Below are positions 1 through 64,000 of a DNA stretch of 64,000 nt, in pieces. Every line of letters starts with the position of its first letter. Position 1 is the stretch's first letter. The DNA is from Microcella sp. (GTDB lineage Bacteria; Actinomycetota; Actinomycetes; Actinomycetales; Microbacteriaceae), in the NCBI RefSeq assembly GCF_019739195.1, contig NZ_JAHHDS010000003.1, forward strand, positions 1,550,001 through 1,614,000. The letters are read 5' to 3'. A program made the translations under genes and the position numbers. The notes below the pieces were generated by a model that saw only the letters and a program-made list of their open reading frames with translations, had not been told where the DNA came from and did no database searches.

Positions 1-327
1 GGGGTCTTCGGCGAAGAAGAGGCGACCGGCAAGACGACGATCGGCGACCTGCGCGAGGGCAAGCGCACCGTCATGATCGCGTTCGCGTGCTCGACGCCCG
101 CGTGGGCCCGTTTGTGCGAGCTCATCGGCAAGCCAGACCTCTCGCTCGACGAAGCGAGCGAAGCGCGACTGCTGCTCATCGAGTGCGGCGCCCGCGCCTT
201 CGCCGAAGACCTCGCTCGCGGCTACGCCAACCGGGCTCTCGCACGGCTCGCCGAGCCGCACATCCCCTCCGCCCTGCGCGACGAGCTGCACCCCGTCGCC
301 GAGACCGTGCTGAAACGGGTGCGATGA
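1..327 (+). CDS. crtE: Geranylgeranyl diphosphate synthase, C-terminal part (cut by window edge)
   Basis: This is the last 108 codons of a trans-isoprenyl diphosphate synthase; the start and both aspartate-rich motifs lie outside the window. The visible part begins G-V-F-G and contains GKTTIGDLREGKRTVMIA, matching the C-terminal G-K-x-x-x-D-L-x-E-G-K-x-T block of this family. The rest is helical. The enzyme supplies geranylgeranyl diphosphate to the phytoene synthase encoded next. Its stop overlaps the crtB start by 4 nt (ATGA at 324-327), so it is the upstream member of the carotenoid operon. I assign GGPP rather than shorter-chain synthesis from context only; the symbol could also be idsA. 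Confidence 0.85.
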   Translation, partial: GVFGEEEATGKTTIGDLREGKRTVMIAFACSTPAWARLCELIGKPDLSLDEASEARLLLIECGARAFAEDLARGYANRALARLAEPHIPSALRDELHPVAETVLKRVR

Positions 328-1229
328 ACCGCCTCAGTCTCTACGACCGGGTTGCCGACGAAACCGCGTCGATGGTGATCCGCCGCTATTCGACCTCGTT
401 CGGTCTCGCCTCGAGCCTGCTCGACGCCCGCGTGCGCCAGCACGTCGAGAACATCTACGCGCTTGTGCGCGTCGCCGACGAGATCGTCGACGGCGGCGTC
501 ACCGACGCCGGCCTCGACAGCGTGCACGCCGCGCGTTACCTCAACGAGTTCGAGGCCGAGACCGAGGCCGCTATGCAGTCGGGCTACTCAACCAATCTCG
601 TCGTGCACGCTTTCGCCCGCACAGCGCGCGAAGTGGGGTTCGGCACCGAGCTCACCGAGCCCTTCTTCCACTCGATGCGCATGGATCTCACCGATACCGA
701 GCACGACCAGGCGAGCTTCGACCGCTACGTCTACGGCTCGGCCGAGGTCGTCGGGCTCATGTGCCTGCGGGCATTCGTTCAGGGGATGTCCATCGACGCA
801 GAGCAGGATGAGCGCCTGGTCACCGGAGCACGGGCACTGGGCGCGGCCTTCCAGAAGGTCAACTTCTTGCGCGACCTCGCGGCTGACTTCGAGACGCTCG
901 GGCGCAGCTACTTTCCCGGAATCCGCGTCGACTCGTTCACCGAAGAGGAGAAGCACCGCTTGCTCGACGACATCGACGCCGACCTGCGTACCTCTGCCGC
1001 GGTGATTCCCGAACTGCCCAAGGGCAGCCGCCGGGCTGTCGCCCTCGCGCAAGGCCTCTTCGCCGAGCTCTCTGTGCGACTGCGCAAGACCCCCGCGTCG
1101 CAGCTCGTGCGCGCGCGGGTGCGAGTGCCCGACCCCGTCAAGGCCCGCATCGCCCTCGGGGCGCTCGCCGGCCGCACTCCTCGACCGCGGCCCGCCGCGG
1201 CAACCCTTTCGATCGGAGCAGCATCATGA
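324..1229 (+). CDS. crtB: Phytoene synthase
   Basis: The 301-residue protein condenses two geranylgeranyl diphosphates to phytoene, the first committed carotenoid step. Both Mg-diphosphate-binding motifs are visible: D52-E-I-V-D56 and D184-L-A-A-D188 (within NFLRDLAADF). A YGSAEVVG segment at about 137-144 is also typical. Length is normal for actinobacterial CrtB. The ATG at 324 overlaps the crtE stop and the stop overlaps crtI (1226-1229), so translation is probably coupled. An upstream extension in the same frame is arginine-rich and overlaps crtE, so I rejected it. Product identity is well supported by motifs and by the flanking crt genes. Confidence 0.96.
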   Translation: MNRLSLYDRVADETASMVIRRYSTSFGLASSLLDARVRQHVENIYALVRVADEIVDGGVTDAGLDSVHAARYLNEFEAETEAAMQSGYSTNLVVHAFARTAREVGFGTELTEPFFHSMRMDLTDTEHDQASFDRYVYGSAEVVGLMCLRAFVQGMSIDAEQDERLVTGARALGAAFQKVNFLRDLAADFETLGRSYFPGIRVDSFTEEEKHRLLDDIDADLRTSAAVIPELPKGSRRAVALAQGLFAELSVRLRKTPASQLVRARVRVPDPVKARIALGALAGRTPRPRPAAATLSIGAAS

Positions 1230-2812
1230 GTCGCGTCGTCGTCATCGGTGGAGGCATCGCCGGCCTCGCGAGCGCAGCCCTGCTTGCTCGCGATGGTCAC
1301 CAGGTGACGCTCGTCGAGAAGCAGCCCGAGGTGGGTGGCAGGGCAGGGTCGTGGGAGAAAGACGGCTTCCGCTTCGACATGGGCCCCTCGTGGTACCTCA
1401 TGCCCGAGGTGTTCGACCACTTCTTCAAGTTGTGCGGCACGAGCGCAGCAGAGCAGCTCGAGCTCGTGCAGCTCGACCCGGGCTACCGCGTCATCACGCA
1501 GGGCTTCGACGAGCCGACCGACATCGCGGCCACGCGCGACGAGAACATCGCCCTGTTCGAGTCGATCGAGCCCGGCGCGGGTGCCAAGCTCGACAAGTAC
1601 CTCGACTCGGCACTCGACACCTACGACATGGCCAAGAAGCGCTTTCTCTACACGAGCTTCGCCTCTTTCGGCCCGCTACTGCGCGGCGACGTGCTCAAGC
1701 GCACGGGAAAGCTCGTCAAGATGCTGCTGCAGAGTCTCGACGACTACGTGGGCCGCCGCTTCAGCGACTTGCGCCTACGTCAGGTGCTCGGCTACCCCGC
1801 GGTGTTCCTCGGCTCGTCGCCGTTCTTGACCCCGAGCATGTACCACCTCATGTCGCACCTCGACCTGACCGACGGCGTGCTCTACCCGATGGGCGGCTTC
1901 ACGAAACTCATCGAGCGCGTCGCCGCGGTGACAGAGCAGCAGGGCGTGAGCATCCGCACCTCCTCGCCCGTCGCGCGCATCCTCGTCGACGAGACCACGA
2001 AGCGCACCACGGGTGTGGAGCTCGAGGGGGGCGAGGTCATCGAAGCCGACATTGTCGTGTCGGCGGCCGACCTGCACCACAGCGAGACTCAGTTGCTGCC
2101 CGAGGCGCTGCAGACCTATCCGCAGTCGTACTGGGACAAGAAGACCGCGGGGCCGAGCGCTCTGCTGCTCTACTTGGGCGTCGAGGGCGATCTGCCGCAG
2201 CTCGAGCACCACACGCTGCTCTTCACGGCCAACTGGCGCGAGAACTTCGAGGCCATCTTCGGCCCGCAGCCGAGCCTGCCCGACCCGGCGTCGCTCTACA
2301 TCTGCAAGCCGAGCGGCGTCGACCCTTCGGTCGCACCCGAGGGCCACGAGAACGTCTTCGTGCTCGTTCCGGCGCCCGCCGACCTCTCGTTTGGGCGCGG
2401 CGATGTCGACGGCGATGGCGACACTCCTCTCGAGGTGTACGCCGACCGCATCATCGCCCAAATCGCCGACTGGGCGAAGATTCCTGACCTCGCCGACCGC
2501 ATCGTCGTGCGCCGTAGCTACGGCCCCGGCAACTTCAATGCCGACCTCAACGCCTGGCGCGGCACGGCCCTCGGTCCGGCGCACATCCTCTCGCAGAGTG
2601 CCTTCTTTAGGGCCGGCAACATCTCGAAGAAGGTCAAAGGCCTCTACTACGCGGGCGGCTCGACGATTCCGGGAATCGGACTGCCGATGTGCCTCATCAG
2701 TGCCGAGGTGCTCGTCAAGCGCCTACGCGGCGACACGTCGACCGGCCCGCTACCCGAGCCTCTCGAGCGCACGGTGCCTGCCGAGCCCGTGACTGAATCC
2801 GCCACCGCATGA
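1226..2812 (+). CDS. crtI: Phytoene desaturase (CrtI type)
   Basis: The 528-residue FAD enzyme should dehydrogenate phytoene to lycopene at the membrane. The N-terminus carries the dinucleotide-binding loop GGGIAG (residues 8-13) followed by the E-K-x-x-x-x-G-G-R flavin motif. Near residue 474 the bacterial phytoene-dehydrogenase signature YYAGGSTIPGIGLPM is present. The last 25 residues are a low-complexity acidic/proline tail. It starts on an ATG overlapping the crtB stop and ends in an ATGA overlap with the next gene. The number of desaturations cannot be read from sequence; four (to lycopene) is inferred from the downstream lycopene elongase and cyclase genes. Confidence 0.96.
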   Translation: MSRVVVIGGGIAGLASAALLARDGHQVTLVEKQPEVGGRAGSWEKDGFRFDMGPSWYLMPEVFDHFFKLCGTSAAEQLELVQLDPGYRVITQGFDEPTDIAATRDENIALFESIEPGAGAKLDKYLDSALDTYDMAKKRFLYTSFASFGPLLRGDVLKRTGKLVKMLLQSLDDYVGRRFSDLRLRQVLGYPAVFLGSSPFLTPSMYHLMSHLDLTDGVLYPMGGFTKLIERVAAVTEQQGVSIRTSSPVARILVDETTKRTTGVELEGGEVIEADIVVSAADLHHSETQLLPEALQTYPQSYWDKKTAGPSALLLYLGVEGDLPQLEHHTLLFTANWRENFEAIFGPQPSLPDPASLYICKPSGVDPSVAPEGHENVFVLVPAPADLSFGRGDVDGDGDTPLEVYADRIIAQIADWAKIPDLADRIVVRRSYGPGNFNADLNAWRGTALGPAHILSQSAFFRAGNISKKVKGLYYAGGSTIPGIGLPMCLISAEVLVKRLRGDTSTGPLPEPLERTVPAEPVTESATA

Positions 2813-3198
2813 GCCTGAGCGTCGCGATGTCACCGATCAACTTCGCGTACCTCGCCGCGCTCGCCGTGGCGCTCACCGGCATGGTGCTGCTCGACCGCCG
2901 CTTCACGCTGTTCTTCTGGCGCGACGCACGCCGTGCCGCGATCGTGATCGTGACCGGCGTGGCCTTCTTCCTCATCTGGGATCTCGGCGGCATTCTGCTC
3001 GGCATCTTCTTTCGTGGGCAGACCGACTTCATGACAGGGCTTCTCATCGGGCCCGAGCTGCCGATCGAAGAGGTCTTCTTCCTCACGCTGCTCTGCTACA
3101 ACACGATGAACGCGTACACGGCGGCGGGCGACTGGCTCGACGGCCGGTGGGCGCGGCGAGCATCCACACCCTCGATCGAGGGAGGTCGCGAAGGATGA
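2809..3198 (+). CDS. crtYe: C50 carotenoid cyclase subunit, CrtYe-like
   Basis: A 129-residue protein with three predicted membrane helices (about 7-24, 41-62 and 78-92). It matches the heterodimeric lycopene-cyclase-domain family of actinobacteria. The family's proline/acidic signature appears as ELPIEEVFFL before the third helix. In C50 pathways two such small subunits together cyclise the ends of the elongated carotenoid. The C-terminal tail is charged and glycine-rich. The gene overlaps crtI and the following subunit by 4 nt on each side, which fits stoichiometric expression. Which of the pair is 'Ye' is assigned only by order in known operons. Confidence 0.85.
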   Translation: MSLSVAMSPINFAYLAALAVALTGMVLLDRRFTLFFWRDARRAAIVIVTGVAFFLIWDLGGILLGIFFRGQTDFMTGLLIGPELPIEEVFFLTLLCYNTMNAYTAAGDWLDGRWARRASTPSIEGGREG

Positions 3199-3512
3199 CC
3201 TACACCCTTCTCAACGTCGTCTTTCTGGCGATCGTAGCCCTCGTCGCGATCGCTGCCATCGTCGTGCGCCGGGCACCGCGCTGGCGCGCGGTGGGGCTCG
3301 CCGCCGTGCTGCTGCTCACCCTCACGGCCGTCTTCGACAACGTCATCATCGGCACGGGCCTCGTCGCGTACGACGACAGCCTCATCAGCGGGGTGCGCAT
3401 CGGGCTCGCTCCGATCGAAGACTTCGCCTACACGGTCGCCGCTCTCGTGCTGCTGCCCTCGGTGTGGGAGCTGCTGCGGCGAACGCCCGCGCGCCAGGAT
3501 AGTGAGTCGTGA
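3195..3512 (+). CDS. crtYf: C50 carotenoid cyclase subunit, CrtYf-like
   Basis: A 105-residue, three-helix membrane protein, the partner of the preceding subunit. It ends its second loop with the motif GLAPIEDFAYTVAALVLLP, equivalent to the P-I-E-E/D-F signature of lycopene cyclase subunits. I chose ATG 3195, which overlaps the upstream stop (ATGA) and follows GGAGG at 3181-3185; an in-frame ATG at 3147 lies inside the upstream gene and was rejected. The final GTGA (3509-3512) overlaps the prenyltransferase start. Ring type (beta, epsilon or gamma) cannot be deduced from sequence. Confidence 0.85.
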   Translation: MTYTLLNVVFLAIVALVAIAAIVVRRAPRWRAVGLAAVLLLTLTAVFDNVIIGTGLVAYDDSLISGVRIGLAPIEDFAYTVAALVLLPSVWELLRRTPARQDSES

Positions 3513-4372
3513 GGACCCTCGGTCAGCTGTTCATCAGTTCGCGCCCGCTGAGCTGGATCAACACGGCGTTCCCCTTCGCCGCCGCCTACCTGCTGACCAC
3601 GGGGCGCATCGATACGGCGTTCATCGTGGGCACGATCTACTTCCTCGTTCCGTACAACCTCGCGATGTACGGCATCAACGACGTCTTCGACTATGAGAGC
3701 GACCTGCGCAACCCGCGCAAGGGCGGCGTCGAGGGGGCACTGCTCGACCCGAGCATCCACCGCACGACGCTGTGGGCCGCGGTCGTCACCAACGTGCCGT
3801 TTCTCGTGGCGCTGGTGGCCCTCGGATCGCCGCTCTCGTGGGTCGTGCTCGCCGTGAGCGTCTTCGCGGTCATCGCCTACTCGGCCAAAGGCCTCCGGTT
3901 CAAAGAGAAGCCCTTTCTCGACTCGGTCACCTCGTCGACCCACTTCGTAAGCCCGGCCGTCTACGGCCTCGTGCTGGCGGGAGCGACCTTCACGCCCGCA
4001 CTGTGGCTCATTCTCGCTTCGTTCTTCTTGTGGGGCATCGCCTCGCACGCCTTCGGGGCCGTGCAAGACGTCATCGCCGATCGCGAGGGCGGGCTCGCCT
4101 CAATGGCGACAGTCATCGGGGCGCGTGCGACCGTGCGCCTGTCGGTCGTCGCCTATGTGCTCGCGGGGCTGCTGCTGCTCGGAACCGACTGGCCGGGGCC
4201 ACTCGCCGCGATCGCCGCCCTTCCTTACGTGGTGATCACGGCCCAGTTCTGGATGATCACCGACGAGACCGCCGAGTCGGCCAACCGCGGCTGGAAGCGC
4301 TTCTTGCTGCTCAACTTCGTGGCCGGCGCGATCGTCACGATGCTCATGATCTACTGGGCGATCAACCGCTGA
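3509..4372 (+). CDS. crtEb: Lycopene elongase / UbiA-type prenyltransferase
   Basis: A 287-residue UbiA-superfamily membrane prenyltransferase with about eight hydrophobic segments. Both aspartate motifs are present: N57-D58-V-F-D61-Y-E-S-D65 and D187-V-I-A-D191. The family member in Corynebacterium glutamicum adds C5 units to lycopene to give C50 flavuxanthin, and the position after the two cyclase subunits supports that role here, giving a decaprenoxanthin- or sarcinaxanthin-like end product. It starts on GTG 3509, overlapping the upstream stop. It is the last gene of the operon and its end overlaps a convergent small gene by 11 nt; no clear terminator is seen. Confidence 0.9.
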   Translation: MRTLGQLFISSRPLSWINTAFPFAAAYLLTTGRIDTAFIVGTIYFLVPYNLAMYGINDVFDYESDLRNPRKGGVEGALLDPSIHRTTLWAAVVTNVPFLVALVALGSPLSWVVLAVSVFAVIAYSAKGLRFKEKPFLDSVTSSTHFVSPAVYGLVLAGATFTPALWLILASFFLWGIASHAFGAVQDVIADREGGLASMATVIGARATVRLSVVAYVLAGLLLLGTDWPGPLAAIAALPYVVITAQFWMITDETAESANRGWKRFLLLNFVAGAIVTMLMIYWAINR

Positions 4373-4715
4373 CGAGTGTCGGGCCGTCGATCGACCGGGC
4401 GGAATCCGATGCAGCACCTGCCGTGCCGCTTGATGCGCGCCGGCGGCGGCACAAGCCCCAGCGCCGGCGAGCTGCCTCGACATCTTCCCCGTCGAGCACC
4501 GTGATGGGGGCGGTGCCGCACGGCACGCTCGCCTCGACCCAGAGCATGGCGACGCCTTGCGCATGCGGAAGAGGCACGAGCTCTCCTTGACCGGCGTCGA
4601 GCAGTCGACGTCGTTGACGCAAGAAGATCTCAGCGATCTCGGGCGTCACGACATACTCGTTGCCGTAGTGGGTCACGACGAACCCGATTGCCCCTGTTGC
4701 CCCCATAGCCCCCAT
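4362..4715 (-). CDS. Hypothetical protein, 117 aa
   Basis: I do not recognise this protein. The first 65 residues read like a real small domain (conserved-looking T-H-Y-G-N-E-Y-V-V-T, then an amphipathic helix rich in R, then P-L-P-H-A-Q-G-V). The last 45 residues are low-complexity Arg/Ala/Ser. The ATG at 4715 follows GAGGG at 4-5 nt. The gene fills the space between the carotenoid and trehalose operons, is convergent with crtEb (11-nt overlap) and divergent from glgX. No signal peptide, membrane helix or cysteine pair is evident. The reading frame is plausible but could end functionally earlier. Confidence 0.5.
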   Translation of the reverse strand: MGAMGATGAIGFVVTHYGNEYVVTPEIAEIFLRQRRRLLDAGQGELVPLPHAQGVAMLWVEASVPCGTAPITVLDGEDVEAARRRWGLCRRRRASSGTAGAASDSARSIDGPTLVSG

Positions 4716-4723
4716 AAGGCCCT

Positions 4724-4730
4724 CATGCTA
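4724..4730. promoter_or_regulatory. Possible shared -10 element between two divergent genes
   Basis: The bases CATGCTA read as TAGCAT (TAnnnT) on the minus strand and CATGCT on the plus strand. They lie 9 nt before the minus-strand ATG (4715) and 12 nt before the GTG of glgX (4742). Such near-symmetrical -10 boxes can fire both ways. No convincing -35 is seen on either side, so this is a weak call. Confidence 0.3.
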
Positions 4731-4741
4731 GGGGGAGAAAT

Positions 4742-6994
4742 GTGCCTCGTTCGAGGGGTACCGTCGAATGCATGGGGGGCTTGACTTTGACGACTTGGCC
4801 GGGCGAGGCTTATCCGCTGGGCGCGACCTTCGACGGCAGCGGCACCAACTTCGCACTGTTCAGCGAAGTGGCCGAGCGCGTCGAGCTGTGCTTGTTCGAT
4901 GACGATCGCGTCGAGACGAGGGTCGCCCTCATCGAGGTCGACGCCTTCGTCTGGCACGCCTACCTGCCGGGCGTGCAGCCGGGCCAGCGGTACGGCTTTC
5001 GCGTGCACGGGCCCTACGACCCCTCGACGGGTGACCGTTGCGCGGGCGAGAAGCTGCTGCTCGATCCCTACGCGAAGGCCGTGCACGGCGAGGTCGACTG
5101 GGATGAGTCGCTCTTCGCGTACCGCTTCGACGACCCGAGCGCGCGCAACACCGACGACTCGGCGGCGCACGCGATGCTTTCGGTCGTCATCAATCCCTAC
5201 TTCGATTGGGCAGGCGACCGGCCGCCGAACACTCCCTACAGCGAGAGCGTCATCTACGAGGCGCACGTGGTCGGCCTCACGCGCACGCACCCCGCGATTC
5301 CCGACGAGCTGCGCGGCACCTATGCGGCTGTCGCGCACCCGGCGATCATCGAGCACCTTCAGAAACTCGGCATCACCGCCCTGGAGCTCATGCCCGTGCA
5401 CCAGTTCGTGCACGACAAGCACCTCGTCGACCAGGGCCTGACCAACTACTGGGGCTACAACACCATCGGCTTTCTCGCGCCCCACAACGCGTACTCGGCG
5501 AGCGGTGATCGCGGCGAGCAGGTGCAAGAGTTCAAGAGCATGGTGCGCACGCTGCACGCGGCGGGCATCGAGGTCATTCTCGATGTGGTCTACAACCACA
5601 CGGCCGAGGGCAACCACCTGGGGCCGATGCTGTCACTCAAGGGCATCGACAATGCCGCCTACTACCGACTCGTCGACGACGACCCGCAGTACTACATGGA
5701 TTACACGGGCACGGGCAACAGCCTCAACGTGCGCCACCCGCACTCGCTGCAGTTGATCATGGATTCGCTGCGCTACTGGGTCACCGAGATGCACGTCGAC
5801 GGGTTTCGCTTCGACCTCGCGTCGGCGCTCGCCCGCGAGTTCTACGACGTCGACCGTCTGGCGGCGTTCTTCGACCTCGTTCATCAAGACCCCGTCGTGA
5901 GCCAGGTGAAGCTCATCGCCGAACCGTGGGATGTCGGCCCGGGCGGGTACCAGGTGGGCAACTTTCCGGCCCTGTGGACCGAGTGGAACGGCCGCTACCG
6001 CGACACCATGCGCGACTTCTGGCGTGGTGAGGAGGGCACGCTCGGCGAGTTCGCCGCGCGGCTCACCGGCTCGGCCGATCTCTACGAGAACTCGGGTCGT
6101 CGCCCCGTTGCCTCGATCAACTTCATCACGGCGCACGACGGCTTCACCCTGGCCGACCTCGTGTCGTACAACGAGAAGCACAACGAGGCCAACGGTGAAG
6201 GCAACGCCGACGGCGAATCGCACAACCGGTCATACAACATGGGCGCAGAAGGCCCAACCGACGACCCCGAGGTGCTCGCCGCTCGTTCGCGCCAAGTGCG
6301 CAACCTGCTGGCGACGCTGCTGCTCTCGCAGGGCGTGCCGATGATCGCCCACGGCGACGAGCTCGGTCGCACGCAGAAGGGCAACAACAACGTCTATGCG
6401 CACGACTCAGAGCTTTCGTGGATCGACTGGTCGACGGCCGACGCGGCGCTCATCGAGTTCGTCGCCTCGATCGTGCGGCTGCGGCGCGAGCATCCGGTCT
6501 TCCGGCGCACCCGATTCTTCACGGGGCGTCTCGTGCACCGCGGTGGCGGCGATTCGGTGGCGGACCTCGACTGGCTGCGCACCGACGGCAGTTCGATGGA
6601 TGAGGCAGACTGGGATGCCGGTTTCGGGCGCGTGGTCGGCGTCTTTCTGAACGGCCACGGCATTCGAGAGCGGGATGCTCGCGGCGAGCCCATCGTCGAC
6701 CGCTCGTTCGTCGTCTACGTGTCGGCGCACGACGAGTCGATCGAGGTGACGCTGCCAGGCGCGGCTTACGGCGAGCGCTGGGAGCGGCTCGTCGACACCG
6801 CGGGCATCGACGGCCCCGTGGTCGTCGACGCGGGGTCGAGCATGACGCTCGAGCCGCGCAGCCTCGTGGTGCTGCGTCAATGGATGGAGGCCGAGCCGAC
6901 GCTCGACGGCGCGGTGGCAGCCTCGCTGTCGGCCCCGTCGGGCACGACCGACGCCGAGCTCGGCAGCACGGCAGATTCGGGCAGCGCATCGTGA
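4742..6994 (+). CDS. glgX: Glycogen debranching enzyme (GlgX/TreX)
   Basis: A GH13 isoamylase-type enzyme of 750 residues that hydrolyses alpha-1,6 branches of glycogen, releasing linear maltodextrins for TreY. An N-terminal CBM48-like domain opens with W-P-G-x-A-Y-P-L-G-A. The four GH13 regions are intact: DVVYNH near 281, nucleophile D358 in GFRFD, acid/base E394 in AEPWD, and D466 in TAHDG. I list GTG 4742, preceded by GGGGGAGAA; ATG 4772 (MGGLTLTTWPG) is an equally reasonable start because homologues begin close to the W-P-G. The 3' end overlaps treY by 4 nt (GTGA). Confidence 0.93.
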   Translation: MPRSRGTVECMGGLTLTTWPGEAYPLGATFDGSGTNFALFSEVAERVELCLFDDDRVETRVALIEVDAFVWHAYLPGVQPGQRYGFRVHGPYDPSTGDRCAGEKLLLDPYAKAVHGEVDWDESLFAYRFDDPSARNTDDSAAHAMLSVVINPYFDWAGDRPPNTPYSESVIYEAHVVGLTRTHPAIPDELRGTYAAVAHPAIIEHLQKLGITALELMPVHQFVHDKHLVDQGLTNYWGYNTIGFLAPHNAYSASGDRGEQVQEFKSMVRTLHAAGIEVILDVVYNHTAEGNHLGPMLSLKGIDNAAYYRLVDDDPQYYMDYTGTGNSLNVRHPHSLQLIMDSLRYWVTEMHVDGFRFDLASALAREFYDVDRLAAFFDLVHQDPVVSQVKLIAEPWDVGPGGYQVGNFPALWTEWNGRYRDTMRDFWRGEEGTLGEFAARLTGSADLYENSGRRPVASINFITAHDGFTLADLVSYNEKHNEANGEGNADGESHNRSYNMGAEGPTDDPEVLAARSRQVRNLLATLLLSQGVPMIAHGDELGRTQKGNNNVYAHDSELSWIDWSTADAALIEFVASIVRLRREHPVFRRTRFFTGRLVHRGGGDSVADLDWLRTDGSSMDEADWDAGFGRVVGVFLNGHGIRERDARGEPIVDRSFVVYVSAHDESIEVTLPGAAYGERWERLVDTAGIDGPVVVDAGSSMTLEPRSLVVLRQWMEAEPTLDGAVAASLSAPSGTTDAELGSTADSGSAS

Positions 6995-9333
6995 CCGATG
7001 CACGCCTGCCGCTCTCGACCTACCGCCTGCAGGTCTCGAGCGAGTTCACTCTTGACGACGTCGCGGCGCAGGCCGACTATGTGCGCGCCCTCGGTGCTGA
7101 CTGGCTCTACCTCTCACCGCTGCTGCAGGCGACTCGCGGATCGACGCACGGTTACGACGTTGTCGACCACGGTGCGGTCGATGACGAGCGCGGGGGTGCC
7201 GAGGCACTCTCGCGGGCCGTCGTCGCCGCGCGAGAGCAGCGACTCGGAGTGCTCGTCGACATCGTGCCCAACCACGTCGGCGTCGCCGACCCGAGGCAGA
7301 ACTCGTGGTGGTGGCAGCTGCTGCGCACCGGCCAACACGGCCCGATGGTCGAGGCTTTCGATGTCGACTGGGCCTTCGCCGACGGGCGCATCCGCCTGCC
7401 GGTGCTCGGCGACGACCTGCCGCAGGTCATCGCGGCGGGCGAGGTCGAGTTGCTCCACGACGCCGTGCGGGTTCACGGCACCGACTATCCGCTCGCCGAG
7501 GGCAGCGCCGACGACGTGGTCGACCGCACGACAGCGGCACCCGCCGAGGTGCGCCGCGTGCTCGAACGTCAGCACTACGAGCTCGTGCACTGGCGCCGAG
7601 CGGATTCTGAGCTCAACTATCGGCGGTTCTTCGCCGTCACGACGCTCGCCGCACTTCGCGTCGAGGTGCCGTGGGTCATGCTCGAGAGTCATCGCGAGAT
7701 CGTGCGCTGGGTGACCGAGGGGCTCGTCGACGGCATTCGCGTCGACCACCCCGATGGCCTCGCTGACCCGGGCGCGTACCTCGACGCGCTCGCCGACCTC
7801 ACGAACCATGCACCCGTGTGGGTCGAGAAGATTCTCGAGGGCGACGAGCCGCTGCCGGGCCACTGGCAGACAGCCGGCACGACCGGCTACGACGCGCTCG
7901 CCTCCATCGATCGCGTGCTCGTCGATCCTGATGCCCGCGTGCCGCTCAGCCGGCTCGACGCCCGAGTGCGCGGAACCGAGTCGGTCACCAGCTGGTCAGA
8001 CCTCATCCGATCGACCAAGCGCCGCATCGCCGACACGATTCTGCGCAGCGAAGTGCTGCGGCTCGAGCGCGAGCTGCCGCACCCCGTCGAGGGCGCGGCC
8101 GACGCGCTCGCCGAGCTGCTGGCGTGCTTTCCGGTGTACCGCTCATACTTGCCGGTCGGGCTCGAGCACCTCGAGGCGGCGCTCGCCAACGCTCGCCGGT
8201 CGCGCCCCGAGCTCTCGGCCGCCTTCGACGCGCTCGCGACCGTGCTCGGTGATGCCACTCAGCCTGCCGCCCGCCGCTTTCAGCAGACGAGTGGCATGGT
8301 CATGGCGAAGGGCGTCGAAGACACCGCGTTCTACCGTTACTCGCGACTGGCCTCGCTCACCGAGGTCGGTGCCGACCCGGCCGAGTTCTCGATCGATGTC
8401 GATGAGTTCCACCGACGGCAGACCGTGCGGCAGGGCTCGTTTCCCGCGTCGCTCACCACGCTGTCGACGCACGACACCAAGCGCGGCGAAGACACCCGCG
8501 CCCGCATCCACGTGCTTGCCGAGCATCACGAACGCTGGGAGGCCGTGCTCGACGAGTTGCGCCGCCGAGCGCCGATCGGCGACGGGCCCTTCGAGAACAT
8601 CCTGTGGGAATCGATCGTCGGCGCCTGGCCGCTCTCGCGCGAGCGAGCGCATGCCTACGCCGAGAAGGCGTCGCGTGAGGCCGGCACCTCGACGACGTGG
8701 ACAGCGCCCGACACAGCTTTCGAAACACGGATGCACGCCGCGGTCGATGCCGCCTTCGACGACCCTGCCGTGCGCGCGCTTCTCGAGACGCTCGTCGACG
8801 ACGTCGCGGCGGCGGGCTGGTCGAACGGCCTGAGCGCCAAGCTGCTGCAGCTCACCGCGCCGGGAGTGCCCGACGTCTATCAGGGCAGCGAGCTGTGGGA
8901 GACGAGCCTCGTCGACCCCGACAACCGCCGCCCGGTCGACTTCGCACAGCGCCGGTCGATTCTCGCGCGCCTCGACGACGGCGAACTGCCGCCCATCGAC
9001 GCCGAGGGTGCGGCCAAGCTGCTCGTGACCAACCGCGCCCTGCGGGCCCGCCGCGATCGGCCCGAGCTCTTCACGCGCTACGCCCCGCTCTCGGTCGTGG
9101 GCCAAGCGGCCGATCACGCGATCGCCTTCGATCGCGGCGGCGCGGTGACGCTCGCCACCCGCTTGCCGGTCGGGCTTGAACGGCGTGGCGGCTGGCACGA
9201 CACTCTCGTCGTGCTGCCGCACCGCCCCGTCATCGATGTCATCACGGGCGCGCACTACGCCGGCGGCGAGCTGCCGCTCAGGGATGTGCTGCACAGGTAT
9301 CCCGTCGCCCTGCTGCTCGAGGAGCCATCGTGA
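6991..9333 (+). CDS. treY: Maltooligosyltrehalose synthase
   Basis: A 780-residue GH13 enzyme that turns the reducing-end alpha-1,4 bond of maltodextrins into an alpha,alpha-1,1 bond, making maltooligosyltrehalose. The N-terminus LPLSTYRLQ is a family hallmark. Catalytic residues: D252 in [10 protein letters not shown]279 in VEKILEG, D495 in [14 protein letters not shown], the last being diagnostic for TreY. GTG 6991 overlaps the glgX stop (GTGA 6991-6994) and the 3' end overlaps treZ the same way. Longer in-frame starts inside glgX encode low-complexity sequence and were rejected. Part of the TreX-TreY-TreZ route, a stress and compatible-solute pathway. Confidence 0.95.
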
Positions 9334-11162
9334 CTCACACCACTCACCACGTCGACGCGCGCGTCTGGGCGCCCCGGGCCATGAGCGTCGAGCTGCATCG
9401 CGAGCGCGAGGGCGAGACCCAACGGGTGCCGATGGTGCCCGACGGCGGCGGCTGGTTCGTCGCTCTGGCGGCGCTCGCCGCCGCCGACCGTTACGGCTTC
9501 GTGCTCGACGATGCGCAGCACCCCGTGCCCGATCCCCGCTCGCGGCGGCAGCCCGAGGGCGTGCATGCCCTGAGCGCGCTCGACGACCCGAGCGAGTTCT
9601 CGTGGAGCGACGACTCGTGGACAGGGCGCCAGCTCGCCGGCAGCGTGCTCTACGAACTGCACATCGGCACGTTCACGCCGCAGGGCACGTTCGATGCGGC
9701 GATCGCGCGGCTCGACCACCTCGTCGACCTCGGCGTCGACCTCATCGAGCTGCTGCCCGTCAACGGATTCAACGGCATCCACAACTGGGGCTACGACGGC
9801 GTGCTCTGGTACACCGTGCACGAGGGCTATGGCGGGCCCGAGGGCTACCGCCGCTTCGTCGACGCGTGCCACGCGCGCGGCCTCGGCGTCGTGCAAGACG
9901 TCGTCTACAACCACCTGGGGCCGAGCGGCAACTACCTGCCGCGGTTCGGCCCCTACCTGCATGAGGCGAGCGCAAACACGTGGGGCGATTCGGTCAACCT
10001 CGCCGAGCCCGAGGTGCGGCGTTTCGTGCTCGACAATCTCGCGATGTGGTTCGACGACTTCCACGTCGACGGCCTGCGGCTCGATGCCGTGCACGCTCTG
10101 GTCGACGACCCCGACGAGCACATTCTGCGCGACATGGCGATCGAGACGGATGCTCGCTCAGCGCACCTCGGGCGGCCCCTGTCGCTCATCGCCGAGAGCG
10201 ACCTCAACGACCCGCGGCTCATCCTGCCGCGCGAGGCGGGCGGCTACGGCCTCACCGCTCAGTGGAGCGACGACCACCATCACGCGATCCACACCGCCGT
10301 TTCGGGCGAGGCGGCGGGCTACTACGCCGACTTCGCGACGCGCGATGCTCTGCCCACGACCTCGATGCGCGGGTTCTTCCACGCCGGCACGTACTCGAGC
10401 TTTCGCGAACGCGAGCACGGGCATCCGATTCCCGTCGAGGTGCCCGCCTGGCGGTTCGTGACGTGCGCGCAGAACCACGACCAGATCGGCAACCGGGCCG
10501 CGGGTGATCGTCTCTCGGCGCTCGTCGATGTCGACCTGCTCGCGGTCACGGCCGTGTTGAACCTCACGAGCCCCTTCACGCCCATGCTCTTCATGGGCGA
10601 GGAGTGGGGCGCCTCGACTCCGTGGCAGTTCTTCACCTCGCACCCCGAGCCCGAGCTCGGGCGCGCGACTGCCGAAGGGCGTCTCGCCGAGTTCGTCAAG
10701 ATGGGGTGGGACGAGTCGGTCGTGCCGAACCCTCAAGACCCTGCCACCTTCGAGAGTTCGCGTCTCGACTGGACCGAGCTCGACGACGCGGGTCATGCGC
10801 GCCTGCTGGAGCTGCATCGCGAGCTCATCACCCTGCGGCGAACGACCCCCGAGCTGACCGACCCGAGCTTCGCCCACAGCTCGGCCGCCAGTGCTGGAGC
10901 CGACGCGGCCGCGACGCCCGAGTCGTTCCGCATGCTGCGGGGCCCTGGTACTCACGATGCGCGCGGCGGACTCGTCGCGGTGTGCGCGGCCTTCGCGCAC
11001 GACGCGGTGATGGAGTTCGCGCCGCCGACCGGCCTTCGTTCGTCTCCGCGTGCGCAGCTGCTGCTGTCGACGGCCGACGCTCGAGTGCACGTCGACGAGA
11101 CGACCGGAGTCGCGCAGCTCGAGCTGCCCGCCCGCTCGGCTGCCGTCGTGCGCCTGCGCTAG
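9330..11162 (+). CDS. treZ: Maltooligosyltrehalose trehalohydrolase
   Basis: A 610-residue GH13 enzyme that cleaves trehalose from maltooligosyltrehalose, the final step of the pathway. After an N-terminal beta-domain, the barrel carries DVVYNH, nucleophile D252 in [10 protein letters not shown], acid/base E289 in [11 protein letters not shown], and D384 in QNHDQIGNR. The E-S-D-x-N-D-P segment is typical of TreZ rather than of branching enzyme. GTG 9330 overlaps the treY stop. The stop TAG is interleaved with the stop of the convergent gene in one CTAG (11159-11162), so no spacer or terminator separates the two transcription units. Confidence 0.94.
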
Positions 11163-11662
11163 CCGGCCTGCACGCCGCCCGCGAGGCCGATCGCGACGAG
11201 CAGCAGCACCGGAGCCAAGCCGAGCAGAATGCTCGTGCCGAGCGCGAGCGACGCGATCGCCTTGCCTCCGAGTCGGGGCGCCGCGCGCAGGGCGAGGGTC
11301 GCGGCAACGGCAGTACCGATGCCAATCGCGGCAGCGACGACGAGCGCTGCGATGATGAGGGCGATCTGCTCGACCCCGGAGATCACGATGGTGCTCGTCG
11401 CGACGAGCGTCTGCAGCACGAAGCTCAGCAGAATACCCGCAATACCGATGCGAGCGACGTGCGCCGCCCGGTTGGGGCCGGGGCGCAGGCTTCGCGCGAG
11501 GTCGGGCGTGAAGGCCGAGAACGGGTCGGGCTCGCGGTGCGGGCGACCGCGCCACTCGGCACCGTCGTACCACTGCTCGTAGCCGGGCTTCTCGAGCAAG
11601 GGCTGCCAGCCGGCGCCCGACTGATCGGGGTCGAGGTCGTCGTCGAAGGGCGCGCTGCTCAC
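11159..11662 (-). CDS. Small DUF2510-like membrane protein
   Basis: A 167-residue protein starting on GTG 11662, overlapping the stop of the upstream gene (GTGA). Residues about 14-35 contain a degenerate DUF2510 motif (G-W-Q-P-x(7)-E-Q-W-Y-D-G-A-E-W), a short extracytoplasmic/cytoplasmic module common at the N-terminus of actinobacterial membrane proteins. Three hydrophobic segments follow (about 67-95, 95-122, 135-163). Function unknown. It is probably co-transcribed with the PEP-mutase-like gene, although nothing in the sequence links their roles. Confidence 0.75.
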
Positions 11663-12456
11663 AACTCGTAACGGTAGCCGAGCTCGCTCGGGTAGTCGCC
11701 CCGAGCGGTGAGCTGCACCGCGGCGCTGGCAAGGTGGCTGAGGGTCAGCCCGAGAATCTGCGGGCCGAACGAGATGCGTCCGACCCCGAGCTCGGCGAGC
11801 CGGGCGAGCGGGATGTAGCCGGGATGCGCGAACAGGGCGATCGGCGCACGCACGGCGGCCACAGCATCCGCGACCTTCTCCTCCGTACTGAGGCCGAGCA
11901 TGAAGATGCTCGTGGCACCCGCATCGACGTAGGCGTTGGCGCGGTCGATCGCTTCTTCCCAGTTGTCGGGCGAGCCCGCGAGCGTGTCTGTGCGGGCGTT
12001 GATCGCGAGCGGCACTCCGGCGGCGTCGGCCGCGGCACGGGCGGCGGCGACGCGAGCGGCGGCCTCGTCGATCGGCCGTCGTTCGCTCGTCGCTCCGGCG
12101 AGCGAGTCTTCGATGTTGAGCCCGGCTGCCCCCGCCTCGATGAGCCGCGCGACGTTCTCGCGCACCCCCGCGGCATCTGCCGCGTATCCCCGCTCGAAGT
12201 CGACGCTCACGGGCAGCTCGGTCGAGGCCGTGATGCGTGCGGCGGCGCCGAGCGCCATGTCGACTGTCATGCCCTCGCCGTCGTCGACGCCCAGTGAGAA
12301 TGCGATCGAGTGACTCGCGGTCGCGAGAGCCTTCACGCCGGGAGTGCGGGCGACGATGCGGGCAGTCATGGCGTCCCACACGTTGACGACGATCAGCGGG
12401 TCGCCCGGGATGTGCAGGGCGGAGAGGGCGGCAGCTTTGTCAGCGGTAGTGGGCAT
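11659..12456 (-). CDS. Isocitrate lyase / PEP mutase superfamily enzyme
   Basis: A 265-residue alpha/beta-barrel protein of the ICL/PEPM superfamily, which makes or breaks C-C or P-C bonds of oxaloacetate-like substrates. Visible motifs are N-V-W-D-A near 25-29, the Mg-binding strand VSVDFERGY near 85, and GLNIEDS near 116. The K-K-C-G-H loop of true isocitrate lyases is absent, as in the PEP-mutase/oxaloacetate-hydrolase branch, so the substrate cannot be named. ATG 12456 is preceded by a CAGGGT -10-like box 6 nt upstream, suggesting a leaderless transcript. The stop overlaps the following membrane-protein gene by 4 nt. Confidence 0.85.
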   Translation of the reverse strand: MPTTADKAAALSALHIPGDPLIVVNVWDAMTARIVARTPGVKALATASHSIAFSLGVDDGEGMTVDMALGAAARITASTELPVSVDFERGYAADAAGVRENVARLIEAGAAGLNIEDSLAGATSERRPIDEAAARVAAARAAADAAGVPLAINARTDTLAGSPDNWEEAIDRANAYVDAGATSIFMLGLSTEEKVADAVAAVRAPIALFAHPGYIPLARLAELGVGRISFGPQILGLTLSHLASAAVQLTARGDYPSELGYRYEL

Positions 12457-12491
12457 GGCTCTACCCTGACACGACTCCGGTCACACAGAAG

Positions 12492-12518
12492 CGGGGCGAG
12501 CACATCGTGCCCACCCCG
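12492..12518 (-). terminator. Possible terminator after the histidine-rich gene
   Basis: Read on the minus strand, a hairpin with CGGGG/CCCCG arms and an inner GCAC/GTGC pairing lies about 20 nt after the stop of the 12538-12978 gene and is followed by CTTCTGTGT. The stem is interrupted and the T-tract is poor, so this is a moderate call. Confidence 0.4.
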
Positions 12519-12537
12519 TCTCTCGTGCTGCGACCGA

Positions 12538-12978
12538 TCAGCCAGCAGCCTCGGTCTTGCGCGCCGCCTTCTTGGCGGCCTTGCGCTCGGCCTTGCGTTC
12601 AGCGGTGCCGCCGTGCTCGCCGCAGTGGCCGTGACCACGACGGTGTCCACGGTGATGGCCGTGGCCGTGGCCGTGACCGTCACCGTGACCACGCCCGCGC
12701 CATCCGCCGGGGCCGCGCCCGGGCATGCCCTGGCTCTCATCCCAGCCCAGGTTTCGGGCCATGGTCTCGAGGGTCGCCATGGTCGTGGCGTAGTCCTCGT
12801 CGCTAATGCCTTCACGGGCGGTGGCGTCGAGGCCGCGGTAGTACTCGTGGGCCAGGGCGCGCTTGCGCCAGGCAGCGGCGCGCATCCAGCGGCCGGGGGT
12901 CATCGACGCGGCGTCGAACGCCTCGCGGTCGGTGGGCTCAGGGTTCGAGCCTTCTGACTTCTCAGATGAGTTATTCAT
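12538..12978 (-). CDS. Small histidine-rich, basic-tailed protein
   Basis: I do not recognise a family for this 146-residue protein. Residues 1-80 are acidic to neutral, with helices containing W31, W36, Y46-Y47 and a segment (GISDEDYATTMATLETMARNL) that resembles the C-terminal helix of MarR proteins. Residues about 95-124 are Gly/His/Arg-rich with an HGHGHGHH run and one Cys, a likely metal-binding stretch. The tail repeats A-E-R-K / A-A-K-K / A-A-R-K, like a DNA- or RNA-binding basic tail. ATG 12978 follows AAGGAGAC with 6 nt spacing. It is divergent from a MarR gene, with a 12-bp palindrome between. No signal peptide. Confidence 0.75.
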   Translation of the reverse strand: MNNSSEKSEGSNPEPTDREAFDAASMTPGRWMRAAAWRKRALAHEYYRGLDATAREGISDEDYATTMATLETMARNLGWDESQGMPGRGPGGWRGRGHGDGHGHGHGHHRGHRRGHGHCGEHGGTAERKAERKAAKKAARKTEAAG

Positions 12979-13001
12979 AGGGATGTCTCCTTCAGACAGT
13001 G

Positions 13002-13030
13002 TGTATGTCATATGACAACGAATGTCACAA
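13002..13030 (-). promoter_or_regulatory. Promoter with central palindromic operator (His-rich gene)
   Basis: On the minus strand, -35 TTGTGA (13030-13025), a 17-nt spacer and -10 CATACA (13007-13002). The perfect 12-bp palindrome TGTCATATGACA (13006-13017) occupies the spacer and touches the -10. A further TGTCA half-site lies at 13023-13027. On the plus strand the palindrome's right half can act as -35 ATGACA (13012-13017) with TATATT at 13035-13040, 17 nt apart. A MarR dimer bound here would block both directions. Confidence 0.6.
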
Positions 13031-13101
13031 TACATATATTCCCGGAGGGCGTCAACCGCCACGGTCGCCATCGAGCGCGCGATCGATGTACCGTGACATC
13101 T

Positions 13102-13632
13102 ATGGATGCTCCGCGCGATGATCTCGACCCGATCACCGCGATCGAGCGCGCCGTCAGCGAGCTGCGGCGTGCGGGCAGCCGGTCGCCGTGGAGCCGGCCG
13201 GCGGCAGACCAGAAGCACCGCGACGCGCATCAGCTCCATGACGGGCAGCACGGGCCGTTTGGGCGGAAGGGCCCGCGGCACGAGCATCCGTTCGCAAATA
13301 TGGCGCGCTACCGACTGCTCTCGACGCTCGACCGCGTGGGCGACGGTGCGAGCGTGAACGAGCTCGCCGCCGCGATCGGCGTCGATCAGCCGCGCGCGAG
13401 CCGCGTGGTCGCCGACTGCGTCGAGCGCGGTCTCGTCACGAAGCAGACCGACCTCGCGGATGCCCGCCGCAGCGTCATCGCCCTCACCGACGCCGGCCGG
13501 GCCGTGCTCGACGAGCGCCGCCGCGAACGCCGCGCCGCCGTCGAGCAGGCACTGCAGGGCTTCTCCGCCGACGAGCGCGCGCAGTTCGCCGAGATGCTCG
13601 CCCGCTTTGTCGCCGGTGGCCGCTCGACCTGA
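13102..13632 (+). CDS. MarR-family transcriptional regulator
   Basis: A 176-residue regulator with a MarR winged helix: recognition region VNELAAAIGVDQPRASRVVADCVERGLV followed by the D-A-R-R-S wing and the long C-terminal dimerisation helix. Unusually, residues about 35-65 before the first DNA-binding helix are His-rich (H-R-D-A-H-Q-L-H-D-G-Q-H, then R-H-E-H-P-F), echoing the divergent histidine-rich protein. ATG 13102 lies 7 nt after TACCGT (13089-13094), a leaderless arrangement; a second possible promoter (ATGACA/TATATT) lies farther upstream. It probably represses itself and the divergent gene through the palindrome at 13006-13017. Ligand unknown; metal is a guess. Confidence 0.88.
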   Translation: MDAPRDDLDPITAIERAVSELRRAGSRSPWSRPAADQKHRDAHQLHDGQHGPFGRKGPRHEHPFANMARYRLLSTLDRVGDGASVNELAAAIGVDQPRASRVVADCVERGLVTKQTDLADARRSVIALTDAGRAVLDERRRERRAAVEQALQGFSADERAQFAEMLARFVAGGRST

Positions 13633-13647
13633 CGGCGGTGGAAGCGC

Positions 13648-14175
13648 TCAGCCGATGAGCGCGAAGACGACCCGGGTAACCAGGTAGCCGAAGCTGATCA
13701 GCATATAGATCGCGCCCTGCAGAACGACGGTGATCGAGATGCCGAGAGCTCCATCGACTGATGCCCGCCGCCATCCCCGCGCACCGAAGAGAACCTGCAC
13801 GGTGGCTGAGACGGCCAACAACAGCATGAGGATGCCGATGATGGTGAACGCCACGGGAAGAGCGACAATCGCGAGCACACCGATGAAGGCCAGCATGAAG
13901 ATGAGCGATGACACATTGCTAGCCCGCCGAGCGATTCGGGCGTCGTGATTTGCTCCTGGCCACATACTTCGGTCGTATCCGGCGCCCAGGTAGCTCGCGC
14001 GCCGAAGTGCTCGGTGAGTGTGCTCGGTGAACGCCGTTCCATCGTGCCAGCGCTCGCGTTGAGAGTCTGAAGGGTCAGGATGCCAGCCGCGCCCGAGCAC
14101 CGCACCTCTATCGGCTGATTCGAGGGCGCGCGAACCCGGAGAGTCTTTGGGCACCGTAGGTGTGCGTTCGCTCAC
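13648..14175 (-). CDS. DUF2510-domain membrane protein
   Basis: A 175-residue protein with an N-terminal DUF2510 motif (G-W-H-P-D-P-x(6)-R-W-H-D-G-x-x-F-T) at about residues 30-50, then three hydrophobic segments at about 87-108, 108-130 and 142-172. It has no catalytic motif. The codon use is less extremely GC-rich than its neighbours. It sits between the convergent MarR gene and the upstream UMF1-type permease gene, 7 nt after that gene's stop, so the two are probably one transcript. Function unknown; DUF2510 is usually an N-terminal tag on actinobacterial membrane proteins. Confidence 0.8.
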   Translation of the reverse strand: MSERTPTVPKDSPGSRALESADRGAVLGRGWHPDPSDSQRERWHDGTAFTEHTHRALRRASYLGAGYDRSMWPGANHDARIARRASNVSSLIFMLAFIGVLAIVALPVAFTIIGILMLLLAVSATVQVLFGARGWRRASVDGALGISITVVLQGAIYMLISFGYLVTRVVFALIG

Positions 14176-14181
14176 GTCTCG

Positions 14182-15630
14182 CTACTCGGCCACGGCCACG
14201 GGCGCTTCGGGCTTCACGAACAACATCAGGATGAATCCGATCACCAGGATCACCACGATGCCGAGAACGCCCCAGAGTGTGGCGTTAGGGATGTCCAAAG
14301 CGACCGCGATCGCGATGAAACCGACCCACGCGGCGGGAGAGAGGAAGCTCGCGGCCCGACCGGTCGTCGCGTACAAGCCGAAGATCTCGCCTTCCCGGCC
14401 GGGCGGGGTGACGCGCGCAAGGAGCGAACGACTCGCCGCCTGCACCGGTCCGACGAAGGCAGTGAGCAGAAGCCCGAAGATCCAGAACACGATGACGCCA
14501 GCGGGCTCCAGGAGGAAGACCAGGATTCCCGCGATACTGAGGCCCGCCAGTGAGTACAGGATGACGCGTCGAGCGCCGAAGCGATCGTCGAGGCGGCCGG
14601 CGAAGATCGTGGAAACACCGGCGATGAGGTTGGCAGCGATGCCAAACAGGATGACCTGCTCGGCGCTGAATCCGAATGCGACGGATGCCAGAATCGCGCC
14701 GTAGGTGAAGACGCCTGCCAGCCCGTCGCGGTAGACCGCGGCGGCGAGGAGGAACCAGAAAGTCTGACGTGCGTTGCGAAACAGATCGACGATGTTCCTC
14801 ACGAGGATCCCGTACGACCGAAAGAAGCTGACTCGCTCAGCACCAGCGGCAGCGGGTGCCTCCGGTACGTTGAGGAAGATCGGAATCGCGAAGATGATCG
14901 TCCAGATCGCGCAGCACAGGGCGATCACGCGGAAGGGCAGACCGTTGTCGAGCGGAAGCCCGAAGAAGTCGAACGTCTGGGCGACGACGACGAGGATCAG
15001 CGCGAGGATGCCACCGAGATAGCCGAAACCCCAACCGAGGCCGCTGACGCGACCGATGGTGGCCGGCGTCGAGACCTGCCGCAGCATCGCGTTGTAGTTG
15101 ACTCCTGCGATCTCACCAAACACGGAGCCGGCCGCGATCAACAACGCGCCGAACCAGAAGTAGGCAGGCATCGCTTCGACGAAGAACAGGCCGAGGGTGC
15201 ACGCCACCAGCAGCCCTGTTCCGATGCCGAGCCACAGTTTGCGGTTGCCCGCCGCATCGGCACGCTGGCCGAGCACGGGCGCAATGAGGGCGATCAGGAT
15301 GCCGGCGATGAGCCCGGCGATCCCATAGTTGGCCGCGAGCGCGTCGATCGCTTGTCCGTAGCGCGGGTCCTCAGGACCAAGAGCGGCGATCTCCGGGTCG
15401 ATGAAGGCGTCAGAGGTCAGGTACAGCGCGGCGAACACGAAGGTCACAATGACCGTGTTGAAGGGCTGTGTGGCCCAGTCCCAGAACGCCCACGACCACA
15501 CCGCCTTCTTGGGTACGGCGCCGGTGGCTTCAGTGCTACCGACTGCCGCAACCGCTCCCGTGCGAGCAACGGTGGGGGGAGTGGCGGCTGATTCGTGTGC
15601 GACGTCGTTGTCGGAGGGCTTCTCAGTCAT
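14182..15630 (-). CDS. MFS permease, UMF1/Atg22-like
   Basis: A 482-residue, roughly 12-helix transporter. After a 45-residue hydrophilic N-terminus comes W-A-F-W-D-W-A-T-Q-P-F-N, the signature of the UMF1/Atg22-like branch of MFS permeases. Central charged loops and internal repeat symmetry (two six-helix halves) are visible. In this branch the bacterial substrates are mostly unknown; amino-acid or nucleoside efflux is often proposed from the yeast homologue. ATG 15630 lies 6 nt after TAGCGT (minus strand, 15642-15637), so the mRNA is probably leaderless. Followed directly by the DUF2510 gene. Confidence 0.88.
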   Translation of the reverse strand: MTEKPSDNDVAHESAATPPTVARTGAVAAVGSTEATGAVPKKAVWSWAFWDWATQPFNTVIVTFVFAALYLTSDAFIDPEIAALGPEDPRYGQAIDALAANYGIAGLIAGILIALIAPVLGQRADAAGNRKLWLGIGTGLLVACTLGLFFVEAMPAYFWFGALLIAAGSVFGEIAGVNYNAMLRQVSTPATIGRVSGLGWGFGYLGGILALILVVVAQTFDFFGLPLDNGLPFRVIALCCAIWTIIFAIPIFLNVPEAPAAAGAERVSFFRSYGILVRNIVDLFRNARQTFWFLLAAAVYRDGLAGVFTYGAILASVAFGFSAEQVILFGIAANLIAGVSTIFAGRLDDRFGARRVILYSLAGLSIAGILVFLLEPAGVIVFWIFGLLLTAFVGPVQAASRSLLARVTPPGREGEIFGLYATTGRAASFLSPAAWVGFIAIAVALDIPNATLWGVLGIVVILVIGFILMLFVKPEAPVAVAE

Positions 15631-15700
15631 GGGCTCACGCTATCCCGCAGCAGTGAACAACAGGTAGCGCGAATCGGCATCGTTTTCGCGCCGCGCATCG

Positions 15701-16519
15701 TCACCCCAGGCACGCGAACACCTCGTCGGTGAGAGCCCGGGCGTCGACGGCGAGACCACGCCGCGCGAACCACTCGGCAATGACGCGGCAATCGCGCTCG
15801 AGCAACTCAAAACCGCTCGGGTTCGAGACCACGTCGACGAGTTGTGGCAGGTCGATGACCACGATGCGCCTGTGGTGCACGAGCAGGTTGTAGGGCGACA
15901 GGTCGCCGTGCGCCCAGCCCTGGTCGGCGAACAGCAGCAGCACGCTGCGCACCTGCTCGAAGAGCCTCGCGAGCTCGGCGCGGTCGACGCGCACCTCTGC
16001 AAGTCGAGGCGCGGCGGCGCGGCAGTCGCCGATGAACTCGAGCAGCAGCTCGGTGCCGAGCACCTGCACCGGGTACGGAACCGGTGCGCCGAGCATCCAC
16101 AGGCGGCTGAGCGCGTCGAATTCTGCGGCTGCCCAGACGCCGGCCTGCACCTGGCGCCCGTAGCGGGATCCGCGCTCGACCGCTCGAGTGTCGCGCGACC
16201 GCCGCAGCCGGCGGCCCTCGGTGTACTGCGACGAGCGATGGAAATCACGATGGTCGGGGTCGCGGTAGCGCTTCGCGGCGAGCACCACGCGATCGCCGCC
16301 CGCAACACCGCGCTCGATCAGATGCACATCTGCTTCTTTGCCGGTCTTGAGAACGCCGAGCTCCGTATCCCAGGCGGCGGATGCGGTGATCACCCAGTCG
16401 GGGCGCGGTGCGGGCCCGCGTTGCGTCGGTGTGGTGAGGGGCCAGGTCGACCATCGCTGGTCGGACCCGGGCTCGTCGGGGAGCGCAGAGAAGGAATGGT
16501 GCAGGTCGAAAGAGGTCAC
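15701..16519 (-). CDS. RIO-family protein kinase
   Basis: A 272-residue RIO1-like Ser/Thr kinase/ATPase. The nucleotide loop is L-K-T-G-K-E-A-D-V-H-L (57-67), the ATP lysine K83 in A-A-K-R-Y-R, the catalytic loop H204-G-D206-L-S-P-Y-N211, and the metal aspartate D223 in V-I-D-L-P-Q. RIO kinases lack a normal activation loop, as here. Eukaryotic and archaeal members act in small-subunit ribosome maturation; bacterial roles are poorly known. GTG 16519 has CGGAG 7 nt upstream, but that site is paired in a hairpin and preceded by an 18-codon leader ORF, suggesting translational control. Divergent from dnaK. Confidence 0.9.
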   Translation of the reverse strand: MTSFDLHHSFSALPDEPGSDQRWSTWPLTTPTQRGPAPRPDWVITASAAWDTELGVLKTGKEADVHLIERGVAGGDRVVLAAKRYRDPDHRDFHRSSQYTEGRRLRRSRDTRAVERGSRYGRQVQAGVWAAAEFDALSRLWMLGAPVPYPVQVLGTELLLEFIGDCRAAAPRLAEVRVDRAELARLFEQVRSVLLLFADQGWAHGDLSPYNLLVHHRRIVVIDLPQLVDVVSNPSGFELLERDCRVIAEWFARRGLAVDARALTDEVFACLG

Positions 16520-16526
16520 GAGAGAA

Positions 16527-16541
16527 CTCCGAATGCCGGAG
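16527..16541 (-). promoter_or_regulatory. Hairpin that hides the RIO kinase ribosome-binding site
   Basis: On the minus strand CTCCG (16541-16537), loop GCATT, CGGAG (16531-16527). The second arm is the only Shine-Dalgarno-like sequence for the GTG at 16519. A ribosome stalled or terminating on the leader ORF just upstream (stop at 16567-16565) could change whether this stem forms. Confidence 0.45.
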
Positions 16542-16564
16542 GCCGCCGCGCTGAGAGAGAAGGT

Positions 16565-16621
16565 CTAGACGAGAGCGGCCCGAATGGTCGAGGGGTATGC
16601 GCGCAGGCTGACGACAGTCAT
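16565..16621 (-). CDS. Putative 18-aa leader peptide upstream of RIO kinase
   Basis: An 18-codon ORF encoding MTVVSLRAYPSTIRAALV, with an unusually strong Shine-Dalgarno (GAGAGGAG, 6-7 nt before ATG 16621) in a genome where many starts have none. It ends 45 nt before the RIO kinase GTG, just upstream of a hairpin that pairs with that gene's ribosome-binding site. The arrangement is that of a regulatory leader peptide. It is too short to judge coding potential, and I know no named family for it. Confidence 0.5.
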   Translation of the reverse strand: MTVVSLRAYPSTIRAALV

Positions 16622-16690
16622 GGCGTGCTCCTCTCTCGACGGGGCTGTTCTCGATGGCGCGAAGCGCTGGTGCGCGATCCGACTACCGCC

Positions 16691-16720
16691 ACGCTAGCCC
16701 CGCGCGGCAGCCTCGGACAA
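16691..16720 (-). promoter_or_regulatory. Promoter of leader peptide-RIO kinase unit
   Basis: Minus strand -35 TTGTCC (16720-16715), 18-nt spacer, -10 TAGCGT (16696-16691). Predicted transcription start near 16684 gives a leader of about 60 nt before the 18-aa ORF. The -35 is only 14 bp from HAIR1 of the divergent dnaK promoter. Confidence 0.5.
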
Positions 16721-16733
16721 GAGCTACCTGAGA

Positions 16734-16754
16734 ATTGAGCCAGTGCCGCTCAAG
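16734..16754. promoter_or_regulatory. HAIR1, HspR operator upstream of dnaK promoter
   Basis: ATTGAGC-N7-GCTCAAG, matching the HspR-associated inverted repeat CTTGAGT-N7-ACTCAAG at 11 of 14 positions and itself nearly symmetrical. It lies upstream of the dnaK -35, between the dnaK and RIO-kinase promoters. HspR is encoded in the same operon (20347-20772). Confidence 0.8.
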
Positions 16755-16769
16755 TTTGTGCCTCTCGAC

Positions 16770-16796
16770 TTGACAGCGAGCATCCGGAAATCCAAA

Positions 16797-16798
<2 letters not shown>
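16770..16798 (+). promoter_or_regulatory. dnaK promoter
   Basis: A perfect -35 TTGACA (16770-16775), 17-nt spacer, -10-like CAAACT (16793-16798). It is sandwiched between two HAIR sites; HAIR2 starts inside the -10. Predicted start near 16805. Confidence 0.7.
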
Positions 16799-18724
<1,926 letters not shown>

Positions 18725-18726
18725 TC

Positions 18727-19350
18727 ATGGCGCCGAAGAAGCGCGACGACGAGAACGACGCGAACCTCGAGCCGATCGACGAATCGACCGAGCCTCTCGC
18801 CGAGGACGGCGCGGTGACCGATGCAGAAGAGATCGACGAACTCTTTGCGGCGGAAGACGCCGACGTCGAGGTGTCGGAGTCGGGGAACACTCTTGACGCC
18901 GACATCGACCACATCCTCAGCGAGGCCGGGCAGCGCGAGATCGAGGAGTACCGCGATCGCGCCGCCCGCGCCGAGGCCGAGCTCGCCAACTTTCGCACGC
19001 GCGTCGAGCGCGACCGCGCCGCGAACCGCGAAGCGGTCATTGCCGACGTGATCCGTTCGCTGCTGCCCGCGATCGACGACCTCGATCGCGCGGCCGCGCA
19101 CGGCGACCTCGAGGGCAGCCCCCTCGAGCTCGTGGCGCAGAAGCTGCGGGCGGCGCTCGAGCGCTACGGTCTGCGCTCAGTCGGCGTCGTGGGCGAGCCC
19201 TTCGACCCGGCGGTGCACGAAGCGATCGTGCAGCTGCCGAGTGCTGACGTCACCGAGAACACCGTGGCTGACGTGATCGAGGGCGGCTACGCCCTCGGCG
19301 ACCGCCTCGTGCGGCCCGCCAAGGTCGCTGTCTCGGTTCCGCAGGGGTAG
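18727..19350 (+). CDS. grpE: Nucleotide exchange factor GrpE
   Basis: A 207-residue GrpE. The first 65 residues are acidic and disordered, then a long dimerising helix (about 70-110, with E-E-Y-R-D-R-A-A-R-A-E-A-E-L-A-N-F), then the four-helix and beta-wing domain with the conserved G-V-x(4)-P-F-D-P-x-x-H-E-A block near 150-165. It exchanges ADP for ATP on DnaK. The start ATG is 2 nt after the dnaK stop and dnaJ begins 7 nt after its own stop, which fits one polycistronic mRNA. Confidence 0.98.
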   Translation: MAPKKRDDENDANLEPIDESTEPLAEDGAVTDAEEIDELFAAEDADVEVSESGNTLDADIDHILSEAGQREIEEYRDRAARAEAELANFRTRVERDRAANREAVIADVIRSLLPAIDDLDRAAAHGDLEGSPLELVAQKLRAALERYGLRSVGVVGEPFDPAVHEAIVQLPSADVTENTVADVIEGGYALGDRLVRPAKVAVSVPQG

Positions 19351-19357
19351 GTGAGGC

Positions 19358-20335
19358 ATGGCCAGTCAAGACTGGTTCGAGAAAGACTTCTACGCCGTGC
19401 TCGGCGTGAAGAAAGATGTCTCTGAGGCCGAACTCAAGAAGGCCTACCGCAAGCTCGCGCGGCAGTACCACCCCGACTCGAACCCGGGTGATGCCGCCGC
19501 CGAAGCGCGCTTCAAAGAGATCAGCGAAGCGCACTCGGTGCTGAGCGACCCGGCGCAGCGTGCCGAGTACGACCAGGTGCGCGCCATGGGCTCCGGCGCC
19601 CGCTTCACGGCGGGCGGTGCTCCGGGCGGCTTCGACGATGTCTTCGGCGGGATGTTCGGGCAAGGTCAGCGCGGAGGTCAGCGCACCGCCCCCGGTGGCT
19701 TCGAAGACATCTTCGGCGGCATGTTCGGCAACGGCCGGTTCGGGCAGACGAACGGCGGCTTTCGCGGATACGGCGGCCCCACGAAGGGGCGCGACCAGGT
19801 CGCGACCGTGGGCCTCGAGTTCATGACCGCGATTCAGGGCGACACCGTGACGCTCGAGCGCCCGGGCGGGGGCAAGCCGCTGCAGGTCAAGATCCCCGCC
19901 GGTGTAGCCGACGGGCAGAAGATTCGACTGCGCGGCAAGGGCGAGCCGAGCCCCGACGGCGGCGAGGCCGGTGACCTCGTGCTCACGGTGCAGGTGCGCA
20001 AGCATCCGGTCTTCGAGCGCGACGGTATTCACCTGCGCGTCGATGTTCCGGTCACGTTCGTCGAGGCGGCACTGGGTGCGACCATCGAGGTGCCCACCCT
20101 CGGTGGTGCTCCCGTCAAGCTCAAGGTGGCGCCCGGCACCCCCAGTGGCCGTGTGCTGCGCGTCAAGGGCCGCGGGGTGACGACGAACAAAGGCACGGGC
20201 GATCTGCTCGCGACCGTGCAGGTGGCGGTGCCCGCGCACCTCAGTGCCGAGGCCCAGAAGCATCTGCAGGCCTTCGCCGCGGCGCTGCCCGCCGAGAATC
20301 CGCGTGACGAGCTGATCACTCGAGCGCAAGGATAG
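19358..20335 (+). CDS. dnaJ: DnaJ/CbpA-type J-domain co-chaperone without zinc finger
   Basis: A 325-residue J-protein that stimulates DnaK ATPase. The J-domain carries H38-P-D40; residues 75-145 are Gly/Phe-rich with two D-D-V-F-G-G-M-F / D-I-F-G-G-M-F repeats; two beta-barrel substrate domains follow. The four C-x-x-C-x-G-x-G zinc repeats of classical DnaJ are absent, so this is a type II (CbpA/DnaJ1-like) protein even though it sits in the dnaK operon. A canonical zinc-finger DnaJ, if present, must be elsewhere in the genome. The gene lies 7 nt after grpE and 11 nt before hspR. Confidence 0.96.
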   Translation: MASQDWFEKDFYAVLGVKKDVSEAELKKAYRKLARQYHPDSNPGDAAAEARFKEISEAHSVLSDPAQRAEYDQVRAMGSGARFTAGGAPGGFDDVFGGMFGQGQRGGQRTAPGGFEDIFGGMFGNGRFGQTNGGFRGYGGPTKGRDQVATVGLEFMTAIQGDTVTLERPGGGKPLQVKIPAGVADGQKIRLRGKGEPSPDGGEAGDLVLTVQVRKHPVFERDGIHLRVDVPVTFVEAALGATIEVPTLGGAPVKLKVAPGTPSGRVLRVKGRGVTTNKGTGDLLATVQVAVPAHLSAEAQKHLQAFAAALPAENPRDELITRAQG

Positions 20336-20346
20336 GAGCGAGAGGG

Positions 20347-20772
20347 GTGGAGGCCATGGACGAGAGCAGCCCGATCTTCGCGATTGCCGTCGCCGCTGAG
20401 CTCGCCGGCATGCACCCGCAGACGCTGCGGCAATACGACCGGCTCGGGCTCGTCTCGCCGACGCGCACGGCTGGCCAGAGCCGCCGCTACTCGATGCGCG
20501 ACGTCGTGCAGCTGCGCGAGATCGCGCGGCTGAGCGGCGAGGGCCTCAACCTCGAGGGCATTCGCCGCATTCTCGAGCTCGAGAACGAGGTCATCGCCTT
20601 GCGCTCGCGCGTGCGCGAGCTCGAGACGGCACTCGCCGATGAGCTGCTCGCGCGCCCCGGCCGTCGCGTCTTCGCGGCTGGCGCCGAGGGCGACGTCGTG
20701 TCGATCAAAGCCGGCACGCGCGTGCAGAAAGCGAATCAGCTGGTCGTCTGGCGCCCCTTGCGGCGCGGCTGA
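20347..20772 (+). CDS. hspR: Heat-shock repressor HspR
   Basis: A 141-residue MerR-type regulator. The HTH spans about 11-55 (A-A-E-L-A-G-M-H-P-Q-T-L-R-Q-Y-D-R-L-G-L-V-S-P, then S-R-R-Y-S), followed by the coiled coil (R-x-I-L-E-L-E-N-E-V) and a basic tail. HspR binds HAIR sites and uses DnaK as co-repressor. Start chosen at GTG 20347, which has AGGAG 7 nt upstream; ATG 20356 would have GGAGG only 2 nt away. Targets visible here are the two HAIRs before dnaK and one before clpB. Confidence 0.95.
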   Translation: MEAMDESSPIFAIAVAAELAGMHPQTLRQYDRLGLVSPTRTAGQSRRYSMRDVVQLREIARLSGEGLNLEGIRRILELENEVIALRSRVRELETALADELLARPGRRVFAAGAEGDVVSIKAGTRVQKANQLVVWRPLRRG

Positions 20773-20775
20773 TCC

Positions 20776-21882
20776 ATGACCGTCGACACTCTTCTCAACG
20801 GCCTGAGCCGTCGCCCCGACATCGCCACGGCAGAACTGCGGGCGTGGGACGCCGCCGATCGCTATCTGCTCGACACCGCCGCCCCGCTACTGAGCGACCG
20901 CGCGACCGAGGTCGTCGTCATCGGCGATACGCACGGGGCGTTGACGCTGGGCGCTCTCGCACTCGGCGCGCAGCAGGTTCGCGTGCAGACCGACTCGCTC
21001 GTGGCCGAACGGGCCCTGCAGGCGAACGCCGCCGAGCTTGGCGAGAGCCGCTTCACGCTGCATCCGCTCGACGAGGTCGTGACCGCGGCATCGCGCCTCG
21101 TGCTGCTGCGCCTGCCTCGCGCGCTCGACCATCTCGACGCCATCGTCCGCGAGATCGCGCGGGCTTGCCCGTCTGACGTCGTGGTGCTCGCGGGCAACAT
21201 GCTCAAGCACATGACGCCGACGCAAAACGACGTGCTGCGCGAGAGCTTCGAGCAGGTCGACGTGTCGCTCGCGCGCGGCAAAGCGCGACTGCTCACGGCG
21301 CAGCGGCCGCGCGCCGTCTCGTCGCGACCGCCGACCGAAACCCGCATCGACGAGCTTGACCTCACGATCGTGGCGCTTGCGGGCGTCTTCGCCGGGGCGT
21401 CGCTCGACATCGGCACGCGGGCGATGCTCGAGGTCGCCGACCAGTGGCCTGCCTATGAGCGCGCGATCGATCTCGGATGCGGAACCGGCGTGCTCGCCAC
21501 GACGCTCGCCCGCCGAGAGCCCGGCGCGCACGTCATCGCGAGCGACATCTCGGCGGTCGCCGTCGCGAGCGCGGCTCTCACGGCGCAGGCGAACGGTGTC
21601 GCGATCGAGGCCGTGCGTGACGACGGACTCTCACTGCAGCCCCACGGCAGCGCCGACCTCATCGTGCTCAACCCGCCGTTTCACGTGGGCGCCGCGGTGC
21701 ACACCGGAGTCGCCGAGCGACTGTTCGTCGAGGCCGCGCGCGTGCTGCGGCCGGGCGGCCAGCTCTGGGCCGTGTGGAACAGCCACTTGGCGCACACTCC
21801 GGCGCTCGAGCGCGCCGTGGGCTCGACTCGTCAGGCCAGCCGTACCCCGAAGTTCACGGTGACCGTCTCGCGCAAACGCTGA
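20776..21882 (+). CDS. Class I SAM methyltransferase, RsmC/RlmG-like
   Basis: A 368-residue protein whose C-terminal half is a Rossmann methyltransferase: motif I D232-L-G-C-G-T-G-V-L, acidic strand V-I-A-S-D-I-S, and motif IV N299-P-P-F302-H. The N-terminal half is a second, degenerate Rossmann-like domain, the architecture of 16S/23S rRNA guanine-N2 methyltransferases. N-P-P-F fits N2-guanine methylation. It starts 3 nt after hspR and so is likely the last gene of the heat-shock operon, which would place an rRNA-modifying enzyme under HspR control. Exact target base is not deducible. Confidence 0.87.
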   Translation: MTVDTLLNGLSRRPDIATAELRAWDAADRYLLDTAAPLLSDRATEVVVIGDTHGALTLGALALGAQQVRVQTDSLVAERALQANAAELGESRFTLHPLDEVVTAASRLVLLRLPRALDHLDAIVREIARACPSDVVVLAGNMLKHMTPTQNDVLRESFEQVDVSLARGKARLLTAQRPRAVSSRPPTETRIDELDLTIVALAGVFAGASLDIGTRAMLEVADQWPAYERAIDLGCGTGVLATTLARREPGAHVIASDISAVAVASAALTAQANGVAIEAVRDDGLSLQPHGSADLIVLNPPFHVGAAVHTGVAERLFVEAARVLRPGGQLWAVWNSHLAHTPALERAVGSTRQASRTPKFTVTVSRKR

Positions 21883-21891
21883 GCGACTTCG

Positions 21892-22530
21892 TCAGCGCTG
21901 GGCTTCGGCGAGCTTGCCTCTCAGCTGCTCAACCGTGAAGTGCGGAATGTACCCGGGCTGATCGCGCTCGATGCGCCAGCTGTCGGTGAGCGCTCCGCCG
22001 TCGACGACGTCGAAACCGATCTCGTCGATGAGCGCGGCCACCCGATCGCGCGCGTCGGCGTCGTCGGCATAGACGGCCAGCGCTCGACGCCCGTCGGAGC
22101 CTGCGGGCTGCGCGTGCGTGAGGATCTCGCGCGCCGGAATGTGGTTGAACGCCTTCACGACGCGCGCACCGGCGAAGTGCCGGGCGACGAGTTCTGATGT
22201 GGTGGTCTCGCGAGCATCCAACTCAGCGATCGCGCCGTCGCGACCTGGGTAGTAGTTGTTCGTGTCGATCACGATGCGCCCCTCGAGCAGGTCGCTCGGG
22301 ATGCTCGCGAGCGCCCACAGCGGAACCGCGACGACCACGATCTCGCCCGCGTGCGCCGCCTCGGCTACCGTGCCCGCGCTGGCCAGGTCGCCCAACTCGG
22401 CGACGACCGCGCCGAGCGATTCAGGGCCCCGCGAGTTCGCCACCACGACTTCGTGCCCCGCTCTCGTCAGTGCGATGGCGAGGGTGCCGCCGATGTTGCC
22501 CGAACCGATGATGCCTATCGTCGTGGTCAT
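21892..22530 (-). CDS. NADPH-dependent F420 reductase-like oxidoreductase
   Basis: A 212-residue Rossmann protein of the NADP-oxidoreductase, coenzyme-F420-dependent family. G-S-G-N-I-G-G at 9-15 is the dinucleotide loop, V-A-N-S-R-G-P after the second strand is a NADP(H)-phosphate-binding type, and F-N-H-I near residue 127 resembles the active-site K-A-F-N motif of the family. Such enzymes move hydride between NADPH and F420; an LLM flavin enzyme likely using F420 is encoded at 26150-27139. It is convergent with the rRNA-methyltransferase gene with only 9 nt between. Some family members use other electron carriers, so the cofactor is inferred. Confidence 0.83.
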   Translation of the reverse strand: MTTTIGIIGSGNIGGTLAIALTRAGHEVVVANSRGPESLGAVVAELGDLASAGTVAEAAHAGEIVVVAVPLWALASIPSDLLEGRIVIDTNNYYPGRDGAIAELDARETTTSELVARHFAGARVVKAFNHIPAREILTHAQPAGSDGRRALAVYADDADARDRVAALIDEIGFDVVDGGALTDSWRIERDQPGYIPHFTVEQLRGKLAEAQR

Positions 22531-22603
22531 GCTGGGTGCAATCGGTCAGCACGCCGGTGCATTCCCCGTTCGCCGTGAGCGCAGGAGAGTCGGGGGCCCG
22601 CGC

Positions 22604-22651
22604 TGGCTTCACAGCCAAGCGCGGCGTAAACTTGAGTCATACCGACTCAGG
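22604..22651 (+). promoter_or_regulatory. clpB promoter with HAIR site
   Basis: HAIR element CTTGAGT-N7-ACTCAGG at 22631-22651 matches the HspR consensus at 13 of 14 positions. A -10-like TAAACT (22627-22632) overlaps its left arm, with a weak TGGCTT 17 nt farther upstream. Transcription start is predicted under the HAIR, about 50 nt before the clpB ATG. Confidence 0.8.
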
Positions 22652-22689
22652 TTCATCCGACACCAGGTCAACCAGCAGGAGAGCACACC

Positions 22690-24849
22690 ATGGCCAACAT
22701 GCAGGGCGCCCCCTCTAGCCAAGAGCAGCAGAAGTCTGCCCTCGAGCAGTACGGCGTCAACCTCACCGAGATCGCACGGTCGGGCAAGCTCGACCCGGTG
22801 ATCGGGCGCGACGCCGAGATTCGACGCGTCAGCCAGGTGCTCAGCCGCCGCACGAAGAACAACCCCGTGCTCATCGGTGAGCCCGGCGTCGGCAAGACCG
22901 CCGTCGTCGAAGGCCTCGCCCAGCGCATCGTCGCGGGCGACGTGCCCGACTCACTCAAAGACAAGCAGCTCGTCGGCCTCGACCTGTCGGCGCTCGTCGC
23001 CGGCGCGAAGTACCGCGGCGAGTTCGAAGAGCGCCTCAAGGCGGTGTTGAAAGAGATCGACGAGTCGAACGGCCAGGTCATCACCTTCATCGACGAGCTG
23101 CACTCGCTCATGGGCGCGGGAGGCGGTGAGGGCTCGGTCGCGGCCGCCAACATGCTCAAGCCCATGCTTGCGCGCGGCGAACTGCGCATGATCGGTGCGA
23201 CCACGCTCAACGAGTACCGCGAGTACATCGAGAAAGACGCTGCGCTCGAGCGCCGCTTTCAGCAGGTCTTCGTCGGCGAGCCGAGCGTCGAAGACACCGT
23301 CGCCATTCTGCGCGGCCTGAAAGAGCGATACGAGGCGCACCACAAGGTGACGATCGCCGACAGCGCGCTCGTGGCAGCGGCATCCCTCAGCAATCGCTAC
23401 ATCACGAGCCGCCAGCTGCCCGACAAGGCCATCGACCTCGTCGACGAGGCCGCGAGCCGCCTCAAGATGGAGATCGAGTCGAGCCCCGTCGAACTCGACG
23501 AGCTCAAGCGCGCCGTCACGCGCCTCGAGATCGAAGAGCTCGCGCTCAAGAAGGAGAAAGACGAGGCCTCGAAAGCGCGTCTGGTGAAACTGCGCGATGA
23601 GCTGAAAGAGAAGACCCAGCAGCGGGATGCTCTGCAGCAGCGCTGGAGCCTCGAGAAGTCGGGCCTCACCGCCGTCGGCGAGTTGAAGACGCGCCTCAAC
23701 GAGTCGCGCATCGCGCTCGACAAGGCCATGCGCGAGGGCGAGTACCAGCAGGCCTCGAAACTCAACTACGAGATCATTCCGGGCATCGAGCAGCAGCTCG
23801 CCGACGCCGAGAGCGTTGAGAGCGGCCCTCGCATGGTCAACGATCAGGTGACCGACGACGACATCGCGGCGGTCGTTGCGGCGTGGACGGGTATTCCCGT
23901 CGACAAGCTCACGCAGGGCGAGACCGAAAAGCTGCTGACCCTCGAAGCCGAGCTCGGCAAGCGCATCATCGGGCAGAAAGACGCGGTCGTCGCCGTCGCC
24001 GAGGCCGTGCGTCGCACCCGGGCCGGCATCAGCGACCCCGACCGCCCGACCGGCTCGTTCCTCTTCCTCGGCCCGACGGGCGTGGGCAAGACCGAGCTCG
24101 CGAAGGCGCTCGCCGACTACCTGTTCGACGACGAGAAGTCGATGGTGCGCATCGACATGAGCGAGTACGGCGAGAAGTTCTCTGTCTCGCGCCTCATCGG
24201 TGCCCCTCCCGGCTACGTGGGCTACGAGCAGGGAGGTCAGCTGACCGAGGCCGTGCGTCGACGGCCCTACTCGGTGATCCTGCTCGACGAGGTCGAGAAG
24301 GCCCACCCCGAGGTCTTCGACCTGCTGCTGCAGGTGCTCGATGACGGCCGTCTCACCGATGGTCAGGGTCGCACCGTCGACTTCCGCAACACGATCCTGA
24401 TTCTGACCTCGAACCTGGGTTCGCAGCTGCTCATCGACCCGTCGCTCGACTGGCCGGCGAAGGTCGCGGGCGTCAACGACATCGTGCGACAGGCGTTCAA
24501 GCCTGAGTTCGTCAACCGTCTCGACGACATCGTTGTCTTCTCGCCGCTCTCGGTCGACGACCTCGGCCAGATCGTCTCGCTGCAGATCGACCGCCTCGAA
24601 CGCCGTCTCACCGAGCGCCGTCTGCAACTGGCGGTGACGCCGGATGCTCGCACCTGGCTCGCCGAGCGCGGCTACGACCCCGTGTACGGCGCGCGGCCGC
24701 TGCGCCGCCTCATGCAGCACGAGATCGACGACGCCCTCGCCCGAGCGATACTGTCGGGCACGATTAGCGACGGCGACGTCGTGCGGGTCGACGTGGCACC
24801 GGGTGGCGACGACCTCGTGGTGGCCCGTATGGCTGACGTGCCTGCCTAA
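22690..24849 (+). CDS. clpB: Disaggregase ClpB lacking the N-terminal domain
   Basis: A 719-residue Hsp104/ClpB-type AAA+ disaggregase that works with DnaK. NBD1 Walker A is G63-E-P-G-V-G-K-T70, the coiled-coil M-domain spans about 280-390, and NBD2 Walker A is G461-P-T-G-V-G-K-T468 with the pore loop G-Y-V-G-Y. Typical ClpB is about 850-870 aa: the roughly 150-residue Clp_N domain is missing, and the protein opens directly with a short linker before [10 protein letters not shown][10 protein letters not shown]. No in-frame upstream coding extension exists before the promoter. ATG 22690 follows CAGGAGAG. HspR-regulated. Confidence 0.96.
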
Positions 24850-25349
24850 GCTGCTGCGTCGGAGTTCGGAGCAGCTGCTTCGGCGACCGGCCAGCTGATC
24901 TCGGTGAGCAGGTCCATCGGATCCCCACCGGGTTCGGGCTCGGTGAGGTACGACTCCCACATGAGCGGCCCGGGGGTCAGCGAGTGCTCGCCCATCCACT
25001 CGGTGAGAAGTCCGTAGCTCTCACCGAGAGTGTCGTACGAGCCGCGGTGCACGACCCGCGCGACGCGGCCGCCGGGCAGCGTGAACGCCCCGACTCCGTC
25101 TTCGGGCACCACCATGCCTGCGCTGGGCACACCGCCCGCGACGTCGACGGTGTCGGTGGGCATCCCGAAGTAAATGGCGAGCGGCGGGCCTGTGATCGTG
25201 ATCTGCTGGCGACTCAGCACGGCGGGAACCGCCTGGAACGCGCGATCGAAGAACTGCGGCAACGTCGACAGGGGTACGACCTCGCGCAGCACCGCGACGG
25301 GGCACGGGTCGACGGTGAGCAGATGCGGAACAGCCTGGGTCTCGGTCAT
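24846..25349 (-). CDS. GyrI-like / AraC effector-binding domain protein
   Basis: A 167-residue stand-alone effector-binding domain (SRPBCC-unrelated SHS2-type, GyrI-like). The pattern P-A-I-Y-F-G-M-P and G-x(n)-H-x-G-x-Y-D-T-L-x-x-x-Y-x-x-L-x-x-W near residues 109-130 is characteristic. Such domains bind small molecules or protein partners; stand-alone copies have unknown roles. Start at ATG 25349 with GGAGG 5 nt upstream; a TTG four codons earlier is unnecessary. Its stop is interleaved with that of clpB in CTAA (24846-24849). Confidence 0.8.
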
Positions 25350-25428
25350 GAGAACCTCCAAGGTCGGAGGGGATGCCGCTCAGTGTGATCCTCTGCCGTG
25401 TCGCGGTAAAGGGCCGAAGGTCCTGAAC

Positions 25429-26106
25429 CTAGACGAGGGCGGCGCGCACCGCGAGCGCGATGACGAGCGCCCCGCCGACGAGGGCGGTAACTCGCGCGCC
25501 CTTCGGGCCCGTGAGCACCCGCCCGACGAGCGACCCGGCCGTCGTGAGCAGCAGTTGCCAGCTGAGCGAGGCGGCGAAGGCGGCGAGCACGAACACCGCT
25601 CGCTCCGCCGCGGTGGCGTCTGCGGGGATCGTCGAACTGCCGATGAGCGCCGCGAAGTAGACGACGGTCACGGGGTTGATGAGCGTGAGCGCGCTGACGG
25701 TCACGAACAGCCGCCATGCCGTCACGCGACGCACGCCGACCCGAGCCGTCGACGCATCAGCATCAGCCGCGCTGTGCTCGTCGATCTCGACCGCCGTGAT
25801 CGGTGCCGCTTGCCGACGGAACGCGGGCCACGCGAGCACGATGCCCAGCACCACGAGCACGACCACCGAGATCCACCGCAGAGGCTCTTCGATCTGCAGG
25901 ATCAGGGGCGCGATCACGGCCCCGGCGGTGACCGCAACGGTCGCGTAGATCCCGTCGACCGTCGCGGCGCCGAAGGCGCCGCCCGCGGCCACTCGCGCGC
26001 CGTGCCGCGCGCCGAGAGTGATCAGCAGCGCGGCGATCGCACCGACGGGTATCGCCAGGGCATAGCCCGCGATCGCGCCAGCCAGCAGTGCCTCCAGCAC
26101 GGGCAT
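25429..26106 (-). CDS. LysE/RhtB-family amino-acid exporter
   Basis: A 225-residue membrane protein with six predicted helices. The N-terminal G-A-I-A-G-Y-A-L-A-I-P-V-G-A-I motif is the family's conserved P-G/P-V-G helix, and the fourth segment has N-P-V-T-V-V-Y-F-A-A-L. A hydrophilic loop of about 35 residues separates the two halves. LysE-family proteins export lysine, arginine, threonine or related compounds; the substrate is not inferable. A GTG two codons downstream would give a better spaced ribosome-binding site (GAGAGG), so the true start may be 26100. Confidence 0.86.
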   Translation of the reverse strand: MPVLEALLAGAIAGYALAIPVGAIAALLITLGARHGARVAAGGAFGAATVDGIYATVAVTAGAVIAPLILQIEEPLRWISVVVLVVLGIVLAWPAFRRQAAPITAVEIDEHSAADADASTARVGVRRVTAWRLFVTVSALTLINPVTVVYFAALIGSSTIPADATAAERAVFVLAAFAASLSWQLLLTTAGSLVGRVLTGPKGARVTALVGGALVIALAVRAALV

Positions 26107-26149
26107 CCTCTCGGTCAGACCGCCCGCATCGGCGACCGGCCCGACGAGA

Positions 26150-27139
26150 TTACAGCAGCGCGGGCATGACCTCTTTCTCGAACAACTCGATACCGCTCGT
26201 GTCGTAGGCGGCCTCGGCGAAGTAGGTGATGGCGTAGGTCATGCCGAGTGACTCGCGTGCCTTGAGCTGCTCGACGATCTGCTCGGGAGTGCCGGCGAGA
26301 CCCGACCCGTTGCGCAGGTCGGCGACGGCCTTCGCCGCGCGCTCGTCACCGATGTAGGGCGTCAGGCGCGCTTCGATCGCGGCGATGCGCTCGGCGACCT
26401 CCGCCTCATCGCGGCCGACGACGGTGTTGAAGTTCGACGACCGCGTGATCGCGTCGAAGCTTGTTCCGAGTCGTTCGCAGTGACCGCGCAGAACCTCGCT
26501 CTTGTGCGTGAACTCTTCGGGGGTGCCGGCGAAGTTCGTGTACCGGGCGTACTGCGCGGCGATGCGCAGGGTTACCTTCTCGCCGCCGCCGGCGATCCAG
26601 AACGGGATGCCCTCCTTCTGCACGGGTAGCGGCCGAACGATCGCGCCGTCGACCTGGTAGTACCGGCCATCGAGGGTCGCCGTGCCCTCAGACCAGGCCT
26701 GCTTCATGATCTGTACGCCCTCGTCGAGCATGCGCAGGCGGTCGCCGATCTCGGGGAACCCGTAGCCGTAGGCGTTCCACTCGTGCTCGTACCAGCCGCC
26801 GCCGATGCCCATCTCGACGCGACCCCCCGAGACGTGGTCGACCGTGGCAGCGACCTTCGCCAGATAGGCGGGGTTGCGATAGCCCATGCACGTGCACATC
26901 TGGCCGAGGCGCACGCGCTCGGTCACAGCGCCGAACGCCGCCATGAGGCTCCACGCCTCGTGCGTGGCCTCGTCACTCGGCACCGGCACGGTGTGAAAGT
27001 GGTCGTAGACCCAGATCGACTCCCACTGCCCCGCATCGGCGTGCAGCGCGAGACTCTTCATCACCGCCCAGTGCTCGTTCGGGTCGATGTCGACGAGGTC
27101 GTGGCGCCAGCCCTGGGGAATGAAGAGTCCGAATCTCAT
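26150..27139 (-). CDS. LLM-class flavin-dependent oxidoreductase (probably F420)
   Basis: A 329-residue luciferase-like TIM-barrel protein. MRFGLFIPQG at the N-terminus, W-V-Y-D-H-F near 45, and G-x-G-G-G-W-Y-E-x-E near 113-122 are typical of actinobacterial F420-dependent LLM enzymes. The substrate is unknown. ATG 27139 was preferred over an in-frame start nine codons upstream because TAGCGT (27152-27147, minus strand) ends 7 nt before it, giving a leaderless mRNA. That -10 box overlaps the stop codon of the upstream PGPGW gene, so this gene has its own promoter. Confidence 0.86.
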   Translation of the reverse strand: MRFGLFIPQGWRHDLVDIDPNEHWAVMKSLALHADAGQWESIWVYDHFHTVPVPSDEATHEAWSLMAAFGAVTERVRLGQMCTCMGYRNPAYLAKVAATVDHVSGGRVEMGIGGGWYEHEWNAYGYGFPEIGDRLRMLDEGVQIMKQAWSEGTATLDGRYYQVDGAIVRPLPVQKEGIPFWIAGGGEKVTLRIAAQYARYTNFAGTPEEFTHKSEVLRGHCERLGTSFDAITRSSNFNTVVGRDEAEVAERIAAIEARLTPYIGDERAAKAVADLRNGSGLAGTPEQIVEQLKARESLGMTYAITYFAEAAYDTSGIELFEKEVMPALL

Positions 27140-27149
27140 GCACCCCACG

Positions 27150-27530
27150 CTACGCCTGGGGAGCATCCTTTCGCGCAGCGCGCTTCTCGCGCGCCGCCTT
27201 CGCGGTGGCCGCCGCGCGCGTGGCCAGGTCGACGCCCTGCCGATTGAGCTTCTTCGCCCGCTCGCTCTCGGTGCCGAGAATCGCGAGTCCGCCGAGGGCG
27301 ATGAGAGTGCCGGGGCCGGGCAGAGGCATGAGCACGACGCCCAGCCCGACGGTCGTGCCGCCGACCACCTTCACGCCGGTGCGGTAGGCCCGGTCGAGCT
27401 TCGGGCGTCGCCGAATCGCCTCGCGCGCCGACGCCGCGGCTGAGCGCGGCTTGGTGATGCGCGTCGCGGCACCCGCGGCCTCGTACCCGGCGTCGCCGGG
27501 TTGAAGAATGCGGGGGTCGTGGGTGCTCAC
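27150..27530 (-). CDS. PGPGW-type small membrane protein
   Basis: A 126-residue protein with one hairpin membrane region at about 54-88 containing P-L-P-G-P-G-T-L-I-A-L-G-G-L-A-I-L, the signature of the PGPGW putative transmembrane family. Flanking stretches are basic (S-A-R-E-A-I-R-R-R-P-K-L-D and the C-terminal K-A-A-R-E-K-R-A-A-R-K). The family is widespread in actinobacteria and uncharacterised. The stop codon TAG (27152-27150) doubles as part of the next gene's -10 box. Confidence 0.82.
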   Translation of the reverse strand: MSTHDPRILQPGDAGYEAAGAATRITKPRSAAASAREAIRRRPKLDRAYRTGVKVVGGTTVGLGVVLMPLPGPGTLIALGGLAILGTESERAKKLNRQGVDLATRAAATAKAAREKRAARKDAPQA

Positions 27531-27572
27531 GCATCTAGCCTGCGCGGCGCAGCTTGGGGGGTGCTGACAGAT

Positions 27573-28646
27573 CTAGCGGGTGAGCTCTTGCCGCACGACC
27601 TCGATGAAGCCGTCGATGTCGGCCTCAGTCGTGTCGAACGCGCACATCCAGCGCACCTCGCCGCGAGCGCGGTCCCAGTCGTAGAAGCGCACGCGCTCGC
27701 GAATGCGGTCGGCGGCGTCGTTCGCCAGGAGTGCGAACACGGCATTGGCCTGTGTCGGCTGGCTGAAGCCGAGCGAGTCGGTGGGCACGTCGCCGGCGGC
27801 GAGCATCCCCTCAAGACCCGATCGCAAGCGGGCCGCCATCGCGTTCGCATGCATCGCCGAGCGGATGCCCAGTCCCTCGTCGAACAGCGTCAGCAGCTGT
27901 GCTGAGATGAAGCGCATCTTGCTCGCGAGCTGCATGTTCATCTTGCGCAGATAGATGAGCCCATCGACGCGCGAGGGGTCGAGCACGACGATCGCTTCAG
28001 CACCGAGCAGCCCGTTCTTGGTGCCGCCAAGCGACAGCACGTCGACGCCAGCATCGGCGGTGAACGCGCGCAGGCTGGTGCCAAGAGCGGCGGCGGCGTT
28101 CCAGACGCGGGCACCGTCGAGGTGCAGCGCCATGCCGTGCGCGTGCGCGTGGTCGGCGATCGCACGCACCTCGTCGGGCGTGTAGACCGTGCCGACCTCG
28201 CTCGTGTTCGTGATGCTGACGGCGAGCGGCTGCGCGCGGTGCTCGTCGCCCCAGCCGAAGGCCTCGGTGTCGATGAGTTCGGGGGTGAGCTTGCCGTCGG
28301 GTGTCGGCACCGTGAAGAGCTTGAGCCCGCTCACGCGCTCGGGTGCCCCGCCTTCGTCGGTGTGAATGTGCGCCGTACCGCTCGCGATGACGGCGCCCCA
28401 GCGCGGCATGAGCGCGGTGAGCGAGAGTACGTTGGCGCCCGTGCCGTTGAACACGGGGAACACCTCGGCGTGCTCGCCGAACTCGGCCTTGATGACCTCG
28501 GCGAGCTGCGCCGTGTACTGGTCTTCGCCGTAGGCGATCTGGTGGCCGCCGTTGGCGTCGGCGAGGGCGGCGAGCACTTCGGGGTGCACGCCGGCGTAGT
28601 TGTCGCTGGCGAAGCCGCGGTAGGTGGTGTCATGGATGCGGGTCAC
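27573..28646 (-). CDS. Low-specificity threonine aldolase family enzyme
   Basis: A 357-residue fold-type I PLP enzyme cleaving threonine/allo-threonine to glycine and acetaldehyde, or a close relative. G-F-A-S-D-N-Y-A-G-V-H-P begins the active-site region, the PLP-stacking segment is A-S-G-T-A-H-I-H-x-D-E-G-G-A-P-E, L-D-G-A-R lies at 176-180 and the Schiff-base lysine is K210 in L-G-G-T-K-N-G. GTG 28646 follows GGAGG at good spacing; the longer in-frame version adds an 18-residue low-confidence extension. It stands as a single minus-strand gene after the ABC exporter genes. Confidence 0.92.
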   Translation of the reverse strand: MTRIHDTTYRGFASDNYAGVHPEVLAALADANGGHQIAYGEDQYTAQLAEVIKAEFGEHAEVFPVFNGTGANVLSLTALMPRWGAVIASGTAHIHTDEGGAPERVSGLKLFTVPTPDGKLTPELIDTEAFGWGDEHRAQPLAVSITNTSEVGTVYTPDEVRAIADHAHAHGMALHLDGARVWNAAAALGTSLRAFTADAGVDVLSLGGTKNGLLGAEAIVVLDPSRVDGLIYLRKMNMQLASKMRFISAQLLTLFDEGLGIRSAMHANAMAARLRSGLEGMLAAGDVPTDSLGFSQPTQANAVFALLANDAADRIRERVRFYDWDRARGEVRWMCAFDTTEADIDGFIEVVRQELTR

Positions 28647-28709
28647 CCCCGTATCCTCCCACCCACCGCGGCCGTGGTGCTGTGCAGAATCGCTCAGCAC
28701 CTGGCTGCA

Positions 28710-29822
28710 TCAGCCCCGCAGCGCCTCGCCGAGCTTCACGCGGCCGCCGGTGCGCAGCAGCGAGTTCTCGTAGATGCGAGCGCCGATCGCCACGATGACC
28801 GCGGCGCTTGCCGCGAGCAGCACGAGCGAGAGGTAGGGCTCCCACCACTGCACCTGCTCGAGGAAGATGCGCGTCGGCATGCCGACGGGCGACGAGAAGG
28901 GCACGTACGACATGATGCCGACCACTACCTCGTTGTCGTAGAAGAAGATGATCAAGAAGTAGGGCAGCATCACGAGCCACATGACCGGCTGCAGCACGCT
29001 GCCCGTGTCCTCCATCCGCGACACGAGCGAGGCCGAGGCCGCGAACATCGCGGCGAGCAGCACAAAGCCGACCGCGAAGAACACGATGAACCAGACGGCC
29101 GCGGGGCCCAAGTCGCTCAAGAGCACGTCTTGCCCGGTGAGCATGAGCGCGAGCGCCGCCGCGATGGCGATGAGCACGATCTGACCGAGCGCGAGCGCCG
29201 AGTTGCCGACGACCTTGCCCGCGAGCAGAGCCCGGGCCGGCACGGCGGTCAGCAGAATCTCGACGATGCGCGTCTGCTTCTCTTCGACAACGCTTTGCGC
29301 GATCGTGCCGCCGAAGGTGATCGCGGCGGTGAAGAAGACGATGCCGAAGCCGAAGGCGATGAGAAAGCCCAGCCCTGAGTCGACCGGCGCCTCTTGCAGC
29401 AGGCGCACATCGGGTGCGATCGAGAGCGCCTGCACGAGTGACACGGGCGTCGCGTCGAGCGCGATGATCTCCACGGCGGGAGTGCCGGGCTCGGCGTTCG
29501 AGAGTGGCACGACGGCCGCTTCGACATCACCGTCGAGCACGAGCTGCTCTGCCTGCGCGACGGTCGACACGGCCTCGACCTCGATGCTCTCAATGCCGAC
29601 GAAACCGTCGGCGGCGTCGCCGACCGCGGCGATGCGGGTCGCATCACCCGAGCTCGACAGCAAGTTCGCGATGATGATGCCCGCCGCGACGAGCACGACG
29701 AGGATCGCGGTCGAGATCTGGAACGACTTCGATCGCACCTTCGAGCTGATCTCGCGGCCTGCGACGAGGCCGACGGCGGCGCGCGTGGAGAGCGCTGAAT
29801 GGGGAGCAACGGTGGTGGTCAT
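28710..29822 (-). CDS. ABC-2 type exporter permease (NatB-like)
   Basis: A 370-residue permease. One helix at about 28-50 is followed by a long extracytoplasmic domain (about 50-165) and then five helices in the C-terminal half, the NatB/ABC-2 layout. The motif V-V-E-E-K-Q-T-R-I-V-E-I-L-L, conserved in these permeases, precedes the second group of helices. ATG 29822 overlaps the ATPase stop (ATGA), so the two form one exporter. Substrate unknown; homologues export Na+, antibiotics or lipids. The kinase/regulator pair just upstream may control it. Confidence 0.9.
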   Translation of the reverse strand: MTTTVAPHSALSTRAAVGLVAGREISSKVRSKSFQISTAILVVLVAAGIIIANLLSSSGDATRIAAVGDAADGFVGIESIEVEAVSTVAQAEQLVLDGDVEAAVVPLSNAEPGTPAVEIIALDATPVSLVQALSIAPDVRLLQEAPVDSGLGFLIAFGFGIVFFTAAITFGGTIAQSVVEEKQTRIVEILLTAVPARALLAGKVVGNSALALGQIVLIAIAAALALMLTGQDVLLSDLGPAAVWFIVFFAVGFVLLAAMFAASASLVSRMEDTGSVLQPVMWLVMLPYFLIIFFYDNEVVVGIMSYVPFSSPVGMPTRIFLEQVQWWEPYLSLVLLAASAAVIVAIGARIYENSLLRTGGRVKLGEALRG

Positions 29823-30703
29823 CACTGCACGACCTCTCGGAAGATCTCGGTCAAGGTGGGGCGACGGGGTGCGAATCGGTGCACCTCGCCGCGCTGGGCG
29901 GCCTGCTGCACGACGCTCTGGGCGCTGCGCGCATCGGCTTCGAAGAGCACGTAGCTGCCGTCGAACTCGACGACCTCGATATCGGGCATCGCACGCACCC
30001 ACGCGGCGTCGTCGCCGACCTGCAGTTCCCACTGCGAGCCAGAGTTGGCCTCGCGCAGCGCCTCGCGCGTGCCGGCGGCCCGGATCGCGCCGTCGGCGAT
30101 CACGACGATGTCGTCGCAGAGGCGCTCGACGACATCGAGCTGGTGGCTCGAGAACAGCACCGGCACTCCGCGCGCAGCGCGCTCGCTCAGCACGCCCAGC
30201 ACTGTCTCGACGGCCATCGGGTCGAGGCCCGAGAACGGCTCATCGAGCACGAGCACCTCGGGCTCGTGCACGAGCGCGGCAGCGATCTGCGCGCGCTGCT
30301 GGTTGCCGAGCGAGAGCTTCTCGATGGGCTCGTTGCGCCGCTCGTGCAGCTCGAGCCGCTCGAGCAGCTCATCGGCCTTCTCGGCAGCGACGGCAGACCG
30401 CATACCGCGCAGACGCGCCAGGTACACGAGTTGCTCGTGCACCTTCATCTTGGGGTAGAGCCCGCGCTCTTCGGGCATGTAGCCGAAGCGCCGACGGCCC
30501 TCGCGGGTCAGCGGGCTGCCGTCGAGGTCGATCGAGCCCGAGTCGGCGGCGAGCACACCGAGAATGATGCGCATGGTCGTGGTCTTGCCGGCGCCGTTGC
30601 CGCCGACGAAGCCCGTGAGGCGACCGCGGCCGACCTCAAACGACACGTCGTCAAGCACGCGGCGCTCGCCGTAGTGCTTGGTCACGTTGCTGATCGTGAG
30701 CAT
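29822..30703 (-). CDS. ABC transporter ATP-binding protein (NatA-like)
   Basis: A 293-residue ATPase. Walker A G34-G-N-G-A-G-K-T-T42, a signature-like L-S-L-G-N-Q-Q-R-A-Q-I, Walker B V-L-V-L-D-E-P-F-S-G-L-D-P and the switch H in S-S-H-Q-L-D are present. The C-terminal 75 residues form the extra domain seen in NatA-type proteins. The signature has N in place of the usual G-x-x-Q-R G, a common variant (L-S-x-G-N-Q-Q-R). ATG 30703 follows AAAGGGG; a -10 TAGCGT lies at 30731-30726, so it has its own promoter downstream of the response-regulator gene. Confidence 0.93.
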   Translation of the reverse strand: MLTISNVTKHYGERRVLDDVSFEVGRGRLTGFVGGNGAGKTTTMRIILGVLAADSGSIDLDGSPLTREGRRRFGYMPEERGLYPKMKVHEQLVYLARLRGMRSAVAAEKADELLERLELHERRNEPIEKLSLGNQQRAQIAAALVHEPEVLVLDEPFSGLDPMAVETVLGVLSERAARGVPVLFSSHQLDVVERLCDDIVVIADGAIRAAGTREALREANSGSQWELQVGDDAAWVRAMPDIEVVEFDGSYVLFEADARSAQSVVQQAAQRGEVHRFAPRRPTLTEIFREVVQ

Positions 30704-30785
30704 GGTGCCCCTTTCGTCTCTCCTCACGCTAGAGAGCGGGCACGGTCGGGGCATCCCCCATGCGACGGGTCGTGCGGCGGCGGTC

Positions 30786-30801
30786 TCCCCCGCGCGGGGG
30801 A
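30786..30801. promoter_or_regulatory. 16-bp perfect GC palindrome between regulator and ABC genes
   Basis: TCCCCCGCGCGGGGGA immediately follows the stop of the response-regulator gene and lies about 75 bp upstream of the predicted ABC-transporter start site (-10 TAGCGT at 30731-30726). It may be an activator site or part of a terminator; no T-tract follows. Confidence 0.45.
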
Positions 30802-31485
30802 TCAGTCGGCGTCGCCCGGGGTGGCGACGCCGTTCTCGTAGGCGAACACCACGGCGTGCACGCGGTCGCGCAGCCCGAGTTTCAGCAGCACTTTCGAGAC
30901 GTGGGTCTTGACGGTCGCTTCGCCGAGCCAGAGCTCGCGCGCGATCTCGGCGTTGCTGAGGCCGCGGGCGAGCAGCCGCAGCACCTCCGTCTCGCGCTCG
31001 GTGAGATCGGCGAGACGTGCGTCAGGCGTGGGCGAGGCAGCCTCGCGAGCCTCGGTTGCCCGCTCGATCACGCGCCGAGTGACGTCGGGCGCCAGCAGTG
31101 CTTCGCCCCGAGCGACGACAAGCACGGCCTCGACGAGCTTCTCGGGGCTCGCGTTCTTGAGCAGAAAGCCGCTCGCACCGGCGTCGAGCGCTGCGAAGAG
31201 GTAGTCGTCACGGTCGAAGGTCGTCAAGACGAGAACGCCGACGGGCGGCCCTGTGCGAGCATCCGTCGCCTCGACGATGCGGTGCGTCGCCTCGAGGCCG
31301 TCCATGCCGGGCATCTGCACGTCCATGCAGATCACATCGGGGCGCAGTGCGGTGGCTTGATTAATCGCCTCGGCCCCGTCGCGCGCTTCTCCGACAACCT
31401 CGATGTCCGGCTCTGACTCGAGAATTGTGCGAAAGCCCGTGCGCACCAGATCGTGATCGTCGACGAGCAGCACGCGCACGGTCAC
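30802..31485 (-). CDS. NarL/LuxR-family response regulator
   Basis: A 227-residue two-domain regulator. The receiver has the acidic pair D9-D10 (after V-L-L-V), phospho-acceptor D55 in I-C-M-D-V-Q-M-P-G and the conserved K in the L-L-K-N-A-S-P loop. The C-terminal LuxR HTH reads L-T-E-R-E-T-E-V-L-R-L-L-A-R-G-L-S-N-A-E-I-A-R-E-L. GTG 31485 overlaps the kinase stop (GTGA). Typical partner of the adjoining HisKA_3 kinase. Likely controls the ABC exporter just downstream, by position. Confidence 0.94.
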   Translation of the reverse strand: MTVRVLLVDDHDLVRTGFRTILESEPDIEVVGEARDGAEAINQATALRPDVICMDVQMPGMDGLEATHRIVEATDARTGPPVGVLVLTTFDRDDYLFAALDAGASGFLLKNASPEKLVEAVLVVARGEALLAPDVTRRVIERATEAREAASPTPDARLADLTERETEVLRLLARGLSNAEIARELWLGEATVKTHVSKVLLKLGLRDRVHAVVFAYENGVATPGDAD

Positions 31486-32819
31486 GACGCGCCCCCCGCC
31501 ACGCTGTGCTCACTCACCATGAGGGGCACGGATGCCCGCACGAGGTACCCGCCGCGACTGCGCGGCCCGGCCTCGAGCGTGCCGCCGACGGCGGCGAGCC
31601 GCTCGCGCATGCCGACCTGCCCGAGCCCGCCGCCGGGCGTGGATGCGCCTGACCGGGCAGCTGCCCGCGCCCCCACGCCAGAGTCGGCGACCTCGAGCTC
31701 GACCGCCTCTGGTGTGAACCGCAGCCGCACTTCGAGGCCCGCACTCGCCCCGGCGTGCTTGAGGCTGTTCGTGACGGCTTCGCGCGCGACGCGGTAGAGG
31801 GTGGTGTCGACGAGCGGGCCGAGCGGCACGGGCTCGCCGACGACGGTCAGGGTCGCCGGGCGGCCTGTGCCGCGTACATCGTCGACGAGCAGCTGCAGGT
31901 GCGCGGTCGTGCGGGTGCTCGGGCCGTCGACCGCCTCGCTCTCGCCGTCGGCGGGAGACCGCAGGGTCGACACCAGCCGGTGTAGCTCATCGACTGCTTG
32001 CCGGGCCGATTGCTCGATCGCTTCGAGAGACGCGGTCGCGGCCGCGGCGGCTTCGGGGCGATCGCTGCCGAGCGCCCGGCGAGCCGCTCCCGCCTGAATG
32101 CCCATGACCGACACGTGGTGGGCGACGACGTCGTGCAGCTCACGCCCGATGCGCACGCGATCGAGTGCCACGGCCTGCTCGGCGGTGCGCTCGCGCTCGC
32201 GGGCGAGCTCGTCGGTGCGGGCCTGCAGCTGGGCGCGCTCGCGGGCGGCGGCCCACGCGCGGTCGCCGAACGCCCAGGCTCCAGCGAAGTAGAGGATGTT
32301 CGTGAGCACGGTGATTATGCCGAACGCGACTCCGGGCGCGATAAACCCGACGCCCGAGTCTTCCGGCGCGAGCGAGGTGTCGAACGCGGCTTGCGTCAGG
32401 CTCCAGAACAGCCAGGCGAACATGGCGCCCACGATCACGGCCCGCGAGATGAGCGCGCGTCGTCGAGAGCGGCTCCACGCGCCGATCGAGTACATGCCCA
32501 CGAAGAGCGCGATATTGCTGAACAGTACTTCGGGCACGCCGTTCTGCAACCCGGCGATAAAGACGACCGAGATGATGACGGTCACCGTGATCGGGTACAT
32601 GCGGCGCCACACCAGCGGCCCTGAGAGGCCGAGCACCATGAGCGCGGCCATCCACGGCACAGGGGGCTCGTCGAAGAACTCGGCTGCCGAGTACAGCACG
32701 ACGGTGGCCGCGGCACCGAGCGCGATGCCGAGCGCGAGCAGGCCGTCGCCGCGCAGGCCGGCGCGGCCCGGGGCGGGGCGCATCCAGTACCCGTCGGCAT
32801 CGACCTCTGCAGAGCTCAC
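31482..32819 (-). CDS. Sensor histidine kinase (HisKA_3, DesK/NarX type)
   Basis: A 445-residue kinase. Residues about 28-185 form five to six membrane helices with very short loops, so it probably senses the membrane or a membrane partner rather than a soluble ligand. A helical linker (190-220) leads to the phospho-acceptor H229 in G-R-E-L-H229-D-V-V-A-H-H and an HATPase domain with R-E-A-V-T-N-S-L-K-H-A-G and G-x-G-Q-V-G-M-R-E-R. GTG 32819 lies 6 nt after TAGCGT (32831-32826, minus strand): leaderless. Overlaps the response regulator gene by 4 nt. Confidence 0.94.
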   Translation of the reverse strand: MSSAEVDADGYWMRPAPGRAGLRGDGLLALGIALGAAATVVLYSAAEFFDEPPVPWMAALMVLGLSGPLVWRRMYPITVTVIISVVFIAGLQNGVPEVLFSNIALFVGMYSIGAWSRSRRRALISRAVIVGAMFAWLFWSLTQAAFDTSLAPEDSGVGFIAPGVAFGIITVLTNILYFAGAWAFGDRAWAAARERAQLQARTDELARERERTAEQAVALDRVRIGRELHDVVAHHVSVMGIQAGAARRALGSDRPEAAAAATASLEAIEQSARQAVDELHRLVSTLRSPADGESEAVDGPSTRTTAHLQLLVDDVRGTGRPATLTVVGEPVPLGPLVDTTLYRVAREAVTNSLKHAGASAGLEVRLRFTPEAVELEVADSGVGARAAARSGASTPGGGLGQVGMRERLAAVGGTLEAGPRSRGGYLVRASVPLMVSEHSVAGGAS

Positions 32820-32852
32820 CTCTGAACGCTATCCGCCGCGAGACGGCGCGGC

Positions 32853-32870
32853 ATCCGTCACGAGACGGAT
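32853..32870. promoter_or_regulatory. Inverted repeat upstream of kinase promoter
   Basis: ATCCGT-N6-ACGGAT, 6-bp arms, lies at the position of the -35 region for the kinase's -10 (TAGCGT 32831-32826), where no TTGACA-like box is found. It may be an operator of the kinase/regulator operon, or simply the 3' hairpin of the upstream SDR gene (stop 32889). Confidence 0.35.
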
Positions 32871-32888
32871 TCGCTCAGGTCGCGCTCG

Positions 32889-33533
32889 TCAGATCTCAGT
32901 GGCCACTTCGACGAGGGCACCATTGAGCTGATCGTGCTCGACCGACCAGAGCGCCGCGCACGCCGCGGCGAGGTTGTCGACCGTGCCCGGCTCGTCGAGC
33001 GCTCCGACGACGAACGTCACGGCCGCAGTCGGGGTGCCCTTGGTGCGCCAGCCGCTCGCGAGCGCCTGCACCCACGTCTCGGCCGCCGACTTGAGGGTGA
33101 CGTAATTGGCCATGCCCCACTTCGGCTGGGCGACGGATGCTGAACTCACGATCGCCAAGCGCCCCGCGCTCGACGTGCTCAGGTCGTCGCGCAACTCGCG
33201 GCTGACCACGCGCAAAGTCGTGAGCACGCGACGTTCGAGCCACTCGAAGTCGTCGGGGTCAGAGCCGCCGCGCCATCCGCCGACAAGGTGCAGCAGGCCG
33301 TCGATGCTCGGCCGGCGCTCGCGCAGCTCGGCCGCCCACGCGGTCACGGCGGCCGGGTCGGCGAGGTCGACGACCGCGGTTTCAGACGCATCCACGTCGG
33401 TCAGCGACTCGGCTCGAGACCCGACCGCCACGACGTGCGCGCCCGCGGCGGTGAGGGCCGCGCACACGGCGCGACCGCCGACGCCGCCGGCGCCGGCCAC
33501 CACGACCGTGCGGTCGGTGAGGTCACCCGTCAC
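32889..33533 (-). CDS. Short-chain dehydrogenase/reductase
   Basis: A 214-residue classical-type SDR. The cofactor loop is V-V-V-A-G-A-G-G-V-G-G-R and the catalytic set is S (in I-V-S-S-A-S-V-A), Y and K in Y-V-T-L-K. A-V-G-S-R after the second strand suggests NADP(H). The protein is short for an SDR (usually about 250) and lacks much of the substrate loop. It starts on GTG 33533, overlapping the stop of the DUF6421-like gene by 4 nt, so the two proteins are probably made together. Confidence 0.87.
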   Translation of the reverse strand: MTGDLTDRTVVVAGAGGVGGRAVCAALTAAGAHVVAVGSRAESLTDVDASETAVVDLADPAAVTAWAAELRERRPSIDGLLHLVGGWRGGSDPDDFEWLERRVLTTLRVVSRELRDDLSTSSAGRLAIVSSASVAQPKWGMANYVTLKSAAETWVQALASGWRTKGTPTAAVTFVVGALDEPGTVDNLAAACAALWSVEHDQLNGALVEVATEI

Positions 33534-35014
33534 GCTGTGCGACCAGTGATGCCCGCCGTCGACTCGATGACAACCGCCATCTTCTTCTGCAGGGCCTCGT
33601 AGAACATCGAGAGCGGAAACTCGTCGTCGAGCACGAGATCGGTGTAGCCCTTGAGCGGGCCAGCCAGCACCTCGTCGCTGAGCCCGCGCGCCCAGACCGA
33701 CGCGGGGTGCGGGGTCAGAGTGCTCGAGACGAGCTCGTAGGCCTTGAGCCAGTGCACCGCTTTGGGACGGTCGATCGAGGCCCAGTACAGGTCATTGATC
33801 GCGTTCGAGAGTTCGACGACGACGTCGGGCACGTGCTCCCAGTCGATGGCGAGCTGGGTGTCTGTCCAGTGCAGCACACCCTTCTGGTGCATCCACGCGA
33901 ACAGCAGCTGACCGCCGACCGCGTCGTAATTGCGCGTGCGGGTGCCCGTGATCGCGAAGCGGAAGATGCGGTCGAAGATGACGGCGTACTGCACGAGCCG
34001 TGCGTGCTGGCGGGTCACGTCGTCGGTGTCCTCGGCGCGCCACAGGGTCACCGCTTCGCGGAACGCCGTCAGGTCGCACCGCAGCTCTTCGAGCGAGTAC
34101 AAGAAGAACGGCATGCGCTGCTTGATCATGAACGGGTCGAACGGCAGGTCGCCACGCATGTGGGTGCGGTCGTGAATCATGTCCCACATGACGAAGGTGC
34201 GCTCGGCCAGAGCCTGGTCGTCGAGCAGCTCGAGAGCGTCGTCGGGCAGATCGAGCTTGGTGATGTCGGCGGCGGCGCGCACGACTCGGCGGTAGCGCGC
34301 GGCCTCGCGGTCGGCGAAGATCGCCCCCCACGTGAACGTCGGCAGCTGCGCCGGGGTGCCCTCGGGCGCGCCGACGGGCACGCGTGGGGTGACGGCCACC
34401 GACTCGGGAAACAGCACGGCCGAGTTGGTGTCGTATCCCGGCGTGAAGTCGGCGAAGCGCAGCCCTAGGTAGAGCGCGTTGCCGTAGTCGCCCGCTTCGA
34501 GCTCGGCGACGAAGTCTGGCCAGATCACCTCGAAGACGACGGCCTCGACGAGGCGGTCGGCCGAGCCGTTCTGCGTGTACATCGGAAAGACCACGAGGTG
34601 CGCGACGCCATCACGACGATCGCGCGCGGGGTGGAAGGCGTCGAGCGACTCGTAGAAGTCGGGCATGCCGAAGCCGCTCTCGGCCCAGCGCTCGAAGTCG
34701 GCGGCGCACGTCGTCAGGTACTGCTCATCGTGCGGCATGAGCGGGGCGAAGTGCCGCAGCGCCTCGACGATGACGGCGACGTGCCGCGTGGCCTCGGCGT
34801 GGTGCTCGGCCTCGGGAATGCTGCCGTCATGCACCTGCATCGGGCGCAGCGCCTCGGCGGCCAGCTTCAGTCGCGACCAGGCCGGGTCGGCGACGAGCTG
34901 CGCGGCCGTGAGCGCAGCATCCGTCAGTGCGGTTCGATCGGCGGCTGCGCGGTCTTCGACAACCTCGGGCTCTCCGATGATGGTGCCGGTCTGTACGGCT
35001 GTGATGTCAGTCAT
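33530..35014 (-). CDS. DUF6421-like protein of unknown function
   Basis: A 494-residue soluble protein resembling the actinobacterial DUF6421 family (assignment from memory). It is helical and contains a His/Asp-rich centre, W-D-M-I-H-D-R-T-H-M-R-G-D-L-P-F near 330-345, plus Y-T-Q-N-G-S and H-W-T-D-T-Q segments; H-D-x-x-H could bind a metal, but this is inference. No signal peptide or membrane helix. ATG 35014 follows AAGGAGGG with 4 nt spacing, one of the strongest ribosome-binding sites in the window. A -10 TAGGCT lies at 35079-35074. Its partner is the overlapping SDR gene. Confidence 0.8.
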   Translation of the reverse strand: MTDITAVQTGTIIGEPEVVEDRAAADRTALTDAALTAAQLVADPAWSRLKLAAEALRPMQVHDGSIPEAEHHAEATRHVAVIVEALRHFAPLMPHDEQYLTTCAADFERWAESGFGMPDFYESLDAFHPARDRRDGVAHLVVFPMYTQNGSADRLVEAVVFEVIWPDFVAELEAGDYGNALYLGLRFADFTPGYDTNSAVLFPESVAVTPRVPVGAPEGTPAQLPTFTWGAIFADREAARYRRVVRAAADITKLDLPDDALELLDDQALAERTFVMWDMIHDRTHMRGDLPFDPFMIKQRMPFFLYSLEELRCDLTAFREAVTLWRAEDTDDVTRQHARLVQYAVIFDRIFRFAITGTRTRNYDAVGGQLLFAWMHQKGVLHWTDTQLAIDWEHVPDVVVELSNAINDLYWASIDRPKAVHWLKAYELVSSTLTPHPASVWARGLSDEVLAGPLKGYTDLVLDDEFPLSMFYEALQKKMAVVIESTAGITGRTA

Positions 35015-35111
35015 GGGTCCCTCCTTCGTCAGGTCGTGGCGTGCGAGCGCGCGAAAAAGACCGCGCACCCCCGAGCCTACGCAGGCGGTGGAGGGCCGTG
35101 GTTGCGAACCA

Positions 35112-35144
35112 CGCACGAAATGTGCGTGCACGCACGAAAGTGCG
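35112..35144. repeat. Two tandem near-identical mini-hairpins
   Basis: CGCAC-GAAAT-GTGCG (35112-35126) and CGCAC-GAAA-GTGCG (35131-35144) repeat with 19-nt periodicity. They sit about 30-60 bp upstream of the -10 box of the DUF6421-like gene and 25-57 bp after the stop of the lipoprotein gene. They could be a double operator or a processing/termination structure. Confidence 0.5.
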
Positions 35145-35168
35145 CTACGAACCTGCGGATGCTCCGCG

Positions 35169-35642
35169 CTAGTTCTTCGGAGTCACCCCGTACTGCAAGA
35201 ACACGATGCCGTCTTCAGAACCGCTGGCCCACGCGTAGGAGAGGGTGTAGGCGTCGTTCTCCAGGATGTAGAGCTTGGTGCCGTCGCCGGCTGACTGCTC
35301 TTGCACCACGGTGAAGCCCTGAGCGAGCAGGTCAGCGACTCCGCTCTCGGCGAGAGCCGGTGTCGTGTTCATGGCGATCGTCGACGTGCCCTCGGCCGAC
35401 CCCGAGATCAGGATCTCGCCGTCGGGCACGGGAAGCTCTGCCGGCCAGTCGGAAGGCAGGGCGGCACCGTCGCCGAAATTGATGTCGACGCCTGAGCCCT
35501 GCTCGATGAGCTGTTCGACGCCGCCTTCAACGACCCCTTCGACCAGGCCTTCGGTGAGCTGTTCCAGCGGATTCGCGAAGCACCCGGAGAGCGCCAGTGT
35601 CAGGCCGGCACTCAGGGCGACAATGATGGAGGTACGGCGCAT
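35169..35642 (-). CDS. Putative lipoprotein, paralogue 1
   Basis: A 157-residue secreted lipoprotein. Signal peptide with lipobox L-A-L-S-G-C21; mature part begins C-F-A-N-P-L-E-Q-L-T-E-G-L-V-E-G. A short acidic helix is followed by a compact beta-rich domain (about 65-155). It is clearly paralogous to the protein at 38384-38851: same lipobox, same F-A-N-P-L-E-Q-L-T-E-G-L-V-E-G start, same L-P-x-x-W-P-A-x-x-P spacing. This copy has an additional V-V-E-G insertion and I-N-F-G-D-G in place of V-D-I-D-G-T-G. Divergent from the LAL regulator. Function unknown. Confidence 0.85.
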   Translation of the reverse strand: MRRTSIIVALSAGLTLALSGCFANPLEQLTEGLVEGVVEGGVEQLIEQGSGVDINFGDGAALPSDWPAELPVPDGEILISGSAEGTSTIAMNTTPALAESGVADLLAQGFTVVQEQSAGDGTKLYILENDAYTLSYAWASGSEDGIVFLQYGVTPKN

Positions 35643-35664
35643 GAGAATTCTCCCGTCAGTCGAA

Positions 35665-35680
35665 TGTCTTTCCAGTGTGC
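35665..35680 (-). promoter_or_regulatory. Shared upstream element, lipoprotein 1
   Basis: GCACACTGGAAAGACA on the minus strand, 22 nt before the start codon. Fourteen of 16 bases are identical to an element before the second lipoprotein (38901-38916). CACACT could be the -10. Confidence 0.5.
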
Positions 35681-35751
35681 CCCCCTAAGATTCCCTGCAC
35701 CAGCGTTCAGCATCGTTTGCCCCGTCACGTCAATCGGTCAAGGAGAATTGC

Positions 35752-38349
35752 GTGCCCCCTTGGCCTCTCGTCGCGCGTACCGACGTGCTCGACTCGCTCA
35801 TCGGCGGACTCACCGGTTCGCCGTCTCGAGCGCAGCTGCTGCGAGGTGCGAGCGGCGTCGGCAAGACCACACTGGCGGCTTCCGTCGCCTCGACGCTCGT
35901 CGCGAGCGGTCGCACGGTCGTGCCGATCGTCGCCCTCGAAGAGTTGCGCTCGGTGCCCTTGGGTGCACTTGCCCCCCTGCTCGCCACGGCACGGGGCGAC
36001 ACCGCAAGCGACGTCGGCACCCGCCTGAACGAGCTCATGGCACTGGTGGGCCGCCATGCCAGGGAGTACCTGCTGGTCGTCGACGATGCACCCCTTCTCG
36101 ATGAGGCGTCGGCCGCGGCGCTCTATCAGCTCGTGCGCGTGTTCGGGGTGCCGACGCTTCTCACCGCTCGCGACGAGCATCCGATGACCGGGGCGATCGC
36201 TCGCCTACTGCACGAAGATCTCGTGACGGTCACCGAGCTCGCCGAACTGACGCTCGACGAAACCCGCACGCTGCTCAGCCGCCGGTTCTCGGTCGAACCA
36301 CGGCCCGAAACCCTGCAGCACTTGTACGAGCGCACGCGCGGCAACCCTCTCTTTCTGCGCGAGCTCGTGATCGAAGCCGAACGGGCCGGGCGCGTGCACG
36401 TCGACGAGCACGGTGCCACGGTCGAGACGGCCAACGTGCCTGCGCACGTGCTCGAGTCGGTCTCCGGTCGCCTGCGGGTGCTCACCGACGAGCAGCGATC
36501 GATCGTCGAACTCGTGGCTGTGGCACAGTTGTGGCCGCGCGCCGCGGTGCTCGAGAGCGAAAGGAACGCTGTCATCGATCTGCTCGACAGCGGCGTTCTG
36601 GTGCCGGCCGAACCGGCGGAAGCCGGCTACCTGCACCTCGCTCATTCGCTCTATGCCGAGGCCATTCTGGCGCGCCTGAGCGCGGTCGAGCGCGCCGACC
36701 GGCGGCGCACAGCGGCCAAACGACTGCTGCGCATCGATGAAGAGACCGTGCGTTTCACTGCGCTCTGTCTGCTGTTCGACGCCCAGGGCGAGATCGCCGC
36801 GGACGACCTGGTGTGGGCGGCTGAGCGTGCGCACCGTGTGGGCGATCATGCTCGAGCCGTGCAGCTTGCCGACCGCGCACTGCGTGACACGCGCGATCAA
36901 CTCGGCCCGGCGACCGCCCGCGCGGCACTCGCCCGCGCTGTGGCGCTCAGCGCGATCCGGGGGGACGACGTCGAGGTCGACAATGCGTTCGCCCGCGCTG
37001 CAGAGCTCGCCCGCGACGACGAGGCGCGTGCTCGCGTCGAACTTCGCTGGGGTCAGCACACGGCCTTCCGGGCTCATGACCCGGCGGCGGCCGTCGCGCG
37101 CGCGACCGCACTCGTCGCGCAGCTCGATCACGTGGCGGCCGACCTGCTGGCCCCCGACCTCGCAAAGTGGCGGCTCATGGCTGGCGACGCCTCGGCCGTC
37201 GGTCAGGCGCTCGACCGAGCCGGGGCCGACGACTCGGCCGCGGCCCTCGGCTCAGCGCTGAGCCAGGCCATGATGAGCACGATGATGGGGCGGGTCGATG
37301 AGGCGCGGGCAGCCGTCGACGCGGGGCGCCCCCTTGCCGACCGATTCGCCGATGTGCAGCCCCACGCGGGCGATCTGCTCGACCTGTCAACCTTTCTCGT
37401 GCATGTCGCCGACGGCCGCATCGCTGATGCCCGCTCGTTCGCTGAAGGGCGTCGATTGACGCCCTTTGCCGACTCGGCGGGCATCTGGTCGTATGCGCTC
37501 GCACTTGTCGCGCTGCACTCGGGGCGGCTGAGTGACGCAGCGCCGCTCGCTGCTCTCGCCGTGCAGCAATTGCGCTGGCGCGACTTCACCGGTCTGGTGG
37601 GCCCCGCCCTCGCACTCGCGGCCACGGTGCACGCGCAGCGCGGAGAGCTGGATCGTGCCCGAGATCTGCTGGCCCAACTGGCCGACGCGCACCGCGACGA
37701 CGTGAAGGTGGTGCTGCAGACCGCCGAGGCCGAGGCCTGGATAGCGGTGCACGATTCGCAGCCCGAGCGCGCCGTGGAGGTGATCGCGACCGCGGTCGGC
37801 CGAGGGCTCGAGCTGGGGCACCTGCTGCTCGCGAGCCTCACGGCGTCGGTGGCGGTGCGCATCGGAGGGGCATCCGTCGTCGAACCGCTCACCGCCGCCG
37901 CGGCACAGGCATCGTCGTCAGCGTTGACGGCGGCGATCGCCGAACTCGCCAGCGCCGCCGCAAGACGGGATGCTGCGGGTGTGATCGCCGTCGTGCCGAC
38001 CCTTGACCGCGCCGGTCTCGGAGCCGTCTGTCACGACGCCGTGGCGCAGGCTGTCGACTGGGCGGGAGACGATCGCATGCTGCAGCGTCGGGCCCGCGTG
38101 ATGGTGGCCGATCTCGCGCGCGTCGTCGAGGCCGTTCGCACGTCGGCGAGTGCGCGGCTCGACTTCGGCCTCACCGAGCGCGAATGGCTCATCGCGCAAG
38201 CTGCTGCACGACGCGAGCGCAGCCGCGAGATCGCCGATCGTCTGGGGGTCTCGGTGCGCACGGTCGACAACCATCTGGCAAGCGTCTACCGCAAGCTCGG
38301 CATCAGCGGGCGAGGAGAGCTGGAAGAAGAGCTGCGCGAGCAGCTCTGA
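35752..38349 (+). CDS. Large ATP-binding LuxR (LAL/MalT-like) regulator
   Basis: An 865-residue STAND-type regulator. An N-terminal ATPase has Walker A R-G-A-S-G-V-G-K-T-T (31-40) and Walker B L-L-V-V-D-D-A-P near 105-112. The middle 500 residues are alanine-rich helical repeats of TPR type, and a LuxR HTH occupies 807-865 (L-T-E-R-E-W-L-I-A ... S-R-E-I-A-D-R-L-G-V-S-V-R-T-V-D-N-H-L). GTG 35752 has AAGGAG with 5 nt spacing. Such proteins switch on target genes when a ligand binds the repeat domain. Its two neighbours are paralogous lipoprotein genes on the opposite strand, the likeliest targets. Confidence 0.9.
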   Translation: MPPWPLVARTDVLDSLIGGLTGSPSRAQLLRGASGVGKTTLAASVASTLVASGRTVVPIVALEELRSVPLGALAPLLATARGDTASDVGTRLNELMALVGRHAREYLLVVDDAPLLDEASAAALYQLVRVFGVPTLLTARDEHPMTGAIARLLHEDLVTVTELAELTLDETRTLLSRRFSVEPRPETLQHLYERTRGNPLFLRELVIEAERAGRVHVDEHGATVETANVPAHVLESVSGRLRVLTDEQRSIVELVAVAQLWPRAAVLESERNAVIDLLDSGVLVPAEPAEAGYLHLAHSLYAEAILARLSAVERADRRRTAAKRLLRIDEETVRFTALCLLFDAQGEIAADDLVWAAERAHRVGDHARAVQLADRALRDTRDQLGPATARAALARAVALSAIRGDDVEVDNAFARAAELARDDEARARVELRWGQHTAFRAHDPAAAVARATALVAQLDHVAADLLAPDLAKWRLMAGDASAVGQALDRAGADDSAAALGSALSQAMMSTMMGRVDEARAAVDAGRPLADRFADVQPHAGDLLDLSTFLVHVADGRIADARSFAEGRRLTPFADSAGIWSYALALVALHSGRLSDAAPLAALAVQQLRWRDFTGLVGPALALAATVHAQRGELDRARDLLAQLADAHRDDVKVVLQTAEAEAWIAVHDSQPERAVEVIATAVGRGLELGHLLLASLTASVAVRIGGASVVEPLTAAAAQASSSALTAAIAELASAAARRDAAGVIAVVPTLDRAGLGAVCHDAVAQAVDWAGDDRMLQRRARVMVADLARVVEAVRTSASARLDFGLTEREWLIAQAAARRERSREIADRLGVSVRTVDNHLASVYRKLGISGRGELEEELREQL

Positions 38350-38383
38350 CCATCGTCAGGGCTGCCCGCGCGAAGCGTTCGGG

Positions 38384-38851
38384 TCAGCCGACCGGAACGA
38401 TGCTGTACTGCACCTGGCCCGTGCCGTCGCCGTTCTCGGCGATGACCACGGTGACGTTGTAGGTGCCGTTCTCGAACGAGCGCGACGCGGCGCCTTCACC
38501 GAGCTGAAGCTCGGCCGTCTGCGTGTATCCCGCGTCGAGCAGGTCGGTGAAGGCCTGCTCGGCGGCGGCGAGGTTGGGCACCGTGATCGCGGCGGTGAAG
38601 GATTCGTTGGCGGCGGCCGAGAAGATAACGTTGCCGTCGATCGTCGGAACATCGGCCGGCCAGCTGTCGGGCAGGCTCGCACCCGTGCCGTCGATGTCGA
38701 CGTCGACGCCGGTCTGGTCTTCGATGAGCTGCTCGACTCCGCCCTCGACGAGGCCCTCGGTGAGCTGCTCAAGCGGGTTGGCGAAGCAGCCGCTGAGGGT
38801 CAGGGCGAGGCCGAGACCGAGGGCGGCGATGGCGGGGGTGGTGCGGCGCAT
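38384..38851 (-). CDS. Putative lipoprotein, paralogue 2
   Basis: A 155-residue lipoprotein, paralogue of the 35169-35642 protein. Signal peptide with lipobox L-T-L-S-G-C22, then C-F-A-N-P-L-E-Q-L-T-E-G-L-V-E-G-G-V-E-Q-L-I-E. The mature domain is beta-rich and ends Q-Y-S-I-V-P-V-G, aligning with Q-Y-G-V-T-P-K-N of paralogue 1. ATG 38851 is preceded by GGAGC. It is convergent with the LAL regulator (34-nt gap). The duplication with a regulator between the copies suggests a local tandem event followed by insertion or inversion. Confidence 0.85.
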   Translation of the reverse strand: MRRTTPAIAALGLGLALTLSGCFANPLEQLTEGLVEGGVEQLIEDQTGVDVDIDGTGASLPDSWPADVPTIDGNVIFSAAANESFTAAITVPNLAAAEQAFTDLLDAGYTQTAELQLGEGAASRSFENGTYNVTVVIAENGDGTGQVQYSIVPVG

Positions 38852-38900
38852 GGGGAGCTCCTGTCGAAATCGTTCACGGGGCCGCGCGCGGCGGCCGTGC

Positions 38901-38916
38901 TGTCGCTCCAGTGTGC
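38901..38916 (-). promoter_or_regulatory. Shared upstream element, lipoprotein 2
   Basis: GCACACTGGAGCGACA on the minus strand, 49 nt before the start codon; 14 of 16 bases match the element before lipoprotein 1 (35665-35680). The surrounding sequence is not conserved, so this short block is probably functional (promoter core or regulator site). Confidence 0.5.
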
Positions 38917-38972
38917 TCTCATCGTGGGTCGCGTGCCATAGGTAGTGATTACTCGTCGGCACCCGAGCCGAC

Positions 38973-39806
38973 TCAGAAGATCATCGGCCGATCGTCGTCA
39001 TCATCGCCATCGAGGTCGACCACGACGGGCACGTGATCGCTCGGAGCGTCGCCTTTGCGCTGCTCGCGCTCGATGCGGGCATCCACCACCCGATCGGCGA
39101 AGCCCGGCGAGCCAAGGATGAAGTCGATGCGCATGCCCTCGTTGCGCGGAAACCGCAGCTGCTTGTAGTCCCAAAAGGTGTAGCCCTCGGGCACGAGGGG
39201 CCGCACCACGTCGCTGAACCCGGCCTGTTCGAGCGTGGCGAAGGCCTCGCGCTCGGCGGGCGAGATGTGCGTCGAGAGGCCCGGCACGAAGCTCGGGTCA
39301 CCCATGTCGGCATCGGTCGGGGCCACGTTGAAGTCGCCCGTGAGCGCGAGCGCACCGCCGGGGTTGTCGCGCATCCAGCGCGCGCCGTCGTTGGCGAGGG
39401 CGCGCAAGAACCGCAGCTTGTAGTCCATGTGCGGGTCGTCGAGGCCGCGGCCGTTGGGCACGTAGAGGCTCCAGACGCGCACATCGTCGATCGTCGCGCC
39501 GATCGCGCGGGCCTCGAGCGGAGCATCCGGCCCCTCGTGCCCCTTGGCGAATCCCGGCTGCCCCGCGAACCCGATCTCGATGTCGGTCATGGGCAGGCGG
39601 CTCGCGATGGCGACCCCGTTCCACTGGTTGAGCCCATGTAGCACGACTTCGTAGCCCGCCGCCTCGAAGGGCTCGAGCGGAAACTGCTCGGGCTTGCACT
39701 TGATCTCTTGCATCGCGAGCACGTCGATGTCGGCGTTCACGATCCAGTCGACGACGCGCCCATGGCGGGTGCGGATGGAGTTCACGTTCCACGTGGCGAT
39801 GCGCAT
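38973..39806 (-). CDS. xthA: Exodeoxyribonuclease III
   Basis: A 277-residue EEP-fold AP endonuclease/3' exonuclease for base-excision repair. M-R-I-A-T-W-N-V-N-S-I-R-T-R at the start, catalytic E in L-A-M-Q-E-I-K, Y-V-P-N-G-R near 107, D-x-N in T-G-D-F-N-V-A-P, and S-D-H near the C-terminus in P-S-D-H-V-P-V-V-V-D. A C-terminal Asp-rich patch precedes the end. ATG 39806 is 7 nt downstream of TAGGCT (39819-39814, minus strand), so the transcript is probably leaderless; longer in-frame starts overlap pyrE and were rejected. Confidence 0.95.
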   Translation of the reverse strand: MRIATWNVNSIRTRHGRVVDWIVNADIDVLAMQEIKCKPEQFPLEPFEAAGYEVVLHGLNQWNGVAIASRLPMTDIEIGFAGQPGFAKGHEGPDAPLEARAIGATIDDVRVWSLYVPNGRGLDDPHMDYKLRFLRALANDGARWMRDNPGGALALTGDFNVAPTDADMGDPSFVPGLSTHISPAEREAFATLEQAGFSDVVRPLVPEGYTFWDYKQLRFPRNEGMRIDFILGSPGFADRVVDARIEREQRKGDAPSDHVPVVVDLDGDDDDDRPMIF

Positions 39807-39813
39807 GGGGTTC

Positions 39814-39830
39814 AGCCTACGAACTACAGT
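39814..39830. promoter_or_regulatory. Divergent leaderless promoters of xthA and pyrE
   Basis: Minus-strand -10 TAGGCT (39819-39814) lies 7 nt from the xthA ATG, and plus-strand -10 TACAGT (39825-39830) lies 7 nt from the pyrE GTG. Only 31 bp separate the two start codons, so each -35 region falls inside the other's start. Clear -35 boxes are not visible. Confidence 0.6.
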
Positions 39831-39837
39831 GAGGGGT

Positions 39838-40386
39838 GTGAACGACGTGAAGGCGCAGCTCATCGACTTCGTGCGCGCTGAAGCCGTCTTCCACGGAGAC
39901 TTCACCCTCACGAGCGGCGCGAAAGCCAGCTACTACATCGACCTGCGGCGCGTGAGCCTCGATCACCGCATTGCTCCGCTCATCGGTCAAGTCATGGTCG
40001 ATCTCATCGCCGACATTCCCGACATCGATGCGGTCGGCGGCCTGACGATGGGCGCCGACCCCATCGCAGCCGCCGTGCTGCATCAGGGCGCCGCCCGCGG
40101 GCTGACGTACGACGCCTTCGTCGTGCGCAAGGCGCCGAAAGACCACGGCCGCGGAAAGCAGGTCGAAGGCCCCGACGTCGCCGGCAAGCGCGTCGTCGTG
40201 CTCGAAGACACCTCGACGACGGGCGGCTCGCCTCTGACCGCGGCGCGCGCTCTCGAGGCGGCCGGCGCAACGGTCGTCGCGGTCGCGGTCGTCGTCGACC
40301 GGGCGACGGATGCTCGCCGCGTGATCGAAGAGGCCGGCTACGAATACCGCGCGGCCATCGGGTTGGCCGACCTGGGTCTCGCGTGA
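39838..40386 (+). CDS. pyrE: Orotate phosphoribosyltransferase
   Basis: A 182-residue type I PRTase making OMP from orotate and PRPP in pyrimidine synthesis. The PRPP loop is V-V-V-L-E-D-T-S-T-T-G-G-S, preceded by F-T-L-T-S-G-A-K-A-S-Y-Y-I-D-L-R, the orotate-side signature, and by V-R-K-A-P-K-D-H-G. GTG 39838 was chosen because TACAGT ends 7 nt upstream and the protein then starts at the family's usual place; upstream in-frame starts overlap xthA. The gene ends in GTGA overlapping the next gene. Confidence 0.95.
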   Translation: MNDVKAQLIDFVRAEAVFHGDFTLTSGAKASYYIDLRRVSLDHRIAPLIGQVMVDLIADIPDIDAVGGLTMGADPIAAAVLHQGAARGLTYDAFVVRKAPKDHGRGKQVEGPDVAGKRVVVLEDTSTTGGSPLTAARALEAAGATVVAVAVVVDRATDARRVIEEAGYEYRAAIGLADLGLA

Positions 40387-41498
40387 ACGACGAGCGCGAC
40401 CCGGGTGCTGACGCGCCGGAGACCGGGGGATTCGACGCCGACGAGTGGTTCAGAACCCAGTTCGCGTCGCCGCCGACGTCGCCCCCGCCGCCGTCATCGG
40501 CTCCCATTGCGCTGCCTCCGCCCAGCGCCGGGTCTGCACCCGCACCCGACCCGGGTCGGTTACTGCCGCCGCCGCTCATGCCGCCCCCGCCCGCTGCCAC
40601 GCCTGTTCCCTTCGAGCCCTCAGCGACCGAGCCGATGCAGGTCGTGCCCGAGCCGACGGTCGCCCTGCCCGCGGCCGATCAGCCCGCCACCGACCAGCCC
40701 ACGGCCGATCAGCCCGCCACCGACCAGCTCGGCCGCCCCGCGGGCGACGCCGCGACCGAGCTCATGCGCACGCCCGAAGAGGGCGGGGCGCTCGACGAGC
40801 TGTTCGGCAGCGAGAAGTTCACCGAGTTCGACGAGCAACTGATTCCCGCTGCCCCGCGCCGCGTTGCGGCGACCGACGGCGGCGAGAAGCCGCCTCGGGC
40901 TCCGCTCACCAAGAACCAGAAGGTGCTGCTCTGGATCGCGGGCTCTCTCGTCGCCCTGCTCGCTCTTGTCGCCTTGTTCTTCGTCGGCACGCGCATCCCC
41001 GACCTGCTCGGCCCCGCGCCGGGAGCCGAACCCTCGCCGACACCGACGCCGACCCCCACGCCGACCGAGACCGAGCGGCCGATCGGCCCCGTGCCGCCGG
41101 GCGACTACTGGTGGGACGAACTGTGGGGAGGCGAATGCCTCGAGCCCTTCGAGAACGCGTGGCAAGACCAATACACCGTGATCGACTGCGGAGAAGTGCA
41201 CGGTGGCCAGCTCGTGGCCCGACTGCCGTTCCCCCTGCCTGAAGGGGCGACCGAGCAAGGCCCCTACCCGGGCGACGAGGTGCTCGCTGCGCAGATCGCG
41301 ATTCTGTGTAGCGCTCCTGGTGTGATCGACCTCGCGGCGGCGAGTGTCTACACCGACGTTCAGTTGCAGGGTGCGTTCGCCGTGACGGAAGAGCAGTGGG
41401 ACGAGGGGCAGCAAGACTACTTCTGCTTCGTGAGCCGTTCGTCGGGCGAACCGTTAACCCGATCGCTCGCCGTGCCGCCTGCGCCGCCCGCGGGCTGA
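40383..41498 (+). CDS. Proline-rich membrane protein with septum-formation-like domain
   Basis: A 371-residue protein. Residues 25-90 are Pro-rich; 98-118 hold a duplicated A-D-Q-P-A-T-D-Q-P-T repeat; one membrane helix lies at about 183-205; then a Pro/Thr linker (S-P-T-P-T-P-T-P-T-P-T) and an extracytoplasmic domain of about 130 residues with three to four Cys (G-G-E-C-L, I-D-C-G-E-V-H-G-G-Q, I-L-C-S-A, Y-F-C-F). The C-x(n)-V-x-C-x-x-x-H pattern resembles the actinobacterial 'septum formation' domain. GTG 40383 overlaps pyrE. Function unknown; envelope role inferred. Confidence 0.75.
   Translation: MNDERDPGADAPETGGFDADEWFRTQFASPPTSPPPPSSAPIALPPPSAGSAPAPDPGRLLPPPLMPPPPAATPVPFEPSATEPMQVVPEPTVALPAADQPATDQPTADQPATDQLGRPAGDAATELMRTPEEGGALDELFGSEKFTEFDEQLIPAAPRRVAATDGGEKPPRAPLTKNQKVLLWIAGSLVALLALVALFFVGTRIPDLLGPAPGAEPSPTPTPTPTPTETERPIGPVPPGDYWWDELWGGECLEPFENAWQDQYTVIDCGEVHGGQLVARLPFPLPEGATEQGPYPGDEVLAAQIAILCSAPGVIDLAAASVYTDVQLQGAFAVTEEQWDEGQQDYFCFVSRSSGEPLTRSLAVPPAPPAG
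40672..40731 (+). repeat. 30-nt tandem repeat, two copies, inside coding region
   Basis: Two adjacent 30-nt units (40672-40701, 40702-40731), about 90% identical, encode A-D-Q-P-A-T-D-Q-P-T and A-D-Q-P-A-T-D-Q-L-G. In-frame, so copy-number change would lengthen the linker without breaking the gene. Confidence 0.8.
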
Positions 41499-41507
41499 CG
41501 CGACGAC

Positions 41508-42284
41508 TCAGCTCTCAACGAGCTCGTGCACGCCGGCGAGAATTTCGTCGGGCCGGAAGGGGTACTTCTCGATCTCACGGTCGTCGCTGATGCCGGTCAT
41601 GACGAGCACCGTGTGCAGCCCGGCTTCGATGCCCGCGACGATGTCGGTATCCATGCGGTCGCCGATCATCGCCGTGGTCTCGCTGTGCGCGCCGATGCGG
41701 TTCATGGCCGAGCGGAACATCATGGGGTTCGGCTTGCCGACGACGTAGGGCTCTTTGCCCGTCGCCTTGGTGATGAGCGCCGAGATCGCACCGGTCGCCG
41801 GCATCGGACCCTCGGCACTCGGACCGGTCGCATCGGGGTTGGTCGCGATGAAGCGTGCCCCTTGCCCGATGAGGCGGATCGCCTTTGTGATGGCATCGAA
41901 CGAGTAATTGCGGGTCTCGCCGACGACCACATAGTCGGGGTCGGTCTCGGTCATGATGAAGCCCGCTTCGTGCAGCGCGGTCGTGAGACCCGCTTCGCCG
42001 ATCACGTACGCCCGACCGTTCGGAATCTGGCTGGCGCAGAAGTCGGCCGTCGCGAGCGCACTCGTCCAGATCGACTCTTCGGGCACGTCGAGGCCGCTCG
42101 CTCGAAGACGTGCGGCGAGGTCGCGCGGCGTGAAGATCGAGTTGTTCGTGAGCACCAAGAACGGGGTGCCCCGATCGCGCCACTGCGCGATGAGTTCGAC
42201 AGCACCGGGCAGGGGAGTGTTCTCGTGCACCAGCACGCCGTCCATGTCGGTGAGCCAGCTCTCGATCGCGCCGCGGTCTGCCAT
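41508..42284 (-). CDS. HAD-IIA family phosphatase (NagD-like)
   Basis: A 258-residue HAD hydrolase. Motif I is W-L-T-D-M-D-G-V-L (nucleophile and acid Asp), motif II L-T-N-N-S, the C2 cap type IIA lies between, motif III is the K in V-V-G-K-P-N-P-M, and motif IV is M-I-G-D-R-M-D-T-D. NagD-like enzymes dephosphorylate sugar or nucleotide phosphates; the substrate is not deducible. ATG 42284 is 7 nt after TAGGCT (42297-42292, minus strand): leaderless. Longer in-frame versions extend through unrelated sequence and were rejected. Convergent with the proline-rich gene (10-nt gap). Confidence 0.9.
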   Translation of the reverse strand: MADRGAIESWLTDMDGVLVHENTPLPGAVELIAQWRDRGTPFLVLTNNSIFTPRDLAARLRASGLDVPEESIWTSALATADFCASQIPNGRAYVIGEAGLTTALHEAGFIMTETDPDYVVVGETRNYSFDAITKAIRLIGQGARFIATNPDATGPSAEGPMPATGAISALITKATGKEPYVVGKPNPMMFRSAMNRIGAHSETTAMIGDRMDTDIVAGIEAGLHTVLVMTGISDDREIEKYPFRPDEILAGVHELVES

Positions 42285-42330
42285 GCGGGTCAGCCTACTG
42301 GCGCGATGTTTCGAGAGATCTACGGGATGC

Positions 42331-43419
42331 TCAGCCTTTGTTGGTGCGACGCGCGAGCACCGCGCGCACGATGAGCAGCGCGCCGCCCAGCACGACGATG
42401 CCGATGGCGATGCCGGCGATGAGCGGCACGAGGTCATTCGAACCGGTGTCGGCAAGCTCGGGCTGATCGGGCGTCGAGCCACCGGAACCCGGCGCAAAGC
42501 CGATGCGATAGGTCGTGCCATCTGCCGTGACGTACAACTCGGTGTCGGTGGCGAGAATGCTCTGGGGAACACCGAGGGCCGGATACGGAACGGTGACGGT
42601 GCCGTCTTGCACACGGGTGAGCACGTTGCTGTCGTCGACGTAGTAGACGGCCCCACCGAACTCAGCCATGTGCCGAGGGTTCACCGCATCGCCGTCGAGC
42701 TCGGTCACTGTCGTACCGGTCACCGCGTAGAGCCCTTCGCTGGTGCCCACGAGCAGGCGCCCGTCGCCTCGGTCGATCGAGGTGATGCCACCCGGGGTGG
42801 TTACGAAAACCCACTCCGTGTTGTTCCAGACGAAGACGCCTGACTGGAACGGCCCTGTCGAACTGCCTTGCGCATACAGCAGTGATCCGATGCCGATGAG
42901 CCGGGTCACCGTGCTCGGAAAGAACGAGGGGTTGGTGAAGGTCGACCAAGTGAGCCCGTCGGCGCTGGTGCGCACAACTCCGCCGCCGGATTGCCACGTG
43001 CTGGCGAACAGCGCGCTGTCAGTGGCGCCGAGCGCCCTCACCCCGCCGAGAAACTGACCGGTGTTGAGATCAAGCGTGGTCGAGACCGTGCCGTCGGCGA
43101 GCACCCGCACCACGTTGCTCTCAAAGTTCGGATCAAGGTTGTCTTGCGACACGAGGTTGAACGCCCCGCCGAAGTCGACGCCTTGACCGACGCTCGTGAA
43201 TCCTGACGTGACGAGCTCAGGGCTCGTGCCATCGATGCGCCAGAGGGATCCTCCGCTGATTCCGTACACCCCGCCGTCCACGGCGTACAGCGGCGAGTAT
43301 CCGCTAGACCCGACCACTTCAGGCTCGGTGAGGTCAGCGGCGAACGAAGCCGTGGGCAATGCCGCGAGAGACAGGGCTGCCGCGAGCGCGGCCGACGCGA
43401 GGAGGCGACGAGTGGTCAT
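42331..43419 (-). CDS. Secreted beta-propeller-like surface protein with LADTG sorting signal
   Basis: A 362-residue exported protein. Signal peptide 1-28 ends A-S-F-A-A-D. The body is beta-rich with about six to seven repeats of the type G-x-L-Y/V-x-x-x(n)-G-T-V-T, consistent with a propeller. At 322-326 is L-A-D-T-G, then a hydrophobic helix and R-A-V-L-A-R-R. L-A-x-T-G plus helix plus basic tail is the substrate signal of class E sortases, common in high-GC actinobacteria. No sortase gene is in the window. Ligand unknown. Start taken at ATG 43419; an in-frame ATG twelve codons upstream is possible. Confidence 0.83.
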   Translation of the reverse strand: MTTRRLLASAALAAALSLAALPTASFAADLTEPEVVGSSGYSPLYAVDGGVYGISGGSLWRIDGTSPELVTSGFTSVGQGVDFGGAFNLVSQDNLDPNFESNVVRVLADGTVSTTLDLNTGQFLGGVRALGATDSALFASTWQSGGGVVRTSADGLTWSTFTNPSFFPSTVTRLIGIGSLLYAQGSSTGPFQSGVFVWNNTEWVFVTTPGGITSIDRGDGRLLVGTSEGLYAVTGTTVTELDGDAVNPRHMAEFGGAVYYVDDSNVLTRVQDGTVTVPYPALGVPQSILATDTELYVTADGTTYRIGFAPGSGGSTPDQPELADTGSNDLVPLIAGIAIGIVVLGGALLIVRAVLARRTNKG

Positions 43420-43582
43420 GTGAGTACGGTCCCGAAAAGTTGAGGCATCAACCATGCCCAAAGTGATCAAGCCGTGAGACAGGCTCCACTTTGACCGTAT
43501 CATCGCCGAATGCACGGGGTAAATGTCGAAGTTGTGTGGCTCGGCTCCCTGGGCCCGGGTGGCTGCTGAGCCGTGAGACCGG

Positions 43583-44461
43583 TTAGGCCCCGAGCGGATC
43601 GAGGTCGAGGCGGCGGGCGGCGACGGCCACAGCATCCGCGCTCGCATCGATGCTGATGCTGCGTCGCCCGAGAGCGCGCGCGGCCGCAGCGGTCGTGCCA
43701 CTGCCCGCGAAGGGGTCGAGCACCCAGTCGCCTTCACGGGTGGAGGCTTGCACGATGCGGCGCAGGATACCGAGGGGCTTCTGAGTCGGGTAACCCGTCT
43801 TCTCTGTTCCGCTCGTCGGAACGATCGTGTGCCACCACACGTCAGTCGGCAGCTTGCCGCGCGCCGCTTTCTCGGGTGTCACGAGGCCCGGAGCCATGTA
43901 GGGCTCGCGGTCGACCGCCTCGCTGTCGAAGTAGTAGGTGGCGGGGTTCTTCACATAGACGAGGATCGTGTCGTGTTTGGTCGGCCAGCGTCGGCGCGAC
44001 TTGGCGCCGTAGTCGTAGGCCCAGATGAGCTCGTTGAGAAAGCACTCGCGGCCGAACAGCGCATCGAGCGCGACTTTGGCGTAGTGCGCCTCGCGCCAGT
44101 CGAGGTGCAAGTAGAGTGTTCCGTCGTCGCGCAGCACGCGGTGCGCCTCGATGAGCCGGGGGGCGAGAAACGCCCAGTAGTCGGTGAAGGCGTCGTCGTA
44201 GCTGGTCAGGGCTTCGATCGTGCGGGTGTAGTTCGTGCCCGAGAAACCGAGGTGGGTGCCCTCGGGGTCGCGTGTGCTGCGCGTTGTCGCACGACGCTGA
44301 GCGCGACCAGTGTTGAAGGGCGGGTCGAGGTAGACGAGCTGCATGCTCTCGTCGGGCAGCTGCGCCATGACGTCGAGGTTGTCGCCGTGGATGAGCAGGT
44401 CGGGCCCGCGGGGTGACCACAGCGCCGGTTCGGGTGACTCTGCTGCCGACGGCGCGCTCAT
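43583..44461 (-). CDS. Orphan site-specific DNA methyltransferase (beta class)
   Basis: A 292-residue DNA N6-adenine or N4-cytosine methyltransferase. Motif IV D46-P-P-F49-N comes before motif I F-A-G-S-G-T-T (near 257), the beta-class order. A D-x(n)-W-A-Y-D-Y-G-A-K-S segment belongs to the target-recognition region. No restriction endonuclease gene lies beside it, so it is likely regulatory or protective. ATG 44461 is 6 nt after TAACCT (44473-44468, minus strand), again leaderless. Motif D-P-P-F fits adenine or cytosine N4; specificity cannot be read. Confidence 0.9.
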   Translation of the reverse strand: MSAPSAAESPEPALWSPRGPDLLIHGDNLDVMAQLPDESMQLVYLDPPFNTGRAQRRATTRSTRDPEGTHLGFSGTNYTRTIEALTSYDDAFTDYWAFLAPRLIEAHRVLRDDGTLYLHLDWREAHYAKVALDALFGRECFLNELIWAYDYGAKSRRRWPTKHDTILVYVKNPATYYFDSEAVDREPYMAPGLVTPEKAARGKLPTDVWWHTIVPTSGTEKTGYPTQKPLGILRRIVQASTREGDWVLDPFAGSGTTAAAARALGRRSISIDASADAVAVAARRLDLDPLGA

Positions 44462-44529
44462 GGGCCGAGGTTAACAGGGTCGAAGGCAGCCGACAGCCAT
44501 GGGCTCACCCCGCTCAGCGAGCCGAGGGT

Positions 44530-45795
44530 TCACCCAGCCAGGCGCACAGCGGGCTCGGTGCGATAGGCGCGACCGCTCGGCGCCAGCCATTCGAGCGCGC
44601 CACCTCCCGCCTGGTTCACTCGCCAGGCGGTCTGATGCTTGAGTCGGTGATGGGCCTCGCACAAGTGCGCGAGGTTGTCATGTCGGGTCGCACCCTCGTG
44701 CTGCCAGTCGACGGTGTGATCGAGGTCGGCGTTCACCGCGGCACGCCCGCACCCGGGAAAACGACAGGTCTCGTCACGGATGCGCAGCCAGAGCTTGAGA
44801 TCACGTGGAACCGCATAGCGTTCACGCCCGACCGAGAGCACGGTGCCGTTCTCGGGGTGGGTGAGAAGCCGCACGAAGCTCGGCGCGTGTGCCGCGAGTC
44901 TGCGCGCGACGTCGCCAGAGATGGGGCCGTAGCCCTCGAGTGACGCTGGCATGATCGCGCTCGAGGTCTGCACGCCCGAGTCGAGCAAGCTCAGCACCGG
45001 AACCGTGACGAGAACGCTCGCGCGCACTCCTCGGCCCAGGCCACTGCCCGACACCATTCCGTCGAGGAGAAGGTCGGCGAAGACATCGGCCCGGCGCTGG
45101 GCGAGCGTGCGCGGTTCGTCGGGAGCACCCAGGCTCGATGCCATCTCGGTGAGGCGGCGGTACGCGCCGATGGCCTGTTCGGCGGGCAGGTGCGCGGTGA
45201 GCCAGGCCATGCCATCGCGGCCAGTCTCGAGTTGCACCGAGCGCGACTCTTCGGCCGCGCGTCGACGGTCGGCGATCGAGTCGGGGTGCAGGCGTTCGCG
45301 CACCGCCCGTGCGCGCTGACGAAAGCCGCCCGGCGTGCGGGCTTCGGCCTCAGGCACAGCGGCAGCCTCGAATGCCGGCCACGACTGCGCGGGCACGGTT
45401 CGCACCTCGTCAATGAGGATGCTCGCATGCCGGTAGCTCAGCCGACCCGAGCGCAGCGAATCGAGGGTCGCCGGCAGCTCGTGCACGAGCGAGGCGCTGT
45501 CGGCGACGAGTTGCTCTGCCTCGCGCTCGCTGATGCGCGTTGCTGCGGCCAGTTCGCTTGCCGCCACCCGGCGGGCGGCGACCACCGGCGACCACGGCCG
45601 CCCCGGGCCCGAGCGAGCAGGCCCCTCTGCCGCGAGCGCAAGCCGGTGCAGCTCGTCGATCGCCACGGCTCGATACGCCGACAGCGAGGCCATGAGCCGC
45701 TCGACCTCGACGATCGAGTCGAGCACCGTGCCCATCGCGCCGTCGACGACGGCCGCAGCGGTGAGCGGCACGGCAACGGGTGCGAGGGTCGACAT
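44530..45795 (-). CDS. DUF222 / HNH endonuclease domain protein
   Basis: A 421-residue protein of the DUF222-HNH family, usually present in many copies in Microbacteriaceae and other actinobacteria. A helical DUF222 region (about 20-300) is followed by the HNH motif C-R-F-P-G-C-G ... A-D-L-D-H-T-V-D-W-x(n)-N-L-A-H-L-C-E-A-H-H-R-L-K-H, with the zinc cysteines and both catalytic histidines intact. Biological role unknown; sometimes linked with mobile DNA. I used ATG 45795; there is no strong ribosome-binding site and a GTG or TTG 6-12 nt upstream could also serve. Confidence 0.9.
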   Translation of the reverse strand: MSTLAPVAVPLTAAAVVDGAMGTVLDSIVEVERLMASLSAYRAVAIDELHRLALAAEGPARSGPGRPWSPVVAARRVAASELAAATRISEREAEQLVADSASLVHELPATLDSLRSGRLSYRHASILIDEVRTVPAQSWPAFEAAAVPEAEARTPGGFRQRARAVRERLHPDSIADRRRAAEESRSVQLETGRDGMAWLTAHLPAEQAIGAYRRLTEMASSLGAPDEPRTLAQRRADVFADLLLDGMVSGSGLGRGVRASVLVTVPVLSLLDSGVQTSSAIMPASLEGYGPISGDVARRLAAHAPSFVRLLTHPENGTVLSVGRERYAVPRDLKLWLRIRDETCRFPGCGRAAVNADLDHTVDWQHEGATRHDNLAHLCEAHHRLKHQTAWRVNQAGGGALEWLAPSGRAYRTEPAVRLAG

Positions 45796-45914
45796 GCGCA
45801 CAGTCAAGCAGTCACCACCGACATTCCCGGACCACGTAGAGACAGCCGCCCGGGCCTGTGAAACCTAGCCTGATCAGGGCTTCTGTGGAGGAGGGGCTAA
45901 CCGGCTGCGCGGCG

Positions 45915-47252
45915 CTACTCGGGGGCAGCGCCGCCCGCGCAAGCATCCGCCGCCACCGGCCGACGCTTGCGCGGCGACCGCAGCAGCACCGCCACGAGAA
46001 GCAGCGTCACGCCGATCGCGGCGCCGTACGCGGGCGTGAAGCCGGCGACGAGAATCGTCACGACCCCCGAGATGCCGAGCAGCACCTTGAGGGCCGCAAG
46101 CCACGGCCCGACCGGCGCCGCCTCGGCTCGCTCGCCCCGGCGCTCGAGCCAGGCGACTCCGATGACGATCGGAATCAGCAGCAACGCCACCGCGATCAAG
46201 AACGGCGGCCGGCTCTGCCACCATTCACCGCTCAGCGGCTCGGGGAACGAAGCGCCGGCAATCACGAGCACGACCGCGATGAGCACGATCACCGGCACGT
46301 GCCACAAATAGATCTGCATGGCGTTCTTGTTGATCGCGTCGCTCAGCCCTGCGAGGGTCTCGCGCTGCGCCAGCCTGTTCAGCCACGGCCGCAGCCAGGC
46401 GAACAGCAGGGTCTGCCCGACGCCGAGCACGAGAATCGCGGCCGTCGGCGGGTTGAGGTTGTCGTACATGTCAGTTGAGTAGCCGATGACGAGCACCATG
46501 AAGAGCAGCACCCCGAACGCACCGAGTCCGCCGACGAGCAGCAGCCAGCGCCGCCGCCAGTCGAACCATCCGTCGGCGAGGCAGAACCCGAGCTGTTGAA
46601 TGAACACCCAGACAAAGAGCAGGTTGAGGGCTCCGATGAGGGGCTGCGCGGTGAGCAGGGCGACGGTATCAACCGCCATCACCGCGGCGAGCATCCCGAG
46701 CAAGGTCACCCAGGGTGCGCGCTCGTGCAGGCGCGCCATGAACGGAACCAGGCCGGCGCACCCCAGGTAGACCGCCAAGAACCACAGCGGCTGCCCGATG
46801 CGGAATCCGACGTCGGTCAGCACCGCGTCAGGCAGCCCGATGAGGCCGAGCACCGCGAGGGTGATGCCGACGAGACCGAGCGGCAGAAGGGCCGGGCGCG
46901 CGAGGCGGGCGACGCGGTCGCGCACGTAGGTGCTCGCGAGCACGCCGCGCTCGCGCTGCCGACGCCAGGCAAGCAGGGCCGAGAAGCCGCCCATGACGAA
47001 GAAGAGGGGCATGACCTGCACGATCCACGTGCTCCACGCGAAGATCGGATGCCCGTCGAGCGAGTTCGTGATCGCGAGCCCGTCGGTGCCGACCGTGATG
47101 CCGGCCATCATGACGTGCAGGCCCACGACAACGACGAGGCATGCTGCGCGTGTGAGGTCGACGGCGCGGTCTCGGGATGCTCGCACCGGGTTGGGCCCGG
47201 TGGCAGGCGCCTCGGCATCGGGCTGCGTCGGCTTCTGCTCGAACGTCGTCAT
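45915..47252 (-). CDS. Membrane acyltransferase (acyltransferase-3/OafA type)
   Basis: A 445-residue integral membrane protein with about ten to eleven helices. After a hydrophilic N-terminus, R-A-V-D-L-T-R-A-A-C-L-V-V-V-V-G-L-H has the basic residue and conserved His of the acyltransferase-3 family, and the third segment has P-L-F-F-V-M-G-G-F. The family O-acylates cell-surface sugars, lipids or antibiotics; the acceptor here is unknown. ATG 47252 follows a GAGGGG about 6 nt upstream; earlier in-frame codons overlap the divergent TrmH gene. No adjacent glycan cluster is visible. Confidence 0.86.
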   Translation of the reverse strand: MTTFEQKPTQPDAEAPATGPNPVRASRDRAVDLTRAACLVVVVGLHVMMAGITVGTDGLAITNSLDGHPIFAWSTWIVQVMPLFFVMGGFSALLAWRRQRERGVLASTYVRDRVARLARPALLPLGLVGITLAVLGLIGLPDAVLTDVGFRIGQPLWFLAVYLGCAGLVPFMARLHERAPWVTLLGMLAAVMAVDTVALLTAQPLIGALNLLFVWVFIQQLGFCLADGWFDWRRRWLLLVGGLGAFGVLLFMVLVIGYSTDMYDNLNPPTAAILVLGVGQTLLFAWLRPWLNRLAQRETLAGLSDAINKNAMQIYLWHVPVIVLIAVVLVIAGASFPEPLSGEWWQSRPPFLIAVALLLIPIVIGVAWLERRGERAEAAPVGPWLAALKVLLGISGVVTILVAGFTPAYGAAIGVTLLLVAVLLRSPRKRRPVAADACAGGAAPE

Positions 47253-47376
47253 CGACACCCCTCGTGCTCGGGATTCAGTGCGCGGCCTCAACGGCCGCGC
47301 GGGTACGCGCCGTGGTGGGTTCAGGCTACGCGACGAGAGTGAGCGTTGGTAGGGCGCGCACCCTAGTGTCGACTCT

Positions 47377-48054
47377 GTGAATGACGCGCAGCCCGGCCCC
47401 GGCGAGCCCGGTTTTGGTGAGCCCAGCCCCGAGCGCACGACGCACGGACTCGGGCCGTGGCAAGGCGACTGGCCGACCGACCCGCGCTACGACCCCGAGC
47501 TGCTCGCGAACGGCGACACCCGCAACGTCATCGACCGCTTTCGCTACTGGAGCATGGAGGCGATCGTCGCCGACCTTGACGAACGTCGGCACCCCTTTCA
47601 CGTCGCGATCGAGAACTGGCAGCACGACCTCAACATCGGCTCGATCGTGCGCAACGCCAACGCCTTTCTCGCCGTCGAGGTGCACATCGTCGGCCGCCGC
47701 CGCTGGAACAAGCGCGGCGCCATGGTCACCGACCGCTACCAGCACGTGCGGCACCACGACACCATCGCCGACCTTGTCGCGTTCGCCCGCGACGCCGGGC
47801 TGCCGATCGTCGCCGTCGACAATGTGCCGGGATCACGACCCGTGGATGCTGCGCCGCTGCCGCGCGCGTGCATCCTGCTCTTCGGGCAAGAGGGCCCGGG
47901 GTTGAGCCCCGAGGCGCTCGCCGCCGCCGACGAGGTCATCGAGATCACCCAGTACGGTTCGACGCGCTCGATCAACGCGAGCGCCGCGGCCGCGATCGTC
48001 ATGCACGAGTGGGTGCGCCACCACGCTCGCGCTCAACCCCCCGTCGCTCAGTAG
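47377..48054 (+). CDS. TrmH-family (SpoU) RNA methyltransferase
   Basis: A 225-residue SPOUT 2'-O-ribose methyltransferase. The three knot motifs are [12 protein letters not shown] (about 88-99), [10 protein letters not shown] (about 168-177) and [11 protein letters not shown] (about 197-207). The N-terminal 60 residues are a charged extension. tRNA is the probable substrate but position is not deducible. GTG 47377 is 7 nt after TAGTGT (47364-47369): leaderless. The 3' end overlaps the convergent collagen-like gene by 7 nt. Confidence 0.9.
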
Positions 48055-48803
48055 AGCCGAACGGCGGTGATCGTCGCGCCCTCGAGCTGGAGGTCGGGAA
48101 AGATGGGTCCCGCCCCCAGCAGACTGCAGTCCATGTAGAGATTCATGGGAGTGGGCAAAGTCTGCTGCGCCGTCGCCTCGAGGTCAGCGACGTCGAGTGA
48201 GAACCCAGAGGTGCCGCCTTGCTCCTCGGCCTGCACAATGAAAGATCCACCGCCAGCGGCTCCGCCGGTCTGCAACGCCGGCGTGCAGCCGAACTCGAAG
48301 CCGAACGCACCGGAGCCCTCACTCGTGACGCGATCGAGACGGATCGTCACGAGATAGGTTCCCGCGGGGACGTCGGGAAGCGTGATTCGGAACGCTTCAG
48401 AGAAAGAGACAGTCGCACTGTCGACCATAGAACTCACCGTGAACGGGGGCGCTTGCGGGCCCTCGGGGCCGATGGGCCCTTGAACCCCCTGCTCGCCCTG
48501 AGGACCCTGCGCGCCTGGGGGGCCCTGCATGCCCTGAGGGCCTTGCGCCCCCGTCGCGCCGTCTGCTCCTGATGGCCCGGTGGCTCCGTCCCGTCCGGCT
48601 GGCCCTACAGCGCCGGGTTCGCCTGGCAACCCTTGCGGCCCCACTGGGCCGGCCGGACCGGGGAGACCTTCGATGGCGGCGAGCTGTTGAGTCAGCTGCT
48701 GGACGGTGCTCGCGGAAACTGCGCTCGTGATCGCCCACGCCGTGACGGCACTGAGCGCTACGGAGGCGACGACCGTGATGACGTATGGCACAAATTTCGA
48801 CAT
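48048..48803 (-). CDS. Membrane-anchored collagen-like protein
   Basis: A 251-residue protein: one N-terminal membrane helix (about 6-29), a short heptad-like stretch ([14 protein letters not shown]) that could trimerise, then 24 uninterrupted Gly-X-Y triplets (46-117) rich in Pro, Gln and Glu, and a 130-residue beta-rich C-terminal domain with two Cys. Architecture recalls bacterial collagen-like and C1q/TNF-like stalk proteins. ATG 48803 is preceded by GGGAGGG region. It is the only collagen-type gene seen here. Ligand and role unknown; a stalk displaying a binding head is inferred. Confidence 0.87.
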
Positions 48804-48960
48804 GTCGGGCCCTCCCGTCGTCTCGGTCAGCTGAGTCGACAACCGAGTGGCGCACTGTCGAGCATACGAAGGCAGACAGTCGAAAGCGAGGTTCCCACCA
48901 TTTCTTCCCTGTGCCCCGTTCCGTCTTGACGGCGCTCGCCCGAGGCAGTGAACTGGGCCC

Positions 48961-49332
48961 ATGACCGCGATCACCGACGATCTGCCCGCACAACTCATTC
49001 ACCAGGAGCGCGAGGGGTGGGATGCGATCTGCCGGGGAGACGGCGGCACCTACTACCACCACGCGATGACGCCCGACGCGGTGATGATCGTGCCGGGGTC
49101 GGTCATCGAGCGCGGCGCCATCATGGTGGCGCTGCAGGGCTCGACGTGGGACGGCTACGAGATGAGCGAGCACCGCGTCGTGAGGCTGGGCGACCGCGCG
49201 GCGATTCTCGTCTACCGGGTGCGGGCGACGCGCGGCGAGACGACGGTCGACCTGCGCATGTCGACGACCTACGTGTATCACGAGGGTCGCTGGCGCGTCG
49301 GGGCGCACCAGCAGACGCCCGCCGACGACTGA
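48961..49332 (+). CDS. NTF2/SnoaL-like (DUF4440-type) protein
   Basis: A 123-residue alpha+beta barrel protein. The pattern E-R-E-G-W-D-A-I-x-x-G-D ... Y-Y[14 protein letters not shown] and the terminal [18 protein letters not shown] are typical of DUF4440/SnoaL-like proteins. Such small barrels act as hydrolases, isomerases or binding modules; none can be chosen here. It is divergent from the collagen-like gene with 157 nt between, and has no partner gene in its direction. Confidence 0.82.
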
Positions 49333-49349
49333 GCGTGAGCGCCTGAGCC

Positions 49350-49760
49350 TCACCGCGCGCGACGAACCCGGATCGGCCCCTTCGCCGTCGAGGGATCGAC
49401 AACTCGGCCGCCCTGCGTGATCTCGACCTCGCCCGCGGCGACGAGGCGTCGGGCCGCGCGTCGGGCGGGCTCCATGAGCGCGCGCCAGGCTGTCTCGTCG
49501 TCGCCGCCGATCGCGCGTGCTGCTTCGCTCGGGCAGATCGTCGCGTCGGCGGCGCGGCCGGCCAACAGGCTCCGGATGCTCGCCTCGAGCTCGCGATCGA
49601 CAGGCCGCACGCCGCGGGCGCGACAGGCGTCACTGCACCAGCGCACCGCATCCCAGTCGCTCGCCCACTTTGCGCGCCACTCGATGCGGCGACCGCACGA
49701 GCCGCACACCTTGTCGGCGCGTTGGTGGGGTGAGCCACTCCGAACTCGCTGCCGCCTCAT
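49350..49760 (-). CDS. DUF2256 + DUF3253 protein
   Basis: A 136-residue two-module protein. Residues about 18-45 form a zinc-type DUF2256 motif: C-G-S-C-G-R-R-I-E-W-R-A-K-W-A-x-x-W-D-x-V-R-W-C-S-D-A-C. The rest is a winged-helix-like DUF3253 domain (I-C-P-S-E-A-A-R ... W-R-x-L-M-E-x-x-R-x-x-A-R-x-L). The two domains are often fused. It may bind nucleic acid, but no function is established. ATG 49760 was used; the longer frame begins with unrelated Arg-rich codons over the inverted-repeat region. Confidence 0.86.
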   Translation of the reverse strand: MRRQRVRSGSPHQRADKVCGSCGRRIEWRAKWASDWDAVRWCSDACRARGVRPVDRELEASIRSLLAGRAADATICPSEAARAIGGDDETAWRALMEPARRAARRLVAAGEVEITQGGRVVDPSTAKGPIRVRRAR

Positions 49761-49816
49761 GAGATCAGGGTGCCGTGCGCGTCTGCGAGCATCCTCGACA
49801 CCGCAGTGTGTGGCTC

Positions 49817-49870
49817 GACTTGCCACTTGTCGTCGCATTGCCCGCAGAAGGCGACGACAAGTGGCAAGTC
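49817..49870. repeat. Perfect 20-bp inverted repeat
   Basis: Left arm 49817-49836 starts GACTTGCCAC and right arm 49851-49870 ends GTGGCAAGTC; all 20 bases pair, around a 14-nt loop. It fills the gap between the MFS gene (stop 49907) and the DUF2256/DUF3253 gene (start 49760), both minus strand. No T-tract follows on either strand. It could terminate the MFS transcript or be a REP-like dispersed element. Confidence 0.8.
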
Positions 49871-49906
49871 CGGCGTCAGAGTGACCGACAACGGGGGAGG
49901 GGCTAC

Positions 49907-51199
49907 TCAGGCGGGTGCCGACCAGCTGCGACCGCGCCAGTTGCGCGCGAGCAGCAGCCCGACCGCGGCGATGACGAACACGGCCACCGCGGTGCCGCCG
50001 AACAGCAGCAGCTGCCCGCCAGCCTCGTAAGCCAGGCCCGAGAGCGCGGCCGCGATGGTGGCGGCGACCAGCCCGATGCCGCGCAGCAGCCCCTGGGCCG
50101 AGCCGGCCCGGGCGGGGTCGACGCCGTGCGCCATGGCGGCCGCGGCACCGATGAAGGCGAGCGCCTGACCGGTCGACTCGACGAAACCCATGCCGGTGGC
50201 GATGAACGGGTTGCCCACGAAGCCGTAGAGCGTGACGATCGGCAGCAGAATCGCGAGCCCGCGCCAGTACGCCGAGACACCGCCACGGCGGTCGGCGAGC
50301 CGCCCCGCCCAGCCCGCGACGAGCACGTACGGAATCGCGAAGAGCGCATAGCTCGCCGCCGTCAGCAGCGGGCTTGCCCCGATGTCGGCCATGAAGCGCG
50401 GCCAGATGCCGTCGTAGGCTCCCGTCGGCACCATGACGGCGGCGTAGAGCAGCACGATGCCGATGATGCGCGGCGACCGCAGCAGGTCGAGGCTCGAGGC
50501 CGGCGGGGTTGCGCCCAGGCGCAGGCCACCACCAGCATCCGTGCCGTCGAAGCCCATGACGCCCGCGGCGATGCCCCCGGTGGTCGGATGCGGGTCGTCG
50601 CCGTCGATCGCGTCGCCGACACCGGCCGCCGCGCGCCGCGCCTCACGGAATCCGGCGAGCACCGGAATGAGCGCCGCGAGCACCACGACCGCGGTGACGC
50701 CGAGAATCGCCGACGGGCCGGCGAACGAGATCGCGACACCCGAGGCGAGGGGGCCGATCGCGATGCCCGCGAGCTCGGCGGCGCCGAGGCGCCCGAGTAG
50801 CTCGCCGCTGCGCGCGTGGTCGCTGCGCACGAGCAGGGCGCTCGCGGCGATGACGAAGATGCCGAAGCCGAAGCCGCCGATGCCGCGCGCGACGATGAGC
50901 TGCCAGCCCGCGCCGGCCAGCGCGCTCATGCCGAGCGACGCGGCGACGAGCAGCACGCCGGTGACGGCCATGAGGCGCGCGTGCCCGCGGTCGGCGGCTG
51001 GGGCGACGATGAGCTCGGCAATGAGCGCGGCGCCGAAGCCCACGGCGGCGAGGTAACCGATCTCGGCGGTGCTGACACCCAGCGAGCTCTGCAGCGCGGG
51101 AATGAGCGGGAAGATGACGAACGAGGCGCCCGACAGCAGCACCATGGCCGTGACGACGCTCGGCACGAGGCGCGTCGTGCTCGGCTGCCGCTGCGACAT
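49907..51199 (-). CDS. MFS drug/metabolite exporter
   Basis: A 430-residue, 12-helix major facilitator. The first helix is followed by G-F-G-A-A-L-I-A-E-L-x-V-A-P-x-A-D-R-G-H-A-R, a variant of the MFS loop 2-3 motif; helix 5 has G-G-F-G-F-G-I-F; a longer cytoplasmic loop (about 195-240) separates the halves. ATG 51199 has GGGAG upstream. A minus-strand promoter TTGTCC (51268-51263), 17 nt, TAGCGT (51245-51240) lies in the intergenic space and is covered by two TetR-type operators. Substrate is probably the TetR ligand. Confidence 0.9.
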   Translation of the reverse strand: MSQRQPSTTRLVPSVVTAMVLLSGASFVIFPLIPALQSSLGVSTAEIGYLAAVGFGAALIAELIVAPAADRGHARLMAVTGVLLVAASLGMSALAGAGWQLIVARGIGGFGFGIFVIAASALLVRSDHARSGELLGRLGAAELAGIAIGPLASGVAISFAGPSAILGVTAVVVLAALIPVLAGFREARRAAAGVGDAIDGDDPHPTTGGIAAGVMGFDGTDAGGGLRLGATPPASSLDLLRSPRIIGIVLLYAAVMVPTGAYDGIWPRFMADIGASPLLTAASYALFAIPYVLVAGWAGRLADRRGGVSAYWRGLAILLPIVTLYGFVGNPFIATGMGFVESTGQALAFIGAAAAMAHGVDPARAGSAQGLLRGIGLVAATIAAALSGLAYEAGGQLLLFGGTAVAVFVIAAVGLLLARNWRGRSWSAPA

Positions 51200-51221
51200 G
51201 ATGGTGACTCCCGGTTCCTTG

Positions 51222-51237
51222 TTGTCCAAATGGATAA
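51222..51237. promoter_or_regulatory. TetR operator 1
   Basis: TTGTCC-AAAT-GGATAA, an imperfect inverted repeat overlapping the predicted start site (about 51233) of the MFS transcript. Same arms as operator 2, centres 31 bp apart (about three helical turns). Confidence 0.7.
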
Positions 51238-51252
51238 CAACGCTAGCACGGC

Positions 51253-51268
51253 TTGTCCGGCTGGACAA
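51253..51268. promoter_or_regulatory. TetR operator 2
   Basis: TTGTCC-GGCT-GGACAA, a perfect 6-bp inverted repeat. Its right arm read on the minus strand is the -35 (TTGTCC) of the MFS promoter, and it also lies in the -35 region for the TetR gene's -10 (TATGCT, 51287-51292). Confidence 0.75.
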
Positions 51269-51299
51269 CGATGGGGCCGACCGGCCTATGCTCGACACT

Positions 51300-51950
51300 G
51301 TGGCCGACCGCAAGACCGCACGCAAGAGCTCAGACGAGCGCCGCGACGACATCGTTCGCGCGACGCTCGGCCTCGTGGCGCGCAAGGGCTTCGCGGGGGT
51401 CACGCTGCGCGAGGTCGCGACCGAGGTCGGAGTCGTGCACGGCCTGATTCGCCACTACTTCACGAGCCGCGATGAGCTTGTCGCCGCGGCCTTTGACTTC
51501 GCCGTCAGCAGCGAGCTTGAGAGCGACCGCGCCCTGCTCGACGGACTCGACCCGCTGAGCGCCCTCGCCGGCTGGCTCGCCGCGACCCCCGAGAACCACT
51601 ACCGCGTGTGGATCGACGCGTGGAGCGAAGCCGCCCGCACGCCTCCGCTCGCCGCTGCGCTCGATCGCCACCATCGCGACTGCGAGCGCATCCTCACCGC
51701 CGTCATCGAACGGGTGGTGGATGCCGGGCTCGGCGCGAGCGCCGACCCCGCGGCCGACTCGCGACTGCTCACGGCCGTCGCCGACGGAGTGGCCGTGCAG
51801 CACCACGCCGTCGGCGTCATCGACGTCGACGAAGCGAACGCGATCGTCTTCGGCGCGGCCGAGCGTCAGCTGGGCCTCGAGGTGGGGGCCCTCGCTCGGG
51901 TTAACCCCGTGCCAGCCCGCGGGCAGTGGGCCGAGAGCCCCGCCCGATAG
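51300..51950 (+). CDS. TetR-family repressor
   Basis: A 216-residue TetR protein. The HTH at about 12-58 reads [23 protein letters not shown]-x-E-V-G-V ... [13 protein letters not shown] chose GTG 51300 because TATGCT (51287-51292) ends 7 nt before it (leaderless); ATG 51288 four codons upstream falls on that box. Residues 104-110 hold W-I-D-A-W-S-E, a motif of the BetI-like TetR_C subgroup. It is divergent from the MFS exporter and likely represses both genes through the two TTGTCC palindromes. Confidence 0.9.
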
Positions 51951-51990
51951 ACTCAAGGGCAACCCCTCACCTGTCTCGAAGGGACCACCC

Positions 51991-53277
51991 ATGCCTGCCG
52001 TCGTCATCATCGGCGCCCAGTGGGGCGATGAAGGAAAAGGCAAGGCGACCGACCTTCTTGCTGGCCGCATCGACTACGTCGTCAAGTTCAACGGCGGCAA
52101 CAACGCCGGCCACACCGTCGTCATCGGCGACGAGAAGTATGCCCTGCACCTGCTGCCGAGCGGCATTCTGACCGAGGGCGTCACGCCCGTCATCGCCAAC
52201 GGCGTCGTCGTCGACATCGAGGTGCTGTTCGGCGAGCTCGATGCGCTGAGCGCGCGCGGCGTCGACGTCTCGAAGCTGCTCATCAGTGCCAACGCGCACG
52301 TCATCACGTCGTATCACCGCACGCTCGACAAGGTCACCGAGCGCTTTCTCGGCAAGCGCCAGATCGGCACAACCGGGCGCGGCATCGGCCCGGCCTACGC
52401 CGACAAGATCAACCGCGTCGGCATCCGTGTGCAAGACCTCTTCGACGAAAACATCCTGCGCCAGAAGGTCGAGGGCGCCCTCAACATCAAGAACCACCTG
52501 CTCGTCAAGATCTACAACCGGCGCGCGATTCTCGTCGATGAGGTCGTCGACGAGCTGCTGAGCTACGCCGACCGGCTGCGGCCCATGGTTGCCGACACTG
52601 CCCTTGTGCTGCACCAGGCGCTGGAGCGCGGCGAGACCGTGCTCTTCGAGGGCGGTCAGGCGACGATGCTTGACGTCGACCACGGCACCTACCCCTTCGT
52701 CACCTCGTCGAGCTCGACGAGCGGCGGCGCGGCCACCGGCTCGGGCATCGGCCCCAACCGCATCGACCGCGTCATCGGCATCGTCAAGGCCTACACGACG
52801 CGCGTCGGTGCAGGGCCGTTCCCGACCGAGCTGTTCGACGAGTCGGGTGAGTTCTTGCGCAAGACGGGCTTCGAGTTCGGCACCACCACGGGCCGCCCGC
52901 GTCGCTGCGGCTGGTACGACGCCCCGATCGCCCGCTACACGGCGCGCGTCAATGGCGTCACCGACTTCGTGATGACCAAGCTCGACGTGCTTACGGGGCT
53001 CGAGAGAATCCCCGTCTGCGTGGCCTACGAGGTCGACGGTCAGCGCGTCGACGAGGTGCCCGTCTCTCAGAGCGATTTTCACCACGCGGTGCCGATCTAC
53101 GAGAACTTTGCGGGCTGGACAGAAGACATCACGGGCGCGCGCAGCTTCGACGACCTTCCGAAGAACGCGCAAGACTACGTGCTCGCGATCGAGGCCATGA
53201 GCGGCGCGCGCATCTCGGCCATCGGCGTCGGCCCCGCTCGCGACGCGATCGTCGTGCGGCACGACCTGCTCGGCTGA
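51991..53277 (+). CDS. purA: Adenylosuccinate synthase
   Basis: A 428-residue GTP-dependent ligase converting IMP and aspartate to adenylosuccinate. [11 protein letters not shown] at 8-18 is the GTP loop with catalytic D13; N-G-G-N-N-A-G-H-T (about 37-45) holds catalytic H; R-x-G-x-G-P-F-P-T-E and [10 protein letters not shown] are present. ATG 51991 follows GAAGGGA. A -10 TAGACT (51948-51953) overlaps the TetR stop codon, giving a 30-nt leader, so it probably has its own promoter. Followed 2 nt later by a GNAT gene. Confidence 0.98.
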
Positions 53278-53279
53278 CG

Positions 53280-53873
53280 ATGGTTGCGCGCGACCTGCCC
53301 TATGCCGTGCTCGAGGGGCACGGCGTGCGGCTCGAGCCCTACACGCCCGCGCACCTGCCGGGTCTCACGGCGGCACTCGGCCGCCCCGAGGTCTTCGCTG
53401 GCGGCTGGGGCGGCGGGCCCGCCGGTGCGCGCTCGGGCGAAGACTTCGCCGCGTGGCTGCCGACGTATCTGCCGGTCGGGCGCGCGCACGTCTACGTGGT
53501 GACGGATGCTGAGCGCGCCGTCATCGGCACCTCGACGATTCTCGACCTCAGCCCCGCGGCCGAGTCAGCGCACGTCGGCTACACCGCCTATGCGCCGCAG
53601 GTGTGGGCAACCCGCGTGAATCCGGCGTGCAAGCTCCTGCTGCTCGGCCACCTGTTCGACCACGGGTACGGCCGCGTGAAGCTGCAGGCCGATGTGCTCA
53701 ACGCCCGGTCGCGCGCCGGCATCGAGAAGCTCGGCGCGCAGTTCGAGGGGATCGCGCGGCGCGACGCGCAGCGCGCCGACGGCTCGTGGCGCGACGCCGC
53801 CGTCTACTCGATCGTGGTCGACGAGTGGCCCGACGTGCGAGCCGGGCTCGAGCGCCGGCTGGCTGCGGGCTAG
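53280..53873 (+). CDS. GNAT-family N-acetyltransferase (RimJ-like)
   Basis: A 197-residue acetyltransferase close to the RimJ/RimL branch: L-E-G-H-G-V-R-L-E-P-Y-T-P-A-H-L at the start, I-G-T-S-T-I-L-D-L central strand, H-V-G-Y-T-A-Y-A-P-Q-V-W-A-T-x-V-N-P, and V-L-N-A-R-S-R-A-G-I-E-K-L-G-A near 141-155. The acceptor is unknown. It starts 2 nt after purA, so it is probably co-transcribed. The terminal TAG shares CTAG (53870-53873) with the stop of the convergent membrane-protein gene. Confidence 0.88.
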   Translation: MVARDLPYAVLEGHGVRLEPYTPAHLPGLTAALGRPEVFAGGWGGGPAGARSGEDFAAWLPTYLPVGRAHVYVVTDAERAVIGTSTILDLSPAAESAHVGYTAYAPQVWATRVNPACKLLLLGHLFDHGYGRVKLQADVLNARSRAGIEKLGAQFEGIARRDAQRADGSWRDAAVYSIVVDEWPDVRAGLERRLAAG

Positions 53874-54535
53874 GCGCCAGCAGCCGTCGCGACCGCGGTG
53901 AACCAGACCACGCCGAGGGCGATGCCGCCGACGCTCGACGCGATCGCGATACCGAGAGAGAGCATCCAGTCGCCCACGCTCGGGTGATTCTCGCCGGGCT
54001 CAGGCGGGCGCCGCAGCGACAGCAGGTGGGCGCGGGCGGGGTGCGCCTCCCAGAACGGGCGGCCCTGAGCGTCGACCCTGCCCAGCAGCATGCGCTGAGG
54101 TGCGGCACGCAGCAGCAGCACGAGGGGTGCGAGACCCATCGCGACGAACAAGATGCCGATGAGCAGGCCCGAGAGGTCGCCGCTGATGAAGAAAGTGGTG
54201 AAAAAGGACACGGCGAGACTCACGAACAGGGCGGGCCAGGCGAAGGCGAGCACGGGCGTGCCGAAGCCCTGGGCGAGCACCGCGCCCACGAAGACGGCGA
54301 CGAGGCCGCCCAGAATGCTGCCCGGCGCGAAGACCACGATCGCGTCGGTGCACTCGACGGCAATCACATACGGGCCGCCGCGGGCGCAGAAGCCGCCGAG
54401 CGCGGCCAGCTCGCTCACCGCCTGGTAGAGCAGGGTGAGGGCGAGCGCACCGGCGAACCAGCCGAAGGCTGAACCCAGCACGCGCGTCAGAGCAGAGTCG
54501 CGCCAGGTGCCGCGCGCAGAGTCGTCCGTCGACAT
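53870..54535 (-). CDS. Hypothetical membrane protein
   Basis: A 221-residue protein with about five hydrophobic segments (20-45, 65-92, 95-120, 120-145, 190-217) and a cytoplasmic R/P-rich loop (155-180, L-S-L-R-R-P-P-E-P-G-E). Two cysteines (C50, C62) lie in one extracytoplasmic loop. I do not recognise the family. Convergent with the GNAT gene through interleaved stops. No partner gene on its strand within 60 nt, so it is probably a single-gene unit. Confidence 0.7.
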   Translation of the reverse strand: MSTDDSARGTWRDSALTRVLGSAFGWFAGALALTLLYQAVSELAALGGFCARGGPYVIAVECTDAIVVFAPGSILGGLVAVFVGAVLAQGFGTPVLAFAWPALFVSLAVSFFTTFFISGDLSGLLIGILFVAMGLAPLVLLLRAAPQRMLLGRVDAQGRPFWEAHPARAHLLSLRRPPEPGENHPSVGDWMLSLGIAIASSVGGIALGVVWFTAVATAAGA

Positions 54536-54603
54536 GGCGTCACTCTAGGGTGCTCGCGACGTCGGCGCACCAGTGTTCTGCGCGCCGCCTCGGCGACCTG
54601 CCG

Positions 54604-55377
54604 CTACGCGGTCTGCAGGGCCTCCACCGTGCGGTGCGCACGAGCGCGACGCAGCATGCGCACGGGAGGGAACTCGCGAGGCCAGTGCCGCAGAATCGTA
54701 TAGAAGCCGCGGGCGAACCGCACGACGGCGCTGAGGTCGAACGTGAGCGGGCGCGACGACACGGGCACAGTGAGGGTGCGATCGAGCACGATCTCGAAAC
54801 GCGGGCCGAGATGGATGCTGAGATCCATGTCGTCGTGCATCTTCTGGTCGTGACGGCATACCTCGTCGCGCACCTCGAGCCACGCGGCCCGGCGCATCGC
54901 CAACGCCGACCCCCATAGCGGAGGGTGGCCGAGCGCGAGACCGACGAGACCGAAGTACGACCGCATGAAGAAGCGCGAGCTGCGGCGGTGCGGCGTGCCG
55001 TCGTCGTCCATGAGCATGCCGCTGCCCGTGATCGCGGCCGCGTTCGAGTGACGGGCGAACGCCTCGCACACTGACGCGACCCAGGTGACGCCGGGAATGC
55101 TGTCGGCATCGAGACGGGCGATGAGGTCGCCACGCGCCGCGTCGTACCCGGCGGCGCTCGCGGCAGGAATGCCGAGCTCTGACTCATGCACGATGTGCGC
55201 GCCGCGCTGCGCGGCGATCGACGCCGCCCCGTCTGTGCTGCCGTTGTCGACGACGATGACCTCGAAGGGCGCGTAGGTCTGCAGTGCGAGGGCGTCGAGG
55301 CAGCGCTCGAGGTAGTCGCGGTCGTTGCGCACAGGGATCACGACCGACACCCGTTCTGTGGGCAGTTCTCGATACAT
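54604..55377 (-). CDS. Family 2 glycosyltransferase
   Basis: A 257-residue GT-A fold enzyme. V-S-V-V-I-P-V-R-N-D near 9-18 opens the nucleotide-sugar domain, V-I-V-V-D-N-G-S-T-D-G (about 42-52) is typical of GT2, and the D-x-D equivalent is R-L-D-A-D-S (about 86-91). The C-terminal 60 residues have a hydrophobic patch but no clear membrane helix. Sugar and acceptor unknown. ATG 55377 follows AAGGAGG, a perfect ribosome-binding site. Divergent from the chorismate mutase gene. Confidence 0.88.
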   Translation of the reverse strand: MYRELPTERVSVVIPVRNDRDYLERCLDALALQTYAPFEVIVVDNGSTDGAASIAAQRGAHIVHESELGIPAASAAGYDAARGDLIARLDADSIPGVTWVASVCEAFARHSNAAAITGSGMLMDDDGTPHRRSSRFFMRSYFGLVGLALGHPPLWGSALAMRRAAWLEVRDEVCRHDQKMHDDMDLSIHLGPRFEIVLDRTLTVPVSSRPLTFDLSAVVRFARGFYTILRHWPREFPPVRMLRRARAHRTVEALQTA

Positions 55378-55457
55378 GGATCCTCCTTGGTGAAGACAGG
55401 GGTCTCCTGTCGCTGAACTCCACTCAAGGGGTGCCGGAACAGCGCGGGCAAGGCCCT

Positions 55458-55479
55458 CCCCACTATTCGAAAGGTGGGG
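55458..55479. other. Hairpin CCCCAC / GTGGGG in a divergent intergenic region
   Basis: Six-base arms around a 10-nt loop (TATTCGAAAG) directly precede TACACT at 55480-55485. The 150-nt gap between glycosyltransferase and chorismate mutase also has GACAGG-N5-CCTGTC near its left end. Could be operator sites; no regulator gene is adjacent. Confidence 0.35.
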
Positions 55480-55527
55480 TACACTCGCGCGCCCGCGCAG
55501 CGCGCTCGCGAGCATTACGCTCGAAGC

Positions 55528-55881
55528 ATGACCGACGCTTCAGACGTTCACACCGGCGCGGGCACCGCGGCTCACGACGAACTCGGCTCATTGCGCCGCA
55601 GCATCGACAACATCGACGCGGCGCTCATCCATCTTCTGGCCGAGCGGTTCAAGTTCACGCAGCAGGTCGGTCGCCTCAAGGCTGCGACAGAGATGCCGCC
55701 CAGCGATCCCCAGCGCGAGAAGACGCAGATCGCGCGGCTGCGGGCGCTCGCCGAAGATGCGCACCTCGACCCCGCGTTCGCCGAGAAGTGGTTCAACTTC
55801 GTCGTCGCCGAGGTCATTCAGCACCACGAACAGATCGCCACGACGGGCACCATCACGACGGATGCCGACGCGCCGAACTAG
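55528..55881 (+). CDS. Chorismate mutase (AroQ type)
   Basis: A 117-residue helical chorismate mutase making prephenate for Phe and Tyr. The first helix L-R-R-S-I-D-N-I-D-A-A-L-I-H-L-L-A-E-R carries the active-site Arg, helix 2 has V-G-R-L-K-A and the loop D-x-x-R-E; the third helix is F-N-F-V-V-A-E-V-I-Q-H-H-E-Q. The N-terminal 20 residues are a non-conserved tail. ATG 55528 is 6 nt after TACGCT (55516-55521): leaderless; a longer in-frame start lies over the intergenic hairpin region. Confidence 0.92.
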   Translation: MTDASDVHTGAGTAAHDELGSLRRSIDNIDAALIHLLAERFKFTQQVGRLKAATEMPPSDPQREKTQIARLRALAEDAHLDPAFAEKWFNFVVAEVIQHHEQIATTGTITTDADAPN

Positions 55882-55944
55882 CGCATTCGCGCCATCGCGT
55901 TCGGCGCGGCCGACAGGGCCCGTGCGCGGCAGTAGTCTCACCAG

Positions 55945-56886
55945 GTGATCGATACTCCCGCCCGTACGGCACCGCGCTCCTCCGACGCCTGGGTCGCGGT
56001 GCAGTTCACTCTCGCGGGCGTTGTATGGGGCGCGAGCTTCTTGTTCATCGCCCTCGCGCTCGAGGGTCTCTCGCCCGTGCAGGTCGCGACGGGCCGCACG
56101 CTGTTCGGCGCAATCACGCTCGGGCTCATCGCGCTCGTCACGCGCGACCGTTTGCCGCGATCGAAACGCGTATGGGCGCACCTGGCGCTGCTGTCGGTGA
56201 CCTTCGCGGTCATCCCGTATCTGCTCTTCTCCTGGGCGCAGCAGTTCGTCGCCTCGGGCGTCGCGAGCATCTTCAACGCGACGACGCCCATCATGACCGC
56301 ACTTATTGCAGGGCTCGCGTTCCGCATCGAGTCGCTCACGCGCGAGCAACGGCTCGGCATCATCGTGGGCATCGTCGGTGTCATCGTCATCATCGGGCCG
56401 TGGCAGGGGCTCGAGCTGGGCACGGGCGATGTCGTGCCCTATCTCGCCTTGCTCGGCGCGACCGCCTGCTACGGCTTCAGCCTCTCGTACATGCGCCGCT
56501 TCCTCGGCGACACTGGCCTGAGCGCGATCATGATCTCGTTCGTGATGATCGGCCTCGCCGCGGTGTGGATGCTGCTGCTGACGCCGATCATCGGCGCCGA
56601 CCCGGTGCAGCTCACGCCGACCGTGATCATCGCGATCGTGCTGCTCGGCGCGCTCGGCACGGGGCTCGCCTACGCGTGGAACCAGAACGTCATCCGCGCC
56701 TGGGGGCCGACGCGGGCCGCGACGGTCACCTACATCTCACCGCCCGTGGGCGTGCTGCTGGGCGTGCTCATTCTCGGCGAGACCCTCGTGTGGAACGAGC
56801 CCGTCGGCGCCGTGCTCGTCATCCTCGGCGTGCTGCTCGCCCAGCGGCGACTGCGGCTGCCGAGTCGTCGCCGTTCCGCTGAATGA
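55945..56886 (+). CDS. EamA/DMT-family transporter
   Basis: A 313-residue ten-helix permease made of two EamA repeats. The first repeat opens with W-G-A-S-F-L-F-I-A-L-A-L, the second with G-A-T-A-C-Y-G-F-S-L-S-Y. Each ends with the L-G-E-x(n)-G motif region (G-V-L-I-L-G-E-T-L in repeat 2). Metabolite export is typical; substrate unknown. GTG 55945 is 6 nt after TAGTCT (55933-55938): leaderless. Its last 68 nt overlap the end of the convergent P-type ATPase gene, in the region coding for a basic tail in both. Confidence 0.9.
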   Translation: MIDTPARTAPRSSDAWVAVQFTLAGVVWGASFLFIALALEGLSPVQVATGRTLFGAITLGLIALVTRDRLPRSKRVWAHLALLSVTFAVIPYLLFSWAQQFVASGVASIFNATTPIMTALIAGLAFRIESLTREQRLGIIVGIVGVIVIIGPWQGLELGTGDVVPYLALLGATACYGFSLSYMRRFLGDTGLSAIMISFVMIGLAAVWMLLLTPIIGADPVQLTPTVIIAIVLLGALGTGLAYAWNQNVIRAWGPTRAATVTYISPPVGVLLGVLILGETLVWNEPVGAVLVILGVLLAQRRLRLPSRRRSAE

Positions 56887-59275
56887 TGCGGTGCATGATC
56901 TCGAGCACGAGCGAGGCGACCGCGCTCGCGCCGACGGCGATGAGGATGAGCTCGAGCGGCGGTGCGCCGAGCTGCAAGAAGTCGGTGACGACGGGGATGA
57001 ACAGCAGCACGGGCAGCCCGAGGTAGGCCGCGACGACGACGAGGCTCGTGATGAGCGTGAAGGGCCGTGACAAGATCACGAGCACCCAGAGGGCCGAGAG
57101 GGTCAGCGTGATGACCGCGACCGTCTGCACGACGGAAGCCTCGGCACCGCCCAGGTAGGCGTAGGCGACGACCGAGATGAGGGTGCCGGCGACGACAAGC
57201 CCCGAGGGGATGCAGAAGCGCGCCGCCCGCCGCAGGAACCCTGGCCGATAGCGCTGGATGTTCGGCAACAGCGCGAGCACGAGCGCGGGCAGCCCGATCG
57301 TGAGGCCGTCGACGATCGACAGCTGGCGGGGCAGGAAGGGGAACGGCCACAGCAGCGCGCCGAACACGACGGCGAACAGAATGGCGTAGGTCGTCTTCGA
57401 CAGAAATAGCTTGGCGAGGCGCTCGACGTTGGCGATGACCTGCCGACCCTCGGCGACGATGCGCGGCAGGCGGCTGAACTGGCCGTCAAGCAGCACGAGG
57501 CGCGCGACCGCGCGCGTCGCCGCGGCACCCGAGCCCATCGCGATGCCCATGTCGGCGTGCTTGAGCGCGAGCGCGTCGTTGACGCCGTCGCCCGTCATCG
57601 CGACGGTGTGCCCCAGGCGTTGCAGCGAGAGCACCATGGCCTTCTTCTGCTCGGGGCTCACGCGGCCGAAGACGCGGTGCTCGCGCATGATCGCGTCGAG
57701 CTCTGCTTCATTCTCGGGAAGCTGGCGCGCGTCGAAGCCCGGACCCTCGTGCTGGATGCCCGCCTCGCGCGCGACCGCGGCCACGGTGCGCGGGTCGTCG
57801 CCCGAGATGACGCACAGCTCGACCTCCTGCTCGCGAAAGTACCCCAGCGTCTCCTGAGCGTCGTCGCGCACCTTCTCACGGAACGACACGAGGGCGACGG
57901 CGCTCAGCCTCGCGGGCAACTCAGGCTCGGGTGCCCGCTCACCGTCGGCGAGCTCGACCGGCGGATCGAGCACGACCGCGGTGCGAGCGAGCACGACCGT
58001 GCGCTCGCCGGCCGTCGCGCGCTCGGCGAACCGGGCGAGAGCATCCGCCGCATCGGGCACGTCGGCGAGCACGATGTCGGGGGCTCCGAGCACCCAGGTG
58101 CCGCGGGCCGGGCCGTCGGCGAACGAGACGGCGCTCCACTTGCGGCGGCTCGAAAACTCGATCGCGCGCACCGGCTGCTCGACCGGCGGGGTCGTGAAGC
58201 GGGCGACGAGAGCGACCGAAGTCGCGTTGGCGTTGCGGTCCGCGCCCATCCAGGCGAGCACGGCCTCGGATGCGGAGTCGAGCTCGGCGCCGGCAATCGG
58301 TTCGACGAAGTCGAGAATCATGCGGCCCTCGGTGAGGGTTCCGGTCTTGTCGAGGCACAGCATGTCGACGCGAGCCAGGCCCTCGACGGCGGCGAGCTCT
58401 TGCACGAGCACCTCGTGACGGGCGAGCTTCACGGCTCCGACCGCGAGGGCGACGCTCGTCATGAAGACGAGGCCTTGCGGAATCATGGCGATGAGGCTCG
58501 CGGCCGAGGCCACCGTCGCCTCGCGCCAGGCACCCGTCGCGATCGCGACCTCCCAGCCGCCGACCGCCTGCATCTGACCGTTGACGACGATCGCGCCGAC
58601 CGGCAGCAGCAGAATGGTGATCCACTTGATGATCTTCGCGATGCCGCTGCGCAGCTCGCTGCGCACGAGCGAGAACTGCTTGGCCTCGGCCGTAATGCGC
58701 GCGGCGTAGGAGTCGGCTCCGACGCGGATGACCCGCGCGAGCCCGCTGCCCGCGACGACCGTCGAGCCCGACATGAGCTCGCGCCCCGCGGGCGACGAGA
58801 CCGGGTCGGCCTCGCCCGTGAGCAGCGATTCGTCGATGTCGAGTCCGTGGCTCTCGAGCACGACGGCGTCGGCCGTGACCTGGTCGCCCGCCGAGAGCAC
58901 GAAGACGTCGTCCATGACGACCTCGCCGACGCGCACCTCCGCGATACTGCCGTCGCGCAGCACGCGGGCTCGCGGGGCGTTGAGCACGGCGAGGCGACTG
59001 AGCGTGAGCTTCGCGCGGAACTCTTGCGCCACCCCGATGACGACATTGGCGATGACGAAGAAGCCGAACAGCGCGTCTTGCCAATAGCCGAGCACGAGCA
59101 GCAGCGCGAAGCTGCCGCCGACAATGAGATTGAAGAGCGTGAACAGGTTGGCCTGCATGATGCGCCAGAACGAGCGGCCCGTGTCGCTCGGCATGACGTT
59201 GGTCTGGCCGAGCTCAGTTCGATGCTGAACCTCGGCGAGCGAGAGGCCAGTGGAGGAGTCTGCCGTCGAAGTCAC
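56819..59275 (-). CDS. ctpE: CtpE-like P-type ATPase (cation transport)
   Basis: An 818-residue P-type ATPase close to mycobacterial CtpE, which transports Ca2+. It lacks N-terminal metal-binding repeats. Actuator motif L-L-T-G-E-A (152-157, with A where S is usual), M4 motif M-I-P-Q-G-L, phosphorylation site D309-K-T-G-T-L-T, hinge M-T-G-D-G-V-N-D-A-L. Eight to ten helices. The N-terminus (G-L-S-x-x-E-V-x-x-R-x-x-x-G-Q-T-N) and the Q in I-P-Q-G fit CtpE. The C-terminus overlaps EamA by 68 nt. Ion specificity inferred from homology only. Confidence 0.88.
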   Translation of the reverse strand: MTSTADSSTGLSLAEVQHRTELGQTNVMPSDTGRSFWRIMQANLFTLFNLIVGGSFALLLVLGYWQDALFGFFVIANVVIGVAQEFRAKLTLSRLAVLNAPRARVLRDGSIAEVRVGEVVMDDVFVLSAGDQVTADAVVLESHGLDIDESLLTGEADPVSSPAGRELMSGSTVVAGSGLARVIRVGADSYAARITAEAKQFSLVRSELRSGIAKIIKWITILLLPVGAIVVNGQMQAVGGWEVAIATGAWREATVASAASLIAMIPQGLVFMTSVALAVGAVKLARHEVLVQELAAVEGLARVDMLCLDKTGTLTEGRMILDFVEPIAGAELDSASEAVLAWMGADRNANATSVALVARFTTPPVEQPVRAIEFSSRRKWSAVSFADGPARGTWVLGAPDIVLADVPDAADALARFAERATAGERTVVLARTAVVLDPPVELADGERAPEPELPARLSAVALVSFREKVRDDAQETLGYFREQEVELCVISGDDPRTVAAVAREAGIQHEGPGFDARQLPENEAELDAIMREHRVFGRVSPEQKKAMVLSLQRLGHTVAMTGDGVNDALALKHADMGIAMGSGAAATRAVARLVLLDGQFSRLPRIVAEGRQVIANVERLAKLFLSKTTYAILFAVVFGALLWPFPFLPRQLSIVDGLTIGLPALVLALLPNIQRYRPGFLRRAARFCIPSGLVVAGTLISVVAYAYLGGAEASVVQTVAVITLTLSALWVLVILSRPFTLITSLVVVAAYLGLPVLLFIPVVTDFLQLGAPPLELILIAVGASAVASLVLEIMHRIIQRNGDDSAAAVAAGRAARRG

Positions 59276-59373
59276 GGTCGCGAGCCTATCGGCCGCACCC
59301 TATGGCACAGCCGAAAAGTATGTCTGGTATTGCGCGGGTGACCCTAGCCGCCACTGTGCTGACGGTCGGCGGC

Positions 59374-61686
59374 TCAGCCGCCGACGCGGGCGCCGAAGCG
59401 GGCGGGCAGCGTGTCGCGGTGCGCGTGCGACAGCTCGGCGAGGGTGAGCGTGAAGCGGTCTTGCACCTCGAGCCCGTCGACCTCGCTGTCGGTCACACCG
59501 ACGCGCAGCACCGGCACGCCACGGCCTTCGGCGAGTCCGCGGAACTTGACGTCGTCTTCGCGGGCCACCGACACGAGCGCGCGAGCAGTGGATTCTGAGA
59601 GCAGGGCGGCGAGAGCATCCACGCCCTCCTGCTCCATGAGTTCGTCGATCCAGACGCGGGCGCCGAGACCGAAGCGCAGAACGCCCTCGGCGAGAGTCGC
59701 GAGCAGACCGCCCTCTGAGAGGTCGTGGGCGCTCGTGACGAGCGCCTCTTCGGCGGCGGCCGCGAGCAGGCCAGCGAGGTTGCGCTCGGCGGCGAGGTCG
59801 ACCTGCGGCGGCAGCCCGCCGAGGTGGCCGTGGATGACGTCGGCCCACACCGAGCCGTCGAGCTCGTCGCGCGTCGTGCCGAGTAGGTAGAGGTTTTCGC
59901 CCTCGTCTTGCCAGCCCGAGGGCAGCCGGCGGTCGACATGGTCGATGACGCCGAGCACCGCGACGACGGGGGTCGGGTGGATGGGCACGTCGCCGGTCTG
60001 GTTGTAGAACGAGACGTTTCCGCCGGTGACCGGGATGCCCAGCTCGAGGCACGCGTCGGCGAGACCCGTGACGGCCCGCTCGAACTGCCACATCACGTCG
60101 GGGTTTTCGGGGCTGCCGAAGTTGAGGCAGTCGCTCACCGCGCGGGGCACGGCACCCGACGCGGCGACGTTGCGGTACGCCTCGGCGAGGGCGAGCTGCG
60201 CGCCCGCGTAGGGGTCGAGCTGGCAATAGCGGCCGTTGGCGTCGGTCGCGAGCGCGACCCCGAGTCCACTCTCTTCGTCGATGCGGATCATGCCGGCGTC
60301 GTCGGGCGTCGCGAGCGCCGTGTTGCCCATGACGTAATAGTCGTACTGGTCGGTGATCCACGCGGTGTCGGCGAGGTTCGGGCCGCCGAGCACCTGCAGG
60401 GCCTGGGCGCGCAGGGCGTCGTCGTCAGCCGGTCGTGCGAGGCGGGCGGTCGTGTCGGCCTGCAGCGCGTCTTGCCACTCGGGGCGCGCGAAGGGGCGGT
60501 GGTAGACGGGGCTGTCGATCGCGACCGTCTTCGGGTCGACGTCGACGATGCGCTCGCCCTGCCAGTCGATGAGCAGGCGGCCCGTGTCGGTGACCTCGCC
60601 GAGCACGCTCGTCTCGACATCCCACTTCGCCGTCACGGCGAGAAACGCCTCGAGCTTGTCGGGGTGCACGATCGCCATCATGCGCTCTTGGCTTTCTGAC
60701 ATCAGAATCTCTTCGGCGGTGAGCGAGGGGTCGCGCAGCAGCACCGCGTCGAGGTCGATGATCATGCCGCCATCGCCGTTCGCCGCGAGCTCGCTTGTGG
60801 CGCACGAAATGCCGGCGGCGCCCAGATCTTGGATGCCCTCCACCAGCTCGCCGCGATACAGCTCAAGGCAGCACTCGATGAGCACTTTCTCGGCGAAGGG
60901 GTCGCCGACCTGCACCGCGGGCCGCTTCGTGGGGCCACCCTCGCTGAACGTGTCGCTCGCCAGAATGCTCGCGCCGCCGATGCCGTCGCCGCCCGTGCGC
61001 GCGCCGAACAGCACGACCTTGTTGCCGACACCGCGCGCGTTCGCGAGGTGCAGGTCTTCGTGCCGCAGAGCCCCGACGGCGAGAGCGTTCACGAGCGGGT
61101 TGGCCTGATACACGGCGTCGAAGACGGTCTCGCCCCCGATGTTGGGCAGCCCCAGACAGTTGCCGTAGTGGCTGATGCCGCTCACGACCCCGGGCACGAC
61201 GCGCGCCGTGTCGGCGTGGTCTAGGCATCCGAAGCGGAGGGCATCCATCACCGCAACAGGGCGCGCGCCCATCGAGATGATGTCGCGCACAATGCCGCCG
61301 ACGCCCGTCGCCGCACCCTGGAACGGCTCGATGTAACTCGGGTGGTTGTGGCTCTCGATCTTGAAGGTGACCGCCCAGCCCTCACCGATGTCGACGACGC
61401 CCGCGTTCTCGCCCATGCCGACCATGAGGTGGGTCTTCATCTCGTCAGAGACCTTCTGGCCGAACTGGCGCAGATGCACCTTGCTCGACTTGTAGGAGCA
61501 GTGCTCGCTCCACATGACCGAGTACATCGCGAGTTCGCCGCTCGTCGGGCGACGGCCGAGCAAGGCCTTGATGGCCTCGTACTCGTCGGCCTTGAGGCCG
61601 AGTGCCTCGAAGGGCTGCACTTTCTCGGGCGTCGCCGCAGCGTTGTCGACCGTGTCGGGAGCGGGAATCTGCGTGCGAGTGGTCAC
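59374..61686 (-). CDS. purL: Phosphoribosylformylglycinamidine synthase subunit PurL
   Basis: A 770-residue small-type PurL converting FGAR to FGAM with PurQ and PurS. Conserved [12 protein letters not shown], the ATP/Mg region [23 protein letters not shown], and [10 protein letters not shown] are present. Start at GTG 61686. purQ and purS are not in the window, so purine genes are dispersed, as purA at 51991 also shows. The upstream space leads to the divergent small membrane peptide gene and mscS. Confidence 0.98.
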
Positions 61687-61805
61687 GAGGCTGAAGGCTC
61701 CTGAAGTGAAGGTGAACCGGGCGCTTCGATCCTATCCGCGCCTAGGCTGGGCTTCGTCGGCCGTGCGACGCCGACCACGACCAGTGCGACGCCGAGGAGC
61801 CGCCC

Positions 61806-61895
61806 ATGAACGCCCGCATGATCTGGATGTACGCCCTCATCGGTCTGCTCGTCTTTCTGGGCGCGATGTTTCTCGGCGCAGCGCTGAATCAGTGA
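61806..61895 (+). CDS. 29-aa single-helix membrane peptide
   Basis: A short ORF encoding a 29-residue peptide with a clear membrane helix (about 7-26: W-M-Y-A-L-I-G-L-L-V-F-L-G-A-M-F-L-G). It has a strong GAGGAG 6 nt before ATG 61806 and a possible -10 TAGGCT at 61743-61748. It ends 13 nt before the mscS GTG, so the two are probably co-transcribed. Family unknown to me; such small helices often tune neighbouring membrane proteins. Too short for automatic ORF calling. Confidence 0.6.
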   Translation: MNARMIWMYALIGLLVFLGAMFLGAALNQ

Positions 61896-61908
61896 TCGGC
61901 TGATCACC

Positions 61909-63153
61909 GTGGCGCGTCTCGTGGGGGCGATCGATGACGAGTTCGTCGAGCTCGCCGATGTCGAGCTGAGGGTCTGGTTCGAGTTGCTGCTGGTCGCCGG
62001 CATCGCCGTCGGCGTGGCTCTGTTGCTCATGCTCGTCGTCGAGCTTGTTGTGCGCGTGCTCGCGCGCCGCCGGTCGTGGGCTGCGCCTCTCGCACGAGAA
62101 GTGCGCCCCCCGCTGCGCCTGCTGCTGCTCGTCTCGGGTCTGTGGGTGGCGATCGACTTCGCGGCGCCGATCACGCGGCTGTCAGAGATCGCCGAGCGAG
62201 TGCTGCTGATCGGCACGATCGGCCTCTTTGCCTGGCTCCTGGTGGAGGCGGTCGACTTCGGCTTCACGTCAGCGCTCTCGCGTTACCCGGCCGATGTCGC
62301 GAGCAACCGTGCGGCGCGACGGGCGCGCACGCAACTGGAGTTTCTGCAACGGTTCTCGCTCGTCATCATCATCGTCGTGGCCGTGAGCGCAGCGCTGCTG
62401 ACCTTCCCGCAGATGCAGGCGATGGGAGCCAGCTTGCTGGCTTCAGCCGGCCTCGCCGGTATCGTCGCGGGCATCGCCGCCCAGTCGACTCTCGCCAACG
62501 TCTTCGCCGGCTTTCAGATCACCTTCAACGATGCGGTGCGCGTCGACGACATTGTGATTGTCGAGGGCGAGTGGGGCCGCATCGAAGAGATCACGCTGAC
62601 CTACGTGGTCGTGCGCATCTGGGATGATCGGCGCCTCGTCGTGCCGTCGACCCACTTCACGACCCAGGCGTTTGAGAACTGGACACGCACCGGCAGTGAG
62701 CTTCTGGGTTCGGTCGAGTTCGATCTCGACTGGCGCGTCAGCCCCGGGGCCATGCGCGATCATCTCGCCACGCTGCTGGAGAAGACCCCCCTGTGGGACA
62801 CGCGCGTGTCGGTGCTGCAGGTCTCTGACGCGCTGGGCGGCATGGTGCGAGTGCGCATTCTCGTGAGCGCTGCCGACGCCGGGGCACTCTTCGATCTGCG
62901 CAATTATCTGCGCGAAGAGTTCGTCGAGTGGGTGCAGGTCGAGAGCCCCGCGTCGATGCCCCGCACGCGCGTCGTCATGCCCGACACCGACAGTGCGCCG
63001 ACCATCGACCCTGCCGACGAGTCAGCACGCGAGCAGCTGTTCAGCGGCACCCCCGAGGCTCAGCAGCGAGCGCAGCAAATGATGGCGCCGTCGGCCGACC
63101 CCGATGCCCCGGCCCGTTCGGGCGGAACGTCTCGACCTGAAGCCCCCGCTTAG
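61909..63153 (+). CDS. MscS-family mechanosensitive channel
   Basis: A 414-residue channel protein with five predicted helices (about 24-50, 68-88, 98-120, 148-166, 172-205). The pore-lining helix reads A-S-A-G-L-A-G-I-V-A-G-I-A-A-Q-S-T-L-A-N-V-F-A-G, followed by the beta domain V-D-D-I-V-I-V-E-G-E-W-G-R-I-E-E-I and V-V-P-S-T-H-F. The C-terminal 50 residues are Pro/Ala-rich and disordered. It releases solutes on hypo-osmotic shock, which fits the trehalose genes elsewhere. GTG 61909. Stop interleaved (TTAG) with the convergent surface-protein gene. Confidence 0.92.
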   Translation: MARLVGAIDDEFVELADVELRVWFELLLVAGIAVGVALLLMLVVELVVRVLARRRSWAAPLAREVRPPLRLLLLVSGLWVAIDFAAPITRLSEIAERVLLIGTIGLFAWLLVEAVDFGFTSALSRYPADVASNRAARRARTQLEFLQRFSLVIIIVVAVSAALLTFPQMQAMGASLLASAGLAGIVAGIAAQSTLANVFAGFQITFNDAVRVDDIVIVEGEWGRIEEITLTYVVVRIWDDRRLVVPSTHFTTQAFENWTRTGSELLGSVEFDLDWRVSPGAMRDHLATLLEKTPLWDTRVSVLQVSDALGGMVRVRILVSAADAGALFDLRNYLREEFVEWVQVESPASMPRTRVVMPDTDSAPTIDPADESAREQLFSGTPEAQQRAQQMMAPSADPDAPARSGGTSRPEAPA

Positions 63154-64000
63154 ACCACTGCGCGACGTCGCGCGAGCAGCAGCACTGCTCCGAGCGTCAG
63201 GAGGAGCCCTGCCAGCCCGAGCGGCACAGCGGGGTCTGCGCCGGTAGCAGCGAGATCGCTTGCGGCGATCACGGTGATCTCGACCGTCGTCTCGAATCCG
63301 TCGTAGCTCGCGGTGATGGTGTGCACGCTTGCGGTCGGAAAGCTCACCGTGTTGCCGTCGATGACGTCAGTGGCGACATCGCTCGTCAGCACGACCTCGC
63401 CGGGCACCGGGAAGGGGTTGCCGTAGGGGTCAAGAAGGGCGAAGTCGAACGTGATCGAACCGCCCTCATTGACCGTGGTCGCCGACGGCGTCGCCTCGAG
63501 GCCGTCGGGGTTCGCGGTGTCAGCGAGCACCGTGATCATCGTCGTTCCGGTCTTCGCAGAATCGGAATCGAGCGTCGCGGTGATGAGACGCTCGCCCGCC
63601 AGCGTGAACTCGATGAGCCCGTCTGTCTTCGTCGTGACGATGTCGCTCGCTTCGCCGGTGGTGACTGTTGAGACCGAGGTCACGTCGAGGTCGCCGTCGC
63701 TGCGATCCTGAATGAGAAACTCGATGTCGCCGCCCGCTGTGACCGTATCCGTCGCGGGGATGACCGCGAGGGGGTCAGTGGTCCACTGGGCGTACAGCGT
63801 ACCCCCGGCGGCGATGGTGCTCGTCGGTGTCACGGTCGAGCCGCTTCCGTCGCTGACGGTGTTCCAACTGCTCAAGAAGAAGCCGGGTCGCGTCGGGGTC
63901 GGCAGCTCGCGCTCACCCGACTGGAAGGTCGGAGCAAAGACCTCGACGGCGTCGATGGGGTCGGAGCCCGCGAAGTTGCCGTCGAACTCGAACCGGTAGC
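63150..64000 (-). CDS. Surface protein with InlB-type repeat and LAATG sorting signal (N-terminus beyond window)
   Basis: The last 283 codons of a longer cell-surface protein; the gene runs off the right edge. The first visible part reads Y-R-F-E-F-D-G-N-F and continues to F-L-S-S-W-N-T ... A-G-G-T-L-Y-A-Q-W, a Listeria/Bacteroides (InlB B) repeat. Two Ig-like beta domains follow (V-T-A-G-G-D-I-E-F and V-N-E-G-G-S-I-T-F). Near the end L-A-A-T-G (63240-63254), a helix and A-R-R-R form a class E sortase signal, the second in this window. Function: adhesion or envelope display is inferred. Confidence 0.85.
   Translation of the reverse strand, partial: YRFEFDGNFAGSDPIDAVEVFAPTFQSGERELPTPTRPGFFLSSWNTVSDGSGSTVTPTSTIAAGGTLYAQWTTDPLAVIPATDTVTAGGDIEFLIQDRSDGDLDVTSVSTVTTGEASDIVTTKTDGLIEFTLAGERLITATLDSDSAKTGTTMITVLADTANPDGLEATPSATTVNEGGSITFDFALLDPYGNPFPVPGEVVLTSDVATDVIDGNTVSFPTASVHTITASYDGFETTVEITVIAASDLAATGADPAVPLGLAGLLLTLGAVLLLARRRAVV

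Follow-up and report, generated by a model that had tools for sequence, protein, structure and literature searches.

The DNA analysed here (the window) is a stretch of 64,000 nucleotides from a Microcella genome of 2.88 Mb in four contigs. It contains two divergent genes, named A and B in this study, with a palindrome in their shared spacer. The coordinates, strands and composition that a sequence-only reading had given for both genes were all correct, as was the perfect 12-bp palindrome that it had placed between them, TGTCATATGACA at 13006–13017. The features of the locus are as follows.

12492..12518, minus strand: terminator-like hairpin 3' of B, 12 pairs (consensus scan only)
12538..12978, minus strand: gene B, 146 amino acids, putative MarR-derived partner without the winged helix
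13006..13017, no strand: putative operator box 1, the perfect palindrome; its right half overlaps the -35-like ATGACA for A
13012..13040, plus strand: promoter-like site towards A, ATGACA-17-TATATT (consensus scan only)
13023..13034, no strand: putative operator box 2, TGTCACAATACA, its start 17 nt from that of box 1; shares bases with a -10-like hexamer for B
13027..13055, minus strand: promoter-like site towards B, TTGACG-17-TATTGT (consensus scan only)
13087..13098, no strand: putative operator box 3, TGTACCGTGACA, spanning -15 to -4 relative to the A start codon, with a TANNNT -10-like element inside
13102..13632, plus strand: gene A, 176 amino acids, MarR regulator with a His-containing linker preceding the winged helix

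By sequence look, crtI-, crtY- and crtEb-like genes occupy window positions 1–4372 and also occur in L218, a crtE-like gene straddles the left boundary of the window with idi just to its left, and window positions 4742–11162 resemble treX, treY and treZ. A convergent MFS gene adjoins A in the window and in 62 of 80 named loci (the best 80 of 287 A relatives). The MFS gene was rejected as a regulated partner, the adjacency being likely a shared gene order and a two-box operator facing the MFS gene being absent.

Gene A passed the Pfam cut-offs of both MarR_2 (46.5 bits, cut-off 27) and MarR (29.6 bits, cut-off 24.6), and it missed the AdcR/ZitR family model NCBIfam NF038251 (21.2 bits against a cut-off of 175). 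It had been described as a MarR protein with its own His cluster before the helix–turn–helix, and this description holds, with a richness that is only moderate: the best 30 residues of the window A linker contain nine Gly and His residues, compared with 23 in the window B. The window B consists of an N-terminal leader, two helices, a Gly/His-rich tail and a K/R-rich basic end and contains 11 His residues, in agreement with the His/Gly stretch and the lysine/arginine tail noted previously. In its structural model, with a mean pLDDT of only 60.8, the helices span residues 28–54 and 60–76, the Gly/His-rich tail at approximately residues 85–123 is of low confidence and a basic helix follows at residues 125–145. 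The K/R tail is also present in the short B of L128, L131 and L132, and is missing from the other 11 named aligned short B. The window B gave no match to Pfam MarR up to an E value of 1, and the short B of the window, L131 and L137 gave nothing above cut-off in Pfam or NCBIfam; the short forms are a set of unannotated proteins now pointed out by the A/B locus. A Foldseek search with the window B model returned no entries, which says little since this model is poor.

The origin of B becomes clearer from its long relatives, which comprise about 185–580 amino acids. The long B of Agromyces and Microbacterium consists of a MarR domain followed by a Gly/His-rich tail, and the long B of Leifsonia carries a large Gly/His-rich insert before the wing, with such inserts interrupting the recognition segment. 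Eight long B scanned against Pfam MarR gave sub-threshold matches only. The AF2 model of the long B of L189 has the six-helix MarR order, with pLDDT >90 over 110 residues, a tiny hairpin where the wing would be and a low-confidence tail. In structure comparison of long B by VIA, MarR entries dominate with Z up to 11.9 (helical bundles can commonly give values below about 13), and Foldseek alone gave E values of 1e-3 or weaker. The long B profile aligned residues 19–135 with the MarR protein 2fa5 (E 1.2e-4), with seven wing residues missing, and it matched the A profile with an E value of 3.9e-7. These profiles and models assign to the long B relatives a MarR fold with a retained but shortened winged helix, and the 'MarR-C-terminal-like helix' reported earlier for B was therefore right but understated, since the long relatives have the fold of the whole domain. 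In profile comparisons short B aligns with the C-terminal region of long B (E 6.1e-19) and gives only a weak direct match to A (E 0.012), so that homology of B to A is indicated with the short form joined via the long one. In short B the winged helix appears to have been lost, with helix 1 joined to the two C-terminal helices and the Gly/His tail predicted to be disordered, the window model being of low confidence. Having lost the winged helix, the window B is unlikely to bind DNA in a sequence-specific manner.

The pair is conserved. A species collection yielded 302 stretches with the A signature, of which 287 code for relatives; the 80 best were retained as named loci, which are the closest to A and not a random draw. 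The gene-neighbourhood search proposed in the sequence-only reading thus found a divergent B at 79 of these 80 best loci: 64 by profile (including the broken B of L129), eight by ORF reading and seven more in Brevibacterium; at the 80th locus, L188, the contig stops 53 nt short of the A match. The pair occurs in Agromyces, Leifsonia, Microbacterium, Plantibacter, Salinibacterium, Rhodoglobus, Brevibacterium and others. A record titled Planococcus (L205) bears an actinobacterial A/B locus, probably through contamination or mislabelling. Among 249 sampled genomes of the family, the window A was matched in 29, with second matches in G120 and G215 left out of the survey; the window genome and 19 others of these 29 have a divergent B (in G194 the pair is split over two contigs), in two (G060 and G148) the divergent B carries no His tail, and the remaining seven have weak A matches (L057–L063) that are without boxes and resemble other MarR genes.

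The palindrome TGTCATATGACA is the sole match, with up to two mismatches, in the 64 kb, but 0.39 matches are expected and 33 of 100 shuffles contained at least one, so that alone it is weak evidence. This evidence becomes strong with the enrichment of boxes in the relatives. The letters of box 1 are identical in the spacer of ten of the 14 named short-B loci. The box family TGTMNNNNKACA has three members in the window spacer and two more elsewhere in the 64 kb, a total of five against 1.49 expected, which was reached in two of 100 shuffles. Within the 600 nt 5' of the A match, a count independent of the choice of A start codon, 129 boxes were found over 79 loci (near-identical species included), with at least one in 73 of them, whereas the remaining 758 kb of these loci contain 13; the densities are 2.7 per kb near A and 0.017 per kb elsewhere. 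Spaced box pairs, counted with a looser pattern, occur near A in 46 of the 79 loci and number 0 elsewhere. An exact box is missing from six of the 79 loci and a spaced pair from 33, and the counts at L228 and L229 are unreliable because B was taken from an upstream start. The distance between two boxes is 18 nt in many relatives and 17 nt in the two-box short-B loci, as well as in three long-B Microbacterium loci (L184, L194 and L201). A box with seven or eight matches stands at -15 in 46 of the 80 loci, a figure that is circular since the box itself guided the choice of A start codons. Promoter-like sites facing A and B overlap the boxes (three found by consensus scan against 0.0 in shuffles), and the TANNNT element within box 3 makes a leaderless start of A possible. 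From the conservation of this operator, A is predicted to be a DNA-binding dimer that represses at the boxes.

The exact two-box operator has one site each in ten of the 20 genomes searched, always in the A/B spacer, and no match in the other ten; the reversed control matched in one of the 20. With exact two-box sites only in A/B spacers, the regulation exerted by A appears, to the extent that exact boxes reveal it, to be confined to its own pair. A wider regulon via the 17-nt pattern with two mismatches was rejected: 24 forward and 20 reversed-control matches were obtained in the 20 genomes, and with the control nearly equal the pattern is uninformative beyond the two spacers of the window genus. 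Single flanked boxes in the source genome (ten sites, compared with three for the control) were also rejected as a regulon, since two lie in the spacer, four in coding frames, two outside the ends of a transposase-like ORF and two near the start of contig C2. The segments G000:C3:2317977-2319246 and G000:C2:29-1298 share a box-like pair with the same letters and spacing; the former encloses a transposase-like ORF, and tRNA-Met adjoins the element.

Loss of the wing was followed over a tree of A (117 columns and 77 rows, with many forks unsure; L146, L168, L176 and L188 were left out). The wing is missing in 29 rows, which requires a minimum of four changes, two of them forced by well supported branches. 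Wingless B occurs in Brevibacterium, in the short-B group and at single Microbacterium and Leucobacter loci, and likewise in the sampled genomes G138 and G174. Wing presence was scored by text pattern; L136 was scored from the wrong stretch and by eye has a wing-like stretch, and the seven Brevibacterium rows scored wingless agree with a later reading of their B. Between residues 28 and 78, 26 columns are invariant across the 15 short-B sequences. The dN/dS of the B helices, in comparisons of the window with L128, L130, L131 and L132, is 0.00, 0.00, 0.08 and 0.04, respectively, and 0.345 with L133, with values of 0.21–0.44 for A. Four of the five comparisons show strong purifying selection on the short-B helices, and the invariant columns together with the low dN/dS make it unlikely that B is decaying. 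B is frameshifted in L071 (G178) and in L074 (G055), the latter of which entered alignment A2 and was left out of later B profiles, and the B of L129 is collapsed together with the spacer in an apparent assembly collapse; the defects of all three could be assembly errors or decay.

The position and conservation of the operator suggest that A is a MarR repressor that would act on TGTMNNNNKACA boxes over both promoters and thereby repress both A and B. With its shortened wing, interrupted recognition segment or lost winged helix, B would no longer bind the operator, and sequence and model indicate that it retains the MarR dimerisation helices. Through these helices B would most likely pair with A, giving A–B dimers with weak or altered operator binding, and derepression would then be self-limiting or gated by a signal. 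Our preferred reading, to which we give a little less than an even chance, is accordingly worded as a self-contained module in which A represses both genes and a DNA-binding-dead sister, B, may modulate A by pairing.

An alternative in which B acts alone, as a homodimeric MarR-fold scaffold or ligand binder that is merely the target gene of A, draws on the plain B-like proteins of the family. The window B was matched in 26 of the 249 genomes (13 with A, 12 with plain B-like proteins, plus G030), and plain B-like proteins are found in 53 of the 249 genomes at an E value of 1e-6, a few being tailed B again, and in 46 at 1.7e-11 or better. In 43 of these 46 genomes there is no A match at 1e-10, and one has another MarR only, without boxes. 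As plain B-like proteins are common without an A match, the B fold can function without A. Furthermore, 18 of 30 such loci that were read have, like the window, an MFS or PEP mutase-like neighbour (assigned by eye), and B may perhaps have begun as a solitary MarR-fold protein at its present site, with A and the operator arriving later. The alternative is nevertheless improbable in view of the ancestry that B shares with A (E 3.9e-7), of the Gly/His-rich segments, which nearly all tailed pairs assessed have in A as well as in B and which the two plain pairs lack altogether, and of the congeners G235 and G074. In these two genomes A, B and the boxes are jointly absent and the flanking MFS and PEP mutase genes are kept, with an ATPase-like gene between them where A and B would be; in G137, no PEP mutase match was found. 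In L138 (Salinibacterium metalliresistens) a short B adjoins a plain MarR-like B, approximately 0.5–0.95 kb upstream of A, and the two forms can therefore coexist in one genome.

The Gly/His-rich segments deserve separate consideration. Across the 70 pairs assessed, B has at least 11 Gly and His residues in its best 30, and the A linker has at least nine in 67 pairs, the exceptions being L133 (8), L185 (7) and L176 (linker not set). The His fractions of the A linker and of B correlate with a Spearman coefficient of 0.60 (67 of the 80 pairs, with no correction for kinship), which bears out the His-rich character proposed earlier as common to both proteins; no such correlation was seen for Phe (0.23, p 0.06) or for Gly (0.01). 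The composition count left out 13 of the 80 pairs, namely L146 and seven Brevibacterium loci (B start unset) and L129, L137, L158, L168 and L181 (B mis-set or broken). In the plain pairs of G060 and G148, where the pair and the boxes are present, the best 30 residues contain two Gly and His in A and three to five in B, with zero or one His in the A N-terminus and two in B. Since tailed pairs are rich in both partners and plain pairs in neither, the low-complexity segments look like an added, mostly shared layer, which is probably an accessory layer for sensing or assembly and, more speculatively, is perhaps sensitive to metal, pH or crowding.

The same segments underlie the proposal that A is a repressor responsive to metal or metal stress and B a His-rich metal buffer or chaperone switched on by A, with the MarR helices serving only to dimerise B. 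The 11 His of the window B, the His cluster of the window A, the correlated (kinship-uncorrected) His fractions and the HVHVHLH ends of several Agromyces B are consistent with this. We consider it rather unlikely, since in L131 and L132, which are close to the window, B is down to three His with Gly–Phe repeats instead, the pairs of G060 and G148 are without His-rich segments, A scores far below the AdcR cut-off and the exact two-box operator lies at no other gene, and hence at no metal transporter, in the 20 genomes (looser sites possible). Metal sensing by the pair is possible but weakened. Of the metal- or nucleic-acid-linked two-gene system originally suggested, the two genes as a system are upheld by the pair at 79 of 80 loci, the conserved boxes and the joint absence in two congeners, and metal as an essential feature is not, given the three His in L131 and L132 and the two pairs without a His-rich segment.

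MarR regulators are very common and are usually described as homodimers that answer small molecules. A B-type partner, with MarR pairing helices and no DNA grip, would, if true, be a protein-level control of this family, and the occurrence of the A/B arrangement with a shared control site in many actinobacteria points to an undescribed tuning of MarR regulators, in a system of two small genes and one short operator that is small enough for testing. An open-access literature search found no description of the A/B pair. ArmR is, to our knowledge, not MarR-derived. In the available part of PMC6224198, ArmR is a small protein, called a peptide, that makes the MarR repressor MexR leave DNA, whereas B keeps the MarR helices. 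The AdcR/ZitR zinc-dependent MarR repressors have the MarR fold and the metal idea in common with A, which is below their family cut-off. According to the available portion of PMC11655674, the homologues TrlR, CerN and FleT, which have no DNA-binding domain, control the full-length regulators TraR, CerM (LuxR family) and FleQ by contact. B resembles this type in being homologous to A and, in the window and other short forms, in missing the DNA-binding domain. In contrast to TrlR, CerN and FleT as portrayed there, the long B keep a shortened winged helix, and the A/B system has a MarR fold, divergent genes, a shared operator, Gly/His-rich segments and a presumed A–B contact. A bolder version of our preferred reading, which we regard as doubtful, is a MarR-fold 'inhibitor-of-DNA-binding' circuit in Actinobacteria, with a shared operator, pairing through MarR helices and matched, disordered Gly/His-rich segments that would co-assemble on metal, pH or crowding; the sister would have repeatedly discarded its winged helix because pairing and assembly are all that matters.

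The carotenoid genes of the window genome raise a further alternative, namely an isoprenoid/carotenoid switch in which A is a counterpart of CrtR that senses isoprenoid diphosphates and B helps to control the nearby crt and idi genes. CrtR of Corynebacterium glutamicum and its orthologues are divergent autorepressing MarR proteins with a central TTAA in the operator and crt or mmpL neighbours, and CrtR answers GGPP, as stated in the available part of PMC7432914; A is likewise actinobacterial, divergent and near carotenoid genes, and its autorepression is predicted. In addition to the crt genes at 1–4372, the crtE-like gene and idi near the pair in the window genome, L144, L157 and L160 have idi overlapping the B stop codon by 4 nt, and in L196, L198, L203, L155 and L190 it follows B within 58–190 nt. 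However, the three window boxes are without the central TTAA of CrtR sites, and a B-like partner is unmentioned for CrtR in the same part of that source (PMC7432914). No box was found in the 8.5 kb around idi and crtE of the source genome, and only 13 of the 80 loci searched contained idi, at 600–2705 nt from B in five of them, so that its proximity may be mere shared gene order. We therefore consider this switch highly improbable, and A was rejected as CrtR itself on the operator (no TTAA) and on the neighbours.

Several minor features of these loci were also observed. The idi start, located 4 nt inside the B end in L144, L157 and L160, recalls translationally coupled operons. An AFERGFDAGF-like motif lies at or near the B end in a set from Microbacterium and Brevibacterium (L162, L193, L207, L169, L070 and L075), within the insert in the case of L070, and also occurs in the short B of G138. 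The Agromyces B of L174, L197, L142 and L153 have an alternating VHVHVHLH-like stretch near their end.
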